Part shown: positions 1 through 64,000 of the stretch, in pieces | Position numbering within the stretch: the stretch's first letter is position 1 | Layout: each line of letters begins with the position of its first letter | From: Streptococcus sanguinis | GTDB lineage: Bacteria; Bacillota; Bacilli; Lactobacillales; Streptococcaceae | DNA: 64,000 bases | Direction: 5' to 3' | Assembly (NCBI GenBank): GCA_013378335.1 | Contig: CP040556.1 | Span: forward strand, 496,001-560,000 | The notes under the pieces: generated by a model | What the model was told of the DNA's origin: nothing | Databases searched by the model: none | Seen by the model: the letters and a program-made list of their open reading frames with translations, nothing else | Position numbers and translations under genes: made by a program

Positions 1-90
1 GACTTCGAGGATAATGTCCTGACTGAGTATGAGCAGAAATTTGCTAACAAGGGACAAGTCATCTATCGGGTGGAAGCAGCATTTGAATAA
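1..90 (+). CDS. trmB: tRNA (guanine-N7)-methyltransferase, C-terminal end only
   Basis: The first 29 codons of the window are open and stop at TAA 88-90. The residues (NVLTEYEQKF...GQVIYRVEA) match what I recall of the C-terminus of streptococcal TrmB, which forms m7G46 in tRNA using SAM. TrmB lies directly upstream of rimP-nusA in streptococci, which supports the call. The start and catalytic part lie outside the window. A terminator hairpin follows. The call rests on a short tail plus context. Confidence 0.7.
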   Translation, partial: DFEDNVLTEYEQKFANKGQVIYRVEAAFE

Positions 91-98
91 GAAAGAGT

Positions 99-128
99 CT
101 TCGAGGAATACTTCCTTGAAGCCTTTTT
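99..128 (+). terminator. Intrinsic terminator after trmB
   Basis: A 10-bp stem (99-108 with 112-121, one G-U pair) with a 3-base loop is followed by a T-rich run. It separates trmB from the rimP-nusA operon promoter. Confidence 0.75.
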
Positions 129-207
129 ATTGGGAAAAAATTTTACTTAAAAATAAGAGTGTTTTAAGTGGCATTCGGTCTTTAAAAGCTTGCAAGGCAC
201 ATTTCCC

Positions 208-236
208 TTGCATTTTGGGACTTGTCGTGCTATAAT
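208..236 (+). promoter_or_regulatory. Promoter of the rimP-nusA-infB operon
   Basis: A -35 box TTGCAT (208-213) and a perfect -10 box TATAAT (231-236) are 17 bases apart. Transcription should begin near 243. This makes the ATG codons at 190 and 244 poor start candidates for rimP, because one is upstream of the transcript and the other would be leaderless. Confidence 0.8.
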
Positions 237-258
237 ACTAGTAATGAATAAGGAAAGA

Positions 259-282
259 GAGGCGAGGAAATATCTTCGCCTC
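259..282 (+). promoter_or_regulatory. Leader hairpin upstream of rimP
   Basis: The perfect inverted repeat GAGGCGA (259-265) / TCGCCTC (276-282) lies in the predicted 5' UTR, between the transcription start near 243 and the Shine-Dalgarno AGGAGG at 292-297. No T-run follows, so it is not an obvious terminator. A role in mRNA stability or autoregulation is possible but is inference. Confidence 0.5.
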
Positions 283-306
283 TTATCTGTGAGGAGGTGT
301 CGTCAT

Positions 307-777
307 ATCGCAACGATTGTTGAATTGGTGAGGGAGGTTATTGAACCGGCCATTTTGGCTCCTTATGAATTAGTCGATATTGAGTACGGAAAGATGGGCG
401 GGGACTATGTTCTCAGTGTCTTTGTAGATAAGCCTGAGGGCATTACGGTCAATGATACAGCGGATTTGACGGATATTATTAGTCCGCTCTTGGATCAAAT
501 CAAACCAGATCCCTTCCCGGAACAGTATTTTCTGGAAGTGACCAGTCCTGGCTTGGAGCGCCCACTCAAGACCAAGGAACAGCTAGCCAATGCAGTCGGC
601 AGCTATATCCATGTCAGTCTCTATAAGGCTGTTGACAAGCAGAAAGTCTTTGAAGGCACCTTGCTGAGCTTTGAAGAGGATGTTCTGCACATGGAATATC
701 TGGACAAGACTCGCAGAAAAGAAGTCGAAATTCCCTACAGTCTGGTTTCCAAAGCCAGATTAGCCGTTAAGTTTTAG
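307..777 (+). CDS. rimP: Ribosome maturation factor RimP
   Basis: RimP helps mature the 30S subunit. The frame carries the typical core ([36 protein letters not shown]) and is the first gene of the operon before nusA. The start is unclear. A strong AGGAGG sits at 292-297, but the first in-frame codon at good distance is ATC 307. GTG 289 overlaps the SD upstream and TTG 325 would remove conserved residues. Streptococcal homologues, as I remember them, begin M-x-x-IATIV. That would correspond to the out-of-frame GTG at 297 if one base were absent. I give ATC 307 (156 residues) as the best SD-based guess. The in-frame ATGs at 190 and 244 are rejected because of the promoter position. Confidence 0.85.
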
Positions 778-799
778 CCGCAGAAGCAATATAGAAAAG

Positions 800-830
800 A
801 AAGGAACACTTTTGTTTCGGCAAAAGTCAT
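800..830 (+). promoter_or_regulatory. Shine-Dalgarno with hairpin spacer in front of nusA
   Basis: The SD AAAGGA is at 800-805 and the start ATG at 831, 25 bases apart, which is normally too far. Between them lies a perfect 7-bp hairpin, ACTTTTG (808-814) / CAAAAGT (821-827), with a 6-base loop. If it folds, the effective spacing falls to about 5 bases. This supports ATG 831 over ATG 837 as the nusA start. Confidence 0.55.
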
Positions 831-2084
831 ATGAAAATGAGTAAAGAAATGCTAGAGGCCTTCCGCATTTTGGAAGAAGACAAAGGAATCAAGAAAGAAG
901 ATATCATTGACGCGGTGACCGAGTCACTCCGCTCAGCCTATCGTCGTCGCTATGGTCAGGCAGACAGCGCAGCCATTGAGTTTGACGAAAAGTCAGGAGA
1001 TTTCCGTGTCTATACTGTTCGCGAAGTCGTGGACGAGGTCTTTGACAGCCGTTTGGAAATCAGTCTCAAAGATGCCTTGGCTATCAGTTCAGCCTATGAA
1101 TTGGGAGATAAGATCAAGTTTGAAGAAGCGCCAGCTGAATTTGGCCGAGTTGCTGCTCAGTCTGCCAAGCAAACCATCATGGAAAAGATGCGCAAGCAGA
1201 CCCGAGCAATCACTTACAACACCTATAAAGAGCATGAAAATGAAATCATGAGCGGGACGGTGGAGCGCTTTGACAATCGCTTTATCTATGTCAATCTTGG
1301 CAGCATTGAAGCGCAACTATCGAAGCAAGACCAGATTCCTGGTGAGGTCTTTGCCTCTCACGATCGTATCGAAGTCTTTGTCTACAAAGTAGAAGACAAT
1401 CCTCGCGGTGTCAATGTCTTTGTAAGCCGCAGCCATCCAGAAATGATCAAGCGCTTGATGGAGCAGGAAATCCCAGAAGTTTATGACGGAACTGTGGAAA
1501 TCATGAGCGTGTCACGGGAAGCAGGCGATCGGACCAAGGTAGCGGTTCGCAGTCACAATCCTAATGTGGATGCCATCGGTACAATCGTCGGACGCGGTGG
1601 GGCCAATATCAAGAAAATTACTAGCAAGTTCCATCCTGCCAAATATGATCCCAAGAGCGGTCGTATGGTACCGACTGAAGAAAATATCGACGTCATCGAG
1701 TGGGTAGCAGATCCAGCTGAATTTATCTACAACGCTATTGCTCCAGCAGAGGTTGACCAAGTTATCTTTAATCAAGAAGATAACAAGCGAGCCTTGGTTG
1801 TCGTACCGGACAGCAAGCTTTCTCTGGCTATCGGCCGTCGCGGACAGAACGTACGCTTGGCAGCTCATTTGACAGGCTTTAGAATTGATATCAAGTCTGC
1901 CACTGAGTTTGAAGAAATGGAAGCAGCCAATGAATTGGGCGGATTTGCTCAGGAAGCAGAAGAAATTCTTGCGGATGCAGATGTTCTAGAGACAGAATTT
2001 TCAGCAACAGACTTTGACGCAGCTGCAGAGGAAACTGTACTGGAAACAGCTGGTTTAGAAAGCGAAGCTGAAGAACTAGATTAA
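831..2084 (+). CDS. nusA: Transcription termination/antitermination factor NusA
   Basis: NusA binds RNA polymerase and nascent RNA and modulates pausing, termination and antitermination. The 417-residue protein has the N-terminal RNAP-binding domain (about 1-130), an S1 domain (about 135-200, with SGTVERF) and two KH domains with GxxG-type loops (IGTIVGRGGANIKKI near residue 254 and LAIGRRGQNVRLA near 335). A long acidic tail follows from about 365, rich in E, A and D, and it appears longer than in S. pneumoniae NusA. The start at 831 rests on the hairpin-spaced SD; 837 would give the more usual MSKEML start. It is second in the operon after rimP. Confidence 0.96.
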   Translation: MKMSKEMLEAFRILEEDKGIKKEDIIDAVTESLRSAYRRRYGQADSAAIEFDEKSGDFRVYTVREVVDEVFDSRLEISLKDALAISSAYELGDKIKFEEAPAEFGRVAAQSAKQTIMEKMRKQTRAITYNTYKEHENEIMSGTVERFDNRFIYVNLGSIEAQLSKQDQIPGEVFASHDRIEVFVYKVEDNPRGVNVFVSRSHPEMIKRLMEQEIPEVYDGTVEIMSVSREAGDRTKVAVRSHNPNVDAIGTIVGRGGANIKKITSKFHPAKYDPKSGRMVPTEENIDVIEWVADPAEFIYNAIAPAEVDQVIFNQEDNKRALVVVPDSKLSLAIGRRGQNVRLAAHLTGFRIDIKSATEFEEMEAANELGGFAQEAEEILADADVLETEFSATDFDAAAEETVLETAGLESEAEELD

Positions 2085-2094
2085 GGGGGCTGGA

Positions 2095-2391
2095 ATGGCA
2101 AAAACAAGAAAAATCCCTTTAAGAAAATCAGTGGTGTCCAACGAAGTGATTGACAAGCGCGATTTATTGCGGATTGTCAAGAACAAGGAAGGTCAAGTCT
2201 TTATCGACCCGACAGGCAAGGCCAACGGCCGTGGAGCTTATATCAAGCTGGATAATCAGGAAGCTCTTCAAGCCAAGAAGAAGCGGGTCTTTAACCGCAG
2301 CTTTAATATGGAAGTGGATGAGGCTTTCTATGATGAGTTAATCGCTTATGTCGATCACAAGGTTAAAAGAAGAGAGTTAGGTCTTGAATAA
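2095..2391 (+). CDS. ylxR: YlxR family RNA-binding protein (DUF448; RnpM)
   Basis: This 98-residue basic protein has the YlxR hallmark GRGAYIK near residues 44-50 and lies in the invariant nusA-ylxR-ylxQ-infB order. YlxR proteins bind RNA, and in Bacillus the family has been linked to modulation of RNase P. An SD-like AGGGGG precedes ATG 2095 by a short spacer. The last codons overlap the TTG start of ylxQ, which suggests translational coupling. The RNase P RNA gene is also in this window, at 50.55 kb, but is unlinked transcriptionally. Confidence 0.93.
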   Translation: MAKTRKIPLRKSVVSNEVIDKRDLLRIVKNKEGQVFIDPTGKANGRGAYIKLDNQEALQAKKKRVFNRSFNMEVDEAFYDELIAYVDHKVKRRELGLE

Positions 2392-2680
2392 AGAGAAACT
2401 TGCAAATATGCTGGGACTGGCTCAGCGGGCCGGCCGCATCATTTCTGGTGAGGAGCTGACCGTCAAAGCTATACAGGAGGGAAAAGCACATCTGGTCTTT
2501 TTGGCCCAGGATGCAGCTCCTAATCTCAGCAAGAAAATCACTGATAAAAGTCGTTACTACCAAGTAGAAGTATCAACCGTGTTTTCAACACTGGAATTAA
2601 GCTCTGCCATTGGCAAGGCCAGAAAAGTGCTTGCCGTGACAGATGCTGGTTTTACAAAGAAAATGAGGTCTCTTATGTAA
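2384..2680 (+). CDS. ylxQ: YlxQ family L7Ae-like RNA-binding protein
   Basis: The 98-residue protein belongs to the L7Ae/L30e/S12e/Gadd45 fold ([15 protein letters not shown] near the N-terminus, [25 protein letters not shown] at the end). The start is TTG 2384, overlapping the ylxR stop (2389-2391), so translation is probably coupled. L7Ae-type proteins bind kink-turn RNA; the streptococcal role is not established. It sits between ylxR and infB as in most Firmicutes. Confidence 0.92.
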
Positions 2681-2699
2681 TAGAAGAGGAGGACAAGAT

Positions 2700-5492
2700 T
2701 TGTCTAAAGTAAGATTGTATGAAATCGCCAAAGAACTGGGAAAAGAAAGCAAGGAGGTAGTGGCTCGTGCTAAGGAGCTAGGTCTGGATGTCAAAAGTCA
2801 TTCATCCAGCGTAGAAGCTGACGCTAGTGAGCGAATCAAATCCAGCTTCAAGAAAGCAGCCGCACCTCAAGCTCCTGCAGAAAAGCCTGCAGCAGCTCAG
2901 CCTTCACCGCAAAAAACTCCTGCCAGAGAGGCTGCGCCAGTCAAGGCAGAACAGCCAGAAGCAAAAGCAGCAGCTAAGCCAGAAGCGAAAGCAGAAACGG
3001 CAGCACCAGTCAAGCGCCCGCAAAGCCGAAACTTTAAGGCAGAGCGTGAAGCGAGAGCCAAGGAAGAAGCAGAGCGTCGGAAGCAGCAAGGCAATCGCAA
3101 ACCACAAAACAAAGAGCAAGGTAAGCGTGAGGACCGCGATAATCGAAATAAGAATCGCGGAAACCGCAACGACCGAGATAGAGGCAATCGTCCAAATGAC
3201 CGTCGCGATAATCGTGGTCAAGATGGCCGCCGCAATGGTCAGAATCATCAAGGATTTAACGGTCAAAACCGCCAACAGCCTCAAGGACCAAAGATTGACT
3301 TTAAGGCTCGGGCAGCAGCTTTGAAAGCAGAGCAGAATGCTGAATACGCTCGCTCCAGCGAGGAACGCTTTAAGCAAGCACAAGAAGCTAAAGAAGTTAT
3401 GGAACGGCAAAATCGCCGCAAGGAGCAGCCTAAGGCAGAAGCACCTGCAACAGTTCAGCCTGCACCAGCTCCGTCTGCACCAGCAGCGAATCCAAGCCCA
3501 GCTCCAGCCGCTGTGGATACGCGTCGTAAGAAGCAAGCTCGACCAGATAAGAAGCGCGATGATTTTGATCGCGAAGAAGAAGGTCCAAGAAAACAACAAA
3601 AGAATCGAAGCAGTCAAAATCAAGTGAGAAATCAAAGAAATAGTAATTGGAATAAAAACAAGAAAAACAAAAAAGGAAAGGGCAACAATAACCAGGCACC
3701 AAAACCTGTTACAGAACGTAAGTTCCATGAGTTGCCAACTGAATTTGAATATACAGACGGAATGACCGTTGCAGAAATTGCAAAACGCATCAAGCGCGAG
3801 CCAGCTGAAATTGTCAAGAAACTCTTTATGATGGGCGTAATGGCAACGCAAAACCAATCTCTTGACGGCGATACTATTGAGCTCCTCATGGTGGACTACG
3901 GTATTGAAGCTAAGAAGAAGGTGGAAGTTGACACAGCTGATATTGAGCGCTTCTTCGTAGAAGAAGGTTATATCAACCAAGATGCCTTGGTAGAGCGTCC
4001 GCCAGTTGTCACCATCATGGGACACGTTGACCATGGTAAAACAACCCTCTTGGATACCCTGCGTAACTCTCGCGTAGCAACAGGTGAAGCGGGTGGTATT
4101 ACTCAGCACATCGGTGCTTACCAGATTGAGGAAAGCGGCAAGAAGATTACTTTCTTGGATACGCCTGGACACGCGGCCTTTACTTCTATGCGGGCCCGCG
4201 GTGCCTCTGTTACGGATATCACTATCCTGGTCGTTGCTGCTGATGACGGTGTTATGCCGCAAACGATCGAAGCTATCAACCACTCCAAGGCGGCTGATGT
4301 CCCAATCATCGTAGCTATCAACAAGATTGATAAGCCAGGAGCGAATCCTGAGCGCGTGATTGGTGAATTGGCTGAGCATGGTGTCATGTCAACAGCTTGG
4401 GGCGGAGATTCTGAATTTGTCGAAATCTCAGCGAAATTCAATCAAAATATCGACAGCTTGCTGGAAACAGTCCTCCTAGTGGCTGAAATTCAAGAGCTCA
4501 AGGCAGATCCGACTGTTCGAGCGATTGGTACAGTTATCGAAGCCCGTCTGGATAAAGGAAAAGGTGCTGTCGCAACCCTTCTGGTTCAGCAGGGAACTCT
4601 GAATGTGCAGGATCCAATCGTTGTTGGTAATACCTTCGGTCGGGTTCGGGCTATGACCAATGACCTGGGCCGTCGTGTTAAGGTAGCAGGACCATCTACA
4701 CCGGTTTCTATCACTGGTCTCAATGAAACTCCGATGGCTGGTGACCACTTTGCGGTCTATGAAGATGAAAAAGCTGCGCGCGCAGCCGGTGAAGAACGTG
4801 CCAAACGTGCCCTTCTCAAGCAGCGTCAAGCTACTCATCGCGTCAGTCTGGAAAATCTCTTTGATACCCTCAAAGCTGGTGAAGTTAAGTCTGTTAATGT
4901 TATCATCAAGGCTGATGTACAAGGTTCTGTAGAAGCTCTGTCTGCTTCCCTGCAAAAGATTGAGGTGGAAGGCGTTAAGATTACCATCGTCCACTCAGCG
5001 GTTGGTGCTATCAATGAGTCCGACGTAACACTGGCAGAAGCTTCAAATGCTTTCATCATCGGATTTAACGTTCGTCCTACATCTCAAGCTCGCCAGCAGG
5101 CAGAAGCTGACGATGTCGAAATCCGTCTCCACAGCATTATCTACAAGGTTATCGAAGAAATGGAAGATGCCATGAAGGGAATGCTGGATCCAGAATACGA
5201 AGAAAAAATCATCGGGGAAGCTCTTATCCGCGAGACCTTCAAGGTTTCCAAGGTTGGTACTATCGGTGGATTTATGGTTATCAACGGTAAAGTGACCCGT
5301 GATTCCAAGGTTCGCGTTATCCGTGATGGCGTCGTGATTTACGATGGAGAGCTTGCCAGCCTCAAGCACTTCAAGGATGATGTTAAGGAAGTTACTAACG
5401 GCCGCGAAGGTGGACTCATGATTGATGGTTACAATGACATTCAAGTAGATGATACGATTGAAGCCTACATCATGGAAGAAATTAAGAAATAA
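2700..5492 (+). CDS. infB: Translation initiation factor IF-2
   Basis: IF2 is the GTPase that places initiator fMet-tRNA on the 30S subunit. The 930-residue protein starts at TTG 2700 behind GAGGAGG. It has an IF2_N module at 1-50 and a long charged, low-complexity linker rich in A, P, Q, N and R (about 55-345). A second IF2_N motif follows near 355-400, then the G domain with GHVDHGKT (441-448), DTPGH (487-491) and NKID (541-544), and domains II-IV. The linker has strong out-of-frame open reading on both strands because of its composition. It ends the translated block before rbfA, 131 bases downstream. Confidence 0.97.
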
Positions 5493-5623
5493 GATAAGAA
5501 GTAGGTTAAAAACTCGCAGTGAAATCATTGTTGGTGGAAGTCTGTATTTTTAGTCCCACATCTTTTTTCACAAAGAGTTTAGAAGAAATTATTGCAGAAG
5601 AGAAAAATTAGAAAGGAAATCTC

Positions 5624-5974
5624 ATGGCAAACAATTTTCGTACAGACCGTGTCGGCATGGAAATCAAGCGCGAAGTCAATGAAATCTTGCAGAAGAAAGT
5701 TCGTGACCCGCGGGTGCAGGGAGTAACCATTACCGATGTCCAAATGCTGGGCGATCTATCCATGGCCAAGGTCTACTACACGATTATGAGCAATCTGGCC
5801 TCTGATAATCAAAAAGCTCAGACCGGTCTGGAAAAAGCGACCGGTACCATCAAGCGAGAACTGGGTCACAATCTGAAGATGTACAAGATTCCAGATTTGA
5901 CCTTTGTCAAGGACGAATCCATCGAGTATGGCAATAAAATCGACCAGATGCTGCGCGATTTAGATAAAAAATAA
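5624..5974 (+). CDS. rbfA: 30S ribosome-binding factor RbfA
   Basis: RbfA is a cold-shock 30S maturation factor. The 116-residue protein has the family's start ([18 protein letters not shown]), the [15 protein letters not shown] segment and the typical KH-like fold length. The SD AAAGGAAA precedes ATG 5624. It is the last gene of the nusA-infB operon and is followed by an intrinsic terminator. Confidence 0.96.
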
Positions 5975-5976
5975 AG

Positions 5977-6015
5977 CAGAAACTCAGCTGTCATGGCTGG
6001 GTTTTCTGTTTTTTT
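5977..6015 (+). terminator. Intrinsic terminator after rbfA
   Basis: A stem of CAGAAAxTCAGC with GCTGGGTTTTCTG (one mismatch/G-U) is followed by a run of eight T. It ends the nusA-rbfA operon. Confidence 0.85.
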
Positions 6016-6045
6016 AATTTAATATAACAATTTTTCGCAAAAATA

Positions 6046-6085
6046 GGTATATACCATTTACAAATGAAAAAGAAAGAGTTATAAT
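6046..6085 (+). promoter_or_regulatory. nagA promoter with palindromic operator
   Basis: The promoter is TTTACA (6057-6062), a 17-base spacer, then TATAAT (6080-6085). The perfect palindrome GGTATATACC (6046-6055) abuts the -35 box. It resembles GntR/HutC-family NagR/DasR operators that control amino-sugar genes, which fits nagA downstream. No regulator gene is in the neighbourhood, so control in trans is inferred. Confidence 0.65.
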
Positions 6086-6214
6086 ATAGTCAAGAAAACT
6101 CAGAGATTCAAAAGTGGGAGTTAGAAAGCAGCTATAGAAAGATACTAGCTCTATCACAGAATTCCGCTTTGAATGGCAGAGAATACAGAAGTCAAGAACA
6201 AGGGAGGCAGTCTT

Positions 6215-7366
6215 ATGCCTACATATATTAAAGCAGATCAATTTTTCTATCCTCAAGGAATCCGTCAGGGCGGTTATTTAGAGCTGATTGACGGCAAGTT
6301 TGGCAAGCTGGTGCAGTCTGTTCCGCAGGATGCAGAAGTCATAGACTACAGTGGCTACTCGATTGCACCAGGTCTAGTGGACACTCATATTCATGGCTTC
6401 GGCGGTATTGATGTAATGGACAATAACATCGAAGGAACTCTTCATACCATGAGTGAGGGTCTCTTGACTACCGGTGTGACCAGCTTTTTACCTACAACGC
6501 TGACCTCGTCCTATGAGCGGCTCTTAGCGGTTACTGAAAATATCGGTGCACGCTATCAAGAAGCTAGCGGAGCTAAGATTCGCGGTCTCTATTTTGAGGG
6601 GCCTTACTTCACCGAGAAGTATAAAGGTGCTCAAAATCCAGCCTATATGAAAGATCCTAGCATGGATGAGTTTCGTGCTTGGCAGAAAGCTGCAAATGGC
6701 TTGCTTAATAAGATTGCTCTCGCACCAGAGCGTGAAGGCGTAGAGGAATTTGTCCGTACGCTGACTGATGAAGGTGTGACCGTTGCTTTGGGGCATTCTA
6801 ACGCAACCTATGATGAAGCCAAAACTGCGGTCGAAGCGGGTGCCAGTGTCTGGGTGCATGCTTATAATGGTATGCGGGGATTGACCCACCGGGAGCTGGG
6901 CATGGTTGGTGCCATGTATGAGTTGCCCCACACCTATGCGGAGCTGATTTGTGACGGCCACCATGTGGATCCTAAGGCCTGTGATATCTTGCTCAAGCAG
7001 AAGGGACATGAAAATATTGCCCTCATTACTGACTGTATGACAGCTGGAGGTCTTGAAGATGGTGACTACATGTTGGGAGAATTTCCAGTGGTTGTGGCCG
7101 AAGGAACAGCTCGGCTCAAGTCAACGGGCAATCTAGCTGGATCCATCCTCAAGCTCAAGGACGGATTGAAAAATGTGGTCAAATGGGGCATTGCCAATCC
7201 TCATCAGGCGGTCATGATGGCTAGCCTAATTCCAGCAAAATCAGTCCATATTGATGATGTCTGCGGACAGATCAAGGAAGGCTACGATGCTGACTTTATC
7301 GTTTTAGATAAAGATTTAGAGCTGGTAGCTACTTACCTTGATGGTCAAGAACGTTTCCATGTATGA
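6215..7366 (+). CDS. nagA: N-acetylglucosamine-6-phosphate deacetylase
   Basis: NagA removes the acetyl group from GlcNAc-6-P, giving GlcN-6-P for glycolysis or wall synthesis. The 383-residue amidohydrolase has the metal-binding DTHIHGFGG near residues 54-62, the GPYF segment, GHSNATYDEA, VHAYNGM, CDGHHVDP and the late TDCMTAGG motif containing the catalytic Asp. ATG 6215 is chosen because AGGGAGG (6201-6207) precedes it; an upstream in-frame ATG at 6173 has no SD. It is monocistronic between a terminator-flanked operator region and the terminator at 7409. Confidence 0.96.
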   Translation: MPTYIKADQFFYPQGIRQGGYLELIDGKFGKLVQSVPQDAEVIDYSGYSIAPGLVDTHIHGFGGIDVMDNNIEGTLHTMSEGLLTTGVTSFLPTTLTSSYERLLAVTENIGARYQEASGAKIRGLYFEGPYFTEKYKGAQNPAYMKDPSMDEFRAWQKAANGLLNKIALAPEREGVEEFVRTLTDEGVTVALGHSNATYDEAKTAVEAGASVWVHAYNGMRGLTHRELGMVGAMYELPHTYAELICDGHHVDPKACDILLKQKGHENIALITDCMTAGGLEDGDYMLGEFPVVVAEGTARLKSTGNLAGSILKLKDGLKNVVKWGIANPHQAVMMASLIPAKSVHIDDVCGQIKEGYDADFIVLDKDLELVATYLDGQERFHV

Positions 7367-7408
7367 GAACCGCAGGTATTTTAAATTAGTCTCCTTATAT
7401 TTTTCTGA

Positions 7409-7433
7409 AAGAGCAGGAAAACCTGTTCTTTTT
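7409..7433 (+). terminator. Intrinsic terminator after nagA
   Basis: A 9-bp stem (7409-7417 with 7422-7430), AAAA loop and T-run. Confidence 0.8.
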
Positions 7434-7467
7434 GATTGGCAAGCTACTTGATAGCCTTCTCCTAGAT

Positions 7468-7496
7468 TTGAATTGCTTTCTTAGGAGTGATATAAT
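7468..7496 (+). promoter_or_regulatory. Promoter of the small membrane protein gene
   Basis: TTGAAT (7468-7473), 17-base spacer, TATAAT (7491-7496), 29 bases before the ATG at 7525. Confidence 0.75.
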
Positions 7497-7524
7497 GAGA
7501 CTATAATGTAAACAGGAGTAGGCT

Positions 7525-7719
7525 ATGAAACGAATTGATGCGAAATTTTTGATAATGGGCCTTGTTTTGCTGTTGGCGGGACTGATCTTTGGACGAATCT
7601 TGATCCTTGTCGCAGGAGTTGCTTTCATTATCTATAGCTTTTTCAGTAAAGGGATGGAGCCGACCAAGGAAAATATCTTCAAACCTAAGCCAATATTGAA
7701 GAAAAAGGAAAAGAAGTGA
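7525..7719 (+). CDS. Small membrane protein of unknown function
   Basis: The 64-residue protein has two closely spaced hydrophobic stretches (about 8-23 and 25-41) and a lysine-rich C-terminus ending PILKKKEKK, which predicts a two-helix membrane hairpin with a cytosolic tail. The SD AGGAG at 7514-7518 and a consensus promoter support expression. I do not recognise the family. The aldo/keto reductase gene follows 76 bases later, perhaps in the same transcript. Confidence 0.75.
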   Translation: MKRIDAKFLIMGLVLLLAGLIFGRILILVAGVAFIIYSFFSKGMEPTKENIFKPKPILKKKEKK

Positions 7720-7795
7720 GCAGTTCTGCTCTTGTGAATACTGTAGCAGCTGCCTTGCTGAAGGCAGTAGATGGAACTTGTAAAGGAGACATGAG

Positions 7796-8641
7796 ATGAG
7801 AGAATATCTTTTGAACAATGGTGTTGGCATTCCGGTACTGGGCTTCGGTACTTGGAAGGCTCAGGATGGCGAAGAAGCTTATCAGGCAACATTAGCCGCT
7901 CTCAAGGCAGGCTATCGTCACATTGATACGGCAGCCATCTATAAGAACGAAGAGAGTGTCGGACGGGCGATCAAGGATAGCGGCATTCCGCGGGAGGAGC
8001 TCTTTATCACGACTAAGCTTTGGAATGACATTCATACTTATGAGGAGGCTCAAGAGGCCTTTGCTGCCTCAATGGAGCGGTTGGGACTGGATTATCTAGA
8101 CCTCTATCTCATTCACTGGCCGAATCCCAAACCCCTGAGGGAAAACGATGCTTGGAAAAAGCGCAATGCCGAAGTCTGGCGGGCTATGGAAGACCTCTAT
8201 AATTTCGGAAAGATTCGATCGATTGGCGTCAGCAATTTCCTGCCTCATCACTTAGAATCCTTGCTTGAGACAGCTCGCATGACTCCTGCTGTCAATCAAA
8301 TCCGCCTGGCTCCAGGTGTCTATCAGACAGAGGCGGTGAACTTCTGCCGTGAGCATGAGATTTTACTGGAAGCTTGGGGACCATTTGGCCAAGGTGAGCT
8401 CTTCCAAAATCCAGCCGTGCAGGCTGTGGCAGACAAGTATGGCAAGACCATTGCCCAAGTCGCTTTAGCTTGGAGCTTGCAGGAAGGCTTCCTGCCCCTG
8501 CCTAAGTCGGTCACTCCGAGCCGGATTGCCAGCAATCTAGACTGCTTTGACATCGAGCTAGATACAGCAGACTTAGAAGTCCTCAAAAATATCAGTGGCC
8601 TGGCGGGTAGCGCACCAAATCCTGATGAAATGGATTTTTAG
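7796..8641 (+). CDS. Aldo/keto reductase
   Basis: The 281-residue protein is an NADPH-dependent aldo/keto reductase of the 2,5-diketo-D-gluconate reductase-like group. It shows GFGTWKAQ at the start, the DTAAIYKNEESVG stretch with the catalytic Asp/Tyr, TKLWN with the catalytic Lys, LYLIHWP with the catalytic His, and GVSNF; the C-terminal nucleotide-binding part has LPKSVTPSRIASN. The SD AAAGGAGA precedes ATG 7796. The acetyltransferase ATG (8642) follows its stop codon directly, so the two are co-translated. The natural substrate is unknown. Confidence 0.93.
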   Translation: MREYLLNNGVGIPVLGFGTWKAQDGEEAYQATLAALKAGYRHIDTAAIYKNEESVGRAIKDSGIPREELFITTKLWNDIHTYEEAQEAFAASMERLGLDYLDLYLIHWPNPKPLRENDAWKKRNAEVWRAMEDLYNFGKIRSIGVSNFLPHHLESLLETARMTPAVNQIRLAPGVYQTEAVNFCREHEILLEAWGPFGQGELFQNPAVQAVADKYGKTIAQVALAWSLQEGFLPLPKSVTPSRIASNLDCFDIELDTADLEVLKNISGLAGSAPNPDEMDF

Positions 8642-9094
8642 ATGAAAATCCGATTCTATCGAAGTTCAGACAGAGAAGCCTTGCAGTCTTACCATTTAAC
8701 CGACTTGAGATTTACCAATCATCCGAGCCAGGCTGTCGCTGACTTGGGAAATCGTTATGCTATCTTGGGCTTTGCAGAACATCAAATCGTAACCTTTCTG
8801 ATTTTGGATGCTGGAGAAAAGAAGTTTACTTATGGCGGTCAGCCAGATAGCCTGCTCCTTCGTAGCTTTTCAACGGATGAAGACTTTCGGATGCGAGGAT
8901 ACGGTAGTCAGACGCTGAAGCTCTTGCCTGATTTCATAAGAGAACATCTGCCTATGTATAAAAGTATTATCCTAGGTGTCAATGAGAGAAATCAAGTCGC
9001 CTCCTATCTCTACCGAGAAACCGGTTTTAGCAAACAGCCCCAGCGGATATTAGGACCAGCCGGTTGGCAGGAAGTGTATGAATTAAAAATATAA
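8642..9094 (+). CDS. GNAT family N-acetyltransferase
   Basis: The 150-residue protein has the GNAT acetyl-CoA loop (EDFRMRGYGSQTLK, an R-x-x-G-x-G variant near residues 80-88) and a C-terminal NERNQVASYLYRETGF motif typical of the fold. The start codon immediately follows the upstream stop, with the SD inside the reductase gene. A terminator follows at 9099. The substrate is unknown. Confidence 0.88.
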   Translation: MKIRFYRSSDREALQSYHLTDLRFTNHPSQAVADLGNRYAILGFAEHQIVTFLILDAGEKKFTYGGQPDSLLLRSFSTDEDFRMRGYGSQTLKLLPDFIREHLPMYKSIILGVNERNQVASYLYRETGFSKQPQRILGPAGWQEVYELKI

Positions 9095-9098
9095 AGCT

Positions 9099-9130
9099 AT
9101 CCCCAGTTTGAAAAGAGCTGGGGATTTTTA
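9099..9130 (+). terminator. Intrinsic terminator after the GNAT gene
   Basis: ATCCCCAG (9099-9106) pairs perfectly with CTGGGGAT (9118-9125), followed by five T. Confidence 0.85.
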
Positions 9131-9190
9131 TCTCTACCGCCAGAAGAAACTATAAAACAAACTGCTTCTGTGCTATAATGAGAGGTATAA

Positions 9191-9426
9191 AATGAGGCCA
9201 ATATCCAACGAAATACTAAGATAGGGGAGTTAGATGAAGAAGACCCAAGAATTGGAAATTACACCCAACTGATTGAGGAGAACTTCGATCCCTTGAGAGT
9301 GGAGAGATAGGGGAGAAAGATAATCATTAAAAACTCAAAGAGTCATCTGTGGCTAAATATCCAATCAATCTAAAGGCTGAATACGAGTGTTTACTAAAAT
9401 ATTTAGATAAACTAGGTTTCGAATAG
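9191..9426 (+). pseudogene. Gene remnants, plus strand
   Basis: There is no intact gene between 9095 and 9745. A TATAAT (9174-9179) is followed by ATG 9192, which soon meets a stop. In other frames two coding-like stretches occur: one ending at 9310 (containing TKIGELDEEDPRIGNYTQ, open but startless) and one ending at TAG 9424-9426 (VAKYPINLKAEYECLLKYL). Their protein-like composition and lack of starts suggest a decayed gene. I cannot name the family. Confidence 0.35.
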
Positions 9427-9460
9427 TCCATTTTGTAAAAAATTTCATGCTTTCTAACTA

Positions 9461-9652
9461 TCACTTGATGTAATTTGCTAAAATATTAAACCATTCTAAA
9501 GTTCGAATATTAGCTTTTGTTAAAATTTCAAAGTATTCTAAGCGTGAAATGCCTTGATAATTCATTTTTAAAGAGAAATAATCCCTATCTGAAGTTGAAG
9601 AAATTATCGGGTGGGGATATTTTAGGTATTTGATTTTGAAAAAGTGTTATTT
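9461..9652 (-). pseudogene. Gene remnant, minus strand (C-terminal fragment)
   Basis: On the minus strand a frame of about 62 codons stays open until TGA at 9463-9461 and encodes a protein-like tail (DRDYFSLKMNYQGISR, then LEYFEILTKANIRTLEWF). It has an upstream stop and no SD-supported start, only an internal ATG. It looks like the C-terminal end of a lost gene. No family recognised. Confidence 0.35.
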
Positions 9653-9745
9653 CAGGGATAAAAAATGACATTTCAGGGCGGCCTTGCAAAAGATTTATTG
9701 CTACGTGCTATACTTAGTTCATCAAATTAATGGAGAGGTTTTATT

Positions 9746-10498
9746 ATGACTACTAACTACACCATTCGTCCCCTGACCTATAGCAACTTTACTCACCGTG
9801 AGTTTGAAAGTTTGATGACGGATTCTTGTCAAATCATCACGGAATTTGTCAAGGCAAATAAGGACGAAGATATGTATGGTACGCACTTGGAGCCCTTTGC
9901 GAGCAAGCTAGAAGAATTCCAGAAACAGCTAGCTAGCGTGGAAAAGAAACAAACCACAAGTCTGGCGGAGGTAGATAAGGAGCGGGACAATGCTCTGGTC
10001 GGACTCTTTACCCTACATAGGGGATTTGCTAAGATAAAGGAAGCGAAGTTCAAGGAAGCCCATGAGACGCTGGCTCCAGTCCTGACTAAGTACAAGGATA
10101 TCACCAAGCATAATAACGATGTCGCAACTGCTGAGATTAAGAGTCTCCTCAAAACCCTAAAGGAAGAGCCCTACAATGCGGCAGTAACTACGCTGGGACT
10201 CTCACCAGTGATTAGCGCAGTGACGACTGCACAGGAAGACTATGATAAGGCCGAAGCCCTAGCGCGTGCAGCCAAGTCCAGCAAGGAAGTCGGTAAGACC
10301 AAGCAGCTGCGCACGGAAATCTCCCGCACTTATGACCTCTTTATGCGCTATACCGCAGCCTCCGCAGAAGCCTATCCAGAGAAAGTCCACTTTGCCAAAC
10401 TCCTCAAGGATCTCAACATCCTCCGAGACAGCAAGCGACGCCTGGCCAGTCCAAATAAGAAAACTAAAACTGAACCAGCGCCAGAAGCAGCAGGATAA
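9746..10498 (+). CDS. DUF6261-like helical protein
   Basis: The 250-residue soluble protein is almost entirely predicted alpha-helical, with coiled-coil-like stretches at about 45-75 and 160-200 and a K/P/E-rich tail. The opening YTIRPLTYSNFTHREF and the general helical pattern resemble DUF6261 proteins, which I associate mainly with oral Bacteroidetes and a few oral streptococci; this comes from memory. The SD GGAGAGG precedes ATG 9746 and a TTGCAA/TATACT promoter lies just upstream. It is flanked by gene remnants and the defence module, and its GC content looks higher than theirs. The function is unknown. Confidence 0.7.
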   Translation: MTTNYTIRPLTYSNFTHREFESLMTDSCQIITEFVKANKDEDMYGTHLEPFASKLEEFQKQLASVEKKQTTSLAEVDKERDNALVGLFTLHRGFAKIKEAKFKEAHETLAPVLTKYKDITKHNNDVATAEIKSLLKTLKEEPYNAAVTTLGLSPVISAVTTAQEDYDKAEALARAAKSSKEVGKTKQLRTEISRTYDLFMRYTAASAEAYPEKVHFAKLLKDLNILRDSKRRLASPNKKTKTEPAPEAAG

Positions 10499-10505
10499 AG
10501 AATAC

Positions 10506-10537
10506 TCCCTTAGAATTGTAAATTCTAGGGATTTTTT
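10506..10537 (+). terminator. Intrinsic terminator after the DUF6261-like gene
   Basis: TCCCTTAGAATT (10506-10517) pairs with AATTCTAGGGA (10520-10531) with one bulge, followed by T6. Confidence 0.8.
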
Positions 10538-10591
10538 GTGTTTAATAGACATTGGGTAGGGAATGTGAAGGTGGAAGCCGACAAAAAAATA

Positions 10592-10659
10592 TTGGATTTT
10601 TGCATAAATACTTTATAGAATGAGGAGGAGTTGATATAATGATAGATGTAAAAAATTAA
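10592..10659 (+). promoter_or_regulatory. Upstream region of the defence module with a possible six-codon leader
   Basis: Two overlapping promoter readings exist: TTGGAT (10592-10597) with TAGAAT (10616-10621), or TTTATA (10612-10617) with TATAAT (10635-10640). The strong SD AGGAGG (10623-10628) serves no large gene. It precedes a six-codon frame, ATG 10639 to TAA 10657-10659 (MIDVKN). If the first promoter is used, this would be a translated leader before the nuclease gene. Confidence 0.35.
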
Positions 10660-10688
10660 AACTCTTTGATATGATAAAAGGATTAAAA

Positions 10689-11504
10689 ATGACCCTGTTA
10701 AAAAATATTTTTGAAAAAATTTCTTCCATTACCACTTCTGGAATAGAGGTTAAAAGTTTAAGTGAAGATGAAGTGGAAGTTATCGTTGCTGAAATTAACT
10801 CTTTAAATCCAAGTGAAAAAGATTTTATAAAAAATAAACTTGTAGAAATTTCAAAAGGAAGAAGCAGTTCCTACACTCCTAACATTATAGCTAAAAAGAT
10901 TTATGATAATCTTTTTCGTGATGATGGTACGCTGAAAGATTCAAGAATAATATCTGGTTTTGCTGCAGAATTTTTTTTGATATGTATTTTAATTGATAAT
11001 GGTTTTGAACAACAATTTTGCTACAAAAATTTAGAAGAAAATTCAGCTAAAAAAGGATTTGATGGGCTTTACCAAATAAATGAAGAAATATGGCTTGTAG
11101 AAAGCAAGTCTACTCAAGAGGGAGATAATATCTCGCACAAGACAACCATCAAACGGGCTTACGATGGAATAACTGATCAGTTAGCTGGGAAAACTAAAAA
11201 TGACCCTTGGGAGAATGCTGCTAATCATGCTAAATCCTTTAAATCTTCGGAATCTCTAATTCATAAGTTAGAACAATTAAGTATTGAATATACTAGAGAA
11301 AACTATAAAAAATTATCCGAATGTAATTTAATTATTGGTTCTACTGTAATTCATAAAAATACAGCTTTTGGAATCATTGATAGTAAAAAAATTGACGATT
11401 ATTTAGTCGGGCATCAAGTGAAAAATGAAAAGGTTGTGGCGATGAATCTAAGTGAACAAGATCTTTTTGTAGAGATTATGAAGGAGATTGCAAATGTCAA
11501 ATAA
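10689..11504 (+). CDS. HamA/AbpA-like nuclease (DUF1837-type), putative Hachiman component
   Basis: The 271-residue protein has a PD-(D/E)xK-like core: E94 in GFAAEFF, D125 in KKGFDGLYQ and E138-x-K140 in WLVESKST, followed by a conserved-looking helical stretch around RAYDGITDQL. This layout, with a helicase gene translated from an overlapping start, matches HamA (DUF1837) of Hachiman and AbpA of AbpAB. In those systems the helicase partner senses DNA and licenses nuclease activity. ATG 10689 is chosen because AAAAGGA (10674-10680) precedes it; ATG 10671 lacks an SD. The gene is clearly more AT-rich than its surroundings, a sign of transfer. The family assignment is by motif and context only. 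Confidence 0.65.
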   Translation: MTLLKNIFEKISSITTSGIEVKSLSEDEVEVIVAEINSLNPSEKDFIKNKLVEISKGRSSSYTPNIIAKKIYDNLFRDDGTLKDSRIISGFAAEFFLICILIDNGFEQQFCYKNLEENSAKKGFDGLYQINEEIWLVESKSTQEGDNISHKTTIKRAYDGITDQLAGKTKNDPWENAANHAKSFKSSESLIHKLEQLSIEYTRENYKKLSECNLIIGSTVIHKNTAFGIIDSKKIDDYLVGHQVKNEKVVAMNLSEQDLFVEIMKEIANVK

Positions 11505-14025
11505 CTTAGAGGGTGGGAAAAGTCTGCTGACTAGAATTAAAAATAATACATATGTTTCTAAGCATCTAATTGATCTACTTTATAAGAAACCAGATTTGTC
11601 ATTTAATGAAGCCGAGTTTCTTTTCTCTGTGGCATTATTATTAATTGAAGAATATCAAGAAACAATAGACCAAGATAAATATCTATTAATAGAATATGCT
11701 TATTTGATTATTGCTGTAACCTGTTTTAAAACAAATGACTTTAGGGCTTTATACGATTTTTCTGTAAATTATGGTTATTATCCAACTGCTAGAACAATTT
11801 TAGAGAGTGGGCTAATAAAAGATGAAGAGCTTACAATTAATCACCTTATCTCTGATTTGGAGATAGAAAAATTTGTAGATGAAAATAAAGTTAAAACATA
11901 TGAGCAAAACAAGGTATTTGAAGAAATACTAGACTCTAATTTTAAACAATTATCATTTATAGCTCCAACTTCATATGGAAAGAGCGAGCTAGTCTTTCAG
12001 CATATAAAAAAGAATAATGAATGCAATTTTATTGCTATTATAGTTCCAACGAAGGCTTTGATTGATCAAACGTTTCGAGCAGCCAAGAGGAATATTTCGG
12101 ATAGGAAAATTATTGTACATGACCAAAATTATGATTCAGAGAAAGATGCTAGAGTTTTAGCAATCGTTACTCAAGAACGTGGATTACGTCTTATTGAGGA
12201 AGGAATAGTATTTGACTTAATTTATATAGATGAGGCTCACGAATTACTTGATTTTAATTTTTCAAATTTATTTTCCAATCGGAGTTTGCTCTTATCTCGG
12301 TTTATAAAACTATCTATAATGAGAAAACCTGAATTGAAAATTATTTATCTATCTCCATCAATACAAAATTCAAAAAATTTATCGCTGAGAAATCAAGGAG
12401 CAATACAATCTTATAGAATTGAAAAAAATCTTAAGATACTAAAATTAAGATATTTAAACAGGAGTTGTGAAGAATATATTTATGATTTATTTTTTAATGA
12501 ATTTATTCCAACTGCTCAGATTGTTCCTTCTTCGTTTGACTATATAACAAAGGTGTCAATAAGTTTTAGAAAAAATTTACACTTTTTATATCGTCCTAGG
12601 ATGATTGAGAATTATACTGAAAAATTATATTCCGCATTACCTGAGGAAAGTATACCTGATGAAATTGAGGATTTACAACGAGAGCTTGCAACGATTATTC
12701 ACCCTAAATTTAAACTCATAAAATATCTTTCAAAAGGAATTGTTTATATGCATGGGCGCATGCCGTTGTTGATTAGAAATTATCTTTTGAAATTTATTAG
12801 AGAATCTGATTTTTTACGAAATTTTGTTGCTAATGCTGTTGTTTTGGCTGGAATGAACTTACCTATAGATAATTTAATTTATATTTCAGGTTTTAAAAGT
12901 ATCAGTGATTTGAATAATCTAATTGGGAGAGTCAATCGATTAAATGAGATTTTTAAAGATGGTGATTCCCTTTCAAGACTTTTTATCCCTGTTCATTTTG
13001 TTGATATAGAAGAATATCCTCAATATTCAGGAACTAAAAATAGCTTGAAGACTAAGATAGAGCAACTTAGAGGGCGCCACTTAGAGGATGTAAAAAATCC
13101 ACTATTAGAAGAATATAATAAAACAAAGAATGCCGAAAAAGTAACAGAAATCAGAAGTTTAGAAAATCAAGTCATTGAAAATTATAATAATCCAGATTTT
13201 TTTACCCGTTTAACTAAAGCAGGTGCTCAACAGATTTTGAATTACACTGCAGACGGGTTGCAGCAACTGGAAAATATTTTGATGAAAGAAGAAAAGATTA
13301 TTGGAACAGAGAATTTGATCGAATTAATTTTAAATAAGATAAAGAAAGTGTTTTTTGACAGTTTTTTACTTTCTAATATTTTTTTGAATTCTAGTTTAGA
13401 AGTTGATACTAATCTGTTTAACCCAGGAAATAATGTTAAACGTTTAAGATACGATGCAACAATTGATTATTATAGGAGGTTTCTGGAATTTTCTTTTAAT
13501 GGCTTGAATGAAAGAATTGAAGATCTATATAAATATTGGACTGAAGACATACTGGGAAATAGCAGTCGAAAAGATTTAAATTATTATGTTTATGTTGGAC
13601 GTCAATTTGGTGAAGTTGCATATTATGAAACAGAAGCACATCAAGGGCAAAAAGTATATGTAGATTTACGTACACATAAGTATGATGAGGACTATTTATA
13701 TAACTTAGCTGTAATTAAAATCCAAACTGATGAAGATTTTATTAATCACGAGATTACGTTATTGCTTAGCACTCTCAAAGAGTTTGAAATTATAACAGAA
13801 AATCAGTTTAATTATTTTTTGTATGGCACTTTTGATAAAAAGGAAATTGAAGTATTAAGATTAGGTATCAGTAGAAATATTTACCAATCTTTAAAAGCTA
13901 ATAATCAAATTGAGAATATAGGTTTTGATGAATTTGGTAATACATATGCTAATGAGCACTTAAAGAGTTATATTGATAAAAAAACAGGAATTGAAAAATT
14001 TGAATTGGAACAATTTTTCCTTTGA
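11494..14025 (+). CDS. HamB/AbpB-like DEAH-box helicase, putative Hachiman component
   Basis: The 843-residue protein is an SF2 helicase. Walker A is APTSYGKS (157-164), motif Ia follows as VPTKALIDQ, the DEAH box is 246-249, YLSPS may be motif III, and motif VI reads NLIGRVNRL with G478 and R482. The TSYGKS form of Walker A and the single-chain size fit Hachiman HamB. The C-terminal 350 residues have no recognised domain. ATG 11494 follows AAGGAG (11481-11486) with a 7-base spacer and overlaps the nuclease stop by 11 bases, so the pair is translationally coupled. Composition is strongly AT-rich. An unrelated DNA-repair role is the main alternative. Confidence 0.7.
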   Translation: MSNNLEGGKSLLTRIKNNTYVSKHLIDLLYKKPDLSFNEAEFLFSVALLLIEEYQETIDQDKYLLIEYAYLIIAVTCFKTNDFRALYDFSVNYGYYPTARTILESGLIKDEELTINHLISDLEIEKFVDENKVKTYEQNKVFEEILDSNFKQLSFIAPTSYGKSELVFQHIKKNNECNFIAIIVPTKALIDQTFRAAKRNISDRKIIVHDQNYDSEKDARVLAIVTQERGLRLIEEGIVFDLIYIDEAHELLDFNFSNLFSNRSLLLSRFIKLSIMRKPELKIIYLSPSIQNSKNLSLRNQGAIQSYRIEKNLKILKLRYLNRSCEEYIYDLFFNEFIPTAQIVPSSFDYITKVSISFRKNLHFLYRPRMIENYTEKLYSALPEESIPDEIEDLQRELATIIHPKFKLIKYLSKGIVYMHGRMPLLIRNYLLKFIRESDFLRNFVANAVVLAGMNLPIDNLIYISGFKSISDLNNLIGRVNRLNEIFKDGDSLSRLFIPVHFVDIEEYPQYSGTKNSLKTKIEQLRGRHLEDVKNPLLEEYNKTKNAEKVTEIRSLENQVIENYNNPDFFTRLTKAGAQQILNYTADGLQQLENILMKEEKIIGTENLIELILNKIKKVFFDSFLLSNIFLNSSLEVDTNLFNPGNNVKRLRYDATIDYYRRFLEFSFNGLNERIEDLYKYWTEDILGNSSRKDLNYYVYVGRQFGEVAYYETEAHQGQKVYVDLRTHKYDEDYLYNLAVIKIQTDEDFINHEITLLLSTLKEFEIITENQFNYFLYGTFDKKEIEVLRLGISRNIYQSLKANNQIENIGFDEFGNTYANEHLKSYIDKKTGIEKFELEQFFL

Positions 14026-14128
14026 TTTTTTAGAGAGTAAGAGGATACATTAACAAAATACGAAAGATCAAGAATTAGATTTAAAGAATTTAGTTCTTTT
14101 TGGAAAACAATAGAATTATCCAATTTAG

Positions 14129-14215
14129 GCTTTAACTGTAGGAGACCAGCTCAGAGGCACAACGCCTGAAGCTCAGGAGGAACTGGAGAAGTTTTTGGCT
14201 GAGTTTGAGAAATAA
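14129..14215 (+). pseudogene. C-terminal gene fragment
   Basis: A 28-codon in-frame tail (LTVGDQLRGTTPEAQEELEK... to TAA 14213-14215) has no start and a stop just upstream. Its GC content is higher than that of the helicase gene before it, so it may be the truncated end of a host gene at the island boundary. It weakly resembles the tail fragment at 42471-42617 (TVG-x-x...SPE pattern). The rest of 14026-14473 holds the terminator below and the subtilase upstream region. Confidence 0.35.
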
Positions 14216-14238
14216 TATCTAATAAACATCCCATAACA

Positions 14239-14284
14239 AACCAATTAAACTGGTCCATTCTGACCTAGTTCTGATTGGTTTTTT
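14239..14284 (+). terminator. Intrinsic terminator at the island's right edge
   Basis: AACCAAT (14239-14245) pairs with ATTGGTT (14274-14280), with an inner ACTGGTC/GACCtAGT stem, then a run of T. Confidence 0.75.
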
Positions 14285-14473
14285 CTTATTTCCGGATTTT
14301 AATATGTATTTATTCTATATTTCAAATAAATAGATGCTTGAAACTTTATCATATAGCAGTTTTTGGATAGAACATTCGTCATTATTACATTTTTGTTACA
14401 TTTGTTATATGTGTATGAATTGTCAGAAAATTTTTATTATAATATGGTTTATAAATAAAGTAAGGAGACTTCT

Positions 14474-17400
14474 ATGCAAAGACAACGTTTTTCACTCCGT
14501 AAATACAAGTTCGGTCTGGCTTCTGTTCTGTTGGGAACTGCTCTGGTTTTTGGTGCGGGACAGGCTCAGGCAGATGAGCAGGCGACCACTAGTTCGTCAG
14601 GGCAAGTTCAGCCGACTACTGCTGTGGTATCAGCGACTGAGTCTGCTTCTCAAGCAGTAACACCTGAGAGTCAGCCGGCAACTCAAGCCCCTGTGGAGAA
14701 AGCAACGCCAGCTTCTTCTGAATCGGCTACTTCAAGTACAGATCAGGCTAGTCAGCCTTCTAAGACAGAGGCTAAGGAAGCATCTGCAACTCCTGTAGAG
14801 AAAGGAGCGACTTCTTCATCAGAAGAGGCTTCTTCAAGTGCTGAGAAGGTAACTCAGCCATCTGCCACAGAGACCAAGTCAACAGTTCAGGCTAACCCAA
14901 CTGTAGAGTCTCCGGCAGCCGAAAACTCAGAAAAGCCTGCTGCTAATCCTGATTCAGTAGCAGAGTCACCAACTTCTCGCGATGCTAAGCCAAGCAGCAT
15001 CAGCACCAATGAGATTATCAAGGTACCTCAGACTTGGTCTCAGGGGTATAAAGGTCAAGGCCGAGTAGTAGCGATTATTGACTCGGGCTTGGATGTCCAT
15101 CATGAAGTTCTGCGAATTTCAGATCCTTCCAAGGCCAAGTATCAGACAGAGGCAGCTCTGGAAGAGGCTAAGAAGAAGGCTGGTATTGACTACGGGAAGT
15201 GGTACAACAGCAAGGTTGTCTATGCCTATAACTATATCGACGGTGATGACAATATCAAAGAAAAGAACAGTTATTCGCATGGTATGCACGTAACAGGGAT
15301 TTCAGTGGGAAATCCCAACAAGAAAGCTCCTAATGATGAGTATGTCTACGGTGTTGCGCCAGAAGCACAAGTTATGTTTATGCGGGTCTTTTCTGACCGT
15401 CAGCGCACAACTAGCGACGCTATCTATATTAAGGCCATTGATGATGCAGTAGCTTTGGGAGCTGATACCATCAATATGAGTCTGGGCTCAGCAACAGGGT
15501 CTACAGTTGATGTCAGCCCTAGTCTGCAGGCGGCTATTGAGCGCGCTCGGGCCAAGGGGGTGAGTGTGATCATTGCAGCGGGTAATGACAACACTTTCGG
15601 AAGTGAATACTCTAAACCGCTGGTTGAAAATCCAGACTATGGTCTAGTTGGCAGTCCTTCAACAGTAGAAAGCTCTATCTCAGTCGCTTCTGTCAATAAT
15701 ACTGTCCTGACAGAGGAAGTCATGGAAGTGCGTGGTCTGGAAAAGAATGATAAGCTTTTGAACGGTCATTTCAGCTATTCCATGGGTGAGACAAATGCAA
15801 CCTTTGAAAAGGGCAAGGAATATGAGTATGTCCATGTTGGTCTTGGCCGTGAAGAGGACTTTGCTGGTAAGGATTTGACAGGGAAGCTGGCTCTTATCCA
15901 GCGTGGTTCCTTTACCTTTGCTGAAAAGGTTAGAAATGCCATCAGCCATGGTGCTGTTGGTGCTCTGATCTATAATAACGTCGACGGAGCTAACCTAACG
16001 ATGAGCCTGGACAGTGAATCTAAAAAGGTTCCATCAGCCTTTATCAGTAAGGAATATGGAGAGGCTTTGGCAGCTGGTAATTACAAGGTAGTCTTTAATG
16101 GTCTTAAGGTCAATCGGCCGCATCCAGGAGCTGGTAGTCTGTCTGACTTCTCTAGTTGGGGTGTAACGACAGATGGCTTGCTCAAGCCAGATGTGACAGC
16201 ACCAGGTGGCGATATTTACTCTTCACTTAATGACAATACCTATGGCTCTATGAAGGGAACCAGTATGGCTACGCCTCATGTGGCTGGTGTAGCGGCTCTT
16301 GTCAAGGAATATCTCCTTCAGCACTATCCAGAACTGACGCCTGCCCAGAATGCAGATTTAGTCAAAGCGCTCATTATGTCAACAGCTAAGCTGCATGTCA
16401 ACAAGGAAACAGGTGCCTATACCTCTCCGCGTCAGCAGGGTGCTGGTATCGTAGATACGGCAGCGGCTATTTCTACCGGCCTCTATGTGACAGGGGATAA
16501 CCAATATCCTAGTGTTTCCTTGGGCAATGTCCAAGACAGCTTCACTTTTGATGTTACGGTTCATAATATCACTGATAAGGACCGGACGCTGAAGATGATT
16601 GTCAATACCAACACGGATGCAGTCAAGGATGGCTACTTTACCCTGACACCGCGCAAACTAACCGAAACGGTCTGGCCAGAAGTTACTGTCAAGGCTCACA
16701 GCAGCCAGAAAGTGACGGTCAAGGTAAATACTGCTAAGTTTGCGGAAGAGTTGATCAAACAGATGCCGAACGGCTATTTCCTAGAAGGTTTTGTCCGTTT
16801 TGTCGATCCAGCGGATGACGGCGATGTTGTTAGTCTGCCATTCATGGGCTTCCGTGGGCAATTTCAAGATCTTCCAGCTGTAGAAAGACCAATCTATGAT
16901 CTGGTCCAAGAAGGCAAGTCAGGCTTCTATTACCCAGTACCAGAGGATAAGAGTATCCTGTCTGATGACAATGTCTCTTCGCTTGTGACGGAATCCAATG
17001 ACAAGCTCTATTCGACCGGTCGAACAGCTGCTCGCAGCTCAATTGTACTGGGAACTGCAGAAAATGCGGATGGTAAGCATGTGCTGCAGCTGGGAGCAGA
17101 TGGCAAGATTCGTCTGGCCTTCTCACCTAATGGAGATGGCAATCAGGACAGCATCCAGTATCGGACAGTTCTCTATCGCAATATCAATAATCTGACAGCT
17201 AGTGTCTATACGGCAGATGATAAGGACTATCGCTTCCCAATCTGGCAGAGCAGCACGATTAAAGAAGGCCGCAAGAACTATTATAGTGGTCAGTCAGACA
17301 ATCCTAAGTCCTACCTACTAGAAGATACATACTGGGATGGTCGTGACAGCAAGGGTGAGAAGCTGGAGGATGGCCTCTATACCTATGTGGTTCGCTATAC

Positions 17401-18994
17401 ACCAGATGTACCAGGTGCTAAAGAGCAGCAGATTACCTTTAAGCTACAGATCGATACCCAGAAGCCTTTGATTAGCTCAGGCTATATCAGTACCAAGGAT
17501 GGTGCGGAAACCTTTACGGCTCGCAAGCCAAAAGATGTTGGAAACGGCGGTATTTTGAGAGAACAGGTCTTCTATCTGCAAGCAGATGAAAAAGGGAAAG
17601 AGACCTATAAAGCTGTGGATGATTTTGGCATTGAGCGTGATTACGAGCGTCGGGTTTACATCTCAGCCAATGCGGATGGCAGCTACACCTTGCCAAAAGG
17701 AGTGGACAAGTCTAAGATTTTCTATGTGGTAGAGGACTATGCGGGCAACCGTGATGCCATAGCTCTGTCAGAACTAGTCAGTGCTGAAAATGATGGGCGC
17801 ATCCGTGTCGCTCTGGTAGATGTTAATACGCATCAAGATGTATCGTCGACCTTTGTCTATCGAATCAGGGATAGCAAGGGCAAGTATGTCGAACTGGACA
17901 AGGGCAAGCAAATCAATGCTCTGCCGTTTGGACGCTACACAGCTGAGATCTTTACTTATGATAAGGATGAGCTTCGTTTCTACAGCGCTCTGACTCAGGA
18001 GTTTGAGCTGACAGCCCAAGATAGCTTTAAGACGATTGAGTTTCTAGTCAAGAAGCTAGTCTTTGCACCGGTCAGCGTTGCCTTTGATCAAGCTGTTCCG
18101 AAGAATACTCAAGTGGTTCTCAAGAATAACAATGGCGATGCCTATACGCTTCCAGCAGAACTGTTTGGCAAGCATGCCTTTGGAAGATCTGTAGCAGCTG
18201 GATTCTACTCTGTCTTTGTCAACCTACCGACTGGCTACGAGCTCTGGGAAACTGAGCCGACTGTTGAGGTCAAAGAGGGCAAGAATAACCTGCTCAAGCT
18301 GGGAGTTATCGTCAAGTCAGGCTTGCTGGCGGCTGTCAATCAGCAGTCTAGTCTGGTCGGCACTGCTCAGTATTACAATGCTTCTGCAGCGAAGCGCACA
18401 GCCTACGACCAAGCATATCAGGCAGCCAAGGAAGCTTTGACAAGTAAACTTACTCAAGCGCAAGTTGATGCCGTAAGAGCAAAACTAGAAACAGCATCTG
18501 CTAATCTAGACGGCAAGGACTCTGACCTTGCTGCGGTTAAAGCAGCTGTGGAGGCTTATGCAGCTACCACTAAGACAGGTGCTTATGCCAATGCTAAGGA
18601 TAGAACTCGTCGCGCTTATGACAAGGCCTTCCAAGCAGTGGCCCTGCTCTTGGTGCAGGACAAGGTGACCCAGGAGCAAATTGATACTGCCCTAGCTCAG
18701 CTGACTACAGCAGAGAAGAAGCTAGATGGCAAGGCGACGAACTTTACTAATCTCAAGAAGCTAGTCGATGATGAAGTGCATTACCAAGCCATCAGCAATA
18801 AGTTTATCTATGCGACTGATGCGGTGAAGGCGGCTTATCTAGAGGCTTATGCACAGGCTAAGGAAGTTTTGGCTAATCCAGGTGCCAGCCAGGAAGATGT
18901 CAAAGAAGCCATCGCCAATCTCAGAGCAGCCAAGAGAAAACTTGATGGCAGAAAGCCAAGAGTTGTGAGACCGAAAAAACCTAAACAAGTCTAA
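14474..18994 (+). CDS. Cell-surface subtilisin-like serine protease (C5a peptidase-like)
   Basis: This 1506-residue secreted protease starts with a YSIRK-type signal (FSLRKYKFGLASVLLG, residues 6-21; cleavage likely after AQA near 33). A Ser/Thr/Ala/Pro-rich region follows (35-170), then an S8 catalytic domain with D203 (IIDSGLD), H269 (SHGMH) and S597 (GTSMATPH), split by a PA domain around 440-540. Fn3-like and beta-rich C5a-peptidase-type domains follow to about 1290, then three FIVAR-like helical repeats of about 65 residues (from about 1295), each ending near LDGK/LDGR. The C-terminus is basic (RVVRPKKPKQV) with no LPXTG motif or membrane anchor. The SD AAGGAG precedes ATG 14474. Host complement factor or surface-protein processing is inferred from the family. 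Confidence 0.92.
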   Translation: MQRQRFSLRKYKFGLASVLLGTALVFGAGQAQADEQATTSSSGQVQPTTAVVSATESASQAVTPESQPATQAPVEKATPASSESATSSTDQASQPSKTEAKEASATPVEKGATSSSEEASSSAEKVTQPSATETKSTVQANPTVESPAAENSEKPAANPDSVAESPTSRDAKPSSISTNEIIKVPQTWSQGYKGQGRVVAIIDSGLDVHHEVLRISDPSKAKYQTEAALEEAKKKAGIDYGKWYNSKVVYAYNYIDGDDNIKEKNSYSHGMHVTGISVGNPNKKAPNDEYVYGVAPEAQVMFMRVFSDRQRTTSDAIYIKAIDDAVALGADTINMSLGSATGSTVDVSPSLQAAIERARAKGVSVIIAAGNDNTFGSEYSKPLVENPDYGLVGSPSTVESSISVASVNNTVLTEEVMEVRGLEKNDKLLNGHFSYSMGETNATFEKGKEYEYVHVGLGREEDFAGKDLTGKLALIQRGSFTFAEKVRNAISHGAVGALIYNNVDGANLTMSLDSESKKVPSAFISKEYGEALAAGNYKVVFNGLKVNRPHPGAGSLSDFSSWGVTTDGLLKPDVTAPGGDIYSSLNDNTYGSMKGTSMATPHVAGVAALVKEYLLQHYPELTPAQNADLVKALIMSTAKLHVNKETGAYTSPRQQGAGIVDTAAAISTGLYVTGDNQYPSVSLGNVQDSFTFDVTVHNITDKDRTLKMIVNTNTDAVKDGYFTLTPRKLTETVWPEVTVKAHSSQKVTVKVNTAKFAEELIKQMPNGYFLEGFVRFVDPADDGDVVSLPFMGFRGQFQDLPAVERPIYDLVQEGKSGFYYPVPEDKSILSDDNVSSLVTESNDKLYSTGRTAARSSIVLGTAENADGKHVLQLGADGKIRLAFSPNGDGNQDSIQYRTVLYRNINNLTASVYTADDKDYRFPIWQSSTIKEGRKNYYSGQSDNPKSYLLEDTYWDGRDSKGEKLEDGLYTYVVRYTPDVPGAKEQQITFKLQIDTQKPLISSGYISTKDGAETFTARKPKDVGNGGILREQVFYLQADEKGKETYKAVDDFGIERDYERRVYISANADGSYTLPKGVDKSKIFYVVEDYAGNRDAIALSELVSAENDGRIRVALVDVNTHQDVSSTFVYRIRDSKGKYVELDKGKQINALPFGRYTAEIFTYDKDELRFYSALTQEFELTAQDSFKTIEFLVKKLVFAPVSVAFDQAVPKNTQVVLKNNNGDAYTLPAELFGKHAFGRSVAAGFYSVFVNLPTGYELWETEPTVEVKEGKNNLLKLGVIVKSGLLAAVNQQSSLVGTAQYYNASAAKRTAYDQAYQAAKEALTSKLTQAQVDAVRAKLETASANLDGKDSDLAAVKAAVEAYAATTKTGAYANAKDRTRRAYDKAFQAVALLLVQDKVTQEQIDTALAQLTTAEKKLDGKATNFTNLKKLVDDEVHYQAISNKFIYATDAVKAAYLEAYAQAKEVLANPGASQEDVKEAIANLRAAKRKLDGRKPRVVRPKKPKQV

Positions 18995-19045
18995 TTGGTT
19001 TTCAAGTGAGTTAAAAGAACCTGAGACAAAATAGTTCTCAGCCAC

Positions 19046-19087
19046 AAAAAAGCTAGAGATTCCCAATTGCGGACCTCTAGCTTTTTA
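19046..19087. terminator. Bidirectional terminator between subtilase and IS1182 transposase
   Basis: An AGCTAGAG (19051-19058) / CTCTAGCT (19075-19082) stem is flanked by A-run and T-run, so it can serve both converging genes. Confidence 0.8.
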
Positions 19088-20611
19088 ATTTTGACTCCTT
19101 CTCTTATTGTATTTTAGGAGGTTATTAGCCATGAGCACCAATCCCATGTCAATTTTAACCTGCCGTCTGCCTCTTAGGTTACATCTCTTGTAACCCAAAC
19201 AAGCCTTTATCTGCCCAAAGACAGGTTCCACATCAATCTTACGTTGAGCGAAAATCTGTCTACCTTCGGGAGATAAAAGCGCTTGGCATTCTTTAGCTTT
19301 CAAGTCTTGATAACGTTCGTTGATATACAGTCCCTTTTGAGGGGCTGATTCAGGTTCATCAGCGTAGTAAACCTTGATTTCCTGTTGAAAGTCCATCTGT
19401 GTTTTCTGATGTTTGATATGATGAAAACGATAGCACCAGCCATCAGGATGTGTGTAGCTATCCTCCTTGTCATCATAGTGCCAATTCGCTAAGTTTCTAG
19501 CCGACTGTTTATACCCTTTCTTCTGTTCCTTATCAAACATGGCATATTTAATCAGATGGTTGACCTCCTTTTCATCTAAACGAAGGAGGTTCTCTTCACT
19601 TCCATATCCAGCATCGGCGACAACTGTCTTCAAGTCATGTGGATAGCTTTCTAAAAAAGGCAACAGCGTTCTGGTATCTGTTGGATTTGGATAGATATCA
19701 TAGTGTAGGACGAACTGATTTTTCGTAGCGATTTGTAGGTTGTAGCCAGGTTTGAGTTGACCATTTCTCATATGATCCTCCTTCATCCGCATAAAAGTGG
19801 CATCTGGATCGGTTTTGGAAAAGCTGTTACAACCATTAAAAGTTTCTTGATAATTCTCATATTTCTCAGCACGCACTGAAAAGTCATCCTTTACTTTACG
19901 CAGGACTTTCTTGAGTTTCCGACCTTGGGTTTTCCGTTTATCCTTTCCTTTAACGGGTACCTCTTCAATGTCTTGGCTCAGTTTTGCCAATTCTTCTTCA
20001 AGGACTTGAGCGAACTCGGTCAACTGTTCTGAAGTAATCGATTCTTTTTCATCCAGCACAATCGCTTGATGGATAAGGGGTGTGATTTCTTCTTGGAAAT
20101 AGACCTGTATCTGTTCTTGAAGTTTGACGGAAAACTTGTCTGTGGCCTTTTTCCATACGAAACTATACTTGTTGGCGTTGGCTTCAATCTTAGTCCCATC
20201 AATAAACAGACAATCTAAAGTTACTAACTCTTCTAATTTCAAACGAAGATTGAGGTCAATGAAAAGATCACGAATGAGGTCTTCCATCCCCGCAACGACT
20301 CGAAAGCGATTGATGGTGCGGTAACTGACAAGCAACTGTCCTGTTAAGTACTGCATGGCAATGTTTTCAATCATCATTTTTTCGATTTTTCGTCCAGAGA
20401 AAATCCCTTGTGAATAGGCAAATAGAAGAGTAGATACAAGCATTTTAGGGTGATAAGACGGGCGACCGAAGGCTTGATAGAAGGCATGGAAGTGACAATC
20501 CTCCAAGGAATTCACCACTTTTTCAATGGTAAAGACGAGATGGTCTTGTGGCAAGAAAGAACTGATTTCTAGTGGTAAAGTTGTTTGATTTGTGTTATAG
20601 TGAATATGCAT
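19085..20611 (-). CDS. IS1182 family transposase
   Basis: The 508-residue DDE transposase has the IS1182-type N-terminal helical domain (FYQAFGRPSYHPKMLVS), the first catalytic Asp in CLFIDGTKIEANANK, the ADAGYGSEEN segment with the second Asp, and a C-terminal EPVFGQIKACLGYKR block with the Glu. It is full length, without frameshifts, so it may be active. It faces the subtilase and ends at the shared terminator. I did not find clear terminal inverted repeats; the right side abuts the palindromic repeat at 20676. Confidence 0.9.
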   Translation of the reverse strand: MHIHYNTNQTTLPLEISSFLPQDHLVFTIEKVVNSLEDCHFHAFYQAFGRPSYHPKMLVSTLLFAYSQGIFSGRKIEKMMIENIAMQYLTGQLLVSYRTINRFRVVAGMEDLIRDLFIDLNLRLKLEELVTLDCLFIDGTKIEANANKYSFVWKKATDKFSVKLQEQIQVYFQEEITPLIHQAIVLDEKESITSEQLTEFAQVLEEELAKLSQDIEEVPVKGKDKRKTQGRKLKKVLRKVKDDFSVRAEKYENYQETFNGCNSFSKTDPDATFMRMKEDHMRNGQLKPGYNLQIATKNQFVLHYDIYPNPTDTRTLLPFLESYPHDLKTVVADAGYGSEENLLRLDEKEVNHLIKYAMFDKEQKKGYKQSARNLANWHYDDKEDSYTHPDGWCYRFHHIKHQKTQMDFQQEIKVYYADEPESAPQKGLYINERYQDLKAKECQALLSPEGRQIFAQRKIDVEPVFGQIKACLGYKRCNLRGRRQVKIDMGLVLMANNLLKYNKRRSQN

Positions 20612-20675
20612 GAGATAGCCTTTCTAAATGGTTTATTGGGTAATTCTATTTTACCAAGACTATCACAACCATGCA

Positions 20676-20846
20676 AAAGAGTCTGGGATAAAAGTCCAGC
20701 CTTAAATATAAAAAGCGAACAAAACTAGTTTTCTGGTAATCAGAATTCTGCTTTGTTCGCTTTTCGCATTTAATTATAGATTTGAAGGGCTTAATAATTA
20801 AGATTTTTAAAAATTGAAATCTTTTTGTCCCAAACTCTTTTTTTGG
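20676..20846 (+). repeat. Dispersed palindromic repeat, copy A
   Basis: About 165 bp bounded by inverted termini (GAGTCTGGGATAAAAG and CTTTTTGTCCCAAACTC), with an internal hairpin AAAGCGAACAAA / TTTGTTCGCTTT and a second AT-rich fold. It is nearly identical to copies B (34266-34428, inverted) and C (53900-54066). It has no coding capacity. The structure resembles a MITE/RUP-type element. Confidence 0.85.
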
Positions 20847-21050
20847 AAGCTAAAGAACTTTTGTCCCAAGTTCTGGTGATGTGGGCTTATAGCCCTCGTC
20901 CAAACCACCCGTTAGACAGGTGGTTATTGGCAAAATAAAGACTCTTAGAATACTGTTATATCGGCAATTCTAAGAGTTCATAATTATTATCTTCTATCCC
21001 AAAATTTTTCTATATTTTGAAAGACTGGAACCAAAGTGTTCCACTCTTTT
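20847..21050. other. Non-coding stretch with three hairpins
   Basis: There is no gene here. Seen are AGAACTTTTGTCCCAAGTTCT-like pairing near 20868-20886, an ACCACC/GGTGGT stem near 20907-20932, and a strong ACTCTTAGAAT/ATTCTAAGAGT stem near 20940-20980. The first repeats the TTTGTCCCAA motif of the neighbouring repeat and may be a degenerate relic. The last could end minus-strand merR transcription, although no clear T-run is seen. Confidence 0.45.
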
Positions 21051-21401
21051 TTATTTGTCTTCAGAATTCAATGGCCTGTCTTCCAAATGATTGGATAAAT
21101 TTTTGAACATATCATTCAAAGTAGACAGACGTTTTTCAACTTTTTTAACAGAAGCTTCTAAGGTGAAACCTTCTTCTAGCATTTCTTGAATTAAAAGTAT
21201 TTTTTTGATATTCATATAATCATATCTTCTGGTTGTTCCCCCTTTCTTGTTTTGAGAGTGGATGATTCCTTTTTCTTCCCAATAACGGATTTTTCGAATA
21301 GGGATACCAGTGATTTTAGAAACCTCACCGATACCGACAACTAATTTTTTTAGGAGTTTGACATCTAATAATGCCGAATAATCTTCGTTTCTTTTTTCCA
21401 T
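21051..21401 (-). CDS. MerR family transcriptional regulator
   Basis: The 116-residue protein has a MerR-type winged helix (VGIGEVSKITGIPIRKIRYWEEKGII, residues 21-46), a wing region with TTRRYDY, then a helical dimerisation stretch. A short C-terminal tail lacks cysteines typical of metal sensors. The SD AAAAGGA precedes ATG 21401. It is divergent from the MFS transporter gene, so it probably controls the shared intergenic region. The ligand is unknown. Confidence 0.88.
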   Translation of the reverse strand: MEKRNEDYSALLDVKLLKKLVVGIGEVSKITGIPIRKIRYWEEKGIIHSQNKKGGTTRRYDYMNIKKILLIQEMLEEGFTLEASVKKVEKRLSTLNDMFKNLSNHLEDRPLNSEDK

Positions 21402-21470
21402 AAAACAAGTCCTTTTAAGTTTTGTTGATACCTCTATTTTACAATATTGAGAGTAGAACTACAATTTTTC

Positions 21471-21517
21471 TTGACTTTAATATGTATTTATATTACAATA
21501 GATGTAGTTTTTCTACA
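21471..21517 (+). promoter_or_regulatory. MFS promoter and candidate MerR operator
   Basis: TTGACT (21471-21476), 17-base spacer, TACAAT. The palindrome TGTAG-TTTTT-CTACA (about 21503-21517) lies just past the -10, and a related GTAG-AA-CTAC lies near 21451-21460 upstream of the -35. The repeated half-site GTAG/CTAC makes both candidate operators for the divergent regulator; this is inference. Confidence 0.5.
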
Positions 21518-21551
21518 TAAAATGTTTATTTGTTTCGGGGAGGGATTGGAA

Positions 21552-22730
21552 ATGAAAGAAAATCAATTCAAAATAAATGAAATAAGTTTAGCCATTCTAT
21601 TATTTTGGTGTGGCCTTATAGTTGTCGCCAGTAATTACATAACGATTCCTTTAATGTCTGCTTTTACTCAGCAGTTTCATGTTAGTGCAGAACAGACAGC
21701 TTGGTTGGGAACAAGTTTTTCTTTTGCCTATGCTTTAAGCTGTCTCTTAGTTGGTGTTTTATCTGATCGATTTGGCAGAAAAAGAATTATGGTTGGAGGG
21801 TTGATCTTATTATCAGTTATTACTCTTATCATTCCTTTTGGCAATCAGTTGTCTTGGTTAATTATGGGACGGATCATGCAGGGCATAGCCGCATCTAGCT
21901 TTGCCCCTGTAGCTGTTGTTTATATTTCCGAAAAATTTTCAAAAGAGATTAAAGGGACAGTTGTAGGCCTTGTCAGTGCCAGTTTTTTGATTTCGGCAAT
22001 TGTCGGGCAAATTATGAGTGCTTACATTAGTCGGTTGTTGAACTGGCAGGCTGTCTTTTGTACATTTGGAATAATTTATTTGCTAACAGCCCTAATCTTA
22101 TATAGCTATGCTTCACCTGTTTCTAACCAAAGTAAAGGAATTCTATTTTCTCAATTGTTTAGACATTATTGGGAGGTATTAAGGAAAAAGAATTTAATCA
22201 AGCTTTATCTGATTGCTCTGACTTTATTATTTGCATTTGTAGCTTTTTACACCGTTTTAGAGGGTTATTCAGTTCATACATTTCATTTAAGTAAAGATAA
22301 TATTTTTAAGATAAGAGCTTTAGGTATGATTGGCATGTTATTTGCTCCTTTTGCGGATAAATTAGCTAGAAAATTTGATATAAAATGTTTACTCATCCTT
22401 TCTTTGCTGTTTTCGCTTGTATCCCTTTTTATTATTGCTTTTTGTCCATATCTCAATGTATTGATTATAATGAGTCTTTTATTTGTAGCAGGAATTTCAA
22501 TCATTGTTCCCACTTTAATTATTTTAGTGGGAAGGTTTGGACAGAATCAAGCTGGAATCGCTGTCTCTTTTTACACCTTTATTTTGTTCTTAGGTGCTAG
22601 TTTTGGACCGATTGCAGGTGTTCAGTTATTGACTGTACTGGGAGCAAAAGCAACCTTTTTGACTTTAGCTTTATTATTGTTGTTCAGTATGCTTGTTGCA
22701 TTTACTTTGGATATTAAAGGAGAACAGTAG
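21552..22730 (+). CDS. MFS transporter (drug-efflux type)
   Basis: The 392-residue protein has 12 predicted membrane helices and the MFS loop 2-3 motif (VLSDRFGRKRIMVGG, near residues 68-82), which fits the drug:H+ antiporter group (AraJ/YdhP-like). The SD GGGGAGG (21536-21542) supports ATG 21552; an upstream ATG at 21447 lies in the promoter. It is divergent from the MerR regulator and is followed 1 base later by an NmrA-like gene, suggesting a regulated efflux/detoxification operon. The segment is AT-rich relative to core genes, suggesting transfer. Confidence 0.9.
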   Translation: MKENQFKINEISLAILLFWCGLIVVASNYITIPLMSAFTQQFHVSAEQTAWLGTSFSFAYALSCLLVGVLSDRFGRKRIMVGGLILLSVITLIIPFGNQLSWLIMGRIMQGIAASSFAPVAVVYISEKFSKEIKGTVVGLVSASFLISAIVGQIMSAYISRLLNWQAVFCTFGIIYLLTALILYSYASPVSNQSKGILFSQLFRHYWEVLRKKNLIKLYLIALTLLFAFVAFYTVLEGYSVHTFHLSKDNIFKIRALGMIGMLFAPFADKLARKFDIKCLLILSLLFSLVSLFIIAFCPYLNVLIIMSLLFVAGISIIVPTLIILVGRFGQNQAGIAVSFYTFILFLGASFGPIAGVQLLTVLGAKATFLTLALLLLFSMLVAFTLDIKGEQ

Positions 22731-22731
22731 T

Positions 22732-23391
22732 ATGAAGAGAGTACTGGTATTAGGAGCAACTGGCAGGACAGGAAACTTTGTTATAAAAGAATTGTCCAAA
22801 TACAAATCTATTCAGTTAATTGCTGGCTTAAGAAGTCAAAAAGATAAAGAAAGACTGCCCAAGATAAATGCAGCCATAGAGACAGTAGTGATTGATATTG
22901 ATGACGTCTGCAGTTTACGTGAGGCTCTTACTGACAGTGACATAGTTGTTCAAGCCATTCGTTTACGGGGAGATATATCAGAGAATTCTTTAATTCAACT
23001 GGATCAACGGATCCATCAGGCCTTTAATCCATCAAGGAAAACTCATCTTGTTACGGTTGGAGGCGCAGGGGCTCTAAAATTAGAAGCAAATCAGCGTTTT
23101 TGGGAGAATGAATATTTTCCAAGACAAACTCTGCCTAGAGGAATTGCTCATGCTAGGCTTAGAGACTATTTGGAAAAGTCATTTTTTAACCACACTTGGA
23201 CCTATTTGATTCCTCCGCCAGTTTATGTTGCTGAAGGGGCAAGAACTGGCAGTTATAACCGCTACAGTTCGGCTCAAAAAGAAGACTTTTTTCTCAGTAA
23301 ATCCATTTCTTATGCAGACTTTGCTTTGGCGATAGGAAATGCTGTAATGGAAGAGTGGCAGGGTGTTTACTTGATTGCAGAAAAGGAATGA
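22732..23391 (+). CDS. NAD(P)H-binding protein (NmrA/SDR-like)
   Basis: The 219-residue protein starts with a Rossmann motif (VLVLGATGRTGNFV, residues 4-17) and has the VTVGGAGALKL segment of the YwnB/NmrA-like atypical SDR group. These proteins bind NAD(P)H and act as oxidoreductases or redox sensors. ATG 22732 follows GGAGAACA with the MFS stop between, so it is co-transcribed with the transporter. The specific substrate is unknown. Confidence 0.87.
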   Translation: MKRVLVLGATGRTGNFVIKELSKYKSIQLIAGLRSQKDKERLPKINAAIETVVIDIDDVCSLREALTDSDIVVQAIRLRGDISENSLIQLDQRIHQAFNPSRKTHLVTVGGAGALKLEANQRFWENEYFPRQTLPRGIAHARLRDYLEKSFFNHTWTYLIPPPVYVAEGARTGSYNRYSSAQKEDFFLSKSISYADFALAIGNAVMEEWQGVYLIAEKE

Positions 23392-23468
23392 TATTTCATT
23401 TAATTGTTTCAATCAGCTTGGTAAGGCTTGCATTCATTTTTAGTCTAGGGTACTTTTTTGATAAGTAT

Positions 23469-23690
23469 TTTACATTAGGTCTATTTTCTGATATAATCTT
23501 TTTTAGAAAGAATTCTCATTGTCTACTTTTTAGCGAGTTCGGGATAGTGTGAGCCGGATAGGGAAGCAGTGCAGATGGCGCTTTCGGTTATCATTTCAAA
23601 AGTAATGAAGTAATAAATTAGGGTGGAACCGCGTCTTGACGCCCCTAGGTTGAAGAGCCTAGGAGTGTCGGATGTGGTTCTTTTGCGTAC
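23469..23690 (+). promoter_or_regulatory. T-box riboswitch leader with promoter (probably glycine)
   Basis: The promoter is TTTACA (23469-23474), 17 bases, TATAAT (23492-23497). The leader contains the T-box core TTAGGGTGGAACCGCG (about 23618-23633). A terminator stem follows (CCCTAGG/CCTAGG core with outer AACCGCG/TGTGGTT pairing) ending in TTTT near 23687. The short distance from Stem I to the T-box fits the glyQS class lacking Stem II, and a GGC at 23577-23579 is a candidate glycine specifier. It would switch on the downstream genes when uncharged tRNA accumulates. Confidence 0.88.
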
Positions 23691-23720
23691 TGAGTCTATT
23701 GTTCGAAAGAAAGGAGATCC

Positions 23721-24482
23721 ATGGAGAACCTTTATCTTGTAAAAGATGAGAATCAATTAGTAGCTTTTCGAGATTTCGTTGCAAAGAATGCCGCAAAGTT
23801 GCAGGATTATCTGGCTTTTTTAAAAGACGAGTTTGCGGTTTATGACTTGCCACAAGCCATCATTTGGTCCGATTTTGATTCTGCTACGCAGATCATTCGT
23901 GAAAATCCTGTGCCGGCTTATACAAATGATAAGCGGATGGTTATGACTCCCGAGTTGCCGATTTGGAAAGAATTGTATCTCCTTCAGTTGGAGAATTACA
24001 AGACCTCTCACCAAACTCGAGCAATAGAAAGCCACTATAAGTCTTTGTCAGGAAATTCCCTCTTGCAGATTGTAGGCCATGAGTTGGCTCATTGGTCAGA
24101 GCATTTTTTAGATGACTTTGATGTATACGGTGCCTATATCTGGTTTGAAGAAGGTATGGCTGAGTATATTAGTCGCAAGTATTTCTTTACAGATGAGGAA
24201 TTTCAAGCAGAAAAAGCATGTAATCAGTCTCTCGTAAAGCTCTTTCAGAAAAAGCACGGTTGGCACTCATTGAATGATTTCGGTACTTCGACTTATCAAG
24301 GGAATTATGCTAGTATTTTTTACGAATACTGGCGCAGTTTTTTGACAGTTGACAAGTTAGTAGAAAATCTAGGCAGTGTGCAAGCGGTCTTTAATTCTTA
24401 TCATCGTTGGGAAAATACAGATAAAACACTTCCCTTGTTGGATTGGTTCATACAGCAGAAAATAATAGACAAAGAGATATAA
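23721..24482 (+). CDS. Gluzincin-like zinc metalloprotein under T-box control
   Basis: The 253-residue protein contains HExxH (GHELAHWSEHF, around residues 115-125) and, about 20 residues later, FEEGMAEYISR with a Glu in the position of the third zinc ligand of gluzincin peptidases. There is no signal peptide or membrane helix, so it should be cytosolic. It sits directly behind the T-box leader and ahead of glyQ-glyS in the same direction, so its expression probably rises on glycine starvation. The SD AAAGGAG (23710-23716) precedes ATG 23721. The family name is not recognised and the substrate is unknown. Confidence 0.75.
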   Translation: MENLYLVKDENQLVAFRDFVAKNAAKLQDYLAFLKDEFAVYDLPQAIIWSDFDSATQIIRENPVPAYTNDKRMVMTPELPIWKELYLLQLENYKTSHQTRAIESHYKSLSGNSLLQIVGHELAHWSEHFLDDFDVYGAYIWFEEGMAEYISRKYFFTDEEFQAEKACNQSLVKLFQKKHGWHSLNDFGTSTYQGNYASIFYEYWRSFLTVDKLVENLGSVQAVFNSYHRWENTDKTLPLLDWFIQQKIIDKEI

Positions 24483-24484
24483 AC

Positions 24485-24703
24485 AAACTAAAGGAGTAAA
24501 AAATGTCTAAAAAATTAACATTTCACCTCGCCAAAGTCAATTGCGAACCTAAGGGTTCGATTGACTGACGACAACCGCTAGGGGCGGTTTGTCTAGGCGA
24601 TGTGCTAGCTTTTCAAAAGGGAAATAATCGTTCCCTTTTGAACGCTTCGCAAGAATCTCAAGAAACTAAAGGAGTAACAAATGTCTAAGAAATTAACATT
24701 TCA
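24485..24703 (+). repeat. 41-bp direct repeat of the glyQ start flanking a structured 137-bp insert
   Basis: Bases 24485-24525 repeat 24663-24703 with two mismatches. Each copy holds the SD AAAGGAG, an ATG and the first codons of glyQ (MSKKLTF). The upstream copy runs into a 21-codon frame (MSKKLTFHLAKV... stop near 24568). The 137 bases between (24526-24662) hold several hairpins, including a 12-bp perfect stem TTCAAAAGGGAA/TTCCCTTTTGAA, a CGAACC/GGTTCG stem and an AACCGC/GCGGTT stem, enclosed by TCGCC/GGCGA. It looks like a small inserted element that duplicated its target. Confidence 0.75.
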
Positions 24704-25598
24704 AGAAATTATCTTGACTTTACAGCAATTCTGGAATGACCAGGGCTGTATGCTCATGCAGGCTTATGATAATGAGAAGGGGGCGGGAACCATGAGCCCC
24801 TATACCTTCCTTCGGGCTATTGGGCCAGAGCCTTGGAATGCGGCCTATGTAGAGCCGTCTCGCCGGCCGGCAGATGGTCGTTATGGGGAAAATCCGAACC
24901 GTCTTTACCAGCACCATCAATTTCAGGTGGTCATGAAGCCTTCTCCAAGCAATATCCAAGAACTTTACTTGCAGTCTTTAGAGCTCTTGGGCATCAATCC
25001 GCTGGAGCATGACATCCGCTTTGTCGAGGATAACTGGGAAAACCCGTCAACTGGATCGGCTGGTCTGGGCTGGGAAGTCTGGCTGGATGGTATGGAAATC
25101 ACTCAGTTCACTTACTTCCAGCAGGTCGGAGGTCTGCCAACTCAGCCGGTGACTGCTGAGGTGACTTATGGTCTGGAGCGTCTGGCTTCTTATATCCAAG
25201 AAGTGGACTCTGTCTATGATATTGAGTGGGCTGATGGCGTTAAGTACGGCGAAATTTTCACGCATCCTGAGTATGAGCATTCCAAGTATAGCTTTGAGGT
25301 CAGCGATCAAGACTTGCTCTTGGGGAATTTTGAGAAGTTTGAAGCAGAAGCTAAGCGCTGTCTGGACGAGCATCTGGTGCATCCGGCCTATGACTATGTT
25401 CTCAAATGCTCGCATACCTTTAACCTCTTGGATGCGCGTGGCGCTGTATCTGTGACAGAGCGGGCTGGCTATATTGCCCGCATTCGTAATCTTGCCCGTG
25501 TCGTGGCTAAGACCTTTGTGGCTGAGCGCAAGCGTCTGGGCTATCCGCTTTTGGATGCTGAGACTCGCGAGAAACTCTTGGCAGAGGAGGGAGAATAA
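24681..25598 (+). CDS. glyQ: Glycine--tRNA ligase alpha subunit
   Basis: The 305-residue catalytic subunit of the alpha2beta2 GlyRS makes glycyl-tRNA. It has the class II motifs: [16 protein letters not shown] at the start, [16 protein letters not shown] with the motif 2 Arg, [14 protein letters not shown], and [10 protein letters not shown] as motif 3. ATG 24681 follows AAAGGAG within the downstream copy of the 41-bp repeat. It is followed 2 bases later by glyS. Expression is probably governed by the T-box 1 kb upstream. Confidence 0.97.
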
Positions 25599-25600
25599 TC

Positions 25601-27640
25601 ATGGTAAAAAATTTATTAGTTGAATTAGGCTTGGAGGAAATGCCGGCCTATGTCGTGACACCGAGCATGAAACAGTTGCGCGACAAGATGGGAGCCTTCC
25701 TGACAGACCATCGTCTGACTTTTGAGAAAATTGAAATGTTCTCCACACCGCGTCGTTTGGCGGTGCGCGTGGTTGGCTTGGCAGACAAGCAGTCCGACTT
25801 GACCGAAGATTTCAAAGGCCCTTCTAAGAAAATTGCTCTGGATGCAGATGGGAACTTTACCAAGGCTGCAGAAGGCTTTGTCCGTGGTAAGGGCTTGACG
25901 GTTGAGGACATTACTTTCCGCGAAATTAAGGGGGAAGAATATGTCTATGTGACCAAGGAAGAAATCGGCCGCCCTGTGGAGGAAATCATCCCAGCAGTGA
26001 CAGAGGTTCTGCAAGCTCTGACCTTCCCTGTCAGCATGCACTGGGCCAACAACACCTTTGAATACATCCGTCCGGTCCATACCTTAACTGTACTCTTAGA
26101 TGAGCAGGCCTTTGACTTGGATTTCTTGGATATCAAGAGCGGCCGTACTAGCCGAGGACACCGCTTCTTGGGTCAAGAAACGGAGATTGCTTCAGCGGAT
26201 TCTTATGAAAATGACCTACGGGCTCAGTTTGTCATTGCTAGTCCTCTTGAGCGGGGAGATATGATTGTCGAGCAGATTCGAGCACTTGAAGAGGAGCACG
26301 GGGTTTCTATCGAGATTGACGAAGACTTGCTCAATGAAGTGTTGAATCTGGTAGAATATCCAACTGCTTTCCTAGGTAATTTTGATGCCAAATATCTAGA
26401 GGTGCCTGAGGAAGTCTTGGTAACTTCCATGAAAGAGCACCAGCGTTACTTTGTTGTGCGCGATGCTGAAGGCAAACTTTTACCGCACTTCATCTCAGTC
26501 CGCAACGGAAATGCAGAGCATCTGGAAAATGTCATCAAGGGAAATGAGAAAGTCTTGGTGGCTCGTCTGGAAGATGGGGAATTCTTCTGGCGGGAAGACC
26601 AAAAGCTGGCTATTGCTGACTTGGTTGAAAAGCTGAACAATGTGACCTTCCACGAAAAGATTGGTTCTCTGGCAGAGCACATGGAGCGGACTGGCAAGAT
26701 TGCTGCTCTCTTGGCACAAGAGGCAGGATTGGATGCTGATGAGACAGCTGACTTGGCTCGTGCAGCGGCTATTTATAAGTTTGACCTGCTGACTGGCATG
26801 GTTGGTGAATTTGATGAGCTGCAAGGGATCATGGGTGAAAAGTATGCTCTTCTGGCTGGTGAGAATGCTGCGGTGGCAGCTGCCATTCGGGAGCACTATA
26901 TGCCGACTTCAGCCGATGGCGAATTACCTGACACCAAGGTCGGAGCAGTCTTGGCTCTGGCTGATAAGCTGGACACCATTCTGTCCTTCTTCTCAGTTGG
27001 CTTGATTCCAAGCGGTTCCAATGACCCATATGCACTGCGCCGTGCGACTCAGGGAGTTGTGCGTATCTTGGACAAGTTTGGCTGGAACATTGACTTGGCT
27101 CAGCTTCTTGGTCGACTATACAGACTGAAGTTTGATAGTCTAAGTTATGACAATCAAGAGGCCGTGCTGGACTTCTTCCGTGCCCGTGTTGAGAAAATGA
27201 TGGATCGCGGCATTCCGAAAGATATCGTGACAGCTGTTCTTCAAAGCACTCATTTCGTTGTACGCGATTTGGTAGAAACAGCTGCGCTTCTAGCAGAAAA
27301 AGCTCAGGAAGATAACTTCAAGTCAGCGGTGGAAAGCCTATCTCGGGTCTTCAATCTAGCTGAGAAAGCCCAAGGGCAGACAGCTGTCAATCCAGCACTC
27401 TTTGAAAATCAAGAAGAAAAAGACTTGGCTGCGGCCATTGAAGCAGTAGAGCTGACATCTGACTTAGCTGCTAATCTGGATCAACTTTTTGCCCTCAGTC
27501 CAGTTATCGACGCTTTCTTTGACCATACCATGGTTATGGCAGAAGATGAGGCTGTGCGTAACAACCGTCTAGCTCTTCTAGCTTCTTTGACGGCTAAGGC
27601 GGGACAGCTGGCCCAGTTTAATCAGATTAATACCAAATAA
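25601..27640 (+). CDS. glyS: Glycine--tRNA ligase beta subunit
   Basis: The 679-residue beta subunit supplies tRNA binding for the tetrameric GlyRS. It starts with [14 protein letters not shown], has TPRRLAVRV, the HD-like region [21 protein letters not shown], and the C-terminal DALR-type anticodon-binding segment ([17 protein letters not shown]). The SD AGGAGGGAG lies at the end of glyQ. Length and order are standard for streptococci. Confidence 0.97.
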
Positions 27641-27662
27641 AAGGTAAGAGAGAGGTAGAATC

Positions 27663-27920
27663 ATGGATCCTAAAAAAATTGCCCGTATTAATGAACTGGC
27701 TAAAAAGAAAAAAACAGTCGGTCTGACTGGTGAAGAAAAGGTAGAGCAGGCCAAGCTTCGTGAAGAGTACATCGAAGGCTACCGTCGCTCTGTTCGGCAC
27801 CACATCGAAGGCATCAAGATTGTTGACGAGGCTGGAAATGACGTGACGCCTGAAAAATTGCGTCAAGTTCAGCGCGAGAAAGGTCTTCATGGCCGCAGTC
27901 TGGATGATCCAGAGTCTTAA
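27663..27920 (+). CDS. DUF896 family protein (YnzC-like)
   Basis: The 85-residue, highly charged helical protein starts with the DUF896 pattern [20 protein letters not shown] and REEYIEGYR. The helical hairpin at the N-terminus is the conserved part; the tail is variable. The SD GAGAGAGG precedes ATG 27663, 22 bases after glyS, so it is probably co-transcribed. The function is unknown. Confidence 0.92.
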
Positions 27921-27930
27921 GTAAATATAA

Positions 27931-27977
27931 AAAATCCCTCGCTAGGAAGCTAGAAAGTTCCTGTCGAGGGGTTCTTT
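27931..27977. terminator. Terminator between DUF896 gene and the convergent minus-strand cluster
   Basis: AATCCCTCG pairs with CGAGGGGTT around a GGAAGC...GTTCC inner loop, with A-run before and T-run after, so it may act in both directions. Confidence 0.75.
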
Positions 27978-28153
27978 TATTCTTGTTTACGTTTTTTCAA
28001 AATTCGGAGGGCTACATTGATGCAACTAAGGATGATGGCTACATCCAGCCAGAAAATCCAAGGCTCCGTGATACGGAAAAAGAAATAAGCAGCGATGGCA
28101 ATAATGAGGGACAGAATGCCTAGTTCCATTTTTTCTTTGAGATTGAGTCTCAT
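27977..28153 (-). CDS. Small two-helix membrane protein
   Basis: The 58-residue protein has two hydrophobic helices (about 10-27 and 31-48) and a KKRKQE tail. ATG 28153 is preceded by AAGGAGG with a 9-base spacer and overlaps the stop of the DUF3278 gene by 4 bases (ATGA), so it is coupled to it. A longer in-frame reading to 28342 is rejected because it lies inside the DUF3278 gene. Function unknown. Confidence 0.75.
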   Translation of the reverse strand: MRLNLKEKMELGILSLIIAIAAYFFFRITEPWIFWLDVAIILSCINVALRILKKRKQE

Positions 28154-28692
28154 AGGTCTTCTTCCTCCTTTTTTTGTGCTTGACGAATCTTTCCTTTGGC
28201 AATGAAATGCATAATCAATCCAAATCCAAGACCAGCAGCCAATCCGGTTATAATAAGTTTTGGCTGAAGCAAAACTTGTAGGATATCTTTCTTTTCCATG
28301 ACAGCTATCATGATGCCGAAGAGAGGGTAAAAGAGCAGCCAATAAGAGAAGCCTGCTTTGAGGCCAGCATGTTTCATAGCTTTTTCTTCTTTTTCATCCT
28401 GAAGTCCTAGCTCTAGGTCATCAATTCCTTTGCGCCGTGCTTGGATAATTATATAGACACAGAAGCCGAGGATAAGGATTTCAAGCAGGATAGGATAGGC
28501 AAGAGCGATAATTTTGGGCCAGCGAAAGGCTAAGGGAAAGGCGATGGCATTGCCAAAAATCAGGATAAAGAAAAGCCAGATAAAGCCTATATTTCCTAGA
28601 TGCTCAGCCTGTTGGCGCTTTTGCTCGTCCAAAGGTCCAGTAATGCCGTAAAATCGTTTGATCATCTTGTCTGAGAATCTTTCTTTTTTCAT
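28150..28692 (-). CDS. DUF3278 family membrane protein, paralog 1
   Basis: The 180-residue protein has a conserved cytosolic start (KMIKRFYGITGPLDEQKRQQ) and about four membrane helices. I recognise this as the DUF3278 family, which typically sits next to a small XRE regulator in streptococci. It shares its first 40-odd residues almost exactly with the neighbouring paralog, while the rest diverges. SD AAGGA precedes ATG 28692. The function is unknown. Confidence 0.8.
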   Translation of the reverse strand: MKKERFSDKMIKRFYGITGPLDEQKRQQAEHLGNIGFIWLFFILIFGNAIAFPLAFRWPKIIALAYPILLEILILGFCVYIIIQARRKGIDDLELGLQDEKEEKAMKHAGLKAGFSYWLLFYPLFGIMIAVMEKKDILQVLLQPKLIITGLAAGLGFGLIMHFIAKGKIRQAQKKEEEDL

Positions 28693-28723
28693 GTTTGTGT
28701 CCTTTCTAGCTTAAGTCAAGGGA

Positions 28724-29254
28724 TTATTCGCTCTGTTCAGTATGGTGTTTGCGTGATTTGAAGTAAAAGCTGATAAAAACACCTAAAATGCTAGCGACCA
28801 AGGCTGATTTCAGGATTCGATCAGCTTGTAAAAAGAGAGTGAAAAAGTCTTGCTTGAGAGTGACTGCCTCTACAAGGCTAAAGATAGGATGGAAAGTCAA
28901 CCCAACGAAGAGAGTAATCTTAAGACCAGGATATTGAAGCTTGCGCCTTTCTTTTTCACTCATGAGTTCCAAATCCAAATCTGCCAGGTGTTCTTTCTCA
29001 GACCTGAAGTAAATGATACCAGCTATTATAAAGGTAAGAAGCTCTATAATAATGGGGTAAATTCGAGCATCTAAGCCTGGATAGATATCGGCTAGCATGA
29101 AAGCTAGGAAATTACCAACTTGCAAAATCAAGAAAAGCCAAATAAAGCCTATATTTCCTAAGTGCTCAGCCTGCTGGCGTTTTTGCTCGTCCAAAGGTCC
29201 GGTAATGCCGTAAAATCGTTTGATCATTTTGTCTGAGAATCTTTCTTTTTTCAT
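28724..29254 (-). CDS. DUF3278 family membrane protein, paralog 2
   Basis: The 176-residue protein has the same N-terminus as paralog 1 (KMIKRFYGITGPLDEQKRQQ, then AEHLGNIGFIWLF) and four predicted membrane helices with a basic tail (KSRKHHTEQSE). The near-identical 5' ends of the two genes suggest recent duplication or gene conversion. SD AAGGAAA precedes ATG 29254. It is downstream of the XRE gene in the same direction. Confidence 0.8.
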   Translation of the reverse strand: MKKERFSDKMIKRFYGITGPLDEQKRQQAEHLGNIGFIWLFLILQVGNFLAFMLADIYPGLDARIYPIIIELLTFIIAGIIYFRSEKEHLADLDLELMSEKERRKLQYPGLKITLFVGLTFHPIFSLVEAVTLKQDFFTLFLQADRILKSALVASILGVFISFYFKSRKHHTEQSE

Positions 29255-29301
29255 GTTTGTTTCCTTTCTTTAGGTATGAATGTTGTTGCAGGGAAAAACT
29301 C

Positions 29302-29517
29302 TTAGTCATTTGAATCTTCATCTGTCAGCTGGGGTTCCCAAAAGAGGGCGTTGAGGTCAGTATCTAGCGCTCTAGCCAGGTTGATACAGAGCTCGAGAGT
29401 AGGGTTGTATTTGTTGTTTTCAATCATATTGATAGTTTGCCGCGATACCCCGATAGACTTTGCCAACTCTAGCTGAGACATCTTTTTTTCTTTTCGAAAT
29501 TCTTTGACACGATTCAT
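29302..29517 (-). CDS. XRE family transcriptional regulator
   Basis: The 71-residue protein is a single Cro/C1-type HTH (MSQLELAKSIGVSRQTINMIENNKYNPTL split over residues 13-41). It is first in a minus-strand cluster with two DUF3278 membrane proteins and a small membrane protein. Such small regulators commonly control the adjacent membrane genes and themselves. SD AAGGAAGG precedes ATG 29517. The intergenic region to rsmH (29518-29716) contains repeated TGACA-like motifs near 29563 and 29625 that might be operators. Confidence 0.9.
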   Translation of the reverse strand: MNRVKEFRKEKKMSQLELAKSIGVSRQTINMIENNKYNPTLELCINLARALDTDLNALFWEPQLTDEDSND

Positions 29518-29697
29518 TACACCCTTCCTTTCTAATACTATAACTGATAACTTCCAGTATGTTTGTCAGTTATATTTGACTTTTATTTTATGTTAGTATA
29601 ATACTTTTTGGAAAAAGTGTCAAGTATATCTGACAAAAATTTTAAAAAGGATTTCATCCGCTTACTTTTTCTTTTAAATTTTTTTTTGCTTTTGAAT

Positions 29698-29707
29698 GTG
29701 ATATAAT
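29698..29707 (+). promoter_or_regulatory. Extended -10 promoter of rsmH, giving a near-leaderless mRNA
   Basis: TG-A-TATAAT (29698-29707) is an extended -10 element with only a T-rich -35 region. The predicted start near 29714 is about 3 bases before ATG 29717. No SD is present before that ATG. Confidence 0.6.
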
Positions 29708-29716
29708 AAGTAAGAT

Positions 29717-30667
29717 ATGACAAACGAATTTCATCACATTACTGTTCTTCTTCATGAAACGGTTGACCAGCTGGCTGTTAAGCCTGACGGCATCTATGTC
29801 GATGCGACTCTTGGAGGTGCTGGTCACAGCGAATATCTTTTGAGTCAGCTCGGGGATGAGGGGCATCTCTATGCCTTTGATCAGGACCAGATGGCTATTG
29901 ACAATGCTAAAAAGCGCTTGGCTCCTTATGTAGAGCGGGGGATGGTGACCTTTATCAAGGACAATTTCCGCCACCTCAAGAGCCGTTTGCAAGAGGCCGG
30001 TGTGGAAGAAATTGATGGGATTTGTTATGATTTAGGCGTTTCCAGCCCTCAGCTGGATCAGCGTGAGCGTGGTTTTTCCTATAAACAGGATGCGCCTTTG
30101 GATATGCGCATGAACCGCGATGCAGCCTTGACAGCTTTTGAGGTTGTCAATCATTATAGCTATCAGGATTTAGTACGAATCTTTTTTAAATACGGCGAAG
30201 ATAAGTTTTCTAAGCAGATTGCTCGCAAGATTGAGCAGGCTAGAAGGGTCAAGCCTATTGAAACAACGACAGAACTGGCTGAAATTATCAAGTCGGCTAA
30301 GCCAGCTAAGGAGCTGAAGAAGAAAGGCCATCCAGCCAAGCAGATCTTTCAGGCCATTCGGATTGAGGTCAATGATGAACTGGGAGCGGCGGATGAGTCT
30401 ATTCAGCAAGCAATTGATTTGCTGGCGGTGGACGGACGGATTGCAGTCATTACTTTTCATTCGCTGGAAGACCGTCTGACCAAGCAGCTTTTCAAGGAGG
30501 CGTCAACAGTGGATGTTCCCAAGGGCTTGCCCTTCATCCCAGATGAACTGCAGCCTAAGCTGGAGCTGGTCAGCCGCAAACCAATTTTACCAAGCAAAGA
30601 AGAATTAGAAAGCAATAACCGGGCTCATTCCGCCAAGCTGCGCGTGGCCCGTAAGATACACAAGTGA
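29717..30667 (+). CDS. rsmH: 16S rRNA (cytosine-1402-N4)-methyltransferase
   Basis: RsmH (MraW) methylates N4 of C1402 in 16S rRNA with SAM. The 316-residue protein has [15 protein letters not shown] (SAM motif I), [18 protein letters not shown] and the C-terminal [13 protein letters not shown] segment. The start MTNEFHH matches family starts as I recall them. It is the first gene of the division and cell-wall cluster rsmH-ftsL-pbp2x-mraY. No SD precedes the ATG and the promoter lies directly upstream. Confidence 0.96.
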
Positions 30668-30674
30668 GGAAGAA

Positions 30675-30998
30675 ATGTCAGAAAAAAGACCAAATCCGCT
30701 TCAAGATCAGATGCGAAAATTTTCCCGAGTTGAGAAGGCCTTTTACGGCTCTATCGTTTTGACTGCCATTATTTTAGCGGTCAGCATCGTCTTTATGCAG
30801 ACCAAGCTATTGCAGGTAGATCGGGATTTGACGGAAGTCAATACCCAGATTGAAGCGGAGCAGACAGAACTAGCCGACATCAAGCAGGAAGTCAATGAAC
30901 TGACCCGCTATGAAAGACTGTCTCAGTTAGCTAGCTCTCAGGATATGAAACTCCAGAAGGGAAATCGTAAAACAGTGAGTTCAACGGATGAAGAATAG
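30675..30998 (+). CDS. ftsL: Cell division protein FtsL
   Basis: The 107-residue bitopic protein has a cytosolic N-terminus, one membrane helix (about 25-47) and a coiled-coil extracellular part ([20 protein letters not shown]). FtsL joins DivIB and DivIC in the divisome and helps recruit PBP2x/FtsW. SD GAGGAAG precedes ATG 30675, and the 3' end overlaps pbp2x by 11 bases. Confidence 0.93.
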
Positions 30999-33276
30999 AA
31001 TTTTTGAAAAAATTAAAAAATATGCCCTGAAAAATAGGCAAACCCCTGAATACAATCGGCGGCAAGTGGGAAAGAGCATGAGCATCTTAGCTATCTTTCT
31101 CTTTTTCGTTTTCTTGATTAATTTTGCCATTATTATCGGGACGGACCAGAAGTTCGGTGTTAATCTATCAAAGGGTGCAGAAGTAGTCCATCAAAAGACG
31201 GTTACAGTCGCTGCCCGGCGGGGAACAATTTATGACCGAAATGGTGTTCCTATTGCTGAGGATGCCACGACTTATAATGTCTATGCCATTATTGATAAGA
31301 GTTACAAGTCAGCTACCGGCAAGATTCTCTATGTGGAAGAATCCCAGTATGATAAGGTGGCAGAAATTTTCAATCAATACCTAGAGTTGGATAAGGACTA
31401 CGTCAAAACCCAGCTGTCGCAGAAAAATCTCAAGCAAGTTTCCTTCGGGGCACAGGGTAATGACATTACCTACAGTAATATGAATGCCATGCGTGAAGCC
31501 TTTGAAGCTGCTGGTATTGAAGGGATTGACTTTACTACCAGTCCTAACCGCAGTTATAATAACGGTGTGTTTGCCTCCCAGTTTATCGGTCTTGCCCAAT
31601 TGCAGGAGGATAAGGAAGGCAATAAGACGCTGAAAGGGACTTCTGGCATGGAGCAGGCACTGGATAGGATTCTTGCTGGTCAGAATGGGGTTGTGACCTA
31701 CGAAAAAGACCGAAACGGTAATGTTGTTCCTGGATCAGAAAAGGTCTCTGTACAGGCAGAGGATGGCAAGGATGTCTATACAACGCTGTCAGCTGATTTG
31801 CAAACCTATCTGGAAACGCGGATGAATGCTTTCCAAGAAAAGGTCAAAGGTAAGTTTGTCAATGCAACCTTGGTCAGTGCCAAGACCGGCGAAATCCTAG
31901 CCACCTCTCAACGGCCGACCTATAATGCAGATACCAAGGAAGGCTTGAATGAGGAAAATCTGGGCACATGGAATACCATGCTCTATCAAGGTCAGTACGA
32001 GCCTGGATCTACCATGAAGGTCATGACTCTGGCTTCAGCTATTGATAATGGTAGTTTTAATCCTAACGATACCTATGACAGCAGAGAGTATAAGGTCATG
32101 GATGCGACCATTCGGGACTGGAATGTCAACATGGGGATTTCGGAAGGGGAAACGCTGACCTTTGCTCAAGGATTTACCTATTCCAGTAACGTTGGTATGA
32201 CCATTCTGGAGCAGAAGATGGGCAATGACAGGTGGCTAGACTACTTGAGTAAGTTTAAGTTTGGTCTGCCGACCCGCTTTGGGATGGGCAATGAAACCTA
32301 TGGTTCGCTCCCTGGTGATAACTATGTTACGATTGCCATGAGTTCTTTCGGTCAAGGGATTGGTGTCACTCAGGTGCAGATGCTGCGGGCCTTCTCAGCC
32401 ATAGCCAATGATGGTGTTATGGTACAGCCTAAGTTTATCAATGCTATCCATGATCCTAAAACCAATACAGCTCGTAAGACAGCGACAGAAATTATCGGAA
32501 ATCCTGTCTCAGAAAAAGCTGCTCAAACCACTCGAGATTATATGGTTCAAGTCGGAACAGACCCCTACAAAGGAACCCTGAATGTTGGTGGAGAACCCGT
32601 CATTCAAGTGGCTGATCAGAATGTCGCCGTCAAATCAGGGACCGCTCAGATCGCTTCTGAAAATGGATATCTAGAGGGCGAGAACGATTATATCTATTCA
32701 GTCGTTGCCATGACGCCGGCAGAAAATCCTGAATTTATCATGTATGTGACCGTTCAGCAGCCTGAGGAAAAATTCCAGCCTATATTCTGGCAGGAAGTGG
32801 TCAATCCGGTCTTGGAAGAAGCTGTCGCTCTCAAAGACAGTCTTAATCTGACCACGGAAGCGACTCCGGCTCTTGAAACAGTCACTGAAGAAACCAGCTA
32901 TAAAATGCCATCCGTAGAGAAACTGACCAAGCAACTAGGTCTGAAAAATCAAATCAGTCCTGGCGGTCTGGCAGATGAATTGCGCCGCAACCTAGTCCAG
33001 CCAATTGTACTGGGAACAGGTAGCAAGATTAAAAAAGTATCTGTCAAAGAGGGCGAAAATCTTAAGGCCAACCAGCAGGTTTTGATCTTGTCAGATGATT
33101 TAGAAAGTCTGCCTGATATGTACGGCTGGACCAAGGCAAATGTCGAACGTTTTGCCAAGTGGCAGGACATTGAAGTCACTTTCAAAGGAGAGGGCTCCAA
33201 GGTCGTCAAGCAGAGCGAGAAGACCAATACTTCGCTGAAAAATCTCAAGAAAATAACAATCACAATGGGAGACTAA
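30988..33276 (+). CDS. pbp2X: Penicillin-binding protein 2X
   Basis: PBP2x is the class B transpeptidase for septal peptidoglycan and a main beta-lactam target. The 762-residue protein has a membrane anchor (about 32-52), a dimerisation domain, and the transpeptidase domain with S341-TMK, S399-SN and K549-SGT. Two C-terminal PASTA domains follow (about 640-760). The active-site boxes match the usual susceptible form (STMK, SSN, KSGT); I did not assess other resistance positions. It overlaps ftsL and is followed 1 base later by mraY. Confidence 0.97.
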
Positions 33277-33277
33277 T

Positions 33278-34261
33278 ATGCTTATTGCTCTTATTGCAGG
33301 AATCGTAACGTTTATCCTAACTATCATCGGCATTCCTGCCTTTATTCGTTTTTACCATAAGGCTCGTATCACAGGCCAACAGATGCACGAAGATGTCAAG
33401 CAGCATCAGGCCAAGGCCGGAACACCAACCATGGGTGGCACAGTCTTTCTCTTGACATCCGTTCTGGTCAGCTTTGTTATCGGTCTGTTTTCGCATCAGC
33501 TGTCCAACGGCCTCATCATGATTCTTTTTATCTTGGTTCTGTATGGTGTTGTCGGCTTTTTGGATGACTTCCTCAAGGTGTTTCGTAAGATCAACGAGGG
33601 TCTAAATCCCAAGCAGAAATTGTTTCTGCAGCTGGTCGGCGGAGTTGTCTTTTACTTCTTCTATAATCAGCACGGGGCAGGTGACCATCTAAATGTCTTT
33701 ACCGTTCCTGTCCAGCTGGGCTTCCTTTACATCTTTTTCGTCCTTTTTTGGCTGATTGGCTTCTCCAATGCTGTCAATCTGACGGATGGAATTGATGGTT
33801 TGGCCAGCATTTCTGTAGTCATTAGCTTGGTGGCCTATGCTGTGATTGCTGTTGAGCAGAAGCGTTTTGATATTCTGATTGTCATCATTAGTATGATTGG
33901 CGGCTTGCTAGGCTTCTTTGTTTTCAATCACAAGCCCGCTGAAATCTTCATGGGGGATGTGGGAAGCTTGGCTTTGGGCGGTATGCTGGCTGCTATCTCC
34001 ATTTCCCTTCACCAAGAGTGGACCCTGCTCTTGATTGGTATTGTCTATGTGTTTGAGACGACCTCTGTCATGATGCAGGTGACCTATTTCAAGTTGACTG
34101 GCGGCAAGCGGATTTTCCGGATGACTCCGATTCATCACCACTTTGAGCTGGGAGGCCTAACTGGTCACGGCAAGGAGTGGAGTGAGTGGAAGGTCGATTT
34201 CTTCTTCTGGGGAATCGGTATCATGGGCAGTATTTTGACCCTAGCTATCCTATATTTATAG
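33278..34261 (+). CDS. mraY: Phospho-N-acetylmuramoyl-pentapeptide-transferase
   Basis: MraY transfers phospho-MurNAc-pentapeptide to undecaprenyl phosphate, making lipid I. The 327-residue integral membrane enzyme has about ten helices, the catalytic LDDFLK (near 87-92), [25 protein letters not shown] and the late HHHFEL motif. It closes the rsmH-ftsL-pbp2x-mraY operon and is followed by palindromic repeat copy B. Confidence 0.97.
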
Positions 34262-34265
34262 CAAG

Positions 34266-34428
34266 AAGTTTGGGACAAAAAGATTCCAATTTTTAAAAAT
34301 CTTAATTATTAAGCCCTTCAAATCTATAATTAAATGCGAAAAGCGAACAAAGAAGAATTCTGATTACCAGAAAACTCGTTTTGTTCGCTTTTTATATTTG
34401 AGGCTGGACTTTTGTCCCAGACTCTTCT
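34266..34428 (-). repeat. Dispersed palindromic repeat, copy B (inverted)
   Basis: This is the reverse complement of copies A and C with a handful of differences, bounded by GTTTGGGACAAAAAG and CTTTTGTCCCAGACTC. It lies between mraY and the DEAD-box helicase gene, where its hairpins may act as a terminator for mraY. Confidence 0.85.
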
Positions 34429-34503
34429 GTTTCTTAGATTTGAGGGTAAGCAGGATGGTTATTTTTTTGGTATAATAGTTAGGATAATAGAATAGAGGAC
34501 AAG

Positions 34504-35847
34504 ATGAAATTTACAGAATTTAAGTTTAAAGATTATATTCAGGAAGCGCTTAGGGATTTGAACTTCGTTGAAGCGACTCCAGTCCAAGAAAAGCTGATTC
34601 CTGTGGTATTGTCAGGTCGGGATTTGGTTGGCGAGTCCAAGACAGGCTCTGGTAAGACCCACACGTTTTTGCTGCCGATCTTTCAAATGCTGGATGAGGA
34701 AGCAGACAGCGTGCAGGCTGTTATTACAGCTCCAAGTCGGGAGCTGGCAGCCCAGATTTATCAGGCGGCTCGGCAGTTAGCTAGCTTTTCTGAAAAAGAG
34801 ATTCGGGTGGCCAATTATGTCGGTGGGACTGACAAGGCTCGTCAGATTGGGAAGTTAGAGTCCAGTCAGCCTCATATGGTCATCGGAACGCCGGGGCGGA
34901 TTTATGACTTGGTAGAGTCTGGCGACTTGGCCATTCACAAAGCCAAGACCTTTGTCGTTGACGAGGCAGATATGACACTGGACATGGGCTTTTTGGCGAC
35001 AGTTGATAAGATTGCAGGCCGGCTGCCAAAAGACCTGCAGTTTCTTGTTTTTTCAGCGACTATTCCACAGAAGCTTCAGCCTTTTTTGAAAAAATACCTG
35101 TCTAATCCAGTGATTGAGCAGATTAAGACCAAGACGGTCATTGCGGACACCATTGAAAACTGGCTCTTGTCAACCAAGGGACGAGATAAAAATGCCCAGA
35201 TTTATCAGATCAGTCAGCTCCTGCAGCCTTATCTGGCTATGATTTTCGTTAATACCAAGACGAGGGCAGATGAACTGCATAGCTATCTGACAGCTCAAGG
35301 GCTCAAAGTTGCTAAAATTCATGGCGATATTGCTCCGCGGGAGCGCAAGCGTATCATGAATCAGGTTAAGAATCTGGATTTTGAGTACATTGTCGCTACT
35401 GACTTGGCCGCACGGGGGATTGATATCGAAGGTGTCAGTCATGTTATCAATGATGCCATTCCTCAGGACTTGTCTTTCTTTGTCCATCGGGTAGGCCGGA
35501 CCGGCCGCAATGGTCTTCCTGGCACAGCCATTACCCTCTACCAGCCGAGCGACGACTCAGATATTCGGGAGTTGGAAAAGATGGGGATTAAGTTCATTCC
35601 CAAGATGATAAAAGATGGCGAGTTCCAGGATACCTACGACCGAGACCGTCGGGCCAATCGGGAAAAGAGCCGGGAGAAGCTGGATACGGAAATGCTAGGG
35701 CTGGTCAAGAAGAAAAAGAAAAAAATCAAACCAGGCTACAAGAAAAAAATCCAGTGGGCGGTGAACGAGAAGCGCCGCAAGACTAAGCGAGCAGAGAATC
35801 GTGCACGTGGCCGGGCAGAGCGTAAGGCTAAGCGCCAAACCTTTTAG
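34504..35847 (+). CDS. DEAD-box RNA helicase (CshB-like)
   Basis: The 447-residue ATP-dependent RNA helicase has the Q motif (EATPVQEKLIP), Walker A (SKTGSGKT), PSRELAAQ, TPGRIYDL, VDEADM, SAT, ARGIDIEG and HRVGRTGRNG. The tail after 400 is strongly basic (KKKKKKIKPGYKKK, then R/K-rich), suited to RNA binding. It resembles the CshB/YfmL class used in ribosome assembly and cold adaptation. A TATAAT lies near 34472. It is monocistronic. Confidence 0.93.
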   Translation: MKFTEFKFKDYIQEALRDLNFVEATPVQEKLIPVVLSGRDLVGESKTGSGKTHTFLLPIFQMLDEEADSVQAVITAPSRELAAQIYQAARQLASFSEKEIRVANYVGGTDKARQIGKLESSQPHMVIGTPGRIYDLVESGDLAIHKAKTFVVDEADMTLDMGFLATVDKIAGRLPKDLQFLVFSATIPQKLQPFLKKYLSNPVIEQIKTKTVIADTIENWLLSTKGRDKNAQIYQISQLLQPYLAMIFVNTKTRADELHSYLTAQGLKVAKIHGDIAPRERKRIMNQVKNLDFEYIVATDLAARGIDIEGVSHVINDAIPQDLSFFVHRVGRTGRNGLPGTAITLYQPSDDSDIRELEKMGIKFIPKMIKDGEFQDTYDRDRRANREKSREKLDTEMLGLVKKKKKKIKPGYKKKIQWAVNEKRRKTKRAENRARGRAERKAKRQTF

Positions 35848-35850
35848 TGA

Positions 35851-35885
35851 TATACTTTTCTTATCGCTGTGATAAGAAAAATATA
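35851..35885 (+). terminator. Hairpin terminator after the DEAD-box helicase gene
   Basis: TTTTCTTATC pairs perfectly with GATAAGAAAA around a GCTGT loop, extended by ATATA/TATAT. Confidence 0.75.
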
Positions 35886-36102
35886 TTAGTCTTTGTGAGA
35901 TAGATATGATAGACTAGTGAAACTAGCCTATTTATATTGGGTTTAGTGCGGTCTATTTGGTATTTGGCTACAGAATATTTGCACAGACTGCTCATATTTT
36001 AACTGTCAAAAAGCCGTAGCTCGCTAGTCAAAGTGGAGCAAATTCTTTGTTTTGTTCCAGATTTGTGTTAAAATATTTTATTATCAAGAAAAGGAAGTAA
36101 TA

Positions 36103-36911
36103 ATGGCGGTTACAACTTATCTTCTGACAACTGGTTGGTATGAGGAGTTTCTCAAGATCATTCCAGATGGTAAATTATTTAGTTTAAGGGCTGTTTTTGA
36201 GGCCATTCCGGGCATTTTGCAAAATCTGCCAATCACCCTTCTTTTGACGGTGGGTGGTGCAGTCTTTGGTATTCTGCTTGCCATGGTTTTTGCTGTCGTC
36301 AAGATTAATCGGGTTAAAGTCCTGTATCCGATTCAGGCTTTCTTTGTCAGTTTTCTGAGAGGAACGCCTCTGCTGGTCCAGCTCATGCTGACCTATTTTG
36401 GGATTCCTTTGTTGCTCAAGGCCATCAATCAGCAGTATGACACAAACTTTAATATCAATGATATTCCAGCGTCTGTCTTTGCGATTGTTGCCTTTGCTTT
36501 CAACGAAGCGGCTTATGCCAGTGAGACCATCCGGGCAGCAATATTGTCCGTAGATCCGGGGGAGATTGAGGCTGCTCGCAGTCTAGGGATGACCAACAAG
36601 CAGGTTTATATGCGTGTCATTATCCCAAATGCAGCAGTGGTAGCGACTCCGAGTCTGATTAATTCCCTGATTGGCTTGACCAAGGGACTTCTCTGGCCTT
36701 TAGTGCCGGTGTAGTGGAAATTTTTGCCAAGGCGCAGGCTATCGCAGGGGCAGACTACCGTTACTTTGAGCGTTTTATCTCGGTGTCGCTGATTTATTGG
36801 GCAGTCAATATTCTCATTGAGCAACTTGGCCGCTGGATCGAAAAGATGATGGATATCAAGCAGCCGGATAAATTTGAATCGCTTCAGCAAGCAGAAGGAG
36901 AAGGAATCTGA
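36103..36911 (+). pseudogene. Amino-acid ABC transporter permease, frameshifted (cystine-type)
   Basis: The first frame (ATG 36103 behind AAGGAAG) encodes a HisM/TcyB-type permease: four to five helices, SFLRGTPLLVQ and the EAA loop (AARSLGMTNKQVYMRVIIPNA). It breaks at about 36684-36690, where one A appears to be missing. The first frame ends in LLWPLVPV at TAG 36712-36714; the other frame resumes the expected SLAFSAGVVEIFAKAQ and runs to TGA 36909-36911. Restoring one base gives a normal ~269-residue protein. The adjacent ATPase gene is intact and overlaps the true stop. No binding-protein gene is nearby. Cystine as substrate is a guess. Confidence 0.85.
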
Positions 36912-37654
36912 TGATTAATATTTCACATTTAAGTAAGACTTTTTCAGGTCAAAAGGTTCTGGATGATCTCAGTTTGGACATTCAAAAAGGCGAAGTGGTA
37001 GCTTTGATTGGCTCTTCTGGTGCTGGGAAGTCAACCTTTCTCCGCAGCCTCAACTATCTGGAACAGCCAGACAGCGGAAAAATCACCATCGACGGCTTCA
37101 AAGTGGATTTTTCAAGGATTTCCAAAGATGAGATCTTGCTGCTGCGCCGCAAGCTAGCCATGGTCTTTCAGCAGTTTAACCTCTTTTCCCGCCGGACTGC
37201 TCTAGAAAATGTCAAGGAAGGTCTGCTGGTAGTTAAGAAACTGTCAGACCAAGAAGCGACCAAGATAGCCAAGGAAGAATTAGCAAAGGTTGGCTTGTCA
37301 GACCGAGAAAATCACTATCCTAGACATCTGTCAGGCGGTCAGAAGCAACGGGTGGCTTTGGCAAGGGCTTTGGCTATGAATCCAGATGTTCTTTTGCTAG
37401 ACGAGCCAACCTCAGCTTTGGATCCCGAGTTGGTCGGAGAAGTAGAAAAATCAATCGCTGATGCAGCCAAGTCTGGCCAGACCATGATCCTGGTCAGTCA
37501 TGATATGTCCTTTGTCGCTCAGGTGGCCGACAGGGTGCTCTTTTTGGACAAGGGAAAAATCATAGAGTCTGGGACACCAGATGAGATTATCCATCATCCA
37601 AAAGAAGAAAGAACCAAGGAATTTTTTGCTAGTTACAAACGGACCTATATTTGA
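36911..37654 (+). CDS. Amino-acid ABC transporter ATP-binding protein
   Basis: The 247-residue ATPase has Walker A GSSGAGKST (near 34-42), the Q-loop FQQFNLF, the signature LSGGQKQR, Walker B VLLLDEPTSALD and the H-switch SHD. It belongs to the polar amino acid uptake group (GlnQ/TcyC type). ATG 36911 overlaps the permease stop (TGATG), so it is translationally coupled to the permease frame. If the permease frameshift is real, coupling and transport would be impaired. Confidence 0.95.
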   Translation: MINISHLSKTFSGQKVLDDLSLDIQKGEVVALIGSSGAGKSTFLRSLNYLEQPDSGKITIDGFKVDFSRISKDEILLLRRKLAMVFQQFNLFSRRTALENVKEGLLVVKKLSDQEATKIAKEELAKVGLSDRENHYPRHLSGGQKQRVALARALAMNPDVLLLDEPTSALDPELVGEVEKSIADAAKSGQTMILVSHDMSFVAQVADRVLFLDKGKIIESGTPDEIIHHPKEERTKEFFASYKRTYI

Positions 37655-37672
37655 TATAATAGAGACAGTGAA

Positions 37673-37704
37673 GGCTCAGTTGGCTAGACCAGCTGAGTTT
37701 GTTT
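37673..37704 (+). terminator. Terminator after the ABC transporter
   Basis: A CTCAG..TGG / CCAG..CTGAG stem is followed by TTTGTTTT. Confidence 0.65.
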
Positions 37705-37824
37705 TCAGTCTTAGCGTGCAGTGGAGCAGGTTTTCTTATCTAGTTGGTGTTTTATGCTAACGGTTAGGTTTGGATTTGTTCTTATTTTTGTAGAATAAGG
37801 CTGATTGACCTTTGAGGAGTTGAC

Positions 37825-38049
37825 ATGTTAGATCAAATATTTGCACTTTATATTGAGAGCTTGCTTTATACTGCAGTCGGTGTAGGGATCATTGCGGGTT
37901 TATGGATTGGACTGCGGATGATTCGCCGCAAGGACAAGACGGCTAAGGAGCGCCAGAGTCATCTGTACGATGTCCTTTTGATTGTCATTATGACGATTCC
38001 AGTCCTGTCTTTTGCGACGCTGGGCCTGCTCATTGTCCTAAAAGCTTAA
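37825..38049 (+). CDS. DUF4059 family membrane protein
   Basis: The 74-residue protein has two membrane helices (about 13-31 and 49-71) linked by a basic loop (RRKDKTAKERQSH). I recognise it as the streptococcal DUF4059 family, often found just before trxB. The SD TGAGGAG precedes ATG 37825. The function is unknown. Confidence 0.82.
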   Translation: MLDQIFALYIESLLYTAVGVGIIAGLWIGLRMIRRKDKTAKERQSHLYDVLLIVIMTIPVLSFATLGLLIVLKA

Positions 38050-38114
38050 ATGCTTGTAAAACTGTAGAAAAGTTGTTAGAATAATTCTAGTTACAACAAG
38101 GAGAAAGAAGAGTT

Positions 38115-39029
38115 ATGTACGATACAATTATTATTGGAGCTGGGCCTGCCGGCATGACAGCTGCCCTTTATGCAGCCCGCAGCAACCTAAAAGTTGCCCT
38201 GTTGGAGCGTGGTATTCCTGGTGGTCAGATGAACAATACTGCTGACATTGAAAACTACCCAGGCTATGCCAATATCAGCGGTCCAGAACTAGCAGAGAAA
38301 ATGTTTGAGCCTCTTGAGAATTTAGGGGTAGAACATCTCTTTGGCCTAGTAGAAAAAATTGAAGATCGGGGCGATTTCAAGGAAATCGTCACAGAAGATG
38401 AGCGTTTTGAAGCTAAAACGGTCATCATTGCTTCTGGTGCCAATCATCGTCATCTGGGGGTTCCTGGCGAGGAAGACTATAACAGCCGCGGGGTTTCCTA
38501 CTGTGCGGTCTGTGATGGTGCCTTCTTCCGTGATGAAGATTTGCTGGTTGTCGGTGGTGGTGACTCAGCGGTAGAGGAAGCTATTTTCCTGACGCGCTTT
38601 GCAAAAAGTGTGACCATTGTTCACCGTCGTGATGAGCTGCGAGCACAAAAAGTGCTGCAGGATCGTGCCTTTGCCAACGAAAAGATTCGCTTTGTCTGGG
38701 ATTCTGTGGTGGAAAGCATCCATGGCGATGAGCGTAAAGTGACTGGCGTAACCTTCAAGAATGTCAAGACAGGTGAAACTAGCCAAGCAGATTTTGGTGG
38801 CATCTTTATCTATGTCGGCCTGGATCCGGTTAGTGAATTTGCTGCGGACTTGGGTATCACTGATGAGGCTGGCTGGATTCTGACAGACCATCAGATGAAA
38901 ACGTCAGTAGCCGGTATTTACGCTGTTGGTGATGTTCGTCAGAAAGACCTGCGCCAGATTACAACGGCTGTTGGTGATGGTGCCATTGCCAGTCAGGAAG
39001 CCTACAAATACCTTACAGAGCAAGCATAA
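38115..39029 (+). CDS. trxB: Thioredoxin-disulfide reductase
   Basis: TrxB passes electrons from NADPH via FAD to thioredoxin in the cytosol. The 304-residue protein has the FAD motif GAGPAGMTAAL (7-17), the redox pair C130-AV-C133, the NADPH motif GGGDSAVEEA near 148 and the late AVGDVR FAD motif. SD AAGGAGAAAG precedes ATG 38115. It is followed by a strong terminator. Confidence 0.97.
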   Translation: MYDTIIIGAGPAGMTAALYAARSNLKVALLERGIPGGQMNNTADIENYPGYANISGPELAEKMFEPLENLGVEHLFGLVEKIEDRGDFKEIVTEDERFEAKTVIIASGANHRHLGVPGEEDYNSRGVSYCAVCDGAFFRDEDLLVVGGGDSAVEEAIFLTRFAKSVTIVHRRDELRAQKVLQDRAFANEKIRFVWDSVVESIHGDERKVTGVTFKNVKTGETSQADFGGIFIYVGLDPVSEFAADLGITDEAGWILTDHQMKTSVAGIYAVGDVRQKDLRQITTAVGDGAIASQEAYKYLTEQA

Positions 39030-39035
39030 AAATAT

Positions 39036-39090
39036 AAGCTAAGCAAGTGTGTCTATTCAAGTGAGTTGACAGGATTTGCTTAGCTTTTTT
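39036..39090 (+). terminator. Intrinsic terminator after trxB
   Basis: AAGCTAAGCAA (39036-39046) pairs perfectly with TTGCTTAGCTT (39076-39086), followed by T6. Confidence 0.85.
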
Positions 39091-39136
39091 GGAATTATGA
39101 TATAATAAAAGGTATCTAGCGTAAAGGAGCAAGAAG

Positions 39137-40597
39137 ATGTACCCAGATGATAGTTTAACTCTGCACACTGATTTGTACCAAATCAACATGATGCAGGTTT
39201 ATTTCCAGCAAAATATTCACAACAAGCATGCAGTTTTTGAAGTTTTTTTCCGTAAAAATCCTTTTAATAACGGCTACGCGGTCTTTGCGGGCTTGGAAAG
39301 AATTATTTCCTATCTCAATAATCTGACATTCAGCCAGAGTGATTTAGATTATTTGCAATCCTTGGGCTATCACGGAGAGTTTCTGGATTATTTGCGGAAT
39401 CTCAAGATGAGCCTGACCGTAAGGTCTGTTCAGGAAGGTGATTTGGTTTTTGCCAATGAGCCAATCGTGCAGGTGGAAGGTCCATTGGCTCAGTGTCAGC
39501 TGGTTGAGACTGCTATTCTCAATATCGTTAATTTTCAGACGCTGATTGCCACCAAGGCAGCGCGTATCCGCTCTGTCATCGAAGATGAACCTCTGATGGA
39601 GTTCGGTACGCGCCGGGCCCAGGAAATGGATGCTGCTATTTGGGGGACCAGGGCTGCGGTGATTGGCGGAGCTAACGGAACCAGTAATGTTCGGGCTGGC
39701 AAGCTCTTTGATATTCCAGTCTTGGGAACCCATGCCCATGCTCTCGTTCAAGTCTATGGAAATGATTATGATGCCTTTAAAGCCTACGCTGAGACTCATC
39801 GTAACTGTGTTTTCCTAGTAGATACCTACGATACATTGCGTCTAGGTGTTCCGGCAGCCATTCGGGTGGCGCGTGAGCTAGGAGACAAGATTAAGTTTCT
39901 GGGTGTCCGCATTGATTCGGGAGACCTTGCCTATATTTCTAAGAAAGTTCGGCAGCAATTAGATGAAGCAGGCTTCCCTGATGCTAAGATTTATGCGTCC
40001 AATGATCTGGATGAAAATACTATTCTTAACTTGAAAATGCAAAAGGCTAAGATTGATGTCTGGGGCGTGGGAACCAAGCTTATTACAGCATACGACCAGC
40101 CGGCTTTAGGAGCAGTTTATAAGATTGTTGCTATTGAAGATGAGAATGGAGAATTGCGCAATACCATCAAGCTGTCCAATAATGCCGAAAAAGTTTCGAC
40201 CCCAGGTAAGAAGCAGGTTTGGCGCATTACCAGTCGCGAAAAAGGGAAGTCCGAGGGAGACTACATTACCTATGCTGGCCTTGATGTCAATGACTTGGAA
40301 GAGCTGGAAATGTTCCATCCGACCTATACCTACATCAATAAAACGGTCAAAAATTTTGATGCCGTACCACTTTTGGTCGATATTTTCCAAGAAGGTAATT
40401 TAGTCTATGATCAGCCAAGTCTGACCGAAATTCAAGCCTATGCCCGTAAGGAATTTGATAAACTCTGGGATGAGTACAAGCGGGTTCTCAATCCACAGGA
40501 TTATCCAGTTGACCTGGCTAGAGATATTTGGCAGGATAAGATGGATTTGATTGACCAGATGCGCAAGAAAGCCTACCAGACAGGAGCAGAAAAATGA
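39137..40597 (+). CDS. pncB: Nicotinate phosphoribosyltransferase
   Basis: PncB makes nicotinate mononucleotide from nicotinate, PRPP and ATP in NAD salvage. The 486-residue protein has the N-terminal [17 protein letters not shown], the [12 protein letters not shown] stretch, GTHAHALVQ with the active-site His region, and [22 protein letters not shown] precedes ATG 39137. Its stop overlaps the nadE start by 4 bases (ATGA), placing two consecutive NAD pathway steps in one operon. Confidence 0.96.
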
Positions 40598-41418
40598 GCT
40601 TACAAGAAGAAATCATCGCTCAATTGGGCGTCAAACCAGTCATAAATCCGGAGGAAGAAATCCGCAAGTCGGTCGACTTTCTCAAGGCTTATCTAAGAAA
40701 GCATCCTTTTTTGAAAAGCTATGTTCTGGGAATTTCTGGTGGTCAGGATTCAACCTTGGCTGGCCGCTTAGCTCAGCTGGCTGTAGAAGAAATGCGGGCT
40801 GAGACTGGAGATGATGGCTATCGCTTTATCGCTGTCCGCCTGCCTTACGGTGTCCAGGCAGATGAAGATGATGCGCAAAAAGCTCTGGCTTTTATCCGGC
40901 CTGATGTCAGTCTAACAGTCAATATCAAGGAATCGGCTGATGCCATGACAAAGGCTGTGGAGGCAACGGGTGCCAAAGTCTCTGATTTTAACAAGGGCAA
41001 TATCAAGGCCCGCAGCCGTATGATTGCCCAGTATGCTTTGGCTGGTTCATACAGTGGGGCTGTCATTGGGACGGATCATGCAGCAGAAAATGTCACGGCC
41101 TTTTTCACCAAGTTTGGGGATGGCGGAGCAGATATCTTACCGCTTTACCGTCTCAATAAGCGTCAAGGCAAGCAGCTTTTGGCCGCCTTAGGAGCGGATC
41201 CGGCTCTCTATGAAAAGGTGCCGACGGCTGACTTGGAAGAGGAAAAACCTGGGATTGCGGATGAAGTCGCTCTGGGCGTGACCTACAATGAAATTGACGA
41301 TTATCTCGAAGGCAAGTCCGTTTCAGCTCAAGCTCAAGAAACTATCGAGTCTTGGTGGCATAAAGGCCAGCACAAACGGCATTTGCCAATTACGATTTTT
41401 GACGAATTTTGGAAGTGA
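40594..41418 (+). CDS. nadE: NH3-dependent NAD(+) synthetase
   Basis: NadE amidates nicotinate adenine dinucleotide to NAD using ammonia. The 274-residue protein has the PP-loop [14 protein letters not shown] (near 46-59), the [10 protein letters not shown] segment and [22 protein letters not shown]. It lacks a glutaminase domain, so ammonia is the donor. It starts within the pncB stop (ATGA). Confidence 0.97.
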
Positions 41419-41465
41419 AAATCTCTATCGAAACTTTTTAGTCTGAGCCAAGAAACGAGGAAGCT

Positions 41466-42026
41466 ATGAAAAAGATAGGTACACAGTCCATTGAAACCAA
41501 ACGTCTTTTGCTAAGACCTTTTCTGGAATCGGATGCACAAGCTATGTATGACAACTGGGCTTCTCGTCCGGATAATTTGCTGCATGTGACCTGGGATGCT
41601 CACGAGAGTCCTGAAGTCACCCAACAATCCATTGCTCGCTGGGTTGAGAACTATCAAAACATGGATTATTACAAGTGGGCCATCTGCCTGAAGGAAAAAC
41701 CTGAACAAGTGATTGGTGATATTAGTGTGGTAGATAGAGATGAGGCAGTCAATGCTTGCGAGGTCGGTTATATTTTAAGTAAAGACTATTGGGAGCAAGG
41801 GTTGATGACAGAAGCTTTGAAAGCTGTTTTAATCTATCTCTTGCAAGGTGCAGGTTTCAATCGTGTCACAGCAAAATTTGTAACAGCCAATCCAGCTTCT
41901 GGGCGTGTCATGGCCAAAGCTGGCATGAGCTACGAAGGGACTTTCCGTCAAGCTGTATTTCATAAAGGACAAGTCAAAGATTTTTCCGTTTATGGAATCC
42001 TAAGATCTGATTTAGAAAAAGGCTAG
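41466..42026 (+). CDS. GNAT family N-acetyltransferase (RimJ/RimL-like)
   Basis: The 186-residue protein belongs to the acetyltransf_3 group: IETKRLLLRPFLESDAQAMYDNW at the start, EVGYILSKDYWEQGLMTEALKA with the CoA loop, and a C-terminal AKAGMSYEGTFRQ segment. The SD GAGGAAG precedes ATG 41466. It lies downstream of nadE. The stop abuts an ISL3 fragment, so the element may have inserted or recombined at the gene's very end. The substrate is unknown. Confidence 0.9.
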   Translation: MKKIGTQSIETKRLLLRPFLESDAQAMYDNWASRPDNLLHVTWDAHESPEVTQQSIARWVENYQNMDYYKWAICLKEKPEQVIGDISVVDRDEAVNACEVGYILSKDYWEQGLMTEALKAVLIYLLQGAGFNRVTAKFVTANPASGRVMAKAGMSYEGTFRQAVFHKGQVKDFSVYGILRSDLEKG

Positions 42027-42355
42027 GACTTTCGGCTCTTTTCTACGATTCGACTAGTATCTGCGGTAAATGAAGAACCACATTCTCTGCAGAGAAATCT
42101 CTGCTTGCGTAGATTTAAGTAGGCCGGTAGGCCTGAAACAGAACAGAGAGTGATACGAGACGTTTTCGTACCGTTTTTAACGATATTATTATTTTGGCTA
42201 ACACACCCACAAACAGCACAAAATTCTGGCTTATGCGTATATGTAGCTGAATAAAATAAAGATTTTCTCTTTTTAAATATCTTTTCTTGAACTTTATCAT
42301 TCCAAATAATGTTTTTATCTTTGATTTGTAGCGTAGCTTCTAGTATATTGTTCAT
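42023..42355 (-). pseudogene. ISL3 family transposase, N-terminal fragment
   Basis: The 110-residue frame is the N-terminus of an ISL3-type transposase with the zinc-finger domain (CAVCGC...CRECG) and the FTADTS motif just before its end. A full transposase is about 400 residues, so the DDE domain is missing. The start region and the IS end (GGTTCTATAATTTTTAGGG on the minus strand, about 42455-42475) are kept, so the 3' part was deleted up to the GNAT stop codon. Confidence 0.85.
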
Positions 42356-42470
42356 ATGGTCATCATCCTTTCGTATTAGGTTTAGGAGCTTTTAATATAA
42401 TGGATGTTGGCCTTTTTGTATACACTAAAATAGGGTTGGTGGAAAATTTCCATCAACCCTAAAAATTATA

Positions 42471-42617
42471 GAACCGTTTTTACAACAGTTCGCACCGGAA
42501 ACGTTGGACTCACCAATGTTTAAATTAGCAGTAGGAATGACAGTTGGAGAACTCTCAGCATACTCGCCTGAAACAAAACAATTGTTTGACGGCCTACTTG
42601 CTTATATTAATCAGTAA
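42471..42617 (+). pseudogene. C-terminal gene fragment next to the ISL3 end
   Basis: A 48-codon startless frame (LQQFAPETLDSPMFKLAVG, then MTVGELSAYSPETKQL, stop TAA 42615-42617) begins at the ISL3 terminal repeat, so the IS appears to have cut a host gene. The parent is not recognised. Its tail resembles the fragment at 14129-14215. Apart from the IS end at about 42430-42475, nothing else is seen in 42356-42673. Confidence 0.45.
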
Positions 42618-42673
42618 TGATACAATAAAGAGGGCATTTTTAGCTCATTTTTTCAAGAAAGTAGGGAAGTAAG

Positions 42674-43654
42674 ATGAATGGATTATTTATAGGACTAGGA
42701 ATTTTTGTTATATTGATTATGTGCTGGATGGGTTATGTTAGAAAAGTGGAAAGACGCTCTTTTTCAAGCTATCTACTTGAAAGATTACTCTTTTTATTTT
42801 TTAAACCGCTGACTTACTCAAAAGATGAACCGGCTAAATTTGAACAAGCGTTTAATAAAATGGCCAAGGGAAATGACGTTCCCATCGCAAATCCAAAGAA
42901 ATACATTAAAGTAGATGTCCAAGAAAAAGATGTAGATGGCATGCAAGTGTTTGTATGGAATGAAAAGAAAGATACTAACCAAAAAGTAATTTTCTTTACA
43001 CATGGTGGAGCGTATGTACTGCAACCGATGAAGATGCATTTTACCTTGGTGCATAAAATCGCACAGGCGATAGATGCGAAAGTGGTGTTCCCAATTTATC
43101 CTAAGACTCCAAAGCATCAATACCGTGAGACGTATGAGAAGTTAGAGAAGTTATATCGCAGGATTTTAGAAGAAAATACAAATCCGAATTCTATCATTTT
43201 CATGGGGGATTCTGCAGGGGGAGGGCTTTCCTTAGGATTTGCTATATACTTAAAAGAACTTTCGTTACCACAGCCAAAGGAAATCGTTCTGTTTTCTCCT
43301 TGGGTGGATATTGCAACGGATAATTCTGAGATTGCATTGTATGAACCATTTGACCCATTCCTTAAACAGAGTGGGATTCAGGAAGTGGCAAAGTTTTGGG
43401 CAGGAGAAGAGTTGAAACAACCGCTAGTGAGTCCACTATTTGGAGATTTATCTGGATTAGGAAGAATTAGTATTTATATTGGGACGCATGATATCTTTTA
43501 TCCGGATAATCGATTGTTACATGAAAAGCTTCTTAAAGAAGGAATCACACACCGATATATTGAACGCGAAAAGATGAATCATGTGTATGTTCTCTTTCCT
43601 ATTAAAGAGGCTAGAGAAGATATTCAAGAATTAATTGAAGAGTTGAAAAAATAA
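42674..43654 (+). CDS. Alpha/beta hydrolase, HSL-type esterase with membrane anchor
   Basis: The 326-residue protein has an N-terminal hydrophobic anchor (about 3-22). The HSL-family motifs are HGGAY (oxyanion, HGGG-like), the nucleophile elbow GDSAGGG, a late Asp near GTHDIFYPD, and the His in KMNHVY. This predicts a carboxylesterase or acetyl esterase. SD TAGGGAAG precedes ATG 42674. It sits between an ISL3 remnant and an IS110 element and is AT-rich, consistent with acquired DNA. Confidence 0.88.
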   Translation: MNGLFIGLGIFVILIMCWMGYVRKVERRSFSSYLLERLLFLFFKPLTYSKDEPAKFEQAFNKMAKGNDVPIANPKKYIKVDVQEKDVDGMQVFVWNEKKDTNQKVIFFTHGGAYVLQPMKMHFTLVHKIAQAIDAKVVFPIYPKTPKHQYRETYEKLEKLYRRILEENTNPNSIIFMGDSAGGGLSLGFAIYLKELSLPQPKEIVLFSPWVDIATDNSEIALYEPFDPFLKQSGIQEVAKFWAGEELKQPLVSPLFGDLSGLGRISIYIGTHDIFYPDNRLLHEKLLKEGITHRYIEREKMNHVYVLFPIKEAREDIQELIEELKK

Positions 43655-43839
43655 GGGGCTCTTTTCTACCATTTGTCAAGTATATCAAGGGCTTTAAGTA
43701 AAAAAAGATAAGATAGTAGCTATTCTGAGTTTACTGTCTTATTTTTACCACTTTTTGATCTATATATGGGCATTCTAAAAAAACACCTCGTCTGGTATTT
43801 TTTGAAACAAGGTGTTACAATAATACGGCATATACAGCC

Positions 43840-45042
43840 TTATCGATTTTGGGTCAAAGAGTAATCGTAAAGTTTGTTATGCGTAATGAGGTAATACATT
43901 GTTCGAATGAGACGATGTATAGAGGCAATCGTATGTGGCTTAGTTGAAGCTGTTGTCGATTGTCTTTTTCGTTTCTCATAAAAGTTAGCGATATGGCAGG
44001 GATTGGTATGACTAGCTGAAGCGATGTTGTGAATGCACTTGAACAAGATTTTTCTGGCATAGGGATTACCTCGTTTAGTGATGTGTTCCTTGGCAAGAAA
44101 GTTCCCAGATTCATAGTGTCTCAGGTCAATGCCAATAAAAGCGTTGATTTGATTGGTAGACTGAAAGCGACGAATATCTCCCAATTCGCCAATGATAGAT
44201 GTCGCTGTGGTTTCTGCGATGCCAGGAATTGATCGTAAGATGTCATACTCTGATAAAGGCTGAGCTAGAGCTACCATGTCGTCTAAGACAACCTGTCTGT
44301 GCTCAGAAAGACGAAGCAATTCTTGAGCATAGTAACGAACCTCTTCAAGCATTGGAGAGGTTTTCTTGACCGCACAAAAAGATTGTTTAGCGAGTTTTAT
44401 AAGTTTATCAGTCAAGTAAGCAATACGCTTTTCAGAGATGCGTTTGGAGGTAGATTGACGGATAATCTCACACAAGTTACTTTGAGATAGGCTTAATACA
44501 AACTCGTTGCATGGAAAAGCCATCACTAAGTTCCAATATTGCTCTCCAGTTGGTGTGGATAATAGATTTTCCAATTCAGGAAAGGTGACTTGTAAGACCT
44601 TGTGTAGACGGTTTTTAGCTCTAACAATGTCTTCTGTAAGATTTTGATAGAAACGGCTTAAATCACGCAGGTGTTGATAAACTTCTTCCTGCGCATAAGT
44701 TGGTTTACGATTGAGTATAAATTGAGAATGAGCCAACTTTTCAGCGTCAATTTTATCTGTTTTACGAACTCGCAGATTGTCCAGTTGCTTCTTAGCTTCC
44801 AGAGGATTCAGCTGTGTATAAGCGTAGCCGTATTCCTCAAGAAAGACTCGAAGACGCCGAGAATAGACACCAGTAGCTTCAAATATAATCTCAGGATTAT
44901 GAACAGTTTTCAAGTCATTCAAAAGACGATTGAAGCCAATGGCGTCATTGAGCATAGTGTATCCATGAATCTTCTCACCGTTGACTAAAATTGCCACCTC
45001 AGAACTTGCCTTACTCACATCAATCCCAAATACTGTACGCAT
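43840..45042 (-). CDS. IS110 family transposase
   Basis: The 400-residue DEDD recombinase has the N-terminal RuvC-like start (TVFGIDVSKASSEVAI), the FEATGVYSRRL segment with a second acidic residue, and the C-terminal Transposase_20 block (LRSIPGIAETTATSIIGELG, then NQINAFIGIDLRHYESG) with its catalytic Ser region. ATG 45042 follows AAAGAGGT; a longer frame to 45138 is rejected. It is full length and could be active. A 7-bp hairpin (AACACCT/AGGTGTT) lies near 43781-43816 downstream. IS110 elements insert with an RNA guide, see the next feature. Confidence 0.92.
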   Translation of the reverse strand: MRTVFGIDVSKASSEVAILVNGEKIHGYTMLNDAIGFNRLLNDLKTVHNPEIIFEATGVYSRRLRVFLEEYGYAYTQLNPLEAKKQLDNLRVRKTDKIDAEKLAHSQFILNRKPTYAQEEVYQHLRDLSRFYQNLTEDIVRAKNRLHKVLQVTFPELENLLSTPTGEQYWNLVMAFPCNEFVLSLSQSNLCEIIRQSTSKRISEKRIAYLTDKLIKLAKQSFCAVKKTSPMLEEVRYYAQELLRLSEHRQVVLDDMVALAQPLSEYDILRSIPGIAETTATSIIGELGDIRRFQSTNQINAFIGIDLRHYESGNFLAKEHITKRGNPYARKILFKCIHNIASASHTNPCHIANFYEKRKRQSTTASTKPHTIASIHRLIRTMYYLITHNKLYDYSLTQNR

Positions 45043-45300
45043 GATATTACCTCTTTTGTCTTGAATAATTCCGTGTTTTAGTGATTTTATTTTCAATACG
45101 CGACGTCTAGCGTCCCACATACTTTGATCAAATTCCACCTAAAACAGGTGTCTTGCCAGTTTGTCAAGCGACGTCTAGCGCCAAAGAGCCCTACGACTTT
45201 ACAAGACACCTCTACTTTAACATAAAGAAAAAGTAGTGAGTACTCTCTCCCGTCAGAGATTTTCTCACTACTAATCTTAGTATGTTTGTCTAGTCTTTTT
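45043..45300 (-). ncRNA. Candidate bridge-RNA region of the IS110 element
   Basis: This ~258-base non-coding stretch precedes the transposase start on its strand, where IS110-group elements encode a bridge RNA. It holds a perfect 10-bp inverted repeat AGGTGTCTTG (45146-45155) / CAAGACACCT (45202-45211), two copies of GCGACGTCTAGCG (45100-45112 and 45168-45180), and a 9-bp AGTAGTGAG/CTCACTACT hairpin near 45231-45273. The structure is seen; the bridge-RNA role is inferred from the family. Confidence 0.4.
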
Positions 45301-45302
45301 AC

Positions 45303-45330
45303 TTGCACTCCTTTTTTAAAGTTCTATAAT
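45303..45330 (+). promoter_or_regulatory. pepC promoter
   Basis: TTGCAC (45303-45308), 16-base spacer, TATAAT (45325-45330), 26 bases upstream of ATG 45357. Confidence 0.75.
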
Positions 45331-45356
45331 AGATGTATAATGACAAGGAGGATTCT

Positions 45357-46691
45357 ATGCATTCGTTAGAACAAGATTTTACAGATAAGCTGTACGCTGC
45401 TTATGAGGCCAATCCCAAGTTTGCAGCAATGGAAAATGCCATCAGTCACAATGGCCTTTTGGCTTCCTTAGAGAAGCGAAGCGCTGCCGTGGAAAACACA
45501 CCTGTCTTTTCACTGGATCTCACGAAGGATAAGGTCAGTGACCAGAAAGCTTCAGGACGCTGTTGGATGTTTGCAGCTCTTAATACCTTCCGCCACAAAA
45601 TGATTGCTGGTTTCCAATTGGAAGATTTTGAGCTATCTCAGGCCCACACTTTCTTTTGGGATAAATATGAAAAATCCAACTGGTTCTTGGAGCAGGTGCT
45701 GGCAACCGCTGACCAAGAATTGACTAGCCGTAAGGTCAAGTTTCTCTTAGATACGCCTCAGCAGGATGGGGGTCAATGGGATATGGTTGTTTCCCTCTTT
45801 GAGAAATACGGCGTCGTGCCTAAGTCAGTCTATCCAGAGTCAATCTCGTCTAGCAATAGTCGCGAGCTCAATCAGATTCTCAATAAGCTCTTGCGTCAGG
45901 ATGCACAGATTTTGCGAGAATTGGTGGTAGAAGGAGCAGACTTGGCAGAACTTCAGGCTAAGAAAGAAGAGCTCCTCCAAGAAGTCTTTAACTTCCTAGC
46001 TATGAATATAGGTTTACCGCCTCGCCAATTCGACTTCTCTTATCGGGATAAGGATAACAATTTTCATAGTGAGAACGGATTGACACCACAAGCTTTCTTC
46101 AAAAAATATGTTGATCTCAAGCTAGATGACTATGTCTCTATCATCAATGCGCCGACTGCAGACAAGCCTTATGGTCAGTCCTATACAGTTGAGATGCTGG
46201 GTAATGTCGTTGGTAGCAAGCCAGTCCGTTATTTGAATGTTGAAATGGATCGACTAAAAGAGCTGGCTATCGCTCAGATGCAGGCTGGCGAGACCGTTTG
46301 GTTTGGCTCGGATGTTGGTCAGTCTAGCAATCGTAAGGAAGGTGTTATGGCAGAAGGGATGCACGATTTCACTGCCAGCATGGATATTCGACTAACTCAG
46401 GATAAGGCTGGTCGCTTGGACTATAGCGAAAGCCTCATGACCCACGCCATGGTCTTGACTGGGGTAGACTTGGATGAAAATGGCAAGGCTAAGAAATGGA
46501 AGGTCGAAAACTCCTGGGGTGAAAAGGTTGGTAACAAGGGCTATTTCGTAGCCTCTGACGCTTGGATGGACGAATATACCTATCAAATCGTTGTTCGTAA
46601 AGAATTTCTGACAGCTGCAGAATTAGCAGCATATGAAGTAGAACCTCTTGTCCTAGATCCTTGGGATCCCATGGGGGCTTTGGCAAAGTAA
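45357..46691 (+). CDS. pepC: Aminopeptidase C
   Basis: PepC is a cytosolic cysteine aminopeptidase of the bleomycin hydrolase family (C1B) that trims peptides taken up by the cell. The 444-residue protein has the catalytic C69 (GRCWMFA), H363 (THAMVLTGV) and N385 (ENSWG). ATG 45357 is chosen because AAGGAGG precedes it; the upstream ATG at 45333 lies at the promoter. A terminator follows. Confidence 0.96.
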   Translation: MHSLEQDFTDKLYAAYEANPKFAAMENAISHNGLLASLEKRSAAVENTPVFSLDLTKDKVSDQKASGRCWMFAALNTFRHKMIAGFQLEDFELSQAHTFFWDKYEKSNWFLEQVLATADQELTSRKVKFLLDTPQQDGGQWDMVVSLFEKYGVVPKSVYPESISSSNSRELNQILNKLLRQDAQILRELVVEGADLAELQAKKEELLQEVFNFLAMNIGLPPRQFDFSYRDKDNNFHSENGLTPQAFFKKYVDLKLDDYVSIINAPTADKPYGQSYTVEMLGNVVGSKPVRYLNVEMDRLKELAIAQMQAGETVWFGSDVGQSSNRKEGVMAEGMHDFTASMDIRLTQDKAGRLDYSESLMTHAMVLTGVDLDENGKAKKWKVENSWGEKVGNKGYFVASDAWMDEYTYQIVVRKEFLTAAELAAYEVEPLVLDPWDPMGALAK

Positions 46692-46710
46692 GCTTTGATG
46701 AGAGAATAAG

Positions 46711-46744
46711 AAAAGAGTAGGAATTTTTCATTCTTACTCTTTTA
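46711..46744. terminator. Terminator between pepC and pbp1a
   Basis: AAAAGAGTAGGAA pairs with TTCTTACTCTTTT, with A- and T-runs on the two sides, so it may serve both converging genes. Confidence 0.8.
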
Positions 46745-46768
46745 ATTTGTATTCTAATCTTCGTCTCT

Positions 46769-48909
46769 CTAGTCATTTCCACCGTCACCGGAAGATGAGT
46801 CATTGTGGCTAGAAGAGCTATTGTTTGAATCACCAGAATGCTCACTGGAAGCTGATGTGTCAGAGCTAGCTTCTGTACTGTAACTGCTATAGCTAGAATA
46901 GTTATAGTACTGCTGGTTATTGTAGTAACGGTTATAGCCAGTACCACTGTTGAGGTAGACATAAGAGCCACTGCGGTAGAGACCATCTGGCATTTCCCAA
47001 TCTTCTGAAGCGGAGCCATCTTGAGCTAGGTAAAGCATCATTTCCCGGTAGACATCTGTTGCAACCTTAACCCCGTCATCAAGGATTGGTGTCAGGCGGT
47101 TAGAGTAGCCAGTCCAAACAGCCATGGAATACTTAGGCGTGTAACCAACGAAGAGTTCATCTGGCGTGACAATGCTAGAGTAGTAGTAAGGCTTGGTCAG
47201 CTTGGCTAATTCGTCGTCAGCATAGTTGGAGGTTCCGGTCTTACCGGCCTGATAAACCCCAGAAATAGCAGCGTTTGTACCTGTACCAGACTGCAAGACT
47301 GTTTTCATCATATCGGTCATCATGTAGGCTGTCGTTTCCTTCATAGCCTTGGAACCATTGTTGGAGAAAGTCTTCTCCGTTCCGTCACTGAAGACGACGC
47401 GATTGACATACTGAGGTTTGTAATAAGTACCGCCATTGGCAAAAGCAGCATAGGCAGCAGCCATTTTTTCACTGCTGGCTCCGTACTCGTTGCCGGATTT
47501 GCTGGTATTACTTGAAAAGGCATTAACATAGAACATTTCAGGATAGTTAATCCCAATACCATTCAGGAACTTGAGAGACTCATCCAGACCAACGGCTTCC
47601 AGTGTTTTAACGGCAGGAACGTTCCGGGATTCTTGGATAGCGTACTGAATCGTCATCCCGCCATAGTATTTCTTATCCCAGTTGTAGACCGGAGTGCTGG
47701 AATACGGGAAGTTATATGGAGCATCTGTGATAGGAGCAGCAGTCGAAGTATAGACTTCATTTTCAAGAGCTGGAGCATAAGCGGTGATTGGTTTCATAGT
47801 TGAACCCCAGTCCCTATTGGTTTCAACAGCTTGGTTGGTACCAAAGGATACGTTGGTAGACTGGTGACGGCCCCAAGCTGGGCAATGACCTTACCAGTTT
47901 GGACATCCATAACTGTGGAGGCAACCTGCATTTCATCATCTGGATAAGCTACATAGTCTTCAGTATTGTAAATATCCCAGAGTTTCTGTTGAGCCTCTGT
48001 GTTGACGTTTGTATAGACTTCCATACCAGTTGTCAGGACATTGTAACCAGTTTCTTCTTCAACCTGTTCAATTGCTTCTTTGATATAGTTATCCATGTAA
48101 GCTGGGTAGCTAGTAGAGGCTTTCAGACTTTGAAGTCCATCGGTTACAGGTGTATTTTTGGCTTGCTCATACTGTTCATCTGTGATGTATTTGAGGTCGT
48201 GCATCTCACGAAGTACCAGATTACGGCGATTGGTTGCAGCCTCAGGATGGGTGTAGGGGTCATATTGATTCGGTGCCTGAGGCATACCAGCCAGCAGAGC
48301 CGTTTGGTGTAAGCTCAAATCTTTTAGATCCTTGCCATAGTAGCTTCGGGCTGCTGTCTGCATACCGTAGTTACTGTTAGACATGTAGACTTTATTGACA
48401 TAATAGGTCAAGATTTGCTGCTTGGTCGCTTTCCGCTCGAGTTGAACAGCCAGCCAAGCTTCTTGGATTTTTCGTGAAAGGGTCGCGTCCGAAGAAGAAG
48501 TTGAGAAATAGGACAACTTAATCAACTGCTGGGTCAGAGTTGATCCCCCTTGACGGCCCCCGCCACGGATGTTACTGATAAGGGCGCCTGCAATCCGAAT
48601 AAAGTCCACTCCGCGGTGATTGAAGAAGCGATGGTCTTCAATGGCGACAATGGCGTTAACCAAATCCGTAGGTATTTCACTTGTTTCAGCATTGACCCGC
48701 TTTTCAGCGCCTAGGTCCGCAATCAAATTGTTATTGCTGTCAAAAATCTTACTGGATGTGGTCGCGACCAGGTCTTTTTCAGAAAGCTTGGGAGCCTTGA
48801 CCGCATAGTAGGTAAATACCAAACAGCCAATCACGAATCCAATCATAAGCAGGGTTATAAGCGCACTTGCAAGATATTTCAAAGCCTGCATAAGAGTTTG
48901 TTTATTCAT
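46769..48909 (-). pseudogene. pbp1A: Penicillin-binding protein 1A, frameshifted
   Basis: PBP1a is a bifunctional class A peptidoglycan synthase. The first frame (ATG 48909) has a membrane anchor (about 12-35), the GT51 glycosyltransferase with [10 protein letters not shown] and [11 protein letters not shown], and ends as GKVIAQLGA then VTSLP... and a stop near 47794. One base appears to be missing at about 47869-47874 (plus strand ACGGCCCC). Restoring it reads on through NRDWGSTMK into the second frame, which holds the transpeptidase domain (KTGTSN) and an S/N/Y-rich tail. The repaired protein would be about 713 residues. As read, the catalytic STMK serine is lost from the first product. It is coupled to recU by an 8-base overlap. 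Confidence 0.9.
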
Positions 48910-49504
48910 TTATAATACCACCTAGTAGTTTTTGTTCGATAATTTCAAGATAAGGGATGCTGGGAAGCTGCTGCATTTCAATCGGATAACCATGTTCTTG
49001 AATATAGCTTAAGGGCAGGGACTTCCCTCCCTTGTCGATCTTGTAAAACTCAATTAAATAAGAAGCGGGAAGCAGGTAAGTCTCCCTTAAGCTGGAAAAA
49101 TGCAGTAAGACAAAGCAGATGCCCTTTTGCTCAAGGACTGCCTCCATATGCTCAATCTGATGCGAATGAAAATTTTTCATGGGCATCGATTTTTTCTGTC
49201 GGGTTTCCTTGGCTTCAAAGTCAATATAATGGCCTTTGTAGACACCAGAATAGTCTGTTGTGGAAGCTTGCCGAAAGTAAGCCTCTACAATCTTGGCTCG
49301 GCTACGATGCGGATAATCAACCTTGACAATCTGAATGGGGGTGGGCTTTTTATGGATGACAGCGAGTCCTCTGCTAAGATAGTAGTTGTTGGATTCGTTG
49401 ATCATCTTTTCAAAAGACATCCCACGATTGGCAAAGTTAGTCATGCCGGAAACCGGCCTATTGATACTGCTTTTTGCCTTTAGCTTATGCGGATAGTTGA
49501 CCAT
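48902..49504 (-). CDS. recU: Holliday junction resolvase RecU
   Basis: RecU cleaves Holliday junctions during recombination and chromosome segregation. The 200-residue protein has [14 protein letters not shown], the nuclease core with [22 protein letters not shown] (Asp, Glu-x-Lys) and the HQIEHM segment. It precedes pbp1a on the same strand with an 8-base overlap, the usual recU-pbp1a operon of Gram-positive cocci. SD AAGGAG precedes ATG 49504. Confidence 0.96.
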
Positions 49505-49571
49505 AAAACTCCTTATTGGTACAATAGCATCACTCTATTATACCACAAAAAACTTTTTTAAGGGAGAATAA

Positions 49572-50099
49572 ATGACCAGTCTACTAATAACAGGCTACAA
49601 AGCCTTTGAAATCGGCATTTCGACGGAAAAAGATATGAGAATAAACATCATAAAAGAAGCCGCTAAAAGGGACTTAATCCGTTTTTTGGAAGATGGAGTG
49701 GACTGGCTGGTTTTTATGGGCAATCTGGGCTTTGAGTCTTGGGTCTTGGAGCTGGCCAACGACTTAAAAAAGGACTATGAGTTTCAGATAGCAACCATCT
49801 TTCTCTTTGAGAATCAAGGTGAAAATTGGAACAAAGCCAATCAAGCCCAATTAGCTGCTTTTAAGCAGGCGGATTTCGTCAAGTATGCTTATCCGACCTA
49901 CCAAAATCCTAGTCAGTTTCGTGATTACAATCAATTTATCATTCAAAATACGGACGGAGCCTACCTCTTTTACGATGAAGAACAGGAGACAAAACTGAAA
50001 TATCTTTACCAAGAAATGAAAAAACAAGAACAGTATTTTATCAAAAAATTAACATTTGATGACCTGAATGAAGTGGCCGAAAATTTTTCGGAAAATTAG
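49572..50099 (+). CDS. YpsA-like SLOG family protein (DUF1273)
   Basis: The 175-residue protein has a Rossmann-like SLOG fold ([40 protein letters not shown]), as in Bacillus YpsA, which has been tied to cell division and oxidative stress. It is divergent from recU and followed by gpsB, the same order as in other Firmicutes (recU, ypsA, gpsB). SD AAGGGAG precedes ATG 49572. A nucleotide-derived ligand is expected but unknown. Confidence 0.92.
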
Positions 50100-50170
50100 A
50101 TGATAAATCTTGATTTTTATAGTGCATTTTGTTTATAATTGAATATGACAAACTAGATTGGAGAGAGAAG

Positions 50171-50533
50171 ATGGCAAGTATTATTTTTACAGCAAAAGAT
50201 ATTTTTGATCAGGATTTTAAACGTGAAGTACGTGGCTATAGTAAGTCCGAAGTGGATGAGTTTTTGGACGATATTATCAAGGATTATGAGACTTATGCAG
50301 CCTTGGTAAAGGAGCTGCGTGAGGAAAATCGCCGTCTCAAGGAAGAGTTGGCTGCGAAGCCGGTTGAAAAAGCACCAGTTCAGCCGACTCAGCCTGTCCA
50401 ATCAACACAAGCGACTCAGTCGACTGTGGAAAGCTTCCCACAGATGACTTCTGCGACTAACTTTGATATCTTGAAGCGCTTGAACCGTCTCGAAAAGGAA
50501 GTATTCGGTAAACAAATTCTGGATCGTGAATAA
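50171..50533 (+). CDS. gpsB: Cell division regulator GpsB
   Basis: GpsB is a DivIVA-like adaptor that links PBPs, MreC and StkP to septal and peripheral wall growth. The 120-residue protein has the DivIVA lipid-binding start ([19 protein letters not shown], then [16 protein letters not shown]), a coiled coil to about 70, a P/Q/T-rich linker and a C-terminal trimerisation helix ([15 protein letters not shown]). ATG 50171 follows GGAGAGAG; the upstream ATG at 50129 has no SD. StkP, a partner in pneumococcus, is encoded at the window's right end. Confidence 0.95.
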
Positions 50534-50549
50534 TAGTTCTTTTAGAACA

Positions 50550-50932
50550 GTGCAATTTTTGGATAATCGCGTGGAAATTTTAGATTTTCATGAGGAAAGT
50601 CCATGCTAGCACTGGCTGTGATGCCGGTAGTGTTTGTGCTAGGCGAAGAAATAAGCCTAGGGACGGATTTTTCCGTTACGGCGACTGAAAGGGCTAAGTC
50701 TTTGGATATGTCTGATTAGGTCTGAAAGTGCCACAGTGACGTAGTTCTTCTGGAAACATAAGAAGTGGAACGCGGTAAACCCCTCAAGCTAGCAACCCAA
50801 ACTTTGGTCGGGGCATGGAGTGCGTGGAAGCGAACATAGCACTCTGACTGGAAACAGTAGACAGATGATTATCGAAGGAAATGGTACCTAGTCATTTCCG
50901 GAACAAAACATGGCTTACAGAAAATTGCATAT
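50550..50932 (+). ncRNA. rnpB: RNase P RNA (type B)
   Basis: The catalytic RNA of RNase P, which matures tRNA 5' ends. P1 is formed by TGCAATTTT (50551-50559) and AAAATTGCA (50921-50929). Conserved core elements are present: GAGGAAAGTCCATGC near 50592 and GGAACAAAACATGGCTTACAG near the 3' end, with the AGACAGATGATTATC segment in between. Length (about 380 nt) and position after gpsB are standard for streptococci. Confidence 0.96.
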
Positions 50933-50933
50933 A

Positions 50934-51175
50934 GGCTGAGGCTGGGACGTCAAGTCCTGTCCTCTTTAAATTTTATAATAGAATAGCAAGAGAGTGGCTG
51001 AGCGCTCTATTCTCTGCCAAGTTCAACTAGCTGTTGCTTCATTTGTCTGATGGACGTTTCAAGTAATGAGCTAGCTGACAAATGGCAGCGAAACCTTCTC
51101 AGCCCAAAATTTAAAAAGGGAGAGTGAGGAAAATCGATGTGACGAAATCACGATTTTTGTCTCACTCCCTTTGTT
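50934..51175 (+). ncRNA. Unassigned structured region downstream of rnpB, ending in a strong hairpin
   Basis: After rnpB come GGCTGAG twice (50934-50940 and 50996-51002), both complementary to CTCAGCC (51098-51104). The stem CATTTGTC (51040-51047) / GACAAATG (51077-51084) is nested inside. A TATAAT is at 50974-50979 with no clear -35. The region ends in a long hairpin (AAAGGGAG.GTGAG ... CTCACTCCCTTT with inner AAAATCG/CGATTTT, 51115-51173). No coding frame is seen. It could be the rnpB 3' trailer, a separate small RNA, or the leader of the methyltransferase gene. Confidence 0.45.
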
Positions 51176-51206
51176 TGTATAGATTGGAATCCATTTAAAA
51201 GCCGAG

Positions 51207-52361
51207 ATGAAAGAAAAATTTAATTTAATTGCGACCGCAGCGGCAGGACTTGAAGCTGTCGTCGGCCGTGAAATCAGAGAGCTGGGACTTGATTGTCAGG
51301 TCGAAAATGGCCGGGTTCGCTTCGAGGGTGATGTCAGTACGATTATTCAAACCAATCTCTGGCTGCGCGCGGCCGATCGGATTAAGATTCTAGTTGGCAG
51401 TTTTCCAGCTAAGACTTTTGAAGAGCTTTTTCAGGGAGTTTTTGCTCTGGATTGGGAGAATTATCTACCGCTGGGAGCTAAATTTCCTATTGCCAAGGCT
51501 AAATGCGTCAAGTCAAAACTTCACAATGAGCCTAGTGTTCAGGCTATTTCTAAAAAGGCAATTGTCAAGAAGCTGCAGAAGCATTATGCACGTTCGGAAG
51601 GGGTGCCCCTGCAGGAAAATGGAGCTGAGTTTAGGATAGAGGTTTCTATTCTAAAAGATGTAGCGACAGTCATGATTGATACAACAGGCTCTAGCCTCTT
51701 CAAACGTGGCTATCGGGCAGATAAGGGCGGTGCACCGATTAAGGAGAATATGGCAGCGGCTATTTTACTCCTGTCCAATTGGTATCCAGATAAGCCTTTG
51801 ATTGACCCAACTTGCGGCTCTGGTACTTTTTGTATCGAGGCAGCCATGATTGGGATGAAGATAGCGCCAGGACTCCATCGTTCCTTTGCCTTTGAAGACT
51901 GGAATTGGGTGGATAAAGACCTGGTAGCCCAGGCTCGCTCGACTGCACTCAGTCAGATTAATCAGACCATCCAGCTGGATATTGCTGGCTCGGATATCGA
52001 TGGCCGCATGGTAGAGCTAGCTCGAAAAAACGCTGAGCAAGCAGGAGTTGCAGAGCAGATTCAGTTTAAGCAGATGCGTCTGCAAGATTTGCATACAGAT
52101 AAGATCAATGGTGTGATTATCTCTAATCCGCCATACGGGGAGCGCCTCCTAGATGATGAGGCTGTGACTCGGCTTTATCAGGAGATGGGAGAAACCTTTG
52201 CTCCGCTCAAGACCTGGAGCAAGTTTATCCTGACTAGCGATGAAGCTTTTGAAAGCAAATACGGCAGTCAGGCCGATAAAAAACGCAAACTTTATAATGG
52301 TACTTTAAAAGTTGATTTGTATCAGTATTTTGGCCAGCGGGTCAAACGTCAGTTAGATTAG
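51207..52361 (+). CDS. Class I SAM-dependent RNA methyltransferase (RlmL/YpsC-like)
   Basis: The 384-residue protein has an N-terminal ferredoxin-like/THUMP part (1-165), then a UPF0020 methyltransferase domain with the SAM motif DPTCGSGTFCIEAA and the catalytic SNPPYGERL. The family modifies guanine N2 in 23S rRNA; the exact site here is not known. It is followed 12 bases later by mapZ, the conserved streptococcal pair. No strong SD is visible before ATG 51207. Confidence 0.92.
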   Translation: MKEKFNLIATAAAGLEAVVGREIRELGLDCQVENGRVRFEGDVSTIIQTNLWLRAADRIKILVGSFPAKTFEELFQGVFALDWENYLPLGAKFPIAKAKCVKSKLHNEPSVQAISKKAIVKKLQKHYARSEGVPLQENGAEFRIEVSILKDVATVMIDTTGSSLFKRGYRADKGGAPIKENMAAAILLLSNWYPDKPLIDPTCGSGTFCIEAAMIGMKIAPGLHRSFAFEDWNWVDKDLVAQARSTALSQINQTIQLDIAGSDIDGRMVELARKNAEQAGVAEQIQFKQMRLQDLHTDKINGVIISNPPYGERLLDDEAVTRLYQEMGETFAPLKTWSKFILTSDEAFESKYGSQADKKRKLYNGTLKVDLYQYFGQRVKRQLD

Positions 52362-52373
52362 AAAGGATTTGCC

Positions 52374-53831
52374 GTGACGAAAGAAGAAAACTACTCACCG
52401 GAAGAAGAAAAGAAAGAGTCGGTCCTTGATTTTGAAGAGGCCAAGGAAATGACAGTCGGCCAAGCCACTCGTAAGAAAGAGGAGCTGGAAGCCGGTGTGA
52501 ATGAAAGCGACAATGTGCTGGATAAGTATATCAAGCAGCACCGTCAGGAAATCGAAGCAGGAAAATTTGAAACCCAGAAAATCAGAAAGCTGCAGGAGCA
52601 GGAAACGGCTCAGGCTGAGCAAGCCTCTTCCGATTTGACCGACTTCATCAAAGAAAGACGGCAAGAGGTTGAAAGTGAACAGGAGATTCCAACAGCTCAG
52701 TCGACAGCCACTGAGACTGCAAGTGAGCCAGAAGTAGCTCCAAACCCCTTAGGATCTCGCAGTCAACGCTCAGAGCAGGAAGATGCGGTTCCTGCTGCCC
52801 CCGTTCAAAAGACATCTTACGGTCCTATTCCGGAGCCGCTTGATGAGAAGGAATTACAGGTTCCTAAGACACCTTTCTACAAGAAAAAAGCTTTCCTTTA
52901 TCCAGTTTTAGGACTTTTAGGGATTGCTGTAGCGGGAACAGGGTTCTACTTTGCTCTGGGACATAATTGGGGTCACAAGACCGTTACAAGCTCCAGCTCT
53001 TCAACATCGCAGTCCAGCAAAAAGAGTTCGTCTTCCTCTAGCTCTGATAATACTGCCAAGGATCTGAAGTCCTTTAATGATGAGTATGCTTCATTTTTCA
53101 CAGATAGCAATCAGACAGCTATCAAAAACAGTAAATTTGGTGACTTGGAAAAGTTAAAAACCTTACTTGAAAACCTAAAAGGCAGCAAAGACTATGATGC
53201 AGCCAAGAGCAAGTATGATTCCTTAGTCAAGCAGATTTCGGCTATCCAAAGTGTCAATTCGCAGTTTGACGGCGGAGCGATCACTGACGGCGTCTTGAAC
53301 AAGGAAGCCAAGGCTAATACAAATGCGACCTTCTCAGATGTATCAAGCGGCAATGCTAAGCTAGATGAAGTTCTAAAGGCAGCAATTGCCCAAGGACGTA
53401 GCCAACAGGTGCCAACTCCAGCTCCTGCTACTGATCAGGGAGGCACTGGTGCGGGTACAAGCGGCGGTTCAAGTGCATCTGCTTCTGGTTCAGGGGCTTC
53501 TAACTCTTACTCTGGCTATGGTCTCCCAAGCACTGGAGTAAATCTGCAGAGAGACCTCAGTCGTGTCCCTTATAACCAAGCAGCTATTGATGACGTCAAC
53601 AATCCGGCTTGGACATTCAATCCTGGCGTTTTGGAGAGGATTTTGCAAACTTCTCGTGAGCGTGGCTATATTTCTGGAGATAACTATATCCTGGAACGCG
53701 TCAATATTATCAAAGGAAACGGCTACTATAACCTCTTTAAACCCGACGGCACCTATCTCTTCAGTATCAACTGTAAAACGGGATACTTCGTCGGAAATGG
53801 ACCGGGTTATGCTGACTCGCTTGATTTCTAG
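52374..53831 (+). CDS. mapZ: Mid-cell-anchored protein Z (division-site selection)
   Basis: MapZ (LocZ) marks the division site in streptococci by binding peptidoglycan outside and FtsZ inside, and it is a StkP substrate. The 485-residue protein starts at GTG 52374 behind GAAAGGAT and has an acidic cytosolic part (1-165) with threonines that could be phosphorylated. One membrane helix follows (FLYPVLGLLGIAVAGTGFYF, about 177-196), then a Ser-rich spacer and an extracellular helical domain (about 225-350). A G/S/A linker leads to a C-terminal folded domain (from about 385, ending GYADSLDF). The position after the methyltransferase gene is diagnostic. Confidence 0.93.
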   Translation: MTKEENYSPEEEKKESVLDFEEAKEMTVGQATRKKEELEAGVNESDNVLDKYIKQHRQEIEAGKFETQKIRKLQEQETAQAEQASSDLTDFIKERRQEVESEQEIPTAQSTATETASEPEVAPNPLGSRSQRSEQEDAVPAAPVQKTSYGPIPEPLDEKELQVPKTPFYKKKAFLYPVLGLLGIAVAGTGFYFALGHNWGHKTVTSSSSSTSQSSKKSSSSSSSDNTAKDLKSFNDEYASFFTDSNQTAIKNSKFGDLEKLKTLLENLKGSKDYDAAKSKYDSLVKQISAIQSVNSQFDGGAITDGVLNKEAKANTNATFSDVSSGNAKLDEVLKAAIAQGRSQQVPTPAPATDQGGTGAGTSGGSSASASGSGASNSYSGYGLPSTGVNLQRDLSRVPYNQAAIDDVNNPAWTFNPGVLERILQTSRERGYISGDNYILERVNIIKGNGYYNLFKPDGTYLFSINCKTGYFVGNGPGYADSLDF

Positions 53832-53899
53832 TTATCTGTTAATATTTCTTCAGCAGCTGGCTTTCTAGTTTGTTGATGGATTTCATTATACATGCACAA

Positions 53900-54066
53900 A
53901 AAGAGTTTGGGACAAAAGTCCAACCTCAAATATAAAAAGCGAACAAAACTAGTTTTCTGGTAATCAGAATTCTGCTTTGTTCGCTTTTCGCATTTAATTA
54001 TAGATTTGAAGGGCTTAATAATTAAGATTTTTAAAAATTGAAATCTTTTTGTCCCAAACTCTTTTT
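53900..54066 (+). repeat. Dispersed palindromic repeat, copy C
   Basis: This differs from copy A at only a few positions near the left terminus. It is bounded by GAGTTTGGGACAAAAG and CTTTTTGTCCCAAACTC and fills the space between the converging mapZ and luxS genes, reaching the luxS stop codon. It probably supplies terminator hairpins for both. Confidence 0.85.
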
Positions 54067-54547
54067 AAATCACATGGCGTTCAAAGGCATCATCAGAAAT
54101 CCCTTGGCTGAGAATAAGTTTAGCCCATTCTTTGGCTGAGAAAAGGCTGTGATCCTTGTAGTTTCCGCAGGATTCAATGGTTGTTCCAGGGACATCTTCC
54201 CAGCTAGTTGACTCAGCGATTTCTTCCAGACAGGATTTGATGACCTGAGCAATCTGGTTGGTACTGTGTTGGCCCCACATAATCATATGAAAACCGGTGC
54301 GGCAGCCAAAAGGTGAGCAGTCAATCATACCATCAATGCGCTTGCGGATCAGCATGGCCAGCAAATGCTCGATGGTATGCAGGCCGGCTGTCGGGATTGA
54401 ATCTTCATTAGGCTGAACCAAACGGATATCAAAATTGGAAATGATATCGCCTTTAGGACCGGTTTCCTCTCCGATGAGGCGGACGTAAGGCGCTTTGACA
54501 ATGGTGTGATCCAGCTCAAAGCTTTCAACGATAACTTCTTTAGACAT
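54065..54547 (-). CDS. luxS: S-ribosylhomocysteine lyase
   Basis: LuxS splits S-ribosylhomocysteine to homocysteine and DPD, the precursor of AI-2, in the activated methyl cycle. The 160-residue protein has the metal ligands H57 and H61 (HTIEH, with E60) and C127 (ESCGNY), and the catalytic C82 (FGCRTGF). SD AAAGGAG precedes ATG 54547. It is monocistronic and ends within repeat copy C. Confidence 0.97.
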
Positions 54548-54835
54548 GGTTTCTCCTTTACAATGTAGCGAGTGCGAGAAGGTTTTTCTAGTGATATCAA
54601 GCCATAGGTTTGTCTTGTTAGTGAAGAAAAAGCCTGTCTCATATACACATTTTCTTCTCTGATTATAGCATAAAAAAATTTTATTTGGGAATAAAGTTTA
54701 AGTTTTAGAAAAATGAAAAATTTGAACAATCTTGCTTATGGTTTGAAAAAGTTTTGGTGCACAGGCTTCTACAAACTTTGATGATTTTGACGGTGAAAAT
54801 TGGACAAAAGCTTTCTTGAATTTCAAAAAATAGGT

Positions 54836-54864
54836 TTGTGAATTTTTTAGATTTGTGATAGAAT
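54836..54864 (+). promoter_or_regulatory. rny promoter
   Basis: TTGTGA (54836-54841), 17-base spacer, TAGAAT (54859-54864) with an extended TG at 54856-54857. The rest of the luxS-rny gap (54548-54911) is AT-rich; no other gene is seen. Confidence 0.7.
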
Positions 54865-54911
54865 AGTATGGAATTTTGAATTCAACAATTAAATAGATTT
54901 GGAGTAAAAAC

Positions 54912-56525
54912 ATGGACCTATTTCCTATAATTATGTCTGTTTTTGCTGCCATCATTGGTTTAGTGATTGGATATGTAAGTGTCTCGGCTAAGATGAAATC
55001 ATCTAAAGAAGCTGCAGAGCTTACTCTTTTAAATGCTGAACAAGAAGCAACCAATTTACGCGGACAAGCTGAACGCGAAGCTGATTTGATTATCAAAGAA
55101 GCCAAGCGGGAAACAAGTTCGCTTAAAAAAGAAGCACTTTTGGAGGCAAAAGAAGAAGCCAGAAAATATCGTGAACAAGTTGATGCAGAATTTAAGTCTG
55201 AACGTCAAGAGTTGAAACAAATCGAAAGCCGCTTGACAGAGCGCGCTTCTACCCTTGACCGCAAAGATGATAATTTAAGCAACAAAGAAAAGGCTTTGGA
55301 GCAAAAAGAACAAAGTCTCTCAGATAAATCTAAACACATTGATGCGCGTGAAGAACAAGTAGCGGAACTTGAAAAGCAGAAGGCAGCAGAGCTGGAGCGA
55401 GTTGCTTCGCTATCGCAGACAGAAGCGCGTGATATTATTTTGACGCAGACCGAAGACAAGCTTTCTAAAGAGATTGCGACTAGGATTCGGGATGCGGAGC
55501 AAGATATCAAAGAGCGGTCTGACAAGGTTGCCAAGAATATCTTGGTCCAAGCCATGCAGCGTATTGCTGGTGATTATGTTGCTGAGCAAACCAACTCAAC
55601 GGTGCATCTGCCAGATGACAGTATGAAGGGGCGGATTATTGGTCGGGAAGGTCGCAATATTCGGACTTTTGAAAGTCTGACTGGTATTGATGTCATCATT
55701 GATGATACGCCTGAAGTCGTTACTCTCTCAGGTTTTGATCCGATTCGCCGCGAGATTGCTCGTATGACTATGGAAGCACTCTTGAAAGATGGTCGCATTC
55801 ATCCAGCCCGCATCGAGGAGTTGGTTGAGAAGAACCGTCTGGAAATTGACAATCGCATTCGTGAGTACGGGGAAGCCGCAGCTTATGAAATCGGAGCTCC
55901 TAACCTACATCCTGATTTGATGAAAATCATGGGTCGCTTGCAGTTCCGTACTTCTTATGGCCAGAACGTCCTTCGGCACTCTATTGAGGTTGCCAAGCTT
56001 TCCGGTATTATTGCTGGTGAGCTTGGTGAAAATGCCAATTTAGCTCGCCGTGCTGGATTCCTCCATGATATTGGCAAGTCTATCGACCGTGAGGTTGAAG
56101 GCAGCCACGTGGAAATCGGGACAGAACTGGCTCGTAAGTACAAGGAGCATCCAATCGTTGTTAATACGATTGCTAGCCACCACGGAGATGTGGAAGCAGA
56201 AAGTGTCATTGCTGTTATCGTAGCTGCAGCAGACGCTCTTAGTGCCGCTCGGCCAGGTGCGCGTAGTGAATCTCTGGAAAGCTATATCAAGCGTCTCCAA
56301 GATTTGGAAGAGATCGCTAATAGCTTCAAGGGTGTCAAGAACAGCTTTGCTTTACAAGCCGGCCGGGAAATCCGGATTATGGTTCAGCCGGACAAGATTA
56401 AGGATGACAAGATTACGATTTTGGCGCACGATGTTCGTGAAAAAATCGAAAACAACTTGGAATATCCAGGCAATATCAAGGTGACGGTTATCCGTGAGAT
56501 GCGAGCCGTTGACTACGCAAAATAA
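54912..56525 (+). CDS. rny: Ribonuclease Y
   Basis: RNase Y is the membrane-anchored endoribonuclease that starts mRNA decay and riboswitch turnover. The 537-residue protein has an N-terminal membrane helix (about 5-25), a long coiled coil rich in E, K, A and Q (30-225), a KH domain with [13 protein letters not shown], and an HD domain with H385-D386 (FLHDIGKS) and the later SHHGDVE. SD GGAG precedes ATG 54912. It is monocistronic with its own terminator. Confidence 0.97.
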
Positions 56526-56534
56526 AGAAAAAAT

Positions 56535-56561
56535 GCAGTCTGGTAACAGATTGCTTTTTTC
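56535..56561 (+). terminator. Intrinsic terminator after rny
   Basis: GCAGTCTG / CAGATTGC stem around GTAA, followed by T6. Confidence 0.8.
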
Positions 56562-56694
56562 TTGAATTATCTGCTGGTCTATTTTGTTTTCCGTATGATT
56601 GCTTGCTTATTTTTTCTATTTTCTCAAAACTCTAGACACATACATTTCTTCCTATCCTCTTGAAATATCAGCCTAATTTTGTTACACTAGATAG

Positions 56695-57345
<651 letters not shown>

Positions 57346-57373
57346 AAAGTTAGAAATTAGGTAGAAAATTATG

Positions 57374-57685
57374 ATGTTAAAACCGTCTATTGACACTTTA
57401 CTGGACAAGGTTCCGTCAAAATACTCCTTGGTTATTTTAGGGGCTAAGCGCGCTCATGAGCTTGAAGCTGGAGCTCCCGCTACGCAGGAATTCAAGTCTG
57501 TCAAATCCACTCTTCGTGCTTTGGAAGAAATTGAATCCGGCAATGTCGTTATCCATCCAGATCCAGAAGGCAAGCGCGAGGCAGTTCGCCGTCGGGCAGA
57601 AGAAGAGCGCCGGCGTAAAGAAGAAGAAGAACGCAAGATTAAAGAGCAAATCGCTAAAGAAAAAGAAGAAGGTGAGAAGATTTAA
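57374..57685 (+). CDS. rpoZ: DNA-directed RNA polymerase subunit omega
   Basis: The omega subunit helps fold beta-prime. The 103-residue protein starts [19 protein letters not shown], has GAKRAHELE and ends with the long charged helix of streptococcal omega ([18 protein letters not shown]). ATG 57374 matches the family start; ATG 57371 directly before it adds one Met. It lies between gmk and priA. Confidence 0.95.
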
Positions 57686-57745
57686 GGTTGGGGATGCTCA
57701 ATCTTATTTTTTCTGTAATGATGCTTAAGAAAGTGGGGTGAGAAT

Positions 57746-60133
57746 GTGAAGCTAGCAAAGATTATTGTGGATGTTCCTCTGATGCAGACGGACAAGCCCT
57801 ATAGCTATGCTATTCCAGAAGAGTTTTCAGGGATGCTGGCAGCTGGCATGCGGGTCCATGTCCCTTTTGGGCAGGGAAATCGCCTGATTCAGGGGATTGT
57901 GGTCGGCTTTGATGAGACGGGAGACCAAGAAGAGCTGAAGGAAATTGCGGAAGTTCTTGATTTCAGGCCAGTGCTAAACCAGGAACAGCTCTGGCTGGCG
58001 GATGAGCTGCGCAAGTCAGTCTTTTCTTATAAGATTACCCTTTTAAAGGCCATGCTGCCTAGTCTTCTCAACTCCAGCTATGATAAACTACTCTATCCGA
58101 CAGACTTACTGAATGATGAGGAGCGCTCAGCTATATTTGGTCAGGAAGACAGCCTTCGCTTTTCTGATTTGGACAAGAAAAGTCAGGCCAAGCTGATGCG
58201 ACTGACCCAGACTGGCCGCATTCGACTGGAGTATCAGGCGACGGACAAGAAGCATATTAAGACTGAGAAATGGTATCAGGTCAATCATACTACTCTGCAA
58301 AATCATGATCTTCCCCGAAAGGCTAAGAAAAAACAAGAATTAAAAGAAGTCTTGCTAGAGCAGAAAGATAGCCGTCTCTTGGCTGATTTGCGAGAAAACT
58401 TTTCGCGCGATATTATTAATTACTTTATCAAAGAAAATCTAATTAGCATAGAAGATAGAGAAATCAGCCGTTCTGCTGCTTATTTCCAAAAGGAGCGGCA
58501 GCAGCAAAGTCTGACCTTAAACGATGAACAGGCCGCAGCGGTTGTGGCAATCACTCAGAAAATTGGTCAGAGTCATTCTCGGCCAGTCCTCTTAGAAGGG
58601 ATCACAGGCAGTGGGAAGACCGAAGTTTACCTACAGGTCATCGCAGAGGCACTGGACCAGGGCAAGACCGCTATCATGCTGGTTCCAGAGATTTCTCTGA
58701 CTCCGCAGGTTACTGACCGCTTTATTTCTAGATTTGGCGACCAAGTTGCAATTTTGCATTCAGGTCTGTCTGATGGTGAGAAATATGATGAATGGCGCAA
58801 GGTGGAGCGAGGAGCTGCCCAGGTTGTTGTCGGCGCACGTTCAGCTATTTTTGCTCCCTTGACAAATATTGGAGCCATCATCATTGATGAAGAGCATGAA
58901 TCCTCCTACAAGCAGGATTCCAATCCTCGCTATCATGCCAGAGAGGTGGCTCTCCTGCGAGCTCAGTACAATCAAGCTGTTTTAGTGCTGGGTTCGGCGA
59001 CTCCGAGTTTGGAGAGCCGTGCTCGAGCAAGTCGTGGTGTCTATGATTTTCAGCTGCTCAGCAAGCGCGCAAATCCGCTGGCGCAGATTCCTCAAGTGGA
59101 AGTGGTGGATTTTCGGGATTATATCGGGCAGCATGAGGCCAGTAATTTCACCCCGGTCCTGCTAGAGGCTATTCAAGATCGTCTGGATAAGGGGGAACAA
59201 ACGGTTCTCATGCTCAACAGGCGGGGTTATTCCAGCTTTGTCATGTGTCGGGAATGTGGGACCGTTGATAGCTGCCCTAACTGTGATATTTCTCTGACTC
59301 TGCATATGGACACCAAGACCATGAACTGCCACTACTGTGGTTTTACTAAGAATATTCCTCAGTCTTGCCCTAACTGTGCCAGCCGCAGCATTCGCTATTA
59401 TGGGACTGGGACGCAGAAAGCTTATGATGAGTTGGTTCAGCTCTTTCCACAGGCTCGCATTTTGAGGATGGATGTAGATACGACCCGTAAGAAAGGCAGC
59501 CATGAAGCCATTTTAGAAAGCTTTGGCCAGGGGCAGGCAGATATTCTCTTAGGAACCCAGATGATAGCCAAGGGACTGGATTTTCCAAACGTGACGCTGG
59601 TTGGTGTTCTCAATGCAGACACAGCTCTCAATCTGCCGGACTTTCGCTCTTCTGAGCGAACCTTCCAGCTATTGACTCAGGTGGCAGGTCGGGCTGGTAG
59701 GGCAGAAAAGGCTGGTCAAGTCTTTATCCAGTCCTATAATCCTAACCATTATGCTATTGAGTTTGCCAAGCAGCAGGATTACGAGGGTTTTTATGCTTAT
59801 GAAATGGGAATCCGCCGGCAGCTGGGCTATCCGCCTTATTACTATACAGTCGGCTTGACTCTGTCCCACAAGGATGAAGGGACAGCAGTTCGAAAAGCCT
59901 ATGAGGTCATGGATATTCTGCGGAGCGGTCTGTCAGAAAAAGTGCAAATCCTAGGTCCAACGCCGAAGCCCATTGCCCGCACCCACAATCTCTATCATTA
60001 TCAGATTCTGCTCAAATATCGCTTTGAGGACAAGCTGCATGCGACGCTAAATCAAGTCTTGGACTGGACACAGAATCGGGACAATAAAGATTTACGCCTG
60101 ACAATTGATAATGAACCACAAAATTTTATGTAA
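57746..60133 (+). CDS. priA: Primosomal protein N' (replication restart helicase)
   Basis: PriA reloads the replisome at stalled forks. The 795-residue protein has an N-terminal DNA-binding domain, Walker A GITGSGKTEVYLQ (near 280-292), DEEH, a zinc module with CRECG, CPNC, CHYCG and CPNC pairs (near 490-550), and QVAGRAGRAEK as motif VI. The start is GTG 57746 with SD GGGGTGAG upstream. It is intact and of standard length. Confidence 0.97.
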   Translation: MKLAKIIVDVPLMQTDKPYSYAIPEEFSGMLAAGMRVHVPFGQGNRLIQGIVVGFDETGDQEELKEIAEVLDFRPVLNQEQLWLADELRKSVFSYKITLLKAMLPSLLNSSYDKLLYPTDLLNDEERSAIFGQEDSLRFSDLDKKSQAKLMRLTQTGRIRLEYQATDKKHIKTEKWYQVNHTTLQNHDLPRKAKKKQELKEVLLEQKDSRLLADLRENFSRDIINYFIKENLISIEDREISRSAAYFQKERQQQSLTLNDEQAAAVVAITQKIGQSHSRPVLLEGITGSGKTEVYLQVIAEALDQGKTAIMLVPEISLTPQVTDRFISRFGDQVAILHSGLSDGEKYDEWRKVERGAAQVVVGARSAIFAPLTNIGAIIIDEEHESSYKQDSNPRYHAREVALLRAQYNQAVLVLGSATPSLESRARASRGVYDFQLLSKRANPLAQIPQVEVVDFRDYIGQHEASNFTPVLLEAIQDRLDKGEQTVLMLNRRGYSSFVMCRECGTVDSCPNCDISLTLHMDTKTMNCHYCGFTKNIPQSCPNCASRSIRYYGTGTQKAYDELVQLFPQARILRMDVDTTRKKGSHEAILESFGQGQADILLGTQMIAKGLDFPNVTLVGVLNADTALNLPDFRSSERTFQLLTQVAGRAGRAEKAGQVFIQSYNPNHYAIEFAKQQDYEGFYAYEMGIRRQLGYPPYYYTVGLTLSHKDEGTAVRKAYEVMDILRSGLSEKVQILGPTPKPIARTHNLYHYQILLKYRFEDKLHATLNQVLDWTQNRDNKDLRLTIDNEPQNFM

Positions 60134-60216
60134 AGCTTTTTAGCCGAGATTAAGGTAGTTGCAGGCGACTTCTGATATAATAAGGGAAGGAACAAAGAAG
60201 GAATCAATAGTTAAAA

Positions 60217-61152
60217 ATGATGAAAATAATATTTATGGGAACACCGGACTTCTCAGCGACTGTCTTAAAAGGGCTGCTGGACAGCGGTCAATACCAAGTG
60301 TTAGCCGTGGTGACGCAGCCGGACCGTGCCGTCGGCCGTAAAAGAGAGATACGCATGACTCCAGTAAAAGAATTGGCCTTAGAATACAAGCTGCCGGTTT
60401 ATCAACCGGAAAAGCTGGCACAAAGCTCGGATATAGAGGAGTTGATGAACTTAGAAGCAGATGGTATTGTCACAGCTGCTTTTGGGCAGTTTTTGCCTAG
60501 CCGTTTGCTGGACAGTGTTGACTTTGCGGTGAATGTTCATGCCTCTTTGCTACCTAAATACCGAGGTGGGGCACCTATCCATTATGCTCTGATCAATGGA
60601 GATGAGCAAGCGGGTGTTACGATTATGGAAATGGTCAAGGAAATGGATGCCGGAGACATGATAGCCAGCAAGGCGACGCCGATTGAAGAGACTGACAATG
60701 TCGGAACTCTCTTTGAGAAATTGGCGTTTATCGGTCGAGATTTGTTGTTGGATGTGCTGCCAGCTTATAGGGCAGGGCAGATTACACCTCAGCCGCAGGA
60801 TCCTAGCCAGGTCACTTTCTCACCGAATATCAGCCCAGAAGAAGAGCGGGTAGACTGGAGCAAAACAAACCGCCAAATTTTCAATCAAATTCGTGGCATG
60901 TATCCTTGGCCGGTAGCTCATACCTTGCTGCAGGGGCAACGCTTTAAGATTTACGAAGCAGATATGACGGCTGGCAGCGGTCAGCCTGGACAGATATTGT
61001 CTATTAGTAAAAAAGAGCTTGTGGTCGCAGCTGGTCAGGGAGCTCTCTCGCTGAAGACAGTTCAGCCTGCTGGTAAACCCAAGATGGCTATCGTTGATTT
61101 TTTGAATGGACTGGGCCGCAGCCTGTCTATAGGAGATACTTTTGGAAAGTAA
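60217..61152 (+). CDS. fmt: Methionyl-tRNA formyltransferase
   Basis: Fmt formylates initiator Met-tRNA using 10-formyl-THF. The 311-residue protein has [15 protein letters not shown] at the start, the formyltransferase core with [17 protein letters not shown] (Asn and His), and the conserved VKEMDAGDM with the Asp. ATG 60217 and ATG 60220 are adjacent; AAGGAATC lies upstream. An extended -10 (TGaTATAAT, 60173-60181) lies just before it, so an internal promoter is likely. Its end overlaps rsmB. Confidence 0.96.
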
Positions 61153-62458
61153 GCAAAAAACGGCCCGTTGGCAGGCCTTGGAAATTTTGGAAGAAGTTTT
61201 TGAAGAAGGAGCCTATTCCAATATCGCCATAAACCGAGCTCTGAGTCAAAGCCTACTGAGTCAAGCAGATAAAGGTCTGGTAACAGAGCTGGTTTACGGC
61301 ACAGTTGCTCGGAAAATCACTCTGGAGTGGTATCTTTCTAACCTGATTGAGGATAGGGACAAATTAAATAACTGGCTCTACATTCTGCTTATGCTCAGTC
61401 TGTACCAGATGCTCTATCTGGATAAAATCCCTCAGCATGCAGCTGTTCATGAGGCTGTTGAAATTGCGAAAATCCGTAAGCGCGGCAGCGAGAAATTTGT
61501 CAATGCCTTGTTACGCAGGATTGAGCGTGAGGGTGTAGCTGATTTTAAAACGATCAAGCGCAAAAACAAGCGCTATTCGATCCAGTATTCTCTGCCGGTC
61601 TGGCTGGTCAAAGACCTGATAGAAGAGTATGGCGAAGAAAGAGCCCTAGCTATCTTTGCCAGTCTCTTTGTCCGCAGTAAGGCTAGTATTCGCGTGACAG
61701 ATATGTCGCGCAAGGCAGAGCTTCGCCAGCTTTTAGGGGCTGAGGACTCGCTCTTATCTCCGTCAGCCTTGGTTAAGAAACAGGGGCATTTTGCTGGGCA
61801 TCACCTTTTTGAAAGCGGAACGATTACGATTCAGGATGAGTCTAGCCAGCTTGTGGCTCCTGCTCTGGCCATCGAAGGAGAGGAGCAGATTCTGGATGCC
61901 TGCAGTGCACCGGGGGGCAAGACTGTCCACATGGCTTCCTATCTGACGAGCGGCCACATTACAGCCTTGGACCTCTACGATCATAAGTTAGAGCTCGTAG
62001 AAGAAAATGCAAAACGGCTGGGCTTGGCAGATAAAATCACTACTAAAAAGCTAGACGCAACCAAGGTATTTGAGACTTTTGGCCCAGATGCTTTCGATAA
62101 AATCCTGGTGGACGCTCCTTGCTCTGGTATTGGCTTAATTCGCCGCAAACCAGATATAAAATATAATAAAGAAAATGCAGATTTTGAGAATTTACAAAAA
62201 ATTCAGCTAGATATACTAGACAGCGTTTGTCAAAGTCTACGTAAAGGTGGTATAATAGCTTATAGTACTTGCACGATTATGGCCAAAGAGAATTTTGAGG
62301 TTGTCGAAAAATTTTTGGCCAGTCATCCGAATTTTGAGCAAGTCTTATTAGATCATGAAAGAAAAGATATCGTCAAAGACGGCTGTATCTTGATTACGCC
62401 GGAATTATATGAAAGCGACGGATTTTTTATCAGTCAATTTAGGAAGATATCGGAATAA
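61142..62458 (+). CDS. rsmB: 16S rRNA (cytosine-967-C5)-methyltransferase
   Basis: RsmB (Sun/RrmB) forms m5C967 in 16S rRNA. The 438-residue protein has an N-terminal NusB-like RNA-binding domain (1-140) and a methyltransferase domain with [24 protein letters not shown] and AYSTCTI, which hold the two catalytic cysteines. The start is TTG 61142 behind AGGAGA, overlapping the fmt stop by 11 bases, so the two are coupled. Confidence 0.95.
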
Positions 62459-62476
62459 GAGGAGGAAACTGACAGT

Positions 62477-63217
62477 ATGGAAATTTCATTATTAACAGAT
62501 GTTGGTCAAAAGCGTACAAATAACCAAGATTATGCCAATCTTTTTGTGAATCGGGCGGGCAAGACCCTGATCATCTTGGCAGATGGTATGGGCGGTCACA
62601 GAGCTGGAAACATTGCCAGCGAAATGGCTGTGACAGACTTAGGAGCTGCCTGGGTTGATACACAGATTGATTCGGTGAATCAAGTACGTGAATGGTTTGC
62701 GGAGCATTTGGAAGAGGAAAATCAGCGCATTCATCAATTTGGTCAAGATGAAGAATACAAGGGCATGGGCACGACTTTGGAAGCCTTGGCTATCATTGAT
62801 AATCAAGCCATCTATGCCCATATCGGCGATTCTCGCATTGGCTTGATCCGCGGTGATGAATACCGCCAGCTGACTAATGATCACTCGCTTGTTAATGCTT
62901 TATTGAAAGCTGGACAGATTACTCCAGAAGAAGCAGAGCGTCATCCGCAGAAGAATATCATTACCCAGTCTATTGGTCAAAAAGACGAAGTACAGCCTGA
63001 CTATGGCATGATTACCTTGGAAGATGGTGACTACCTTCTGCTCAACAGTGATGGTCTGACTAATATGATTTCAGACAGTGAAATTTGTGACATTGTCACC
63101 AGCGACATCAGCCTGTCTGAAAAAACACAAACCTTAATTCGCTTTGCCAACAATGCTGGAGGACTGGATAACATCACAGTTGCTCTGGTTCGCTTTGACA
63201 AGGAGGATAAGGCATGA
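62477..63217 (+). CDS. stp: PP2C-type Ser/Thr protein phosphatase
   Basis: Stp (PhpP) dephosphorylates StkP and its targets. The 246-residue cytosolic enzyme has the PPM metal motifs: [42 protein letters not shown], a late DGLTNM and a GGLDNIT at the end. SD AGAGGAGG precedes ATG 62477. Its stop overlaps the kinase start by 4 bases, the usual phosphatase-kinase pair. Confidence 0.96.
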
Positions 63218-64000
63218 TTCAAATCGGCAAAATCTTTGCCGGGCGATATAAAATCATCAAGCAGATTGGCCGCGGAGGCATGGCAGATGTCTATCTGGCC
63301 AAGGACTTGATTTTGGATGGTGAGGAAGTTGCGGTAAAGGTTCTTAGGACCAATTACCAGACAGATCCTATTGCTGTTGCACGCTTCCAGCGGGAAGCCA
63401 AGGCGATGGCTGACTTGGACCATCCGCACATCGTTCGGATTACTGATATTGGAGAAGAAGACGGCCAGCAGTATCTGGCTATGGAATACGTGGCAGGTCT
63501 TGACCTCAAGCGCTATATCAAAGAGAATTCTCCGATTTCAAATGAAGAAGCAGTCAGAATCATGGGACAAATCTTGCTGGCGATGCGCTTGGCGCATACA
63601 CGCGGTATTGTCCATCGTGACCTGAAACCACAAAATGTCCTCTTGACCCCAGATGGCAATGCCAAGGTAACAGACTTTGGGATTGCGGTGGCCTTTGCGG
63701 AGACAAGTCTGACTCAGACTAACTCAATGCTAGGCTCAGTTCATTATCTATCGCCTGAGCAGGCACGTGGCTCTAAAGCAACTGTTCAGAGTGATATTTA
63801 TGCGATGGGGATTATTTTTTATGAGATGCTGACTGGTCATATCCCTTATGATGGGGATAGTGCCGTTACGATTGCCCTGCAGCATTTCCAAAAGCCGCTG
63901 CCATCCATCATTTCTGAAAATCCTAATGTGCCTCAGGCCTTGGAAAATGTCGTCATTAAGGCAACAGCCAAAAAACTGACGGATCGCTATCAGTCGGTTG
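63214..64000 (+). CDS. stkP: Ser/Thr protein kinase (StkP/PknB), N-terminal part
   Basis: Only the first 262 codons lie in the window; the frame is open at the edge. The Hanks-type kinase domain has [11 protein letters not shown] (P-loop), VAVKVL with the catalytic Lys, [11 protein letters not shown] and SPEQA (activation-segment end). The family continues with a membrane helix and extracellular PASTA repeats that sense wall precursors. Known streptococcal partners or substrates encoded nearby are Stp, MapZ and GpsB. SD AAGGAGGA precedes ATG 63214. Confidence 0.95.

Follow-up and report, generated by a model that had tools for sequence, protein, structure and literature searches.

Two overlapping AT-rich genes in a 64,000-nucleotide stretch of Streptococcus sanguinis DNA (the window) very probably make up a two-gene Hachiman (HamAB) system, in which the nuclease has diverged beyond the Pfam and PADLOC HamA models. 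The earlier note on this DNA had already proposed a diverged nuclease-helicase pair of the Hachiman kind, and this proposal is now supported by a chain of homology, by structural matches and by trees. Both genes are open and keep their active-site residues, and the site that they occupy holds other defence-type genes in relatives. Membership in the Hachiman family rests on the homology chain and on predicted fold; the one expected feature that the pair lacks is a match to a HamA family model. Papers are cited by PMC number.

Results

An intact, AT-rich gene pair

The two genes lie in open reading frames at 10671-11504 (277 codons) and 11488-14025 (845 codons) of the window (Table 1). Ribosome-binding sequences precede the ATG codons at 10689 (AAAAGGA) and 11494 (AAGGAG), so we favor these as the starts of proteins of 271 and 843 amino acids, whose genes overlap by 11 bases (11494-11504). 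These coordinates bear out the 271-residue protein, the 843-residue helicase and the 11-base overlap described in the earlier note, except that the coding part begins at 10689 rather than at 10592, where the note had started the feature. A position check also placed the residues and motifs it had named (nuclease E94, D125, E138 and K140; helicase APTSYGKS, DEAH and GRVNR) where it had put them. Hereafter we number nuclease residues in the 277-residue reading, so that these four become E100, D131, E144 and K146.

The GC fractions of the nuclease (0.296) and helicase (0.283) genes are the two lowest among 44 non-overlapping ORFs of at least 150 amino acids, the remaining 42 having a mean of 0.449 (sd 0.039, minimum 0.334), in agreement with the earlier remark that both are more AT-rich than their neighbors. 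A possible extended -10 promoter lies just 5' of the pair. This position is the one argument for the candidate, because such sites are no commoner in the window than in shuffled sequence (22 found, 23.5 expected).

Table 1. Features of the hamAB-like locus and its flanks, in window coordinates.
Feature	Position	Strand	Remark
Left flanking gene of variable site, DUF6261	9746..10498	+	PF19775, 5.2e-37; flank kept in several siblings
Possible extended -10 promoter (TTTATA, 17 nt, TATAAT with TG)	10612..10640	+	Just 5' of the pair
hamA-like nuclease gene, 271 aa	10689..11504	+	ORF open from 10671 (277 aa)
Codon of conserved E100 (E94 in 271-aa numbering)	10968..10970	+	Invariant in nuclease alignments A3 and A4
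D131 ... E144-x-K146 active-site core (D-ExK)	11061..11108	+	Invariant in A3 and A4
hamB-like SF2 helicase gene, 843 aa	11494..14025	+	ORF open from TTG 11488
Predicted N-terminal alpha-helical bundle, residues 13-127	11524..11868	+	Predicted structure; place of the HamA-binding NAH of HamB
Walker A APTSYGKS, residue 159	11962..11985	+	A159, P160, T161, S162, G164, K165 invariant in helicase alignment A8
DEAH box, residue 248	12229..12240	+	Invariant in A8
Helicase motif VI GRVNR, residue 480	12925..12939	+	G480, R481, V482, R484 invariant in A8
hsdS 5' end remnant (start approximate)	14051..14142	+	73% over 114 bp (14030-14142) to G101 DNA
hsdM 3' end remnant	14146..14215	+	95-96% to the same remnant in G195 and G192
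Right flanking gene, YSIRK-signal S8 peptidase	14474..18994	+	PF00082 and PF04650; flank kept in several siblings

The nuclease is linked to HamA through intermediates

E100, D131, E144 and K146 are all invariant among the 11 sequences of nuclease alignment A4, and the D131/E144/K146 core is the counterpart of the D-E(x)K motif that PMC12278908 describes for HamA. HamA family models (Pfam PF08878, PADLOC HamA, NCBIfam) gave no match to the window nuclease, and a six-frame PF08878 search of its own genome found nothing. Other nuclease families in Pfam, PADLOC and NCBIfam did not claim the protein either; its placement in a family other than DUF1837, which the earlier note had named as fatal to its reading, did not occur.

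The link to HamA runs through group 2, by which we mean the diverged HamA/HamB of loci L014, L015 and L023-L029. Profile comparison of the nucleases of the window's own lineage (alignment A5) with those of group 2 (A7) gave 99.7% (3.3e-25), and six of the seven group 2 nucleases scanned (L014, L015, L023, L024, L025, L029) pass the PF08878 cut-off, with no PF08878 match for the seventh, L027. Group 2 compared with canonical HamA gave 32%, and a direct hhalign comparison of A5 with the canonical HamA set (A6) was weak (2%). This profile chain argues that the window nuclease is homologous to HamA over its full length, and not, as the earlier note had it, in the core alone.

The predicted structure of the nuclease also points to a HamA fold. 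Foldseek returned no match below 1e-3 for the model, and searching the PDB with the A4 profile returned nothing relevant, while a second-look structural aligner ranked HamA first, with HamA structures well above other nucleases; the alignment with 8vx9_A has 9% identity. Together, the homology chain and the fold suggest that the HamA family models do not reach this far, and on these grounds we file the pair as Hachiman, with the reservation that it fails the HamA family models.

An exchange of effectors, in which an unrelated PD-(D/E)xK nuclease replaced HamA beside a true HamB, would account for the missing HamA model match and the 2% direct comparison, and one relative (L022) has a weak CARF-PDDEXK match (2e-4). 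We nevertheless consider such an exchange very unlikely, given the full-length homology through intermediates, the rank of HamA structures far above other nucleases, and the single clade that the lineage forms in each tree (see below), which a recent swap would not yield.

The nuclease that we read as HamA differs from the canonical proteins in its motif. The canonical HamA motif is given as D-GExK in PMC12799240, and the window protein has Val in place of the Gly before ExK. Its own group reads VESK, LESK or MESK at this point, canonical HamA rows read GESK or GEAK (GASQ in L010), and group 2 reads TEVK, SEVK, AEVK, TESK or IESK. An N-x-PWxNA block is conserved in the own-lineage nucleases (A5), and none was seen in A6.

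The helicase resembles HamB

The N-terminal alpha-helical domain (NAH) of HamB binds HamA (PMC12278908, section 8), and the model of the window helicase places a predicted helical bundle at the corresponding position. The best structural match of this model is 8zue_B, aligned from residue 14, and the C-terminal part of the protein aligns both with 8zue_B and with other helicases of the same kind. The roughly 350 C-terminal residues noted earlier as carrying no recognized domain do lack one in Pfam, but they are not an unknown addition. No ECOR HamB chain appears among the 50 VIA-align matches listed for the model, which excludes nothing. We conclude that a HamB-family helicase adjoins the nuclease.

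By Foldseek E-value, Hel308 and Pol theta helicase domains stand above 8zue_B (rank 7) and 8vxa_A (rank 9), as might be expected if a Hel308-like helicase and a nuclease formed a housekeeping DNA-repair pair. However, among the matches listed, those to Hel308 and Pol theta begin at residues 124-129, and 8zue_B is the match that takes in the N-terminal bundle. The helicase is, moreover, present in only 6 of 284 same-genus genomes, its own included, the pair occupies three kinds of sites in them, and defence-type genes take its place in siblings. A housekeeping role is therefore extremely improbable, and the fixed presence in all strains that would have spoken against the earlier proposal gives way to a sporadic one.

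A sporadic lineage that forms one clade in both trees

Sampling with A5 beyond the genus found the nuclease in 2 of 348 phylum genomes (its own and G676) and 1 of 348 class genomes (its own). G676 was found by the nuclease profile alone, and its helicase, which starts 6 bp after the nuclease stop, is 39% identical to the window's over 482 aligned positions. Across A5 and A8, the lineage is seen in the window's genus, Clostridium, Bacillus, Gastranaerophilales and Vibrionaceae.

Trees were built from 23 HamB and 22 HamA rows, 10 rows of each being the own group, which forms one clade in both (support 100/99 for HamB, 98/96 for HamA). The HamA tree sets group 2 apart as a clade of its own (96/87); in the HamB tree its support is weak (78/75). 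The outgroup consists of canonical rows, including one very long branch (L084) flagged by the tool. Left out of the trees as broken or cut were G189, L009, L013, the L004 nuclease, the helicases of L024 and L029, and the nucleases of L008, L026 and L028; L010, L012/L016 and L088-L090 were also left out. Because nearly all loci came in through the helicase, the pairing of HamA with HamB is partly built into this comparison. Sequence chain, predicted fold and trees together indicate that the two proteins are relatives of HamA and HamB.

The helicase scan of genome contigs yielded at least 16 loci among the 591 stretches listed, and a single-sequence nuclease scan of such contigs confirmed 0 of 36 stretches. 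The nuclease had no tblastn match in plasmids and phages, and 15 plasmid records carry distant helicases. Viral contigs gave no confirmed relative with A5 (32 pattern matches) and 3 of 152 confirmed with A8. These three (L088-L090) have HamAB-like pairs whose upstream nucleases are group 2-like by motif only. Broken frames occur among the copies (L004, L006, L007, L013), affecting the nuclease of G086, the helicase of G189 and both genes of G470. An 18 kb linear S. aureus record (L009) holds a broken HamAB-like pair (3148-6347) that directly follows rlmH, the insertion site of SCC elements.

A variable defence site with restriction-gene scars

In siblings, the left flank of the pair extends to 10543 (G195, G194) or 10640 (G189), and the right flank begins at 14146 (G195), 14147 (G192), 14144 (G193) or 14206 (G194), with 90-94% identity over the longer aligned blocks. 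G192 is also without the DUF6261 gene, its left match stopping at 9127, and the contigs of G190 and G189 end at the site. For four relatives we read the ORFs listed between the flanks: an AbiH-family gene in G194 (8.1e-24); HerA and DUF4297, a nonspecific endonuclease, a HAD-family gene and others in G193; a partial PDC-S71 match in G195; and a GIY-YIG/Schlafen-group helicase in G192. We conclude that a variable defence site spans 10544-14145, upstream of the S8 peptidase gene.

The gene fragments that the earlier note saw on both sides of the pair are real on the 3' side, where they are ends of hsdS and hsdM; the 5' neighbor is the open DUF6261 gene. The DNA of G101 that matches the hsdS scar lies directly after its hamB and runs into its hsdS (identified by PF01420), and a longer hsdM remnant in G192 matches PF02384 (1.5e-13). 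In G101 and G130 the pair sits between hsdR and hsdS, with hsdM beyond. The simplest history would be that an hsdR-hamAB-hsdS-hsdM operon stood at the window site and that its restriction genes were then deleted.

The scars beside the pair, together with broken relatives in G086, G189, G470 and the S. aureus record, would also suit a Hachiman locus that is itself a decaying, non-working remnant. This is decidedly unlikely, as both frames are open, neither the catalytic residues nor the helicase motifs are disrupted, and both ATG codons retain ribosome-binding sequences.

A second such site, after valS (L082, L083, L084, L007), carries diverged HamAB in G086 and G224 (valS identified by Val_tRNA-synt_C). 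In G189 the diverged pair follows a gene that reads like valS, and in G024 a canonical hamAB follows valS. After its pair, G224 has a C5 cytosine methylase and a match to a type II restriction enzyme. A repeat-bounded mobile element was considered for the window site and rejected, since the repeat pairs in 9000-15000 are all short and imperfect, and none of them brackets the insert. No tRNA was predicted in the window by ARAGORN. The last residues of the YSIRK-signal S8 peptidase are ...RPKKPKQV, and no LPXTG-type anchor was seen for it in three frames from 18901 to 19300.

Discussion

Proposed mechanism

In E. coli, HamB restrains HamA on intact DNA, and damaged DNA activates HamA, with loss of phage and host DNA (PMC12278908). 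The conserved active-site residues, the predicted fold and the presence of the partner gene make the same mechanism likely here, although we infer each functional step, from complex formation and trigger to DNA degradation and phage defence, by analogy. HamB would hold the HamA nuclease on its N-terminal helical bundle and patrol intact DNA. Phage replication would produce free single-stranded ends or damaged DNA that set HamB in ATP-driven motion, this motion would activate the metal-dependent D131/E144/K146 nuclease, and phage and host DNA in the cell would be degraded, an abortive infection.

A broader proposal is that the pair belongs to a separate, easily overlooked Hachiman lineage spanning three phyla, which works in tandem with restriction-modification, reads restriction-made DNA ends as an alarm and kills the cell when restriction loses. 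What suggests the tandem is that two relatives have the pair nested between hsdR and hsdS, as the window once did, judging by its scar. We regard this proposal as a whole as unlikely.

Significance

The pair is a further member of the Hachiman family and is useful for annotation. PADLOC needs the required genes of a system to be present and co-localized before it makes a call (PMC8565338), and a HamA missed by its models can for this reason leave a whole Hachiman system hidden. Alignments A5 (nuclease) and A8 (helicase) could be added to detection models. With the pair nested in restriction operons or bordered by their scars, a connection of Hachiman to restriction becomes testable. In the excerpts of open-licence papers covered, neither a Hachiman of Streptococcus sanguinis nor a HamA lineage like this one is named.

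Comparison with known systems

Hachiman type II has a HamC (DUF3223) gene beside hamAB (PMC8565338), and no DUF3223 gene was found among the scanned neighbors of the window pair (GNAT and DUF6261 upstream, S8 peptidase downstream). In HamMAB, a trypsin-like protease is fused to a HamA that has lost its catalytic motif, and HamM is the partner nuclease (PMC12799240); the 277 residues of the window protein have no protease match, and D-ExK is intact.

The earlier note had also called the pair AbpAB-like. AbpAB systems have a Cap4-like domain at the N terminus as their nuclease and an inactive HamA domain. The gene order is the same, and 8zue (AbpB) is among the top structural matches for both proteins. 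However, AbpA has 538 amino acids, of which residues 5-215 form a Cap4 domain (PMC10732053), and its HamA site is inactive (PMC12278908, section 17), whereas the window protein has only 271-277 amino acids, no Cap4 match and all HamA catalytic residues. Because it has neither the N-terminal Cap4 domain nor the dead HamA site, we give almost no credence to an AbpAB assignment and retain HamA/HamB.

Compared with E. coli-type Hachiman (PDB 8vx9/8vxy), the window HamA differs in its 9% identity to 8vx9_A, in being missed by the Pfam and PADLOC models and in the Val before ExK; the N-x-PWxNA block further separates its lineage from the canonical set. With group 2 it shares full-length nuclease and helicase homology and the gene order, and it differs in escaping PF08878, which most of the scanned group 2 nucleases match. 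Two S. thermophilus Hachiman homologs with only 15% (HamA) and 17% (HamB) identity to each other both protect their host species (PMC12322248), so a divergence this large need not preclude function. The same source places one Hachiman in an island together with a type II restriction-modification system, and the pair of G224 likewise stands beside type II restriction-modification matches.
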